Assembly: GCA_028275385.1 (NCBI GenBank)
Contig: JAPWUR010000003.1
Span: 1-36,989, forward strand
DNA: 36,989 nucleotides
From: Candidatus Bathyarchaeota archaeon
Lineage (GTDB): Archaea; Thermoproteota; Bathyarchaeia; 40CM-2-53-6; CALIRQ01
Reading direction: 5' to 3'
Shown here: positions 1-36,989 of the stretch, piece after piece
How positions within the stretch are numbered: the first letter of the stretch is position 1
Layout: every line of letters starts with the position of its first letter
The notes under the pieces: generated by a model
Seen by the model: only the letters and a program-made list of their open reading frames with translations
What the model was told of the DNA's origin: nothing
Database searches by the model: none
Translations under genes and position numbers: made by a program

Positions 1-238
1 CCGGATCTTCTTCTCGACTTGGGCCCCGGAGGTCTTTCCCATGTAACCGCCCACCCTGCCATCGGAATTTATGACCCGATGGCAGGGGATCTTGGGGGCG
101 TGCGGGTTCCTGCGACAGGCATTGCCAACGGCCCTGTAGGCCCTAGTCCCCAATTTTTCGGCTATTATCTTATAGGTCGTTACCCTGCCATTGGGTATCC
201 TTTCGATGATCGCCCAAACCTCTTCATCGAATCCCATC
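1..238 (-). CDS. ogt: methylated-DNA--protein-cysteine methyltransferase (O6-alkylguanine alkyltransferase), partial, C-terminus outside window
   Basis: Minus-strand translation from ATG at 238: MGFDEEVWAIIERIPNGRVTTYKIIAEKLGTRAYRAVGNACRRNPHAPKIPCHRVINSDGRVGGYMGKTSGAQVEKKIR; contains the active-site PCHRV motif. Confidence 0.93.
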
Positions 239-406
239 TTCCGGCTCCGGTTTGTACGTCCCCCATCCGTATAAGGGTTTTTCCTCGAAGCCTCCTCCCC
301 CCTCGATCCCGGGGGAGCGCCGACCTGGGAGGCGGGGAAATAGATAATAACGTTGGTCCCCCCTCATTTATAACGAAGGGAATTGAGGGATCTGCAACGA
401 AAAAGC

Positions 407-1486
407 ATGGTGCGCATATCCCATTCCGGGGCATCGCCGGAGGGGACCCAAGGGGGCGAGGGAAAGGGTTTCCTAGTTGGGCGGGTCGAGGCCTTGGAGG
501 TCGTGCCGCATAGGGGCATCGATGATCTCGTAAGGGCGATGGGGAAAACGGGGTTCCAAGGGAGGAGGCTCTCCGAAGCCGTCGAGATCATAACGGAGAT
601 GATAATCGATGATGACGTCACGGTTTTCATGGGCTATGCCGGGAGCCTCTCCGTGGCAGGGCAATGGAGGATAATAAAATGGTTCATCGAGAACGAGTAT
701 ATAGACGTCCTCGTCCCGACGGGGGCCAATATATCGGAAGACATAGTGGAGGCCATGGGGCGCAGCTATTACCAGCTCGACGGGGGCGACGATTCCTACC
801 TCTTCAAGGAGGGATATAATAGGTACTTTGACCTCTGCGGGGTAGAATCCGATTACTTCGAGATGACGAGCCTCATCGCGGATTTCATCTGCGATCTGGT
901 CGATGCTGAGGGCGGGGAGCCCTGCATGTCATCGAGGGAGTTCCTGCGCAGGTTCGGGGGGTTCTTGGATGGTCGGGGGATAGATTGCATAGTCTCAGCG
1001 GCCTATAGGCACGGGGTGGATATATTCTGCCCCGCGATCGTCGATAGCCCCTACGGCGATGCGATATTGATGGCGTATGGCCGGGGGAGGAGGATTCGCA
1101 TCGACAACGCCGCCGATTATATAGAATTCATGAGCCTGGCCGAGAGGGTGAAGGAAACGGGGGTCATATACATAGGCGGGGGCGTGCCCAAGGACTTCAT
1201 CCAGCTCTTCGCGGTCACCCCCGATCTAATGTACGATCGCTTCGAGATACCTGGGCGAAAGGGGCTTAAGAGGAAGGGCGTCAAGGAAACGTTCTATCCC
1301 CATAAATACGCCGTTCAGATAACCACGGATTCGCCCCAATGGGGAGGGCTCAGCGGCGCTACGCTGGAGGAGGGTATAAGCTGGGGGAAGGAGGCGGTTG
1401 GCGGCAGGATCGTCACCGTTTACTGCGATGCCACGATAGCGCTACCCATAATAGCCCACGCCGTAGCCGAAAGGCTCGGATCCTAG
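407..1486 (+). CDS. dys: deoxyhypusine synthase
   Basis: Full-length DHS-like translation (FMGYAGSLSVAGQWRIIKWFIENEYIDVLVPTGANISEDI, GGGVPKDFIQL, TTDSPQWGGLSGATLEEGISWGK). The ORF opens at 383; TATA-like atttataac at 366-374 favours the ATG at 407. Confidence 0.93.
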   Translation: MVRISHSGASPEGTQGGEGKGFLVGRVEALEVVPHRGIDDLVRAMGKTGFQGRRLSEAVEIITEMIIDDDVTVFMGYAGSLSVAGQWRIIKWFIENEYIDVLVPTGANISEDIVEAMGRSYYQLDGGDDSYLFKEGYNRYFDLCGVESDYFEMTSLIADFICDLVDAEGGEPCMSSREFLRRFGGFLDGRGIDCIVSAAYRHGVDIFCPAIVDSPYGDAILMAYGRGRRIRIDNAADYIEFMSLAERVKETGVIYIGGGVPKDFIQLFAVTPDLMYDRFEIPGRKGLKRKGVKETFYPHKYAVQITTDSPQWGGLSGATLEEGISWGKEAVGGRIVTVYCDATIALPIIAHAVAERLGS

Positions 1487-1551
1487 GGAATATTAGTAAA
1501 TGTGTGCTACACAGAAACATTTAAATACTCTGAGGGCCTTTCTTAAAGCCG

Positions 1552-3015
1552 GTGATTCGCATGAAGCGGGAATTCGCGAGCGTTCTGATGCTCATCGTAC
1601 TGATCGCGGGCCTTTTGCCCGCCGTTGCCATCGGGGGCAATCCAACGAAGGCCCCCGGGGACGATGATAAAAAGGGCCGCGCAAGGGTCCAGGAGGATTT
1701 CCTCATAGATCTCACGCCTTCCTCCAGGGTAGTCCCATGGGGGAAGCTATCCATAGTCAAATACGCGATCTCCGTGAAGGCCATGGGCAATTTCCGGGGG
1801 ATTGTTGAACTAAGCCTGAAGGGGGTGCCGCCCGGCGCCATCGGGGTAATCGATAAGTCGTATGGCGTGCCGACGTTCGCAACCATCCTGACCGTGGTGG
1901 TGACGCCAAATGCAGCCGAGGGCGTTTATCTCCTAACGGTCGTCGGCAAAAGCGGGGATATCGCCCACTCGGCCGAGGCCGCCCTCGTGATCGGCAGGGG
2001 GAGGAACGCCACCACGACTACCGCCACGGCCACCGCAACCACTACGATCGCGAGCTCGACGACCGCCACGACGATCACGCCCGGCCCGATCGGCGCCCTA
2101 ATGGCATCCGTTGAGACCGATAAGCAAAACTATGCCCGAGGGGAGGTCGTGAACATAAGGGGATTCATAAGGGATTCATCCGGGAACTCGGTCGAGGGCG
2201 CGAGCGTTTCGATACAGGTGGATGGGCCGTCCGGCGGGACCATAAGGACCGATCTGGTTTCAACGGATTCGATCGGTTCCTTCATCAGCGGTTTCACGCT
2301 GCCCAACGATGCCCCATTCGGCACCTATACGATCTACGTAACGGCCAGCAAGGAGGGCTATAGGGATGGGCGAGGGCAGGCATCGTTCAGCGTCGGGGAG
2401 AGCCAGGCCCCGGCAATCGCGATAGTCGCCCTCTACCTGAGCGATATGAGGAACGCCACCAAATCGTCGTTTTCGCCCGGGGAAACCCTCATAGTTTGGG
2501 TGATCGTCAGGAACTCGGGCGCATCCTTGGAAAGGGGCGTGATCTGGGCGGAGGTCGATGACCCGAGCGGCGCGCCCCTGATGGTCCAGTTCCAAATAGG
2601 GGGCATCGGGCGCGGAGCCGAGGTCAGGTCTGGGTTCAGCCTCACGCTCTCGGCGGATGCCCAGCTCGGGGCCTATAGGGCCAAGGCTTTCGTTTCGGAT
2701 AGAATGATATCGGAGGGCGGGAAATTCCTAGCCAGCCAAGCAACGTCATTCGCGGTCGCGCCGCAGGAGCCCATTATTACGACAACCGCCACGACGAGCG
2801 GGAGCTCCACGGTCACGTCCGAAACGAGCGCTACCGCGACCTCCACCACAACCACCACTTCAACTACCACCACGACTACGAGCGTCGCGACCACCACAAC
2901 GACCGCCACCACCTCCGAGGCCGGGGCGACGACCCAGTCGACCACCTCGGGGGCTACGAGCACCACGGGAGGAACCACCACCTCAGAGACGGCCGAAACA
3001 ACTCGCTCAGGATAG
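1552..3015 (+). CDS. secreted surface protein with Ig-like domains and Thr/Ser-rich low-complexity segments
   Basis: N-terminal signal peptide (MKREFASVLMLIVLIAGLLPAVA), repeated beta-sandwich-like modules (GEVVNIRGFIRDSSGNSVEGASVSIQV), two Thr-rich tracts; TATA-like atttaaatac at 1519-1528. Confidence 0.75.
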   Translation: MIRMKREFASVLMLIVLIAGLLPAVAIGGNPTKAPGDDDKKGRARVQEDFLIDLTPSSRVVPWGKLSIVKYAISVKAMGNFRGIVELSLKGVPPGAIGVIDKSYGVPTFATILTVVVTPNAAEGVYLLTVVGKSGDIAHSAEAALVIGRGRNATTTTATATATTTIASSTTATTITPGPIGALMASVETDKQNYARGEVVNIRGFIRDSSGNSVEGASVSIQVDGPSGGTIRTDLVSTDSIGSFISGFTLPNDAPFGTYTIYVTASKEGYRDGRGQASFSVGESQAPAIAIVALYLSDMRNATKSSFSPGETLIVWVIVRNSGASLERGVIWAEVDDPSGAPLMVQFQIGGIGRGAEVRSGFSLTLSADAQLGAYRAKAFVSDRMISEGGKFLASQATSFAVAPQEPIITTTATTSGSSTVTSETSATATSTTTTTSTTTTTTSVATTTTTATTSEAGATTQSTTSGATSTTGGTTTSETAETTRSG

Positions 3016-3073
3016 GCGCGATCCAATCGGCTTTCAGGAGCATACCTAAACCTTTTTTATCGCCCGTTTTCGA

Positions 3074-3709
3074 GTGGTGCTGCGCGCGCTGGCAACAAAG
3101 GGGGGATCGATTTTGAGGAGCTTTAAGGCGATTGCGCTGATCTTGGCTTTGATGGCGATGGCGCTATTCGCGCCCCCGGTCGCGGAGGGCGCGAAGCTCT
3201 CGCTGACTGCCTCCACCTCTAAGCCCTCATACGGCGCCGGCGAGACCATAACGATCTCTGGGATGCTCAGGGATGAGGGCGGAAATCCGGTTGGGGGTGC
3301 CGCCATATCGATCCAGATCAACTCCGAGGCGGGGAGGCCCGTGGGCTTGGAGTTAGTGTACACGAATGGGGAGGGCAAGTTCAGCTATGAATTCAAGATG
3401 CCGGCCGGCTCCGATGCGGGATCCTATAGGATATTCCTCACCGCCAGCAAGCCGGGGTTCGAGGATGCGAGCGCGCAGCTCGGGTTCGCATTCATCCCGG
3501 AGGCCCCGATGGGCTCGCTGCCCATATTGATGCTCGCGCTCATTTCCTCGGCCATCCTGCTCCTGAGGCGGATCGCCGCGAGGGGCTCAAGCAGCGGGCG
3601 CGCTTCGTGGCCGGCCCTCGCTTCATATGCCCCCCATGGCCCTATCGAGAAACGATGGAAGGTCGTAGACGGGCGTACTGCCCCCGATGGCCTCCACCCC
3701 CTTCCTTAG
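3074..3709 (+). CDS. membrane-anchored surface protein with an Ig/MG2-like domain
   Basis: Signal peptide (AIALILALMAMALFAPPVAEG), module GETITISGMLRDEGGNPVGGAAISIQI similar to ORF 1552-3015, C-terminal TM (LPILMLALISSAILLL). Confidence 0.7.
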   Translation: MVLRALATKGGSILRSFKAIALILALMAMALFAPPVAEGAKLSLTASTSKPSYGAGETITISGMLRDEGGNPVGGAAISIQINSEAGRPVGLELVYTNGEGKFSYEFKMPAGSDAGSYRIFLTASKPGFEDASAQLGFAFIPEAPMGSLPILMLALISSAILLLRRIAARGSSSGRASWPALASYAPHGPIEKRWKVVDGRTAPDGLHPLP

Positions 3710-4798
3710 GTTGACGACGCAGAATGGGCACGCGGTCACTATGGCATCGATCGCCAGCCCGGATAGCTGCGCCGCCCTCCTCGCCGCCTGTTTTACGGAG
3801 AGCTCCCCATGGGCCGACCTGAAGCCGCCCCCGGCGCCGCAGCAGGAGGCGAGCCAGCGCGATTTCGAATGCTCGATCAGCTCGGCCCCGGCCCCCCGGA
3901 TCACGTTCCTGGGCGGGTCGTAGACGCCCATATGCCTACCGAGGTGGCATGGATCGTGGTACGTTACCCTCATGGCCCCGGATCGCCCCCCGGAGCCCGA
4001 TGCGCTTATCCTCCCCTCGCCCATGAGCCTTTCGAAGAGCTGGGAGGAGTGGAGTATTTCCAAGCCCAGATCCCCCTTTAGGTCTATCCCGAATAGCCTT
4101 CGATAATCCTCGGCGAAGGTCCTGAAGCATCCTGGACAGGAGGTCACCAGCACCTTTATGCCCAGCTCCTCGAATTTCCTCGCGTTCCCCTCCGCCAACC
4201 TCTCGGCCTCCCTCCAATGGCCCGTCCTTATGAGGATCGATCCGCAATCCCCCTCCGCCCTGCCTAGGGTCGTGAAATCCAATCCGGCCGCCCTCAGGAT
4301 CTTGGCCGTCGAAATGGCCGTTTCCTCGAGCCTATACGATGCCATGCAACCGGCCCAATAGAGCACCTCGGACCTCCTACCGGCCTTCAGCCAAGGGGGC
4401 ATCCATCGCTCCCTGGCGGCCTCCGCCTCACCGAACGGGTTGCCGAACCTCAGCACGCTCTCGACGACCCTCGAGTGCTCTCTCGGGATCGCGAGGCCCC
4501 GCTCCACGAACGCCGCCCTCGCGGCCTCGAACGCCTCATTGGTCCTAACGCCGGAAGGGCACCTCCTCAGGCAATAGCCGCAGGTCGTGCAGAAGTATAT
4601 GCGTTCCACGATGTAATCGGATATTTGAAGATCTCCCCTGGCCAGGGCCTTGAGCAGTTGCACCTTCCCCCTGGGGAAATTGGCCTCCCACGGATATAGG
4701 TCTCCCACGGGGCATAGCTCTCTACAGAATCCGCAACGGACGCATTTCTCAAGATCCCCCAAATAGCCCTTCAGCGGGCCGTTCGCCAGATCGGGCAT
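3623..4798 (-). CDS. glcF: (Fe-S)-binding oxidoreductase subunit, GlcF/HdrD-like (two 4Fe-4S motifs plus two CCG domains)
   Basis: CVRCGFCRELCP and CTTCGYCLRRCP ferredoxin motifs; cysteine-rich CCG-type motifs (SCCGAGGGF). Start overlaps the stop of the upstream FAD subunit (TGATG). Confidence 0.85.
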   Translation of the reverse strand: MPDLANGPLKGYLGDLEKCVRCGFCRELCPVGDLYPWEANFPRGKVQLLKALARGDLQISDYIVERIYFCTTCGYCLRRCPSGVRTNEAFEAARAAFVERGLAIPREHSRVVESVLRFGNPFGEAEAARERWMPPWLKAGRRSEVLYWAGCMASYRLEETAISTAKILRAAGLDFTTLGRAEGDCGSILIRTGHWREAERLAEGNARKFEELGIKVLVTSCPGCFRTFAEDYRRLFGIDLKGDLGLEILHSSQLFERLMGEGRISASGSGGRSGAMRVTYHDPCHLGRHMGVYDPPRNVIRGAGAELIEHSKSRWLASCCGAGGGFRSAHGELSVKQAARRAAQLSGLAIDAIVTACPFCVVNLRKGVEAIGGSTPVYDLPSFLDRAMGGI

Positions 4799-6267
4799 CA
4801 ATGCGCCCCACCGATCCCCCTCAGGGGCGGGGGCCATGGCCCCCCCTTCGCCTTATATGGGTTCAGTATCATGTTCGGATCGAATACCCTTTTCAGCTCG
4901 CGCATCAGGCGCACGGCCTTCCCCCCGTGCTCGAGCTCCATATAATCCCCCCTGGATAGCCCAACCCCATGCTCCCCGGTTATGCTCCCGCCCAACGGTA
5001 TGACCACGTCCCTATACAGGATGTCTAGGGCCTTCCTGAAGGCCCTCCTCTGCTCCGGATCCCTCCCGTCGAATAGGAAATTCGGATGGAGGTTCCCCTC
5101 GCCTATATGGCCGAAGGTGCTTATCCCGATGGGCGCGCCCAATCCATCCGGTATGCTCGCTATCCTAGCGCAGGCCTCCGGGATCTTCGCCACCGGGACG
5201 GTGAAATCCTCCATGAATATGGTCGGCGCGATCCTCGATAGGGCCGGCAGGGCGGCCTTCCTGGCCGATATCAGGCGCTCGGCCTCCTCGGGGGATGAGG
5301 CCCTCTCGAAGAACTTGGGCCTCCTCCCCATGGCTATCCTATGGATCAACTCGGCCTCCCTCTCCACGGCCCCGCTCCGCCCGTCGCATTCCACCAGGAC
5401 CGCGCATCCCTCGGGACAATCCATCTTGGCGTATTCGAATGATGCCCTTGTGGAGGGCTCGTCCATGAATTCCAACATGCTCGGGAGTATTCCGGAGGAT
5501 TTTATCTCGACGGCCGTCCTAACGGCTTCCTCCACCCCCTCGAATATGTATAGGGATACGGCCCGGGCCTCGGGAAGGGGCATGACCTTGAGCCCGACCT
5601 TGGTGATGACGGCCAACGTCCCCTCCGAGCCTATCAAGAGCCTGGTGAGGTCATAGCCCGAAACGGACTTCAAAGTATTGGACCCGGTCCTGATGATCTC
5701 CCCGGTCGGGAGGACCGCTTCGAGCCATAGTACGTGATCCCTGGTGACGCCATATTTGAGGGCCCTGTTGCCCCCGCTGTTGTTTGCGACCATCCCGCCT
5801 ATGGTGGCGGCCGGGCTGCTGGCCGGATCCGGGGGGAAGAAGAACCCGCGGCCCGCCAAGTAATCGTTCAAGGTATCGCATACGACGCCCGGCTCCACGG
5901 CGATCGATTGGTTCGCACCATCGAACCCCAGGACGGCCTTCATGGAGCTCATATCGAGGCATATCCCACCCGCCACGGGCAGGGAGTTCCCGGCCAAGCT
6001 GGTGCCGGCACCCCTGGGCGTGACCGGTATCCGATGGCGATTGGCCAGGAGGAGGATCCTCGAGACCTGCTCGGCGGTCCTCGGGGCCAGGATCAGGTCG
6101 GGCTTATACTCCATGAGCGGGACCGCCTCATAGGATCCGCAAAGGAGGTCCTCGGCCCTCGTCGAGGCGTTCTCGGACCCAACTATTGCCTCCAGCTCGG
6201 CGATGAGCCTCTCGTTCAAGCGCCCGTATTCCAACCCCGGTCGGGATCGGTATCCCATCCGGGCCAT
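4798..6267 (-). CDS. glcD: FAD-binding oxidase, GlcD / D-lactate dehydrogenase-like
   Basis: FAD-PCMH motifs (PDLILAPRTAEQVSRILLLANRHRIPVTPRGAGTSLAGNS; IGGMVANNSGGNRALKYG) and C-terminal GHIGEGNLHPN / GEHGVGLSR. Confidence 0.88.
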   Translation of the reverse strand: MARMGYRSRPGLEYGRLNERLIAELEAIVGSENASTRAEDLLCGSYEAVPLMEYKPDLILAPRTAEQVSRILLLANRHRIPVTPRGAGTSLAGNSLPVAGGICLDMSSMKAVLGFDGANQSIAVEPGVVCDTLNDYLAGRGFFFPPDPASSPAATIGGMVANNSGGNRALKYGVTRDHVLWLEAVLPTGEIIRTGSNTLKSVSGYDLTRLLIGSEGTLAVITKVGLKVMPLPEARAVSLYIFEGVEEAVRTAVEIKSSGILPSMLEFMDEPSTRASFEYAKMDCPEGCAVLVECDGRSGAVEREAELIHRIAMGRRPKFFERASSPEEAERLISARKAALPALSRIAPTIFMEDFTVPVAKIPEACARIASIPDGLGAPIGISTFGHIGEGNLHPNFLFDGRDPEQRRAFRKALDILYRDVVIPLGGSITGEHGVGLSRGDYMELEHGGKAVRLMRELKRVFDPNMILNPYKAKGGPWPPPLRGIGGAH

Positions 6268-6288
6268 ATAACGATGTCGCGCCGAGGG

Positions 6289-6915
6289 CTACGCTCGCCC
6301 GCCTCCGGCCATCCCGAGCCCGGAGATTATTCCCCTCAATCTCTCGAAGTCCTCGCGCATCGTCGCCCTCAACCGCGCCCTATAGAGGGCGGCCGAGGGA
6401 TGATACATGGGCAACAGGAGGACCCCGCCGGCCCTGATGATTCGGCCGTGTAGCTCGCTTATCCTCGAGGCGGTTAGCCCATGCTTCCCGAGGGCGTATC
6501 TGGTGGCCGTATTGCCCAAGGGGCATATCACCTTGGGCCTTATGAGCTCCAGCTGCCTATCCAAGTAGGGCGAGCAAGCCCTTATCTCGCCCTCGGTCGG
6601 CCTTCTATCCCGGCCCCGGGAATCGGTTGGCCGGCATTTGACCACGTTCCCTATGAATACCCTGTCTCGCTCGAGCCCTATGCCCGATAGCAGCTCATCG
6701 AGGACCCCGCCTGCCCTGCCGACGAATGGCCTCCCCTCCAAATCCTCGGCCCTTCCGGGGGCTTCGCCAATGAAGAATATCGCGGCATCGTGGGGGCCCT
6801 CGCCGGGGACAGCCTTGTTCCTGGTCCTATGCAATGGGCACCTCCTACATCGGCGTATCGCCCGGGCGAGCTCCTCCAGACCCAACCGAGGGTCCGATGC
6901 GGCGGGATCCGCCAT
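6289..6915 (-). CDS. udg: type IV (Fe-S) uracil-DNA glycosylase
   Basis: CRRCPLHRTRNKAVPGEGP, FIGEAPGRAEDLEGRPFVGRAG, ICPLGNTATR, MYHPSAALY motifs of family-4 UDG. Confidence 0.92.
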   Translation of the reverse strand: MADPAASDPRLGLEELARAIRRCRRCPLHRTRNKAVPGEGPHDAAIFFIGEAPGRAEDLEGRPFVGRAGGVLDELLSGIGLERDRVFIGNVVKCRPTDSRGRDRRPTEGEIRACSPYLDRQLELIRPKVICPLGNTATRYALGKHGLTASRISELHGRIIRAGGVLLLPMYHPSAALYRARLRATMREDFERLRGIISGLGMAGGGRA

Positions 6916-6927
6916 CCCCGGCCGCCT

Positions 6928-7386
6928 TCACCCACCCTTTTTCTTGAAGAAGAGCCAATTCTTTCCCCCGGAGCCCTTGAGCTTGATCAAGCAGTATTCG
7001 CCCCTCAGCCTCTCGCCATTTATGCGGAACACCCATTTATCCTCCCCCTCCTCGATCGGCTCGTAGGTCCCCCTATCCCATATCTCCACCTTCCCGGCGC
7101 CGTACATCCCCTCGGGTATGATCCCCTCGAAATCCGCATATTCGATCGGATGATCCTCCGTTTGAACCGCAAGCCTCCTTATCCCCGGGCTCTCGGGCGG
7201 CTCCTTGGGAATTGCCCAGCTCTTGAGGACTCCATCCTTCTCCAGCCTGAGGTCGTAATGGAGGTGGGACGCGTGGTGCCTTTGTATGACGTAGATCCTC
7301 CCGGGGCCCCTACTCGGGACTTCGCCCCCGATCGGCTCAGGGGTCCTCCGGAAATCCCTCTTGCTCCTATATTCCTCCAAGCCCAT
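6928..7386 (-). CDS. stand-alone DNA 3'-phosphoesterase (LigD N-terminal PE-like domain)
   Basis: [33 protein letters not shown]...[31 protein letters not shown], diagnostic for the LigD PE domain; no ligase or polymerase domain attached. Confidence 0.92.
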
Positions 7387-7398
7387 CCCCGGCCGCCC

Positions 7399-8085
7399 TC
7401 ATTTGGCCTTGAACGCCGAGGGGCAGAGCTCCCTCAATGCGCAAGCGCCGCAATCGGGCTTCCTGGCCTTGCAAACCCTCCTCCCGTGCTCCATGAGCAG
7501 ATATGTTATCTTCCCCCAGTACTCCCTGGGCACTATCTTCATTAGGTCCCTCTCTATAGCGTCCTGATCCTCCTCCTTCGTGAGGCCCAGCCTCCTCGAT
7601 AGCCTTCTAACGTGCGTATCCACGGCGATGCCCTCCACTATGCCGTACGCGTTCGCGAGGACTATGTTCGCCGTCTTCCTCGCCACGCCCGGGAGCTCGA
7701 GCAGGTCCTCCATGCGCTTGGGGACCTTCGACCCGAACTTCTCCACCAAGACCTTGGCGGCCCTCTTCAGGTTCCTGGCCTTGGCCCTGTAGAACCCCGT
7801 CGGCCTTATGAGGGCCTCAAGCTCCGAGAGGTCGGCGTTGGCGTAATCCTCCGCGGTCCTATACTTCTTGAACAGCTCCTTCGTAACCCTGTTCACCCTT
7901 TCATCGGTGCATTGGGCCGAGAGCATCGTTGCGACCAATAGCTCAAGCGGATTGCTGTAATTCAGCGCTATCTTAGCATCGGGATATTCCCTCTCGAGCA
8001 CGCTTATGACCCTCCTCACCCTATCTTCCCTTCCCCCCTTCGCCGATCCGGTCATCGGCCCCCCTCCCCCTTGGCCGGCCCCCAT
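7399..8085 (-). CDS. nth: endonuclease III
   Basis: HhH-GPD motif LPGVARKTANIVLANAYG..VDTHVRRLSRRLGL and 4Fe-4S loop CKARKPDCGACALRELC. Confidence 0.94.
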   Translation of the reverse strand: MGAGQGGGGPMTGSAKGGREDRVRRVISVLEREYPDAKIALNYSNPLELLVATMLSAQCTDERVNRVTKELFKKYRTAEDYANADLSELEALIRPTGFYRAKARNLKRAAKVLVEKFGSKVPKRMEDLLELPGVARKTANIVLANAYGIVEGIAVDTHVRRLSRRLGLTKEEDQDAIERDLMKIVPREYWGKITYLLMEHGRRVCKARKPDCGACALRELCPSAFKAK

Positions 8086-8116
8086 GGGATCCCATGCCCC
8101 GGGGGGATTGGCATCG

Positions 8117-8446
8117 TTAGCATATCCTATAGGGGGGGCGATCGTAGATGAAGGCCCTCAATGGGAGCGAGGGGCGCAGCATCACGACCGGAGGGGGCTG
8201 ATAGATGATCCTCTCGGGCGGCCTCGGGATCTCAACGATCCTCGGAGGCGGCTGGTAATAGACCTCGGGGCTCGGGATATACCAGAATATCTGGGGCGGG
8301 GGTTGATAAACGAGCGGCAAGGGCGGGCTTTGCCGGATCAAATAATAACCCGCGGGGGAGGGGGGATGCCGAGCCGGGGGGATCCGCGCGAATTGGTTAT
8401 ATGGAGCGCATTGCAATGCCGTTCCCCATCGATATTTCACCCCCAC
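8117..8446 (-). CDS. small Pro/Tyr-rich protein with three YQPPP motifs, unknown function
   Basis: Minus-strand ORF with VYQPPPQIF, YYQPPPRIV, IYQPPPVVM encoded by different synonymous codons; TATA-like ttatttat near 8455-8462. Start uncertain (GTG 8446/8440 or TTG 8416). Confidence 0.45.
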   Translation of the reverse strand: MGVKYRWGTALQCAPYNQFARIPPARHPPSPAGYYLIRQSPPLPLVYQPPPQIFWYIPSPEVYYQPPPRIVEIPRPPERIIYQPPPVVMLRPSLPLRAFIYDRPPYRIC

Positions 8447-8480
8447 TAGCCGATAAATAAGCTTGACCCGATCGGATCCA

Positions 8481-10070
8481 TCAAATCCTCCTATAATACA
8501 GCCTGGCCCTTCGCCTCCTCCCGCGAATCCTCCCATAAGCCAGCAGGGAGGCCGCGATGATGGCCAGGAGCGCGGCCCATGCCCAAGGGGAGGAGGGCGT
8601 CGCCAGCGGGAGCCCCCATCCACCCCTGGGTTCTATCTCCAGCCTCGCGGATGCCGTTTTGGAGAGGCCCTCCGAGAACCCCGTTATGGATAGGTTCCCG
8701 GTCCATTGTTTGGCGGCCTCCGGGATCGATAGCTTGATGAGGGCCGTGGTGTTGGGCTTCACGACCCCCTCCTGCTTCACGGATAATCCCGCCGGACCGC
8801 CTTCGATCCTCAAGTGAATCGGCGCGGAGAAGCCCCCGCTGGCCACGGCCCTGACCCTGAGCTCGCCCTCGCCCCCGGCCTCCACCCGAAGGGAGCTCGG
8901 TTCCACCCGCAGCTCGAAATCCCCAATAGCCGAGAAGGAATATCTGATCCTATATTCCCTCGACGCCCTCGAGGCCCCATGCCATAGGAGGTGCAATGTG
9001 CCCCAAGGGCTCACGGCCAAACATGGGGACCATTGGGGGCCCTCGCCCTGGGAGATCGCCTCCATTGGGCCCCATCCTCCCTTGGGATCCCTCGTCCTAG
9101 CCTTCAAGGAGCCCGGGGCCATCCAAGCCACGTGCACCTCGCCGGATGCCGAGATGGCCAACGCCGGGAGGCTGGCGCCGGGCTCATCCGAGACCTGCTC
9201 GGCGGCCTCGAAAGCCCCTCCCCTGCCGCTGGCGTACCAGATGCCCCCGCCGCTCCAAACTACGTGGATCCGCCCCCCGGAATCGGCGAGGATCTGTGGG
9301 TCCCTCTTCGATCCCGCCCCGCTCGTCAGATCGAGGATCTCCGACCATTTGCCGTCCGGGCCCATCCGCCTATATCTTATTTGCTCATCCACGGGGCTAG
9401 ATGGCGATCGACCGCTCCAAACCACGTGGACCGAGCCATCCGGGGCTATAGCCAAATCCGCTTTGCCTTGCTCGAACTCCTCGGCCGTTATGGCGAGGGG
9501 TTCCCCGATCTGACCTCCGGGCTTCCATTTTGAATAAAAGACCTGTTCCTTCAGGGGGCTCGAGGCGGAGGTCCCTATCCAAACGGCGTGGACGGATCCG
9601 TCGGGGCCAAGGGCCAGCCTCGGATATCGCTGGTTATATTGGCCCCTCGTTACCTGTTCCGGCCCCCTCCAGGCGCCGCCCCGGGGCCTCCAAGCGTACC
9701 GGATCTGGAGCACGCCGCCGCCCGCGTCCCCGAACCAAGCCACGTGGGCGGAACCGTCTGGGCCGAGGGCCAGATCCGGGGCGTATTGGCCGCCGCCCTG
9801 GGCGATCGCCTCCCTCGCCCTCCATGTGCCATTTGGCGCCCTCTCAAGATAGAATATCCCCTGCCTCTGGCCCGAGCCCCACCAAACTATGTGGAGCGAG
9901 CCATCGGCGCCAGCGGCCGCCTTAGGATCGAATTGATCCCCCTCGGCCGTCAGCTCCGCCGGGTTGGACCAAGACCTCGGCCCAGCATGGGCCGAGGCGA
10001 TGCCCGATCCGCTAAAGGGCGAGGAGAGCAAGAGGAGCAATAGGGCCGAGGCGAGGGGGAACCTCTCCAT
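8481..10070 (-). CDS. secreted, membrane-anchored seven-bladed beta-propeller protein with Ig-like domain
   Basis: Signal peptide; seven repeats of the form (DLAL)GPDGSVHVVWxG; C-terminal beta-sandwich-like region; terminal TM (WAWAALLAIIAASLLAYG) plus basic tail. Confidence 0.75.
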   Translation of the reverse strand: MERFPLASALLLLLLSSPFSGSGIASAHAGPRSWSNPAELTAEGDQFDPKAAAGADGSLHIVWWGSGQRQGIFYLERAPNGTWRAREAIAQGGGQYAPDLALGPDGSAHVAWFGDAGGGVLQIRYAWRPRGGAWRGPEQVTRGQYNQRYPRLALGPDGSVHAVWIGTSASSPLKEQVFYSKWKPGGQIGEPLAITAEEFEQGKADLAIAPDGSVHVVWSGRSPSSPVDEQIRYRRMGPDGKWSEILDLTSGAGSKRDPQILADSGGRIHVVWSGGGIWYASGRGGAFEAAEQVSDEPGASLPALAISASGEVHVAWMAPGSLKARTRDPKGGWGPMEAISQGEGPQWSPCLAVSPWGTLHLLWHGASRASREYRIRYSFSAIGDFELRVEPSSLRVEAGGEGELRVRAVASGGFSAPIHLRIEGGPAGLSVKQEGVVKPNTTALIKLSIPEAAKQWTGNLSITGFSEGLSKTASARLEIEPRGGWGLPLATPSSPWAWAALLAIIAASLLAYGRIRGRRRRARLYYRRI

Positions 10071-10136
10071 GGTCGATCAATCAAAAGCCGGGGCCTATCG
10101 GGGATTTAAGCCTTAACCGATCGCGGCCGGCCGCGG

Positions 10137-10212
10137 GAGCCGGTTCGCTCCCCTTTCCACCCCGGGGGGTCGACGGCGTTTAAAGATCCCGGCGAAGGAG
10201 CGAATCCGGCTC
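10137..10212. repeat. inverted repeat in divergent intergenic region
   Basis: GAGCCGGTTCGCTCC (10137-10151) and GGAGCGAATCCGGCTC (10197-10212) are reverse complements apart from one inserted base; tttaaag lies between them. Confidence 0.6.
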
Positions 10213-10351
10213 GGCCGCGCCCCCCATTAGGCGGACCTGGACGCGGAATGAGCTACCGATGGGCAAATGGCCCCGCGGGATTGCGCGAATCCCGCTCAGA
10301 TTGCCTAAATCCCCGGCCCGGGAACCTTATAATACGGATGGGAGGATCCAA

Positions 10352-10996
10352 TTGGACGGACCCATTGCGGTGGCGGGCTTGGCGGATCCCTCGGCCCTGG
10401 TCCTCCAATTGATCGCCGTTTGCGGCCTCTTCTCCGAGGGCATATCATCCCTCTTCAAGCGAAGGAACAAGAGCGCCCGGGCCAAATTGGAGGAGCCATC
10501 GGAGGCGCCATCGAGCTCCCTGGAGGAGCTGAGGCGGGAGTTGGCCCTCCCGATGCTCAGGAGGCAGATAGCGTCATTCGCGGTTGAGGCCCTCAGGGAT
10601 GCCGTTGGAAAGGGAATGGGGGGCCCGGGGCTCAGAGATCTCCTCAAGCGCTACGAGGCGGAGCTCAAGGCCCTCGATGAGGCGCTATATCCCAAGGAGG
10701 TGGAGCTAAAGGTCCTGGAGCTTGAGGAGGCGAAGGGGAGGCTTAAGGAATTCCTCGAGGCCAAGATCGCCGAGATAGATTCGAAGATAATGGAGCTGAG
10801 GAGGTCCCTGGAGCTCGGCACGAGGGTCGAGCTGGATTTCGATGTCCCGAAGCCCGAGGATTACGAGGGGAAGGTGAGGGCCCTTATCAAGGACCTTGGG
10901 GGAAGGGCTGGGGAGCTAGAGAGGGAGCTCGAGTCCATAAACAAGGAGGTCCTATCGGCGCTGGAGCGGCTCGAGAGATTGGAGGCGGAGGGTTGA
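10352..10996 (+). CDS. coiled-coil protein with hydrophobic N-terminal segment, unknown function
   Basis: ORF opens at 10259, but cttataata near 10326-10335 and GGAGG at 10341-10345 favour TTG at 10352; long Leu/Glu heptad-like region. 3' end overlaps rpiA start (TTGA). Confidence 0.6.
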   Translation: MDGPIAVAGLADPSALVLQLIAVCGLFSEGISSLFKRRNKSARAKLEEPSEAPSSSLEELRRELALPMLRRQIASFAVEALRDAVGKGMGGPGLRDLLKRYEAELKALDEALYPKEVELKVLELEEAKGRLKEFLEAKIAEIDSKIMELRRSLELGTRVELDFDVPKPEDYEGKVRALIKDLGGRAGELERELESINKEVLSALERLERLEAEG

Positions 10997-11691
10997 GGCG
11001 GGGGGAGGCGGAGGCCGCCAAGAGGGCGGCCGCGGAGATGGCATCGGCCCTGGTCCGGAGCGGCCAGATAATCGGCCTCGGCAGCGGCAGCACCGTCGCG
11101 CTGGTGGTCGAGGCCCTGGCCAAGAGGGTCAGGGAGGAGGGGCTGAGTGCCGAGTTCGTCCCCTCATCGTATCAGATACAGCTCCTGGCCCTGGAGAGGG
11201 GCCTGAGGGTCGCGGACTTCATGGGGATCGATCGGATCGATTTGGCGATAGACGGCGCGGATCAGGTGGATCGGGAGCTCAACTTGGTCAAGGGCGGCGG
11301 GGGGGCTCTGACTAGGGAGAAGGTCATCGATTCCTTCGCCGCGGAGCTCGTAATAGTCGTGGACGAGGGAAAGCTCTCGGATCGCCTGGGCATCGGCCAG
11401 CCGATACCGATAGAGGTCATCCCCTTCGCCCTGCCGCTGGTGATGCGGGAGGTCAAGAGGCTCGGCGGGAGGCCGGTGCTGAGGATTGGGACCGGAAAGG
11501 TCGGGCCGGTGGTCACGGACAACGGGGGGTTCATTCTCGACGTCGATTTTGGCCCAATAGCGGATCCCGAGCGCCTCGATGCGGATTTGAGGGCCATACC
11601 CGGGGTTGTTGGGACCGGGATCTTCGCCGGGATGGCGCATAGGGTCTACGTCGGCAGGGCGGATGGGACCGTGGAGATCCTGGGGAGATAA
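10993..11691 (+). CDS. rpiA: ribose-5-phosphate isomerase A
   Basis: IIGLGSGSTVALVVEAL, DLAIDGADQVDRELNLVKGGGGALTREKVID motifs. Confidence 0.94.
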   Translation: MRRGEAEAAKRAAAEMASALVRSGQIIGLGSGSTVALVVEALAKRVREEGLSAEFVPSSYQIQLLALERGLRVADFMGIDRIDLAIDGADQVDRELNLVKGGGGALTREKVIDSFAAELVIVVDEGKLSDRLGIGQPIPIEVIPFALPLVMREVKRLGGRPVLRIGTGKVGPVVTDNGGFILDVDFGPIADPERLDADLRAIPGVVGTGIFAGMAHRVYVGRADGTVEILGR

Positions 11692-11693
11692 GG

Positions 11694-11825
11694 TGCCGAG
11701 GGCGGGATTCCCGGCCGTTTGGCTGTCGAACCCGCGACCTCTGGATCTCCCCAGAGGGGCTCAATCCCTTATGAGTCCAGCGCTTTGGCCCTTTCGGGCT
11801 CTGACCGCAGCTGAGCCACCTCGGC
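11694..11825 (-). tRNA. tRNA-Met (CAU, elongator type) with three predicted introns
   Basis: 132-nt minus-strand sequence. Exons 11825-11798, 11781-11770, 11746-11726 and 11708-11694 join to GCCGAGGTGGCTCAGCTGCGGTCAGAGCGCTGGACTCATAATCCAGAGGTCGCGGGTTCGAATCCCGCCCTCGGCA (76 nt). Acceptor 7 bp, D-stem GCTC/GAGC, anticodon stem CTGGA/TCCAG with loop CTCATAA, T-stem GCGGG/CCCGC with loop TTCGAAT. CCA not encoded. Confidence 0.9.
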
Positions 11826-11921
11826 GAATTGCCCTCAGGGGGCGGAGGTAAAAAAGTTTTAACGGCCCCTCGGGCCCCCGATCGACGGCTTTTTTAAAGG
11901 GGAGCGGCGGATCCCAAATCG

Positions 11922-13157
11922 GTGGCTCGCCCCTTGGGGCTATATCTGAGGATTGAGGACCTCGACCTAAGGGATAAGGCCGTCTTCCTTAGGGTCGATA
12001 TAAATTCCCCAATCGATCCAAAAACCGGCCGGATACTCGACGATAGCAGGATAAGGGCGGTGAAGGAAACCCTCGATGCCCTTTCCGAATCGAGGGTCGT
12101 GATTGGGGCCCATCAGGGGAGGCCCGGGGATGAGGATTTCACGTCCCTCAAGGCGCACGCCGAGATGCTCGAAGCGGTGGCGGGTAGGCGCGTGGAATTC
12201 GTCGAGGATATATTCGGCCCTTTGGCGAGGAGCGCGATAAAGAGGATGGGGAGGGGGGATATAACCCTCCTCGAGAACCTGAGGTTCGCGTCTGAGGAAG
12301 TCCTGGATGCCCCGCCCGAGGTGCTCGCGAGGACGCACTTCGTGAGAAATTTGGCCCCGCTCCTCGATGCCTACGTCAACGACGCCTTCGCCACGGCCCA
12401 CAGGGCCAGCGCCTCGATCGTGGGCTTCCCAGAGGTCCTGCCATCGGCGGCGGGGAAGCTCATGGAAAGGGAGCTGGCGGCCCTCGAGGCGATAACGGAG
12501 TCCCCGCAGAGGCCCTGCGTATTCGTCATCGGGGGCGCGAAGATAGAGGATAAGGTCCCGGTCGCCAAGAGCGCACTTGAGCGCGGTTACGCCGACAAGA
12601 TCCTCGTCGGGGGCATGGTCGCGAAGGTATTCCTGAAGGGCGCCGGCCTCGAGCTGGGGAGGGAGGACGAAAGGGTCGTATCTAAGAAGGCGGCCCTCGT
12701 GGAGATGGCGAAGGAGCTCGTGGGGAAATGGGGGGATAGGATAGCGATGCCGAGGGACGTCGCCGTCAAGGCCGATGGGGGGAGGTTTGAGGTGCCCGTC
12801 CAAAGGATGCGCGAATTCGACACCTCGATGGACCTGGGCAGGGAAACGATAGAGGAATACGCATCCATCATAAGGGGCGCTGGAACCATCGTGGCGAACG
12901 GGCCTATGGGCGTCTTCGAGGAGGGGGGGTTCGAGATCGGCACGAGGGCCCTATTGGAGGCGATCGCGGGCTCCAAGGCCTTCAAGGTGATCGGCGGGGG
13001 CCATTTGGCCGTATTGGCCCAAGACCTGGGGATCGCCGGGAAGTTCTCCCACATCAGCACGGGCGGCGGGGCCCTTCTGAAGTTCCTCGCGGGCGGATCG
13101 CTCCCGGCCCTCGATGCCCTGAGGAGGGCCGCGGAGAGGTTCAAGCCCAAGGCCTAG
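11922..13157 (+). CDS. pgk: phosphoglycerate kinase
   Basis: VFLRVDINSPID, GAHQGRPGDEDFTSL, ENLRF, NDAFATAHRASAS, GGAKIEDK, NGPMGVFE motifs; TATA-like cttttttaaa at 11890-11899. Confidence 0.95.
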   Translation: MARPLGLYLRIEDLDLRDKAVFLRVDINSPIDPKTGRILDDSRIRAVKETLDALSESRVVIGAHQGRPGDEDFTSLKAHAEMLEAVAGRRVEFVEDIFGPLARSAIKRMGRGDITLLENLRFASEEVLDAPPEVLARTHFVRNLAPLLDAYVNDAFATAHRASASIVGFPEVLPSAAGKLMERELAALEAITESPQRPCVFVIGGAKIEDKVPVAKSALERGYADKILVGGMVAKVFLKGAGLELGREDERVVSKKAALVEMAKELVGKWGDRIAMPRDVAVKADGGRFEVPVQRMREFDTSMDLGRETIEEYASIIRGAGTIVANGPMGVFEEGGFEIGTRALLEAIAGSKAFKVIGGGHLAVLAQDLGIAGKFSHISTGGGALLKFLAGGSLPALDALRRAAERFKPKA

Positions 13158-13192
13158 GCCTGGGGCCTCGATCGCGGCTGAGGCGATCGAAT

Positions 13193-14119
13193 TTGGATCG
13201 GAGTGCCATATCGCCGGATAGGACGAGGGTGGGTTGGATAGGAACGGGCGTCATGGGCGGGCCAATGTGCGGCCACATCCTCAAGGCGGGCTATAGGGTC
13301 ACCGTTTACAATCGAACCAAGGCGAGGGCCGAGGGCCTCCTCGCCAAGGGCGCCAAATGGGCGGGGAGCCCGAAGGAGGTCGCGGAGGCCTCCGACGTGG
13401 TCTTCACCATAGTTGGATACCCGGAGGACGTCAGGGAGGTATACTTCGGCCCGGAGGGGATAATGGCGGGGGCCAGGAGGGGTTTGATAATGGTCGATAT
13501 GACCACCAGCCAGCCATCCTTGGCCGCCGAGATATACTCCAGGGCTAAGGCCATCGGGGCGCACGCGCTCGATGCGCCCGTCTCCGGGGGAGACGTCGGG
13601 GCGAGGGAGGGGACCCTATCGATAATGATAGGCGGGGACAGGGACGTGGCGGAGCGCGTGAGGCCCCTGTTGGAGTTGATGGGCAAGAACATACGCTATA
13701 TGGGGCCCGCCGGATCCGGGCAGAGCGCGAAGCTGTGCAATCAGATACTAATCGCCTCCACGATGATCGGGGTGGTGGAATGCCTCCTCTACGCCCATAA
13801 ATCCGGCTTGGATCTGATGGACGTAATAGCAGCGGTGGGGAGCGGCGCCGCGGCTTGCTGGTCCATAAACAACCTGGGGCCCAGGATCGTTAGGAGGGAT
13901 TTCGACCCGGGCTTCATGGTGGAGCATTTCGTGAAGGACATGGGGATCGCCCTCGAGGAGGCGAGGAGGATGAACCTCGCGCTGCCCGGGTTGGCACTGG
14001 CGCATCAATTCTACTTGGCCCTGAAGGCCAAGGGGAAGGGGAGGCTGGGGACCCAAGCGCTGGCGCTGATCCTTGAGGAGCTGAACAACGCGCGCATAGA
14101 GGGGGCCCCTAATCGCTAG
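13193..14119 (+). CDS. NAD(P)-dependent beta-hydroxyacid dehydrogenase (3-hydroxyisobutyrate dehydrogenase-like)
   Basis: GWIGTGVMGGPMCGHILKAGYRVTVYNRT; DAPVSGGDVGAREGTLSIMIGG; GPAGSGQSAKLCNQ. Confidence 0.9.
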   Translation: MDRSAISPDRTRVGWIGTGVMGGPMCGHILKAGYRVTVYNRTKARAEGLLAKGAKWAGSPKEVAEASDVVFTIVGYPEDVREVYFGPEGIMAGARRGLIMVDMTTSQPSLAAEIYSRAKAIGAHALDAPVSGGDVGAREGTLSIMIGGDRDVAERVRPLLELMGKNIRYMGPAGSGQSAKLCNQILIASTMIGVVECLLYAHKSGLDLMDVIAAVGSGAAACWSINNLGPRIVRRDFDPGFMVEHFVKDMGIALEEARRMNLALPGLALAHQFYLALKAKGKGRLGTQALALILEELNNARIEGAPNR

Positions 14120-15662
14120 CGACCTCCAGCTGCAGGTTCAACCTCTTGCATAGCTTCAAGATCCTGCTTTGGCATTTCTTAAGGTAGGCCCTCTTGTACT
14201 CGGAGGGTATGAAGAGCCTAACGGCCTCATCGTCTACGTCCACATCGTACTCTGGCACATGCCTCGCTAGGATCTTGGATATAAGAGCCCTGTTCCGATC
14301 GCTCCCCTCGCTGGCCGCCCTCTTCATCGGGACGACGAAAGTCCTTTCCCCGAATACGTAGAGCTCGTATTCCACGTCGCCCGTCATGAAGTTCTTGACG
14401 AGCACTGTTGGCCTCGCGAGATCCCCCCTCCTCAGCCCAGCCGGGACTTTGACGGTCATCTCCAAGGTGTGGATCTTGGAAACGGTCCCCCCATCCATGA
14501 AGATCACCGTATCCACTATCGAGGGCAAAACGCCCACGTCGACCTTGTTGGCGACCCTTTGGATAGCATCTATCGGGTTCGTCGCATGCATGACGCCGAC
14601 CATCCCTATGCCCGCGAGCCTCAGGTCTATGAATACCTTGAAGTCGTCCTCGTCCCGCATTTCATCGAATATCGTATAATCCGGCCTGCTGAGGAGGAGG
14701 ACGTCGTGGAGCTCCCCCTCCTTGGAGGCGCTCTTCGAATATTGGGTTATATCGGGCGGGAGCTGGAGGTCCCTCGGGCTCTCTATGGTTTTAACGACCT
14801 TGTTCAAGGACCTATAATGCTCGGCCAAGGCCTGGGCGAAGGTGCTCTTCCCCATGCCCGGCGGCCCGGCTATCATTATGCCCTCCGCACCGCTCTCGAG
14901 GCGCTCGATCAGCCTCGGCGGGAGGTTGTAATCCTTAAGCCGCCGCCTGAGTATGGGCCTGACTATCGTTATCTCGAGGCCGTCGGAAAACGGGGGCCTG
15001 GTTATGACTATCCTATAATCCCTGAGCTGCATTATCGTGGCCCCGGGCTTGCTGACCTCTATGAACGCCTCCTCGCCCAGCGATGCGTAGACGTCCTGCG
15101 TTATCTGCGATATGATCATCTCGAGGTCCTCCCTGGAAAGCGGATCGTCCTGGAGGTCCTCGAAGAACCACTTGGAGGGCACCCCCTTCTTCACCCTCGG
15201 CGGGACGCCCTCCTTCAGGTGGAGGCTCATTACGTCGCCGGAGAATATCTCCTCCAGCTTGAGGATCCTATCCGGGGCCTCGTAGACCACCTTCGCCCCC
15301 AATGCCTCCGCCAATTTGGCCATTATGGGGTCGCAGGTCACTATCGATGCGTCCAGGGCCAGGGCCATCTCGCTCAGGGCCTGCCTCATGTTGCCCCCCT
15401 TTTCCGCCTGGAGGCCATCGCCCACATACTCCATATCCACGCCCATCTCGGCGCAGGCGAGCCTGAGCTCGTTCAAGCCGGATATCCCGGAGAGATCGCC
15501 TATTTCCCCCTTCGCTTCAAGGCTGGATATGATGGCCCTATGGATGAGTATCTTCCCCCCTATCTTGCCCTGTTTCAGCATCCGGGGTACCGCTTTGATC
15601 CTTATGGCCGATTCATCCGGGATATACGCCCTAGGAGACATCCCTCTGACGCGCCCAAACAA
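14109..15662 (-). CDS. PIN domain / PilT-type ATPase / KH domain protein
   Basis: N-terminal PIN-like region (DASIVTCDPIMAKLAEALGAKVVY), Walker A GPPGMGKST, C-terminal basic RNA-binding region (VDDEAVRLFIPSEYKRAYLKKCQSRILKLCKRL). Start TTG 15662 or ATG 15641. Confidence 0.85.
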   Translation of the reverse strand: MFGRVRGMSPRAYIPDESAIRIKAVPRMLKQGKIGGKILIHRAIISSLEAKGEIGDLSGISGLNELRLACAEMGVDMEYVGDGLQAEKGGNMRQALSEMALALDASIVTCDPIMAKLAEALGAKVVYEAPDRILKLEEIFSGDVMSLHLKEGVPPRVKKGVPSKWFFEDLQDDPLSREDLEMIISQITQDVYASLGEEAFIEVSKPGATIMQLRDYRIVITRPPFSDGLEITIVRPILRRRLKDYNLPPRLIERLESGAEGIMIAGPPGMGKSTFAQALAEHYRSLNKVVKTIESPRDLQLPPDITQYSKSASKEGELHDVLLLSRPDYTIFDEMRDEDDFKVFIDLRLAGIGMVGVMHATNPIDAIQRVANKVDVGVLPSIVDTVIFMDGGTVSKIHTLEMTVKVPAGLRRGDLARPTVLVKNFMTGDVEYELYVFGERTFVVPMKRAASEGSDRNRALISKILARHVPEYDVDVDDEAVRLFIPSEYKRAYLKKCQSRILKLCKRLNLQLEVASD

Positions 15663-15786
15663 TTGGGCTTGGAGAGCGAGCTCAGAACCCCCTTATAAAT
15701 CGCTCCCTCCCGCGGGCCCTCCCTGGGCTTGGGAAACCTTTAAGAAGATCCTCGATCGATCCCTTTCGAGAGTTGTTGAGGATTGG

Positions 15787-17421
15787 GTGGACGTAAAATC
15801 GAGCGGTGATGTGGCGGGCCCCGGGGTACGGGGGCCGCAAGGGCCGGATCGGTTGATAATATACGATACGACGCTTCGGGACGGGAATCAAGCGTTCGCC
15901 GTGAATTTCTCCGTCGAGGATAAGCTGAAGATAGCCAGGAAGCTGGACGAGCTGGGGGTCCATTATATAGAGGGGGGATGGCCGAACCCAACGAACCCCA
16001 GCGAATTGGAATTCTTCAAGAGGGTCAAGCTCGAGGGATTGAGCGCGAGGATAGCCGCCTTCGGCATGACCAAGAGGCCGCGTTCAAGGCCCGAGGAGGA
16101 TCAGAACCTGAACCATCTCTTGGAGGCGGAGCCGGATTGCATAACGATCTTCGGGAAGACCTGGAAGCTGCACGTCGCGAGGGTCTTGGAAACTACGCCG
16201 GAGGAGAACTTGGCCATGATAGGGGGCTCGATCGAGTACATAAAGGCGCATGGCTATGAGGTCATCTACGATGCGGAGCATTTCTTCGATGGCTACAAGG
16301 ACGATCCATCCTATGCCTTGGAAACCCTAAGGGTCGCCTTCGAGAGCGGGGCCGAGCAGATCGTCCTATGCGATACAAGGGGGGCCTCCCTGCCGACTGA
16401 GGTATTCAAGGCCACCGAGGAGGTCGTGCGGAAGTTCCCGAGGGCAGTTGTGGGCATACACGCCCACAACGATAAGGGCTTGGCGACCGCGAATTCCCTA
16501 TTCGCCCTAATGGCCGGCGCGAGGCATGTGCAGGGAACCATAAACGGGATAGGGGAAAGGTGCGGCAACGCGGACCTCATAGAGGTCCTGGGCAATGCGG
16601 AATTGAGCTTGGGCATTAGGTTGGGGATCGACCTCTCGGCCCTATCCAAGGTATCGAGCTACGTTTACGAAATAGCGGGGCTCACCCCCAACGATCGTCA
16701 GCCCTTCGTCGGCAAATGCGCCTTCGCCCATAAGGGGGGCGTCCACGGCCACGCGGTGCTGAAATGCCCGGAGGCGTATGAGTTCGTGGACCCATCGATC
16801 CTAGGCGGGAGCAGGTTCATACTGGTGTCCTCGCAGGCCGGGAGGGCGAACCTGCTGGCGAAGGCCAAGGAGTTCGGATATGATCTCGAGAGGGACGATC
16901 CCCGGTTGGCCAGGATCCTAGAGAGGGTTAAGGAGATGGAGGGGGAGGGATACCACTTCGAGAACGCCGATGCGACCCTCGACCTGGTCTTGGCCAGATC
17001 CCTGGGCATCGACCCGAGGTATTTCGAGATAGAGGGCTGGAGGGTCATCGTGAGCGGGGGGAAGGGGGGCGTTTCTTCCGAGAGCACCGTGAAGTTAAGG
17101 GTGGATGGCGAGGAGCTCCTAACAGCCTCCGAGGGCAACGGCCCGGTCAATGCCTTCGATTTGGCCCTGAGGAAGGCCTTGGGCTCCAAATATCGAGAGT
17201 TATCGAAGGTGAACCTCGTGGGATATAGGGTCAGGGAAATAGACGTCGAGCATGGCACCGCGGCGAAGGTTAGGGTGCATATAGAGTTCGAGGCCGATGG
17301 AAGAAGGTGGTCGACGATAGGGGTTTCTACGAATATACTGGAGGCGAGCAAGGAGGCCCTCGAGGACGGCTATCTCTACTACCTCTATAGGATAAGGGAT
17401 CAAAAAAGAAGTGGGGGTTGA
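15787..17421 (+). CDS. cimA: citramalate synthase (2-isopropylmalate/homocitrate synthase family, CimA-type)
   Basis: LIIYDTTLRDGNQAFAVNFSVEDKLKIARKLDELGVHYIEGGWPNPTNP; GIHAHNDKGLATANSLFALMAGARHVQGTINGIGERCGNADL. The ORF extends upstream to 15316 antisense to the PIN-ATPase; the start is taken as GTG 15787. Confidence 0.87.
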   Translation: MDVKSSGDVAGPGVRGPQGPDRLIIYDTTLRDGNQAFAVNFSVEDKLKIARKLDELGVHYIEGGWPNPTNPSELEFFKRVKLEGLSARIAAFGMTKRPRSRPEEDQNLNHLLEAEPDCITIFGKTWKLHVARVLETTPEENLAMIGGSIEYIKAHGYEVIYDAEHFFDGYKDDPSYALETLRVAFESGAEQIVLCDTRGASLPTEVFKATEEVVRKFPRAVVGIHAHNDKGLATANSLFALMAGARHVQGTINGIGERCGNADLIEVLGNAELSLGIRLGIDLSALSKVSSYVYEIAGLTPNDRQPFVGKCAFAHKGGVHGHAVLKCPEAYEFVDPSILGGSRFILVSSQAGRANLLAKAKEFGYDLERDDPRLARILERVKEMEGEGYHFENADATLDLVLARSLGIDPRYFEIEGWRVIVSGGKGGVSSESTVKLRVDGEELLTASEGNGPVNAFDLALRKALGSKYRELSKVNLVGYRVREIDVEHGTAAKVRVHIEFEADGRRWSTIGVSTNILEASKEALEDGYLYYLYRIRDQKRSGG

Positions 17422-17445
17422 TTCCAAACGGGGGAGGTTCGGGGC

Positions 17446-19122
17446 TTACTCCTCGCTGCTGCTACTACTAGAGCTCTCGCCTTCCTCGCTCTCGGAGCGG
17501 CCCTTCGATGGCGTGGAGGTCTCCTTGGACTTCCCGGCCGCTATGACGTCGTCGATCCTCAATATCATCGAGGCGGCCTCGGTGGCCGATTTGATGACCT
17601 GCTCCTTAACGACCAATGGCTCGATGACGTTGTTCTTGTACATGTCCTCCACCTTCCCGCTGAATGGATTGACCCCGGCCCATTTCTCCCCCTTCTCATG
17701 GCGGGACCTCAGCTCAACGAGTATATCGATCGGGTCCAGCCCTGCGTTCTCCGCCAAGGCGGTCGGTATCTCCTCCAAGGCCTCGGCGAAGGCCATCACG
17801 GCGAGCTGTTCCCGCCCGGAGAGCGTGCCGGCAAAGCGCTTCAATTGAACGGCGAGCTCCATCTCGGGGGCTCCGCCGCCGGCGACGATCTTCGGGGTTT
17901 GGACGACGTCCCTGACCACCGCTAGCGCGTCGTGTATGCCCCTCTCCAGCTCATCGACTATGCGCTCCGCGCCGCCCCTCGCCAATATCGTGACCGATTT
18001 GGACTCCTTGCATCCCTCGATGAAGGTCATCTTATCGTCCGCGACCTTCCTCTCCTCCACGAGCTTGGCGGTTCCAAGGTCGGAGGGCTTTAGATCCTCT
18101 ATGTTGGTGACTATCCTTCCGCCGGTCGCCTTGGCCAGCTTCTCCATATCGGATTGCTTGGCCCTCCTCACCGCCAATATTCCCTTCTTGGCCAGGAAGT
18201 GCTGGGCTATGTCGTCGATGCCCTTCTCGCATATCACCACGTTCGCGCCTGCGGACGCGATCTTCTCCACCATATTCCTAAGGATCCTCTCCTCCTCGTC
18301 GAGGAATGCCTTCATCTGGTTCGGGTCCTGGATGTTTATCTTGGCGTCGAACTCCGTCTTCTCCACCTCCAAGGGGCAGTTCAAGAGGGCTATCTTCGCA
18401 TTCTCCACGCGCTTCGGCATACCGGGGTGAACGACCTCCTTGTCCAATACGATGCCATCGATCAGCTTCGTATCCGTCACGGAACCGCCGGCCTTTTTCT
18501 CCACCTTGACGTCGTCTATGTCCACCTTGTAACCCTCGGGGGTCTTCTGGGCGACCTTGAGTATGGCCTCCACGGCCATATCGGCTATCATATCCGCATG
18601 CTCGGCGGACGTCTTGCTCGCTTGGGAAACCGCGGCGATCCTCTTGAGGACCTCCTTATCGGTCGGGCTTACGTCGATCGCGATGCTCCTGAGGATCTCG
18701 AGGGATTTCTCGGCGGCCCTGCTGAAGCCGTCCACTATGACCGTTGGGTGGACCTCCTTCTCTATCAGCTTCTCGGCCTTCTCCAAGAGGGCGCCGGCCA
18801 GCACGACCGCGGTCGTCGTCCCATCCCCGACCTCATCGTCCTGGGCCTTGGCCACCTCGGCCATCATCTTGGCGGCCGGGTGCTGTATGTCCATCTCCTT
18901 CAGCATTACGGCGCCGTCCCCTGTGATTGTGACGTCCCCGAAACTCGAGACGAGCATCTTGTCCATGCCCTTGGGGCCCAAGGAGGACTTGACGCTCTCG
19001 GCTATGACCCTAGCCGCCATTATGTTGGCCCTTTGGGCCTCCCTCCCCCTGGTCCTCGTAGTGCCCTCCTTGAGTATCAGTACGGGTACCCCTCCTATGG
19101 AGGCGGGCACAGCTTCTGCCAA
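17446..19122 (-). CDS. thsA: thermosome subunit (group II chaperonin)
   Basis: [69 protein letters not shown]. Confidence 0.96.
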
Positions 19123-19204
19123 TTTGGATCACCTCAAGCTTTCCCGCTCTTGGAGGAGAAAAAAGCCTCAGATATAAACTTTTTATCGCCGGGTTCGCGA
19201 TCGA

Positions 19205-19615
19205 TTAAGTGGATATCGGGCCATAGCTAATTACCTTGGCCCTACCCTCCCGCTCCAATAGGGCCCTCAGCTCCTCGGGGTCCAGGGCGCATTTCGAAAC
19301 GTCCATTATGGCATGCCACTCGGCGGATTCCCCCCTCCTAAGGGTCCTGGATTGGCTCCAAAGCAGGTCCACGCCCTTTGAGGCCAATATCCCCGCGACG
19401 TTCGCGAGCGCCCCGGGCTCATCCCTGAGGCGGACCCTGAGCTCCGATAACTTCGCGCCGTGGTCGGCGAATGGCAATACCCTTATCTCCTTGGTCTTCG
19501 GCTCCGCGATCAATAGGAAGGACATCCCCTCGGCGAGCCCGAGCGTATTCCTTATGGACGAGGGCAGGAGGATCCTGCCCTTGGAATCCATCTTCACTAT
19601 CTCGGATACCCTCAT
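19205..19615 (-). CDS. AbrB/SpoVT-like DNA-binding domain fused to ACT domain; putative amino-acid-responsive regulator
   Basis: MRVSEIVKMDSKGRILLPSSIRNTLGLAEGMSFLL (swapped-hairpin AbrB) followed by ACT-like LSELRVRLRDEPGALANVAGILASKGVDLLWSQS. ORF opens at 19666; the TATA-like box at 19641-19648 supports leaderless ATG at 19615. Confidence 0.83.
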   Translation of the reverse strand: MRVSEIVKMDSKGRILLPSSIRNTLGLAEGMSFLLIAEPKTKEIRVLPFADHGAKLSELRVRLRDEPGALANVAGILASKGVDLLWSQSRTLRRGESAEWHAIMDVSKCALDPEELRALLEREGRAKVISYGPIST

Positions 19616-19651
19616 CCCCTTGCCGTTTTCGCGAGATATGTTTATAAATGT

Positions 19652-19681
19652 GAATATCGTGGGCAAAATCCCACAATATTC
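19652..19681. promoter_or_regulatory. 30-bp imperfect palindrome, putative operator for his operon / AbrB-ACT gene
   Basis: gaatatcgtggg-caaaat-cccacaatattc: 12-nt arms matching at 11 of 12 positions; overlaps the likely TATA region (acaatatt) about 26 bp upstream of hisZ start. Confidence 0.65.
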
Positions 19682-19701
19682 CCACGAAGGTCGGGCATTC
19701 G

Positions 19702-20955
19702 ATGCTCAGGACCCCCCTCGGGACCAGGGATTACGCCCTCGAGGAGGCGGAGGCCTATAGCCGCCTGGAGCGCGCGCTGGAGCGGACCTTCGAGCTTTGG
19801 GGCTATAGGGAGGTGCGAACCCCCTGCCTCGAGTCGCTCGAGGTGTTCTCGGGGACCATAGGCCCAGGCGCCGTGGATAGGGCGTTCAAGTTCCAGGATT
19901 ACGACGGGAGGCTCTTGGCTTTGAGGGCCGAGGGTACCGCCCCAACGGCGAGGCTCTTCGCCTCAACCCTAATAAACGCCCCCCGCCCCTGCAGGCTGTT
20001 CTATATCGCGAAGGTCTTCAGGTTCGCGACCGATTTCCCGGGGGACTTCAGGGAATTTTCCCAAGCCGGCGCGGAGCTGATAGGATCGGGGGAGCCATCC
20101 TCGGACGCGGAGGTCATGGCGCTCTCGATAGCCGCCCTGGAGGACCTGGGGCTCGGGGGAAGGGGCCTCAGGATCGATTTGGGGCACGCGAACCTGATGA
20201 GGGAGCTAATCTCCCGCCTCCTGGGCGGCCCGGATGGGGAGCGCGCCCTCGATCTGCTCAGGAGGAGGGATCTTAGGGGGGCGCTGAGCTTATTCAAGGG
20301 GAGGGGTTTGCCCCCCGAGGCCTACGATTCCATAGCGGGGCTCCTGAGATGCCGGAGGGCGGATGAGTTTTTGGCAATGGATATTCCCATCGCGGACGCG
20401 GGGATTCGCGAAATGCTGAAGGGCTTCGCTGGCGTAATAGAGGAGGCGGAGGAGTACGGCATAGGCGATAAGCTCTTCCTGGATTTCTCGCTCATAAGGG
20501 ATTTGGAATATTACACCGGGGCGATCTTCGAGATCTCGATGGAGGGGCTCGGGGTGCCGGTTGGCGGCGGGGGCAGATACGATGCCCTCATAGAGAAGTT
20601 CTGCGGGCTCAGGATCCCGGCCGTCGGCTTCGCCCTGAACCTGAATAGGCTCATGGAGGGCATGGGCGCGGGATCGCTCCGCGAGGATCGGCGCAAGAGG
20701 GTCATTATACGATCCAAGAATAGGCGCGAGGCAATCGAGATCGCGAGGGAGCTAAGGGGGAAGGGGATAATCGCGGTCGTTTCCCTTGAAAGGGATGATT
20801 CCCTCTCCAAGGGAGGTGAGCTCGAGGGGTTCGATTACCTAATCGTCCCGAGCGGGGATGGATCGCTGAGGATCGCGGATCTGAGGAGCGGGGCCGTCAA
20901 GGCATCGAGCTTGGAGGGGCTCTTGGCCGAGCTGGGGGGAGGGGGCTTTGAATAG
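19702..20955 (+). CDS. hisZ: ATP phosphoribosyltransferase regulatory subunit HisZ (HisRS-like)
   Basis: Class II HisRS-like fold (TPLGTRDY, RAEGTAPTARLFA, DLEYYTGAIFEI, GGGGRYDALIEKF) directly upstream of a short-form HisG in a his operon. Confidence 0.78.
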   Translation: MLRTPLGTRDYALEEAEAYSRLERALERTFELWGYREVRTPCLESLEVFSGTIGPGAVDRAFKFQDYDGRLLALRAEGTAPTARLFASTLINAPRPCRLFYIAKVFRFATDFPGDFREFSQAGAELIGSGEPSSDAEVMALSIAALEDLGLGGRGLRIDLGHANLMRELISRLLGGPDGERALDLLRRRDLRGALSLFKGRGLPPEAYDSIAGLLRCRRADEFLAMDIPIADAGIREMLKGFAGVIEEAEEYGIGDKLFLDFSLIRDLEYYTGAIFEISMEGLGVPVGGGGRYDALIEKFCGLRIPAVGFALNLNRLMEGMGAGSLREDRRKRVIIRSKNRREAIEIARELRGKGIIAVVSLERDDSLSKGGELEGFDYLIVPSGDGSLRIADLRSGAVKASSLEGLLAELGGGGFE

Positions 20956-20959
20956 GAGG

Positions 20960-21595
20960 ATGAGGTTGGCGATGCCGAGCAAGGGCAGGTTGCACGGCCC
21001 ATCGCTGGATCTCCTTCGCAGGGCCGGCATCGAGTTGCTCTCCGAGGGCAGATCGTATCTTTCGGAAACCTCGGATCCATCCCTCGAGGTGATCCTCGTG
21101 AGGGCCAAGGACGTGCCCCTGTACCTCCACTACGGCGCTGCCGATTTGGGCATAACGGGATACGACCTCATAGTGGAGAGGGGCGCCGATCTATACGAGC
21201 TGCTGAGCCTTCCATATGGCGAATGCAAGCTCGTGGTGGCCGCGCCTGAGGATTCCGATATACGATCCATCGAGGACGTCGAGCCGGGGAGCGTCGTCGC
21301 CACATCGCACCCTAGGATCGCGAGCAAATTCTTCGAGGGAATGAACAAGGACGTCGAGGTTTTGGAGCTCGAGGGCTCGGTGGAGCTCGCGCCGAGGCTC
21401 GGCCTCGCGGATCTGATAGTGGATATATCATCGAGCGGGGAGACCCTGAGGAGGAACGGTTTGAGGGCCATCTGCACCATTTTGGAATCGACGGCCAAGC
21501 TGGCTTGCAACAAGGTATCCTATAGGGCGTTCGAGGATCGCGTAGAGGGCCTAGTTAGGAGGATCGAGGGAGCCCTGGGGGAATGGGCGCCATGA
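20960..21595 (+). CDS. hisG: ATP phosphoribosyltransferase catalytic subunit, short form
   Basis: AMPSKGRLHGPSLDLLRRAGIEL..LVRAKDVPLYLHYGAADLGITGYDLIVE..LADLIVDISSSGETLRRNGL; about 211 aa with no C-terminal regulatory domain. Confidence 0.94.
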   Translation: MRLAMPSKGRLHGPSLDLLRRAGIELLSEGRSYLSETSDPSLEVILVRAKDVPLYLHYGAADLGITGYDLIVERGADLYELLSLPYGECKLVVAAPEDSDIRSIEDVEPGSVVATSHPRIASKFFEGMNKDVEVLELEGSVELAPRLGLADLIVDISSSGETLRRNGLRAICTILESTAKLACNKVSYRAFEDRVEGLVRRIEGALGEWAP

Positions 21596-22881
21596 GGGTG
21601 CTGCGCGGGAGGGGGGAGGGGGAGGCGTTCCTTAATAAGCTAAGGGATAGGAGGGGCGAGGAGTTCGAGAGGGCATCGAGGGTCGTCGAGAGGATAATAA
21701 GGGACGTCAGGAAGTTCGGGGATCGCGCGCTGAGGAAATATACCAAGAAGTACGACGGCGTCGCCATAGGAGGATTGAGGGTAAGCCCCGAGGAGCTGGA
21801 GCTTTCGATGAGGGGCTTGGGGGAGGATGGGATCCGGGCCCTGAGGATGGCTAAAGGGAATTTGGAGCGATTCCATGCGGCCCAGCTGAGAGGGGGTTTC
21901 TCGATCGAGATCGCGGAGGGCGCGGAGATCGGGCAGCTCCCCAGGCCCCTTGGCCGCGTCGGGGGATACGTCCCCGGCGGGAGGCGCCCATATCCATCCT
22001 CGCTGATGATGTGCGCGATCCCGGCTTTGGTGGCCGGCGTTAAGGAGGTCGCCATTTGTACGCCGCCAGGCGAGGAGGGGCGCGTTCACGGGGCCGTCCT
22101 GGCCGCGGCGGGGATATGCGGCGTCGGGGAGGTCTATAGGGTGGGCGGCGCCCAAGCGATAGCGGCCATGGCCTATGGGACGGAGAGCATCGAGAGGGTC
22201 GATAAGATAGTGGGCCCTGGGAACATTTACGTTACCATCGCGAAGCTCCTCGTAAGGGACGACGTAGCCGTGGATCTCCCGGCCGGGCCGAGCGAGATCG
22301 TCATAATAGCGGATTCATCGGCGAACCCGAGGTTCGTGGCCGCCGATCTATTGGCCCAAGCCGAGCACGGCCCGACCTCCCTGGCCATCGTGCTCACGGA
22401 TTCGAGGGACCTGGCGGAGGCCGTTGGGGAGGAGGTCGAAGGGGAATTGGCCTCTGCGGATCGCGTTGTCGCGGACGCCATAAAGGGGAATGGCGCCATA
22501 GTGATATTGGATGATATCGGGGAATGCGTTGGGCTCGCGAACGCCATAGCCCCGGAGCATTTGGAGATAATGGTCAGGAGGCCCGAGGCGCTTTTGGATT
22601 CGATCGAGAGCGCCGGCGCCGTATTCTTGGGCGAATATTCTCCGGTGGCCCTCGGGGATTATTCGGCGGGCCTCAACCACGTGTTGCCGACGCGCGGTTT
22701 CGCCAAATATTACTCGGGGCTTTCGAGCTGGGACTTCGTCAGGTGGTTGAACTACTTGAAGTGCTCCAGGGAGGGCTTCGAGAGGCTGTGCGGGGCGGCG
22801 ATCGAGCTGGCCGAGATCGAGGGCTTCGGGCATCATTCAAGGTCCCTCAGGGTCAGGCTGGGAAGGGGGAGGGCGGGATGA
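21592..22881 (+). CDS. hisD: histidinol dehydrogenase
   Basis: GRVGGYVPGGRRPYPSSLMMCAIPALVAGV, VDKIVGPGNIYVTIAK, GPSEIVIIAD, NHVLPTRGFAKYYSGLS. ATGA overlap with hisG. Confidence 0.96.
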   Translation: MRVLRGRGEGEAFLNKLRDRRGEEFERASRVVERIIRDVRKFGDRALRKYTKKYDGVAIGGLRVSPEELELSMRGLGEDGIRALRMAKGNLERFHAAQLRGGFSIEIAEGAEIGQLPRPLGRVGGYVPGGRRPYPSSLMMCAIPALVAGVKEVAICTPPGEEGRVHGAVLAAAGICGVGEVYRVGGAQAIAAMAYGTESIERVDKIVGPGNIYVTIAKLLVRDDVAVDLPAGPSEIVIIADSSANPRFVAADLLAQAEHGPTSLAIVLTDSRDLAEAVGEEVEGELASADRVVADAIKGNGAIVILDDIGECVGLANAIAPEHLEIMVRRPEALLDSIESAGAVFLGEYSPVALGDYSAGLNHVLPTRGFAKYYSGLSSWDFVRWLNYLKCSREGFERLCGAAIELAEIEGFGHHSRSLRVRLGRGRAG

Positions 22882-24056
22882 GGGAATTGGCTGGGATCGC
22901 TCTGCCGTATATTGCGGAGGGCTTCGACCCCTCCAACATACGAAGGATCGCCGTCGATTTCGACGGCGTCATATCGAGCGCGAGCAAACCCTTCTACGAG
23001 GCGATCTCCCAAGCCGTCGATCGATATTATAACGCCATATTGGGCCTCGAGGGCCAAGGGGGGCTCGTGAGCCATGGGGATATATCGGCCATGAAGGGCA
23101 CGGGGCTCTTCAACAACGATTGGGACCTGACGCGCATCCTCATAGCCTACTACCTCGCCCTGGCCTATAGGGAGCTGGAGGGGAGGGGGGCAGCCGAGGG
23201 ATTCCTCCTCAGGCTCGGTAGGGGCTCGCCGGGGGATCCGATCGGCTGGCTCAAGGGCCTTGGGGGATATATGCGCTCCGAGGGCATAGATTTGGGGGGC
23301 TTGGCCGAGGCCAAGAGGGAGTTCCCGATAGGGGCCCTCGCCTCCAAGCTCGGGGCCGGGGGGCTCGGCGGGGAGGGTGCCATAGATGGGGTCGTAGGGT
23401 TCGTAATGCCGAGGGGGGGAGGGGAATTGGCGCGCGCGTTGAGGCGCCTCGTCGGATTCGATGCGGAGGGGATCGATCTCGTAAGGGAGCTGTTCGAGGA
23501 GATATATTTGGGCCCAAGCCTCTACCGGAGGTTCTACGGCAGGGAGCCCCCGATCGGCTTGGGAGGGGGGCGTGAAGGGCTGATGGCATTGGAGCGCCCC
23601 CTCCCAAGCAAGGAGGCCCTGAGGAGGCTCTCCGATGCCTTCGGGAGGTTGGGCATATATTCCGAGCGCCCCAGGGCGCAGGCCGAATACTTGCTGGAGA
23701 ATTGGGGGCTCTCGGACGCGTTCGACCTCTCGAGCTCCGCCTTCGTGGAGGATATCGCGAATTGCGCCTCCTTGGCGGGCGCCCCCCGCTCGGCCATGGG
23801 GAAGCCCAATCCGCGGCCCTTCCTGAAATTCCTGGAATCATTCAGCGGGGACCTCGATGCCATATACGTCGGGGATTCCCCATCCGATCTCCACCTGGTT
23901 TCGAACGCGAGAGCGATGGGGCGCGAGGGCATATCGTTCGCGGGGGTCCTGAGCGACTGCGAGGATCCGGGGGGTACTGCCCGCGCCTTCCGGAGGGGAG
24001 GGGCCTCGGCCATAATGTGGGATCTGAACCAATTGCCGGAGGTGCTGGGCGTTTGA
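22879..24056 (+). CDS. HAD-superfamily phosphatase within his operon; candidate histidinol-phosphate phosphatase
   Basis: HAD motif I IAVDFDGVISSASKPFYEAI, motif III KPNPRPF, motif IV YVGDSPSDLHL; ATGA overlap with hisD and overlap with hisB start. Confidence 0.75.
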
Positions 24057-24643
24057 GCGGGGAAAGGGCCCGCAGGGCCAAGATAGAAAGGAGGACCTTG
24101 GAAGTGAGCATAAGCGGGGATCTCGATATAGACGGCTCCGGGAGGGCCAAGGTTTCTACGGGCATACCCTTCTTCGATCACATGCTCAGCACCCTAGCCA
24201 AGCACGCCCTCTTCGATTTGGAGCTGACCGCCAAGGGGGACTTGGAGCACCATTTGATAGAGGAGGTGGGCATAGCCCTGGGGTCGGCGATAGACGCCGC
24301 CCTCGGGGATAGGAGGGGGATAAGGAGGTTCGGCTCCGCCCTGATCCCGATGGATGAATCGCTCGCGAGCGCAGCGGTCGATCTGAGCGGAAGGGGCTTC
24401 GCGCGATTGAGCTTGGGGCTCCGCGATTCTGTGGAGGGCTTCAGGGCGGAGTGGCTCGAGCATTTCCTAAGATCCCTCGCGATGTCCTCGCGGGCGACGA
24501 TCCACGTGAACCTGGTCTATGGGAGCGATGAGCATCACAAAGCCGAGTCCTCCATCAAGGCCCTCGCCAGAGCCCTGAGGGATGCCGTTAGCATGGATTG
24601 GAGGATCCCGGGGGAGATCCCGAGCGTGAAGGGGGGATTATGA
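24053..24643 (+). CDS. hisB: imidazoleglycerol-phosphate dehydratase
   Basis: TGIPFFDHMLSTLAKHALFDL, DLEHHLIEEVGIALGSA, GSDEHHKAESSIKALARAL. TTG start at 24053 overlaps the HAD stop. Confidence 0.94.
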   Translation: MSGERARRAKIERRTLEVSISGDLDIDGSGRAKVSTGIPFFDHMLSTLAKHALFDLELTAKGDLEHHLIEEVGIALGSAIDAALGDRRGIRRFGSALIPMDESLASAAVDLSGRGFARLSLGLRDSVEGFRAEWLEHFLRSLAMSSRATIHVNLVYGSDEHHKAESSIKALARALRDAVSMDWRIPGEIPSVKGGL

Positions 24644-25252
24644 ATGCCGACGATACTCGTGGCGAACTACGGCGTTGGCAACCTCAGGAGCCTGAGGAGG
24701 GGATTGGAGCGGGCCGGGGCGCGCGCCGCCATAGGATTGGGGCCCGAGGAGCTCGAGGCCGCGGATGGCATCGTCCTGCCAGGGGTCGGGGCCTTCCGGG
24801 CCGCGATGGAGGGGCTGGGCGCCATAAGGGAGGCGCTCATGGAGCAAGTGGAGGCGGGGAAGCCGCTCCTCGGGATCTGCCTCGGGATGCAACTCCTCCT
24901 ATCCAAGAGCTACGAGAACGGCGTTTGGGATGGGCTCGGCCTAGTGAGGGGGGAGGCCACGAAGCTGCCGGGATCCGTGAAATTGCCCCACATGGGATGG
25001 GACGAGGTCATCATAACCAGGGATTCGGAGATAGCGGAGGGCATCCCGAGCGGGGCCCTCATGTATTTCGCGCATTCCTATGCCCCGGAGCTATCGGATG
25101 GTTCGGTGGAGGTCGCCCATACCGATTACGGGAGGAAGTTCGCTTCCATAATAGAGCGCGGGAACATATTCGGAACGCAATTCCATCCGGAGAAGAGCGG
25201 GGGGCCCGGGATAGGGCTCCTGAGGAACTTCGTATCCATCGTGAAAAGGTGA
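24644..25252 (+). CDS. hisH: imidazole glycerol phosphate synthase subunit HisH
   Basis: Class I glutamine amidotransferase: VANYGVGNLRSL, LGICLGMQLLLSKSYENG, FGTQFHPEKSG. Confidence 0.95.
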   Translation: MPTILVANYGVGNLRSLRRGLERAGARAAIGLGPEELEAADGIVLPGVGAFRAAMEGLGAIREALMEQVEAGKPLLGICLGMQLLLSKSYENGVWDGLGLVRGEATKLPGSVKLPHMGWDEVIITRDSEIAEGIPSGALMYFAHSYAPELSDGSVEVAHTDYGRKFASIIERGNIFGTQFHPEKSGGPGIGLLRNFVSIVKR

Positions 25253-25259
25253 TGGCGGG

Positions 25260-25976
25260 TTGTACATCATACCGGCGGTGGATATAATGGGGGGCAAATG
25301 CGTTAGGCTCCTGCGCGGAGCCCCGGATGCGAGGATCGAGTATTACGAGGATCCAGTCGAGGCCGCTAAGCTTTGGGAAGCCATGGGGGCGGAATGGATC
25401 CACGTCGTGGACTTGGATAGGGCCATGGGGACCGGGGATAACCGCGATGTGGTATACGCCATACTCCGGGAGGTCGATTCCAAGGTCCAAGTCGGAGGGG
25501 GGATAAGGAGCCTGGAGGAGGCGGGCGAGATGCTAGATAGGGGGGCCTCCAGGGTGGTGGTTGGGACGAGGGCCATCAGGGATCCGGATTTCCTGCCGAG
25601 CCTGGCGAGGGCCTTTGGGAGCGAGAGGATCGCGGTTGCGATCGATGTGAAGGGAGGGGGGATCGCCATCGAGGGCTGGAGGAAGGTCGCGGGGTTGGAT
25701 CCCTTGGCTTTCGCGAGCAGCCTCAGGGGCGCTGGATTCCTCGTGCTAACGCTCGCGGATCACGATGGAACCCTCAGGACGCCCGCCTTGGGGATCGTTG
25801 AGGAGGTCAAGAGGGTCGCCCCGATGCCCCTGATAGTCGGGGGCGGGGTGAGCGATCTCGAGGGCCTGAGGGCCTTGGCGAGGATGGGGGTTTGGGGGGT
25901 GATAATCGGGAGGGCCCTTTACGAGGGCGTATTGGATTTCAAAGCCGCGGTGGAGGCGATCGCCGATGTTGGCTAA
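25260..25976 (+). CDS. hisA: phosphoribosylformimino-5-aminoimidazole carboxamide ribotide isomerase
   Basis: [61 protein letters not shown]. Confidence 0.95.
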
Positions 25977-26736
25977 GAGGATAATACCGTGCTTGGATGT
26001 CAAGGACGGGAAGGTCGTGAAGGGCGTGAAATTCGAGAACCTGAGGGTCGAGGGCGACCCGGTCGAGCTCGCCTCGTATTATGAGGAATCGATGGCCGAC
26101 GAGCTGGTATTCCTCGATATAACGGCATCGAAGGAGAAGAGAAAGATATTGATCGATGTCGTAGAAAAGGTCGCCGATGTGCTGACGATACCCTTCACGG
26201 TCGGAGGGGGGATAGGCGACCTTGGGATGATACAGGAGCTTTTGTGCGCCGGGGCCGATAAGGTATCGTTGAATACCGCAGCCGTGAGGGACCCGGAGCT
26301 CATCAGGGTGGCATCGGATCGATTCGGGAGCCAATGCATAGTTATAGCCATAGATGCGAAAAGGGCCTGGGGGGCCCCGGGGCGCCCCCGATGGGAGGTC
26401 TATATCGAGGGCGGATCCAAGGGGACCGGCCTTGACGCGATCGAATGGGCCAAGAGGGCCGAGGGCCTCGGGGCGGGGGAGATACTCCTCACTAGCATGG
26501 ATAAGGATGGAACCCAAGAGGGCTACGATATAGAGCTGACCCGGGCGATTTGCGAAGCGGTGAACTTGCCCGTCATAGCGAGCGGCGGGGCCGGGGCGCC
26601 GGAGCACATCCTAGAGGTCTTCGAAAGGGGGCTGGCGGATGCCGCTTTGGCGGCTTCGATCTTCCATAGGAATATACATCCGATAATGGAGGTCAAGAGG
26701 TTCTTGGCATCGAGGGGGATCCCGGTGAGGATGTGA
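25966..26736 (+). CDS. hisF: imidazole glycerol phosphate synthase subunit HisF
   Basis: [80 protein letters not shown]. Confidence 0.96.
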
Positions 26737-26737
26737 A

Positions 26738-27397
26738 ATGGGCGGCGGGAAGGGCGGGATCGAGGACTTGATCGAAAGAGTGGATTTCGAGAAGATGGGC
26801 GGATTGGTGCCAGTCGTGGTGCAGGACTTCGATACCGGGGAGGTCCTCATGCAGGCCTTCATGAACAAGGAGGCCCTCAAGTTGACCCTAGAGACGGGAT
26901 TGATGCATTATTGGAGCAGGACCAGGGGGAGGATATGGATGAAGGGCGAGGAGAGCGGGCATACGCAATCCGTGATTAGCGCGAGATTGGATTGTGATGG
27001 CGATGCGATATTATTCGCGGTGAGGCAAAAGGGCGTTTGTTGCCACACAGGCGAGGGCAGCTGCTTCCATAGGCCCCTCCTTGATGGCCCAGCGGGCGTG
27101 GGCGCGAAGATCCTCGGGGAAGTATTCCAAGTCATAAAGGGGAGGATCGAGGCGCCGCGGCCCGGCTCCTACGTATCCGGCTTGGCCTCAAAGGGGGAGA
27201 ACGCGATATTGAAGAAGCTCGGGGAGGAGGCGGCCGAGTTGGTGATAGCGGCCAAAGAGGGCGAGGGGATTATTCACGAGGCCGCGGATCTCCTATTCCA
27301 CTTGATGGTCCTCCTGGCCTTCAAGGGGGTGGGGCTGGAGGGCGTTTACGCCGAGCTTGAGAGGAGGCGAAGGGGGCGAAGGGCCGAGGGCCCTTGA
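26738..27397 (+). CDS. hisIE: bifunctional phosphoribosyl-AMP cyclohydrolase / phosphoribosyl-ATP pyrophosphatase
   Basis: HisI half: GLVPVVVQDFDTGEVLMQAFMNKEAL..HYWSRTRGRIWMKGEESGHTQ..CCHTGEGSCFHR. HisE half: YVSGLASKGENAILKKLGEEAAELVIAAKEG..IIHEAADLLFHLMVLL. Confidence 0.94.
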   Translation: MGGGKGGIEDLIERVDFEKMGGLVPVVVQDFDTGEVLMQAFMNKEALKLTLETGLMHYWSRTRGRIWMKGEESGHTQSVISARLDCDGDAILFAVRQKGVCCHTGEGSCFHRPLLDGPAGVGAKILGEVFQVIKGRIEAPRPGSYVSGLASKGENAILKKLGEEAAELVIAAKEGEGIIHEAADLLFHLMVLLAFKGVGLEGVYAELERRRRGRRAEGP

Positions 27398-27493
27398 CCT
27401 GCCCCGCTCGGGTTGGGTCGATCCCCCATCCAACGGTATCCCTGTTCCACTTGGAAACTTTATAATCCCGCCCGGGAATATTTTGCCATCGCA

Positions 27494-27877
27494 ATGGAAG
27501 CGAAGGGCGCGGCGAGCGCGTTGGGCGATGAGGACGCCGTGATCGGCTTGCTCAAGAAGATAAACGAGAACCTGGAGGAACTCAATAGGAAGCTTGATGC
27601 CATGATAAAGATGCAGGAATCGTCGAAGCCCATCGCCAAGGCCATAACATCGGGGGAGATGCCCCTGGATGTGGATACGCTCCTATCCCTGCCGGATCAT
27701 CTGAGGAAGACGGCCTTGGCCATATGCGCCCTGGGCGAGGCGACCGCCACGCAGGTGGCCGCCGAAACCTCCAGGGCCAGGGCGGCCGAGAGCGATTACC
27801 TAAACCAGCTCGTCTCGCTCGGCCTCCTGAAGAAGAAGAGGAAGGGCAGGGATGTTTACTTCTACATCGAGAGGTGA
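27494..27877 (+). CDS. small winged-helix-like DNA-binding protein with N-terminal coiled coil
   Basis: EEDLNRKLDAM-type coiled-coil N-terminus (INENLEELNRKLDAMIKMQ) then HTH-like LRKTALAICALGEATATQVAAETSRARAAESDYLNQLVSLGLLKKKRKGRDVYFYIER; TATA-like actttataat near 27457-27466. Confidence 0.72.
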   Translation: MEAKGAASALGDEDAVIGLLKKINENLEELNRKLDAMIKMQESSKPIAKAITSGEMPLDVDTLLSLPDHLRKTALAICALGEATATQVAAETSRARAAESDYLNQLVSLGLLKKKRKGRDVYFYIER

Positions 27878-28642
27878 ATGGCCACGAAGGCCATATCGTT
27901 CCACTCCTACAAGGGCGGGACCGGGAAGACCTCGATAGCGGCCAACTTGGCGGCCATATACGCCCGCCTCGGGCACAGGGTCTGCCTCCTCGATTACGAT
28001 TTCAGGGCCCCGAGCCTGAGCGTCCTCTTCAAGCCCAATCCCAAGTTTTGGTTGAACGATTACCTGAACGGCCGATGCGAGGTGGAGGAGGCGCTCGTGG
28101 ACGTGGGGAAGGGGCTGGGCCTCGAGGGGGCGATCTTCGCCGGATTCGCCGATCCGAGCACGAGGGCCATAAGGGATATGATGACCAAGGATAGGGCTTG
28201 GGAGATGGGAGCCCTCCACAGGACCCTCTCGGCCAAGAGGGCCATACAAAGATCCCTCGGGGCGGATTATTTGATATTCGATACGAGCCCGGGCATACAT
28301 TATTCATCCGTCAACGCCCTGGCCAGCTCGGACGCCATAGCCCTCGTCATGAAGGGCGACGATTTCGACATGGAGGGGACCAAGGAGATGGTGCGCGGCA
28401 TATACGACGTGCTTGGGAGGAAGGCCGGGATAATCATGAATAAGATACCGATGGGCTTTGTCGAGGGAGGGGGGATCGTCAAGGGGGTCGAGGAGGAGCT
28501 CAATATACCGGTGCTGGGGGTGATCCCTTGCTATTGCGAGTTGATGGCCATCGGGGGCCGGTCGATTTACGCGCTCGATCGCCCAGATCACCCGTTCTCC
28601 AAGGCCCTCGAGGACCTATCCAAGAGGATCGCCGGGATGTGA
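27878..28642 (+). CDS. ParA/MinD-family ATPase
   Basis: Deviant Walker A SYKGGTGKTSIAANLA, RVCLLDYDFRAPSL, DYLIFDTSPGIHYSS; starts directly after the preceding stop codon. Confidence 0.88.
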   Translation: MATKAISFHSYKGGTGKTSIAANLAAIYARLGHRVCLLDYDFRAPSLSVLFKPNPKFWLNDYLNGRCEVEEALVDVGKGLGLEGAIFAGFADPSTRAIRDMMTKDRAWEMGALHRTLSAKRAIQRSLGADYLIFDTSPGIHYSSVNALASSDAIALVMKGDDFDMEGTKEMVRGIYDVLGRKAGIIMNKIPMGFVEGGGIVKGVEEELNIPVLGVIPCYCELMAIGGRSIYALDRPDHPFSKALEDLSKRIAGM

Positions 28643-28656
28643 GGCCCGGGGGGCCC

Positions 28657-29595
28657 TCAACCCCTGCGGAGCCTCCTCTCGTATTCCTCCCTCAATCTGC
28701 GATATTCCGACTCGGTTATCCTCCCCAGGGCCTTGAGCTCCTCCAGCCTCGCTATCGCCCTGGCGGCCGCCAGATATTCCTCATCGGGCCCGCCGGCCTT
28801 CGCCCTCCTCCTAAGGGCGGCGTAGGCCCCCAATATGGCCAAGGCGATCGCGAGCGCCGCCGAGGCCAAGCCGAGGGGCCGCCACCAAGCCTCCCTCACA
28901 ACCAAGCCCAGCGCGAGCGATCTAATGGATCCGCCGCCGGATGCTATCACCGTTATATTATATCGCCCAATGGGCGCATCCGGGGAGCAAGTGATTTCGA
29001 GCAGGATCGAGCAAGGGGGCTGGGCCGGGTTCCTGTCGAACCTATAGGAGGCGCCATTGGGCAATCCCCGGAGGCTCAGATCCACCAGGGAGTCGAAGCC
29101 GTGAAGCGGCTCTATGGAGATCGCGACCCCGGAGGACCCGCCTTGCTGGACCTCCAGGACGGACGGATGCGCGGAGAGCCTAAAGTCGGGCTTGAAGATC
29201 CCGAACGTGAGCTCGGCCCTCGCCTCCCCGAACCCGATCTTCTCCGCCAATAGGTACACCGTGTAATTTCCCGACGCGTAGTCGCCCCTTAGCGCGAACT
29301 CATCCTCGTAGCCCCCATCGGCCCCGGTGAAGAGCAGCGCTATGTGGACCGTGTTGCCCCTCGGGTCCTTCACCTGGAGGGAAACGGCGGCGTTCGGAAC
29401 GGCCATCCCCAGCGGGGTGATGACCTTCCCCCTTATCCTGATTATCTGAAGGCCCGAGCGCAGCTCGGTCTCCGCCGATATTGACGCCTGTATCCCCTGG
29501 GCCGAGGCCAGCTCGATGATTGGGCACAGGGCCAATAGGGCGATCAGGGTTAAGGCCATAGCTCCCCGCAAGCACTGGGCACCATCCCGGCCCAT
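28657..29595 (-). CDS. surface protein with Ig-like modules, one TM helix and SHOCT-like C-terminal tail
   Basis: Signal peptide (MALTLIALLALCPIIELASAQG), module GKVITPLGMAVPNAAVSLQVKDPRG, TM (LGLASAALAIALAILGAYAAL), tail AIARLEELKALGRITESEYRRLREEYERRLRRG. Confidence 0.72.
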   Translation of the reverse strand: MGRDGAQCLRGAMALTLIALLALCPIIELASAQGIQASISAETELRSGLQIIRIRGKVITPLGMAVPNAAVSLQVKDPRGNTVHIALLFTGADGGYEDEFALRGDYASGNYTVYLLAEKIGFGEARAELTFGIFKPDFRLSAHPSVLEVQQGGSSGVAISIEPLHGFDSLVDLSLRGLPNGASYRFDRNPAQPPCSILLEITCSPDAPIGRYNITVIASGGGSIRSLALGLVVREAWWRPLGLASAALAIALAILGAYAALRRRAKAGGPDEEYLAAARAIARLEELKALGRITESEYRRLREEYERRLRRG

Positions 29596-29765
29596 TCGGG
29601 CTGCCGGACGCCTTTGGCCTCCGCGGCTGGATTAAAAAAGGGTGCGCTCGGGGGGCCGGAGCTCATGAGGCCCGCGCGAATTGATGGCTCCCAGGTTTCA
29701 GCAGCGGACCCGCATCCCCCCAATCTCAGAGGGGGTTTGGCCCCATGAGGATGGCATGTACCAAT

Positions 29766-29788
29766 CCCCTCGTGGGGGCCACGAGGGG
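29766..29788. other. perfect 10-bp stem hairpin in long intergenic region
   Basis: cccctcgtgg-ggg-ccacgagggg. Confidence 0.6.
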
Positions 29789-30067
29789 AATGGGAGAATT
29801 AAGGGGGGTCGTTCGCTATCTCGCCGAAGGGCTCGGCGAAGGGGCTATCGGGCTACGTTGTTGATGGTCCTCGCGCCGCGCGAAGCTGCGGGGAATGGAG
29901 CGCATGGGGCCCGAGGCTCGCTGGAGCCATGCGGAGGGGTTCTTCGATGCGAATGGGATGGGCCGGGGAATATCCCGGGCCATATGGGGGATCGATGCCG
30001 GATCGCAAGGGCCCCATCCCATCCGATCCCTCGGGAGGGGGGAATTGGGGATTTTGCCACCGCGGCC

Positions 30068-31618
30068 TCATCCGAAGAGCTCGTCGAGCCTCTCCTTGGG
30101 CGGCTTGGGCGTGACCAAGCTAACGAGGAAGTATAGGGCGCCGCATCCAATGAAAGTCGCCAATTGCCAATAGCCCCATCCCCAGGCGTTGATGGTATAG
30201 ACGTAATAGCCCCCGAGGGCGCACATGGCCATCCCGTATAATATGCAAGCCATCGCGCCGTACTTCGTAGCCCCCCTCCAATAGAAGGAGACCGCCACCA
30301 CGAAGAAGAATATGCTGCCCAATCCAACGGCGGCCCCGGACATCAAATAGGCCAGCAACGGGGGCGGGCGCACGATGGCCCAATAGAGCGGTATGAGGGC
30401 GAAGATCGGTATTAGGATCCTCGTAATCGCCAGCAAGGTCTTCTTGGATAGGTTGGGCATGTAAAGGCCCAGGATGTCCCTGGTCACATTGCCGGACATC
30501 ACCATAACCATGGCCGCCAAGGTCGATAGGGAGGCCGCGAACACGGCCACCAGGTAAATCGTCGAGAGCGGGACGCCCCCGATGACCATCGCCAGCAATG
30601 GGGCCGCCGCGTCCCTCCCCAATCCCGTTGGCATCCCGGGGATCCCGGCCAACTTGGGCCCGAAATAGGCCCTGGCCGCGAGCCCCACTATCAAGTTGGC
30701 CCACGGCACGGAGCCGCCTATGGCTATGACGGCCATCATTATGGCGAAATCCCTCTTCGTGAACTTCCTTATCCCCAGGAACCTGGCGACGTTGTGGGGG
30801 AAGCCTATGGCCATCGTGAAGAACATTATGGCCGTCGCCAGGACCCCTATCCAATCCGCCGCGAATTGGGCGGCCGGCACGCCGGATAGCTTGGGGTTCA
30901 CGAGCCCCACGAGCTCCGGGGCCTGGGCCGCCAATTTGGCGTTCAAGGCCTCTGGGCCGCCGATGAAGGCCAAGGAGGCTATGCCCAGGGCGAAGCAACC
31001 TATTGTCAGCAAAATGCCCTGGAGGGCCAAGGTCCATTGGGTCCCCGTATATCCCCCGAAGGCCAAGTAGATGAAGGCCACCGAAGCGCTCAGGAGCATG
31101 CAGATTTCCCAGCGATAGCCCGTTATGGCGTACCAAGCGGTGGCGCCAGCCGTGTATTGGCCAACGGAGTATACCATCAAGAGGATTATCATGGACGCGG
31201 CCGCCATGGCCTGCGTGAGCTTGCTATCGAACCTTATGCCTATGACGTCGGGCACTGTCGCGGCCCCGAACTTGGCCGAATAGGCCCTCATCTTGGGCCC
31301 GGTTATGAGCGCCGCGGGCGCAAGGCCGAGGAGCGTCCAAACGCCGGCCAGCCACATGCCGGGCCAGCCGAACCAATAGGTTATGCCCATCAGCCCTAGG
31401 CATGCCCAACCGCTCATCCAAGTGGCGCAGAGGGCCAAGCCCGTTATTATGGGGCCGATATCCCTCCCGCCGACCAGGAAGAGCTCGAAGCTAGAGGAGC
31501 GCTTCTTGGCGGCGAAGCCCAGGAATATGCAGATGATCAGGAAGCCGGCTAGGGCGAGCGCCCCAATGAGGAGGTACTCGGGCGTGGGCTTTGGCGGATC
31601 CGGCCAATCGGTCGTCAT
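30068..31618 (-). CDS. sodium:solute symporter family (SSF/SLC5) transporter
   Basis: Multi-TM protein with SSF-like features (FLVGGRDIGPIITGLALCATWMSGWACLGLMGITY, YSVGQYTAGATAW, AALSTLAAMVMVMSGNVTRDIL). Confidence 0.88.
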   Translation of the reverse strand: MTTDWPDPPKPTPEYLLIGALALAGFLIICIFLGFAAKKRSSSFELFLVGGRDIGPIITGLALCATWMSGWACLGLMGITYWFGWPGMWLAGVWTLLGLAPAALITGPKMRAYSAKFGAATVPDVIGIRFDSKLTQAMAAASMIILLMVYSVGQYTAGATAWYAITGYRWEICMLLSASVAFIYLAFGGYTGTQWTLALQGILLTIGCFALGIASLAFIGGPEALNAKLAAQAPELVGLVNPKLSGVPAAQFAADWIGVLATAIMFFTMAIGFPHNVARFLGIRKFTKRDFAIMMAVIAIGGSVPWANLIVGLAARAYFGPKLAGIPGMPTGLGRDAAAPLLAMVIGGVPLSTIYLVAVFAASLSTLAAMVMVMSGNVTRDILGLYMPNLSKKTLLAITRILIPIFALIPLYWAIVRPPPLLAYLMSGAAVGLGSIFFFVVAVSFYWRGATKYGAMACILYGMAMCALGGYYVYTINAWGWGYWQLATFIGCGALYFLVSLVTPKPPKERLDELFG

Positions 31619-31622
31619 GGCT

Positions 31623-31727
31623 TCATTCCCCCCAATACCTCAACCTTAGCCAAGTCCCTATCAAGACCAATAGCAAGCTGCCTATCATGACCGCCATGAG
31701 GGCGGTCCAAGCGCTCGGCTCAGCCAT
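31623..31727 (-). CDS. 34-aa single-TM protein, putative symporter-associated small membrane protein
   Basis: ATG 31727 to TGA 31623: MAEPSAWTALMAVMIGSLLLVLIGTWLRLRYWGE; ends 5 nt before the SSF start on the same strand. Below the size cut of the ORF track. Confidence 0.65.
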   Translation of the reverse strand: MAEPSAWTALMAVMIGSLLLVLIGTWLRLRYWGE

Positions 31728-32062
31728 GCTTACGGCACCCCCAAACTGGCCCGAGCAAGGGCCGAGCCGAAGATCCGATATGGTTTTCAAGCCATTCCAA
31801 AAGCCACACCTCCGCCGCGAACGCGGGGCGGGCTCAGCGGAAGAAGAAGAACGCCGAGCCGAACGAGGCTATGCCCCTGATCCCCGCGTCCCGGTTCAAT
31901 TCGAATCGCCCAGAGGGGGCGGGCCATCGATATATAAAATTTACCAAAGCTGCCGATACGCAGCCCGCCGGTCGCGATATCCAACGCGCCCGATCGGCGG
32001 GGGTTTGCCCAATTCGGCGGATCCTCGGCCCCCCTTTCGAAAACGGCTCGGCTGGAATGGGA

Positions 32063-33343
32063 TCAATTGGGCCCGATCGGGGAGGGGAGCGTCGATCCGG
32101 CGTAGGGCATGAGGATTATCGAGGCATCTCTTCCATGCGAATCGAGGGCCCTTTTCAGGGCCTCGTCCACGGTCTCCGCCGGCTCCATCAGGCCCTTCCC
32201 GCTCAGGTCCCCCTCCAAGACCCCCCTCAGCTCCGGGCCCGAAACGACCAGGATCCTCGCGCGCTTGGCGAGCCTAGCTATCGCGAATGCCTTATGGCCG
32301 CCCAGGGCGAATCCGGCCTTCAGCCTCTCGATGATGTCGTCCGGGCACGAGGCCTCCATCATCCATTCCTCGAAGACCTCATCGCCCAGCCCCTCCGGGC
32401 ATTCCGCCAAGAGGATTATCGTGCCCCCGTCCCTGACGGCATACGATGCGTTATCGAGGGCCTTCTGGGCTTGGTAGAGGTTTATGTCCTTCGGGAATCC
32501 CCCGGCCGAGGCTATCACTATGTCGGCCCTCCGCTCTATCGGCACCTTATACATCAGGTCGTTGGTCCTGATCGCCGCCCTGTGGGCTTCGACGAAGTCT
32601 CCGGCCACCGCTTGGACGATGCCCTTGCCCTCGTTTAGGACCACGTTGACTATGTAATCCATGCCCGCCATCCGGGCGCCCTCCTCGATATCCTCCCTAA
32701 CGGGGTTCCCATCCACGACGCCCGGCTCGGCCCGGTGGAGGGTCATCATGGAGTGGTTCTGCCGTATGGTTTCGAAGGATGAGACGCCCGGCAGCAGGGA
32801 TTTGGCCCCCCCGCTGTAGCCCGCGAAATAATGTATGTCTATATTGGCTATGCCTATGATGAAGTCGTGATCGAGGACCTCCTTGTTCACCGAGACCTCC
32901 GTCCCGCGCCTGGTCCTCCCAACGTATTCCAAATTCGCCTCATCCTTGGAGTCGTGGTTCACGGCCCTTATCCTGCCCAGGATCGCCGGGCCGACCAGCT
33001 TGTTCATATCCTCGATCGTTTGGGCCCTATGCATGCCATTGGCGAAGAATATCGTCATATCGCCGTCCTCGATCCCGGCCATCCTCAGCTCATCGATGAC
33101 GTGGGGCAGGACCTTATGGCTCGGGCAAGGCCTGGTGATGTCGCTGACCAAAAGGGCCACCTTCATGCCCCTCCCGACGAGGTCCCTCAGCCTTTTATGG
33201 CCCAAGGGGTTCTCGAGCGCCCCCCTCACCTCCTCGACCTCGCGATCTGCCGGGAGGTCATTTGGCTTGAGGGTGGAGATCAAGTTCCCCTCCGGTATCT
33301 CGACCTCCAGCGCCCCCTTCCCGTATTTGAGGCGAACCCTCAT
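32063..33343 (-). CDS. larA: LarA-family (DUF2088) nickel-dependent racemase-like protein
   Basis: MRVRLKYGKGALEVEIPEGNLISTLKP, VALLVSDITRPCPSHKVLPHVIDEL, ANIDIHYFAGYSGGAKSLLPGVSSFETI. True start ATG 33343; the 839-aa ORF is a read-through into an alternate frame of the upstream gene. Confidence 0.86.
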   Translation of the reverse strand: MRVRLKYGKGALEVEIPEGNLISTLKPNDLPADREVEEVRGALENPLGHKRLRDLVGRGMKVALLVSDITRPCPSHKVLPHVIDELRMAGIEDGDMTIFFANGMHRAQTIEDMNKLVGPAILGRIRAVNHDSKDEANLEYVGRTRRGTEVSVNKEVLDHDFIIGIANIDIHYFAGYSGGAKSLLPGVSSFETIRQNHSMMTLHRAEPGVVDGNPVREDIEEGARMAGMDYIVNVVLNEGKGIVQAVAGDFVEAHRAAIRTNDLMYKVPIERRADIVIASAGGFPKDINLYQAQKALDNASYAVRDGGTIILLAECPEGLGDEVFEEWMMEASCPDDIIERLKAGFALGGHKAFAIARLAKRARILVVSGPELRGVLEGDLSGKGLMEPAETVDEALKRALDSHGRDASIILMPYAGSTLPSPIGPN

Positions 33344-33423
33344 TCGATTGGCCCCCGCTCCATTGCGCGAATACCGGATTCGAGAATAAAAAGGAGGGGG
33401 TTCCGGGGCTTGCTGGATCCCCC

Positions 33424-34830
33424 TTAGTAGAGGCCGAGGAACTTCCAATACGGGAATCCCAGGACGAACCATACGGCTATATGGATTATGGAGATCAGGA
33501 GGCCGTAGGCCCACCATTCCTTTATGTCGACGTAGCCCGCTCCAAAGTATATCGGCGCCGGCCCGGTTCCGTAGTGCGTCATGGCGGCGTTCAGGTTGGA
33601 CATATAGCCCAGCATCAAGCCGACCAACAACGGTGGCGCGCCCGCCGTGGCCATGACGGCCGCGAAGGGCGGGAAGAACGCCGTTACATGCGCAGTCATG
33701 CTGGCCATGAAGTAGTGGGCATAGAAGTACACCAAGGTGAGCACTATGAATGCCGTGAGCCAAGCCCAGCCGGAGACATATTTCGCGGTCGATTCCGCCA
33801 TCCATTTCATGAAGCCCAGCTTGTTGAGCCCGGCGGCCATTCCCACTAGGCCACCGAACCACACCAGGGCATCCCAGGCGCCCCTCTCGCCGAGCACGTC
33901 CTGCCAGCTCAAAACCCCGGTTACGAGCATTAGGGCCACGCCCAGCAGGGCGGTGGTGGTGGCGTTTATCTTCACTGTCTCGCTCAGGATCCACAGCGCC
34001 AAGGCCAGGATGAATACGAAGATCAATACCTTCTCCTCCCTCTTCAGCGGGCCCATCTCCTTCAGGCTCTTCTCGGCCAGCTTGGGGGCCTCGGGGCTCT
34101 CCTTGATCTCCGGCCTGGTCAGGAAGTATACGATGAGGGGCACCAAGAAGAAGGCAACGAAGCCGGGCACGATGGCCCCGAGGAACCACATGGCCCAGCT
34201 GATCTCCACCTTCAGGACCTGCTTGGCGAGCGATACGACCAGCGGATTGGCCGCCATCCCGGTCATGAACATGGCGCCCGTCACCAGGGTCGTCTGATAT
34301 TCGTTGAACATCAGGAAGTTCCCGATCCTCTTGGCCGTGGGGCCGGGCTCGGAATCGTAGGCCTTGGCTATGCTCCTGATTATCGGGAAGAGGATGCCGC
34401 CCGCCCTGGCGGTATTGCTTGGGGTCCCTGGTGCTATGACCAAGTCGGTCAGCGAGAGGGCGTAGCCGAGCGTCAAGGTCCTCTTGCCGATGGCCTTTAT
34501 GAACATCCACGCTATTCTCTCCCCGAGCCTCGTCTTGAGGAAGGCCCTCGCGAAGAGATATGCCGATACTATGAGCCATACCGTTGTATCGGCGAACCCA
34601 GCGAGCGCGTCCCCGATCGTAAGGGCCCCGGATAGAGCGGAGGCGACCACGCCTATCAACACAACGGCGCTCATGGGCAATGGCCTAAATATCAAGCCGG
34701 CTATCACGGCCACGAAGATCGCGAAGAGCAGCCATGCCTTGAAAGCCACGCCGGATGGCGCTGGTATGGCGTAGAGGATTAAGAAGACGATTATTGGTAT
34801 TATCGCCGATGCTACCCTCTTTGCGTCCAT
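33424..34830 (-). CDS. DASS/SLC13-family anion:sodium symporter (CitT-like)
   Basis: Multi-TM; LSLTDLVIAPGTPSNTARAGGILFPI and TTALLGVALMLVTGVLSWQDVL; start ATG 34830 (or upstream ATG 34860). Confidence 0.87.
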   Translation of the reverse strand: MDAKRVASAIIPIIVFLILYAIPAPSGVAFKAWLLFAIFVAVIAGLIFRPLPMSAVVLIGVVASALSGALTIGDALAGFADTTVWLIVSAYLFARAFLKTRLGERIAWMFIKAIGKRTLTLGYALSLTDLVIAPGTPSNTARAGGILFPIIRSIAKAYDSEPGPTAKRIGNFLMFNEYQTTLVTGAMFMTGMAANPLVVSLAKQVLKVEISWAMWFLGAIVPGFVAFFLVPLIVYFLTRPEIKESPEAPKLAEKSLKEMGPLKREEKVLIFVFILALALWILSETVKINATTTALLGVALMLVTGVLSWQDVLGERGAWDALVWFGGLVGMAAGLNKLGFMKWMAESTAKYVSGWAWLTAFIVLTLVYFYAHYFMASMTAHVTAFFPPFAAVMATAGAPPLLVGLMLGYMSNLNAAMTHYGTGPAPIYFGAGYVDIKEWWAYGLLISIIHIAVWFVLGFPYWKFLGLY

Positions 34831-34967
34831 ATTCGATCGCCTACCATTTCCTTCCAACATAATGCGTTGGCGAATAAAAGGATTTTGAGTTGTATCTCAG
34901 TAATTCAAAATTACATTGGTGGGGGTTTCGCTTCGCGAAGCGCCCGCCGATCCGGGATGGGCCAAGC

Positions 34968-35387
34968 TCATTCGTACCCCTTTCCGGTCCTCGCGTAATC
35001 TATTATCCTCCTCTCGGCCCCTGGGGGCGCGTAGACCCAGAAAAGCTTCATGGTCTCCGAGCTCTCGTTGACGAACGTATGCCCAACCCCGGGCGGCACG
35101 TAAGCTATGGAGCCGGGTTGGATCTCGAACTCCTCCTCCCCGATTACGGCCTTCCCCCTCCCGGAGGCCACGTAGAGGATCTCCTCCGAGTTAGGGTGCA
35201 CATGTTTGGGATGGGCCGTCGTGTGCGGATAGATTATCGTGGCGCCGAAGGTTGCGTATTTCGAGGAAAGGCTTTTCTCAATGCGCTCCGGCGAAGCGAA
35301 TATCTTTATGAAGCGCTCATACGGCTGGGGCAATTTAACGCCCTTAACATCGTGCTCGTTGATCACGGGCATGGGCCGTCCACCCAT
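34968..35387 (-). CDS. cupin-domain protein
   Basis: TTAHPKHVHPNSEEILYVASGRGKAVIGEEEFEIQPGSIAYVPPGVGHTFVNESSE, classic cupin motifs 1 and 2. Confidence 0.88.
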   Translation of the reverse strand: MGGRPMPVINEHDVKGVKLPQPYERFIKIFASPERIEKSLSSKYATFGATIIYPHTTAHPKHVHPNSEEILYVASGRGKAVIGEEEFEIQPGSIAYVPPGVGHTFVNESSETMKLFWVYAPPGAERRIIDYARTGKGYE

Positions 35388-35465
35388 TGATCAAAGTGTA
35401 TAACGATCAAATAAAACGTTTTCCTAAAATGGGGACCATGTGGCCGGCCCGGAGGGGGCGCTGGG

Positions 35466-36623
35466 CTACTTGGTCCTTATCTCGACCACGTCCCCGTCCA
35501 TCAAAACGTGGGATGGCCCGACCCTTTCGCCGGGATATTTGCTGGATGGCCCCCAGACCCTCGCGTATTTATAATTCTCCAAGAGCGAGGAGTGGATCCT
35601 CCTGGCTAAATCCGCCACCCTGGATCCGGCCTTAAGGATGAAGGGCTCCCCGCTCGGCTCCCTCTCGTTCGGCTCCTTAGTATAGACCCTTATTATGCCC
35701 AATGCCCGGAGCAACCCCGGCCCTATGAAGCCGAGGCCCTCCCCAGTTAGGGCGGAGACCCTGATTATCGGGATCGCGCCCCCGGCCGCCTCTTCGAGCC
35801 TGGCCAGCCCCTCCTGGCCCCGCACCAGGTCGGATTTATTGGCCAGCACGAGGCACGGCTTGTAGGTCTTCCTGGTCCGCAGGAGGGCATCCTCGATGTC
35901 CCCGAGGCTCGCATCCCCACGGATCCTGACCACCAAATCCCTCAGGCCCAACCCGAGGACCATCCTCTTCACGTCATCGATCGTGCAGCCCAATAACCTA
36001 CCCGAGACGAAGACCCTAGGCTCCCCGATCCCCTTGGCCCTTTCGATCTCTATCTCGGACCTCGGGGGGATCGGGGTTATCCCGGCCCTCTCTAGCTCCT
36101 CCAACATCCATCTCAGGTCCTCGGCGGCCCCCCTGCTGAGGTCGACCATTAGGATCAATCCATCGGCCCTCCTGATCATATCGATCGCCCCCGGCTCCAG
36201 TCCGCCTTCGGAGAGCGCGGGCATCTCGACCAGCTGGAACCTTATGTCCTCGAACCGCATGACCCCTGGCGTGGGGGATCTGGTCGTGAAGGGATGCGAT
36301 GCTATCTCGGGCCTCGCGTTCGTGAGGGCCGATAGGAGGAGGCTCTTCCCGACGTTCGTCGGCCCTATGATCAATACCTGGGCAGCCCCCTCCTTCTCCA
36401 AAAGCGGCTTGCTGGAAGACCTCCTCTTCCGCTCCCTCTCCTCCAGCTCCGCTCTGAGGGTGGCTATCTTCCTCTTAACCTGATCCCTGAGCCTCTCGTT
36501 GCCCTTATGCTTCGGTATGGCCGATAGGAACTCCTGGAGCGCCTTGATCTTCTCCTCCGGGTCCTTTATTGCTATGGCCTTCTCCCACTTCGCCTTGGCC
36601 TCGGCGGTAAGGTTTGCCGGCAT
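35466..36623 (-). CDS. OBG/DRG-like GTPase with C-terminal TGS domain
   Basis: G1 GPTNVGKS, NKSD, RVSALTGEGL; C-terminal TGS region ending VGPSHVLMDGDVVEIRTK. Confidence 0.87.
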   Translation of the reverse strand: MPANLTAEAKAKWEKAIAIKDPEEKIKALQEFLSAIPKHKGNERLRDQVKRKIATLRAELEERERKRRSSSKPLLEKEGAAQVLIIGPTNVGKSLLLSALTNARPEIASHPFTTRSPTPGVMRFEDIRFQLVEMPALSEGGLEPGAIDMIRRADGLILMVDLSRGAAEDLRWMLEELERAGITPIPPRSEIEIERAKGIGEPRVFVSGRLLGCTIDDVKRMVLGLGLRDLVVRIRGDASLGDIEDALLRTRKTYKPCLVLANKSDLVRGQEGLARLEEAAGGAIPIIRVSALTGEGLGFIGPGLLRALGIIRVYTKEPNEREPSGEPFILKAGSRVADLARRIHSSLLENYKYARVWGPSSKYPGERVGPSHVLMDGDVVEIRTK

Positions 36624-36810
36624 CCCCAGGGGTCCCCCAATGAATTTTGGGAGGGGGCTTTTATCCCTGCCTCCCTAGGGGGCCGCCAACAAGCCGATAT
36701 TAAGGATCGCGAGCGAAATTGGGCCGGCTTGAATCCCCGGAGTTCAACGCTGGCCTGGGGTCCCTCCCATTCGCGACCCCTTAAAGCCTCCAAAGGGAAT
36801 TGCCATTGGC

Positions 36811-36989
36811 TCAACGGCCGGCCCCGAGGGCCTCCTCCCTCTCCCGACAGCCCCTTAAGTAGCCCTCGGCGGCCGCCGCCAGGAAATTCGTCACGCCCGT
36901 GCAAAGATATTGGAAGCCGAGCCTGCGCCAGCGCTCGTAGGCGGCCGGGTCCCTGGCTATGGTCCCAGCGGCCTTCCCGGCGGCGATCG
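36811..36989 (-). CDS. HpcH/HpaI aldolase-family protein, C-terminal fragment
   Basis: Minus-strand C-terminus IAAGKAAGTIARDPAAYERWRRLGFQYLCTGVTNFLAAAAEGYLRGCREREEALGAGR*, resembling C-termini of HpcH/HpaI aldolases; runs off the window edge. Confidence 0.65.
   Translation of the reverse strand, partial: IAAGKAAGTIARDPAAYERWRRLGFQYLCTGVTNFLAAAAEGYLRGCREREEALGAGR

Follow-up and report, generated by a model that had tools for sequence, protein, structure and literature searches.

A candidate AbrB–ACT repressor of histidine biosynthesis in archaea and its conserved four-box array

Which protein controls histidine biosynthesis in archaea, and from which site, is the question raised by a small gene that lies divergently next to a his operon in a 36,989-nucleotide stretch of DNA from a Candidatus Bathyarchaeota archaeon (contig JAPWUR010000003.1 of assembly GCA_028275385.1), which is referred to here as the window. 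Our search of the open literature, outside which most subscription journals lie, yielded no described regulator of archaeal histidine biosynthesis and nothing relevant that joins an AbrB and an ACT domain with archaea or with histidine biosynthesis. The first-pass annotation, made from the letters of the window, had proposed a regulator composed of these two domains that acts from a palindromic operator as an autoregulated, amino-acid-responsive switch. Comparison with relatives leads us to consider it likely that the protein is a dedicated repressor of histidine biosynthesis, bound to an array of short boxes over the his promoter and probably responsive to histidine.

The gene order on which that proposal was built is confirmed: the regulator gene is divergent from a nine-gene operon with the order hisZ, hisG, hisD, a gene for a HAD-type protein, hisB, hisH, hisA, hisF and hisIE (Table 1), in which the his genes downstream of the HAD protein were identified by their translations. 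The match of hisZ to TIGR00443 (E=4e-76) lies slightly below the curated cut-off. The HAD-type protein (22833–24056), which has a weak match to TIGR01548 below the cut-off and precedes hisB in the his operons of several genera, is a candidate enzyme for the histidinol-phosphatase step. We saw no hisC in the his operon of the window; in relatives, a hisC-like aminotransferase gene (for example orf10 of locus L125) is found upstream of the HAD gene. The same strand continues after hisIE (27413–28642) with genes for a protein that weakly matches the ArsR type and for a ParA/MinD-like ATPase, as is likewise the case in locus L002.

Table 1. Features of the regulator gene, the intergenic array and the his operon in the window.
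Feature	Position	Strand	Description
AbrB–ACT regulator gene	19205..19615	-	136 aa; ATG start at 19615; orthologues in relatives
Putative TATA box, TTTATAAA	19641..19648		self-complementary; a TATA-like box precedes the array in most his-linked relatives
Box 1, ATGTG	19648..19652	-	degenerate GTGGG; position conserved in the class, 11-bp period
Inverted repeat, 30 bp, core of the array	19652..19681		GAATATCGTGGG-CAAAAT-CCCACAATATTC
Box 2, GTGGG	19659..19663	-	four-box array comparison
Box 3, CCCAC	19670..19674	+	forms a direct repeat with box 4 that is exact in 14 of 17 genera
Box 4, CCCAC	19681..19685	+	direct repeat and array comparison
hisZ, ATP phosphoribosyltransferase regulatory subunit	19702..20955	+	first gene of the operon; Pfam tRNA-synt_His, TIGR00443
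hisG, short form	20960..21595	+	Pfam HisG, TIGR00070
hisD, HAD protein, hisB, hisH, hisA, hisF, hisIE	21583..27397	+	translations, HAD families, genes of relatives

Both domains proposed for the regulator are borne out by profile searches. The ACT domain, spanning residues 58–123, is matched by PF01842 above the Pfam cut-off (E=3.8e-7) and the AbrB-type head by TIGR01439 at its cut-off (E=1.1e-6); among 61 homologues, TIGR01439 is matched by all and an ACT domain of the PF01842 type was detected in 54. The head of a profile of these homologues leads to AbrB and SpoVT structures (PDB sequence matches 2ro5, 2w1t and 1z0r), its tail to the ACT-bearing enzymes aspartokinase and prephenate dehydratase. 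The ACT fold is present in an AlphaFold2 model of the regulator (mean pLDDT 92.8), for which the leading PDB fold matches are mostly ACT-domain proteins. Residues D65 and G68 are conserved in 61/61 homologues, as would fit ligand binding by the ACT domain. An alternative, longer reading frame of the regulator with a TTG start runs from 19666; its start would fall within the inverted repeat.

The 30-bp palindrome reported between the regulator and hisZ is real, with arms that pair at 11 of 12 positions where 0 such repeats are expected from 100 shuffles, and a search of the 1.16-Mb genome that allowed up to three mismatches revealed no second copy. The conserved unit, however, is a 38-bp array of four 5-bp boxes at an 11-bp period (GTGGG-N6-GTGGG-N6-CCCAC-N6-CCCAC, 19648–19685). 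The palindrome forms the core of this array, omitting four bases of box 4 and covering only the first. G006/G011, G008 and G309 have just one of the two halves of the array, namely the direct repeat. The operator assigned to the divergent promoter is therefore upheld as a conserved array but not as a palindrome as such, and the palindrome was rejected as the minimal operator because G006, G011 and G008 carry the direct repeat alone.

The promoter elements have to be reassigned. The sequence acaatatt, formerly taken for the TATA box of hisZ, lies between two boxes as a spacer, for which relatives have AAATTT, TTTTTT, AATTTG and so on; it is not kept as a TATA box and was rejected as such, TTTATA-like boxes before the array being conserved instead. 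The box previously given to the regulator, TTTATAAA, most likely serves the his operon, judging from its counterparts in relatives, and is possibly common to both divergent promoters. Its distance predicts a his transcription start at about 19670. In most his-linked loci, the TATA-like box starts 7–14 bp ahead of the array, placing the right half of the array at the expected transcription start.

Of 257 genomes of the archaeal class, 23 encode a close orthologue of the regulator, and homologues are spread over many families of the phylum. An AbrB–ACT gene divergent from his genes was found in 11 families of archaea (f1, f2, f5, f7, f8, f9 and f20 of the class, and f32, f33, f46 and f50 outside it). 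The first his gene opposite the regulator varies between hisZ, hisG, hisA and a gene for a hisC-like aminotransferase, and the regulator is found with the short HisG and HisZ and also with a long HisG without HisZ. Most relatives with the same gene order keep the array or half of it; the lack of conservation that the first-pass annotation had named as a refutation did not occur. An exact CCCAC-N6-CCCAC (or GTGGG-N6-GTGGG) is present in the intergenic regions of 14 of 17 genera, where shuffles that preserve dinucleotides give an expectation of 0.004, and no direct spacing of CCCAC/GTGGG other than N6 was found in the intergenic regions of these 17 genera. The four-box model, which is fitted by a period of 11 alone, gives 16–19 matches out of 20 in most class members (shuffles: mean 9.7, sd 1.1, largest 15, n=5,400); as the boxes were picked after some of the sequences had been seen, this array score is descriptive and the genome-wide tests are more independent.

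In these tests, the pattern TCCCACAAWNTNCCCAC with one mismatch allowed is found roughly once in each regulator-bearing genome, at his, and produced six one-mismatch matches in 28 genomes without a close orthologue, as in a reversed-pattern control. A wider regulon was rejected on the grounds that the strong pattern is found almost only at his and that other matches appear at about the frequency of the control. The exact pattern lies near hisG, on the hisG contig, in 21 of the 23 regulator-bearing class genomes, and in the remaining pair, G040 and G104, one base of the site is changed (CCCAT); the exact pattern is found on the hisG contig in 0 of 101 HisG-bearing class genomes without the regulator. 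This association (Fisher p = 8e-22, a value that ignores shared ancestry) supports a tie of the regulator to histidine biosynthesis, as the first-pass annotation had supposed. As the class regulator accompanies one kind of HisG, the regulator may be passed on jointly with the site and the operon. Their linkage is broken, on the other hand, in G055 and G063, where an inserted gene separates the regulator from the operon and the array stays before hisG, not before the regulator, and in five genomes in which the regulator is unlinked and the repeat is still found upstream of the his genes (G274, G369, G379, G349 and G276), so that co-occurrence is seen in cis as well as in trans. The site was not found in several genomes that encode both a regulator homologue and hisG. 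HisG proteins of the class are of two kinds: one is linked to the regulator, and the other, of about 335 residues and matched over a longer span, occurs in genomes that lack the regulator; G059 encodes both.

Many regulator homologues belong to genomes without detectable HisG. In family f47 (loci L084, L085 and L076), the regulator is divergent from the genes of an ABC transporter (family-3 solute-binding protein, at 1919–2755 in L084, permease and ATPase), and CCCAC-N4-GTGGG stands between the two in three species, with GGAA, AAAG and GAAA as N4; no HisG was detected in G442 and G422, the two of the three species that were checked. The transporter is probably of the polar amino-acid type, its nearest named families being the lysine/arginine/ornithine, arginine, cystine and glutamine systems, none of which it matches above the cut-off. 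Such an arrangement is in keeping with an amino acid as the signal, one that the cell must either synthesise or take up. Across the non-his-linked loci, GTGGG and TGGGA are the 5-mers found most widely upstream of the regulator, GTGGG being present at 12 of 33 loci compared to 1.8 in shuffles, which would agree with autoregulation and with a word recognised across the family. Together with the position of the array just upstream of the regulator promoter, this enrichment makes the autoregulation suggested earlier probable.

A further signature lies in the ACT domain. Ser89 and Trp100 are present in 28/28 his-linked and 5/5 trans-site regulators, and the f47 regulators likewise have Ser and Trp at these positions. 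A well-supported sister clade of the tree, comprising 26 homologues from other lineages, features Cys89 and Cys100 in every member, and no site at his was found for any of the 26. From this distribution we infer that Ser89/Trp100 marks his-type function and is a candidate specificity pocket, and that the signal of the sister clade possibly differs from that of the his-type regulators. The neighbours at the sister-clade loci (L086–L115), named from translations, include genes for PCNA and an Mrp-like ATPase as well as valS/ileS- or metG-like genes, with no clear common theme among them. Taken together, the transporter-linked f47 regulators and the Ser89/Trp100 signature make a histidine or basic amino-acid signal more likely.

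The mechanism that we propose would start from dimers formed by the AbrB-type head, each dimer reading one GTGGG box. With a period of 11 bp, adjacent dimers would lie on one face of the helix, where ACT–ACT contacts could join them into a larger assembly across the 38-bp array. Occupancy of the array would cover the region from the his TATA box to beyond the start site and block initiation, while the same assembly, located just upstream of the regulator's own promoter, would bring about autoregulation. The ACT domain would sense an amino acid, most likely L-histidine, acting as co-repressor.

The same protein and operator might answer to a ligand other than histidine, such as another amino acid, a pathway intermediate (for example one linked to PRPP or AICAR) or a signal of amino-acid supply in general. 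In favour of this are the many ligands of ACT domains, the likeness of the f47 transporter to systems for several amino acids and the presence of homologues where HisG is missing; the confinement of the strong site almost entirely to his nevertheless makes the end product of the pathway the economical signal, and we regard a different ligand as possible but doubtful. The direction of control is suggested by the array following the TATA box, which points to repression. In families f30 and f54, the repeat is located just upstream of the TATA-like box and not after it, a common place for archaeal activators, so that activation is possible there; as a general account of the locus, activation of his or switching between activation and repression is rather unlikely, since in nearly all his-linked genomes the array follows the TATA box and overlies the predicted start, a position that would block initiation.

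Neighbourhood and promoter can be co-inherited, and the boxes could on this account be bound by another protein that the AbrB–ACT gene merely adjoins. We consider this improbable in view of the site being kept in five genomes whose regulator is unlinked and missing from the 101 HisG genomes without the regulator, of the GTGGG enrichment upstream of non-his-linked regulators and of the boxes at the f47 transporter adjoining the regulator. That the inverted repeat serves, within the leader RNA of his, as a riboswitch or an attenuator is scarcely credible: it does lie near the start codon, but its left arm is upstream of the predicted transcription start, and many relatives have a direct repeat, which is unable to pair. 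The RNA element was rejected, as Rfam gave no credible match for the inverted repeat.

Repression of his by the array-bound regulator is thus the reading we prefer. It makes the protein a concrete candidate for archaeal his control, with an exact operator, a promoter geometry and predictions at the level of single residues. With middling confidence, we go further and propose an undescribed class of archaeal repressors that combines an AbrB head with a histidine-sensing ACT domain, uses a dyad-symmetric four-box array of 11-bp period, is dedicated to his across many families, was retargeted to a transporter in the absence of hisG, and has a Cys89/Cys100 sister form that responds to a different signal, perhaps redox or metal.

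The same AbrB and ACT make-up is represented by PRK08577/NF006352, an NCBIfam 'hypothetical protein' family without assigned function, target or operator, which matches all 61 homologues over their full length; the window regulator matches it at full length with E=1.9e-39 and 134.8 bits, the curated cut-off being 140. Our reading would give a function to part of this large family. A dedicated his repressor has been described in Gram-positive bacteria, the TrpR-like HisR (PMC9413887); its fold is unrelated, the archaeal regulator having an AbrB head and an ACT domain. MraZ, the bacterial repressor of the dcw operon, was reported to repress its own operon via GTG-containing direct repeats (PMC7761207, PMC8475190). 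The two heads are related (Pfam MraZ, E=2.3e-4), although the match is confined to the head and, at 21.5 bits, stays below the family cut-off of 23. The GTGGG-N6-GTGGG arrays are likewise direct repeats containing GTG, and repression by MraZ from such repeats indicates that a head of this type can work in this manner. The resemblance is one of working only: MraZ lacks an ACT domain, its targets are bacterial cell-division genes, and its repeats have a different period, with 7-nt repeats and 3-nt spacers in Burkholderia compared to the 11 bp of the array. SpoVT and AbrB share the AbrB-type head, and SpoVT also joins it to a C-terminal sensor domain; this sensor is a GAF domain, however, and SpoVT is a bacterial sporulation regulator. 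NikR, which is among the fold matches of the regulator model, and Lrp/AsnC proteins combine a DNA-binding head with an ACT or ACT-like sensor as the regulator does, but their heads are of the ribbon-helix-helix or helix-turn-helix type rather than AbrB. The known kind to which the protein belongs is that of a DNA-binding head coupled to an ACT sensor, and the regulator is a variant thereof.
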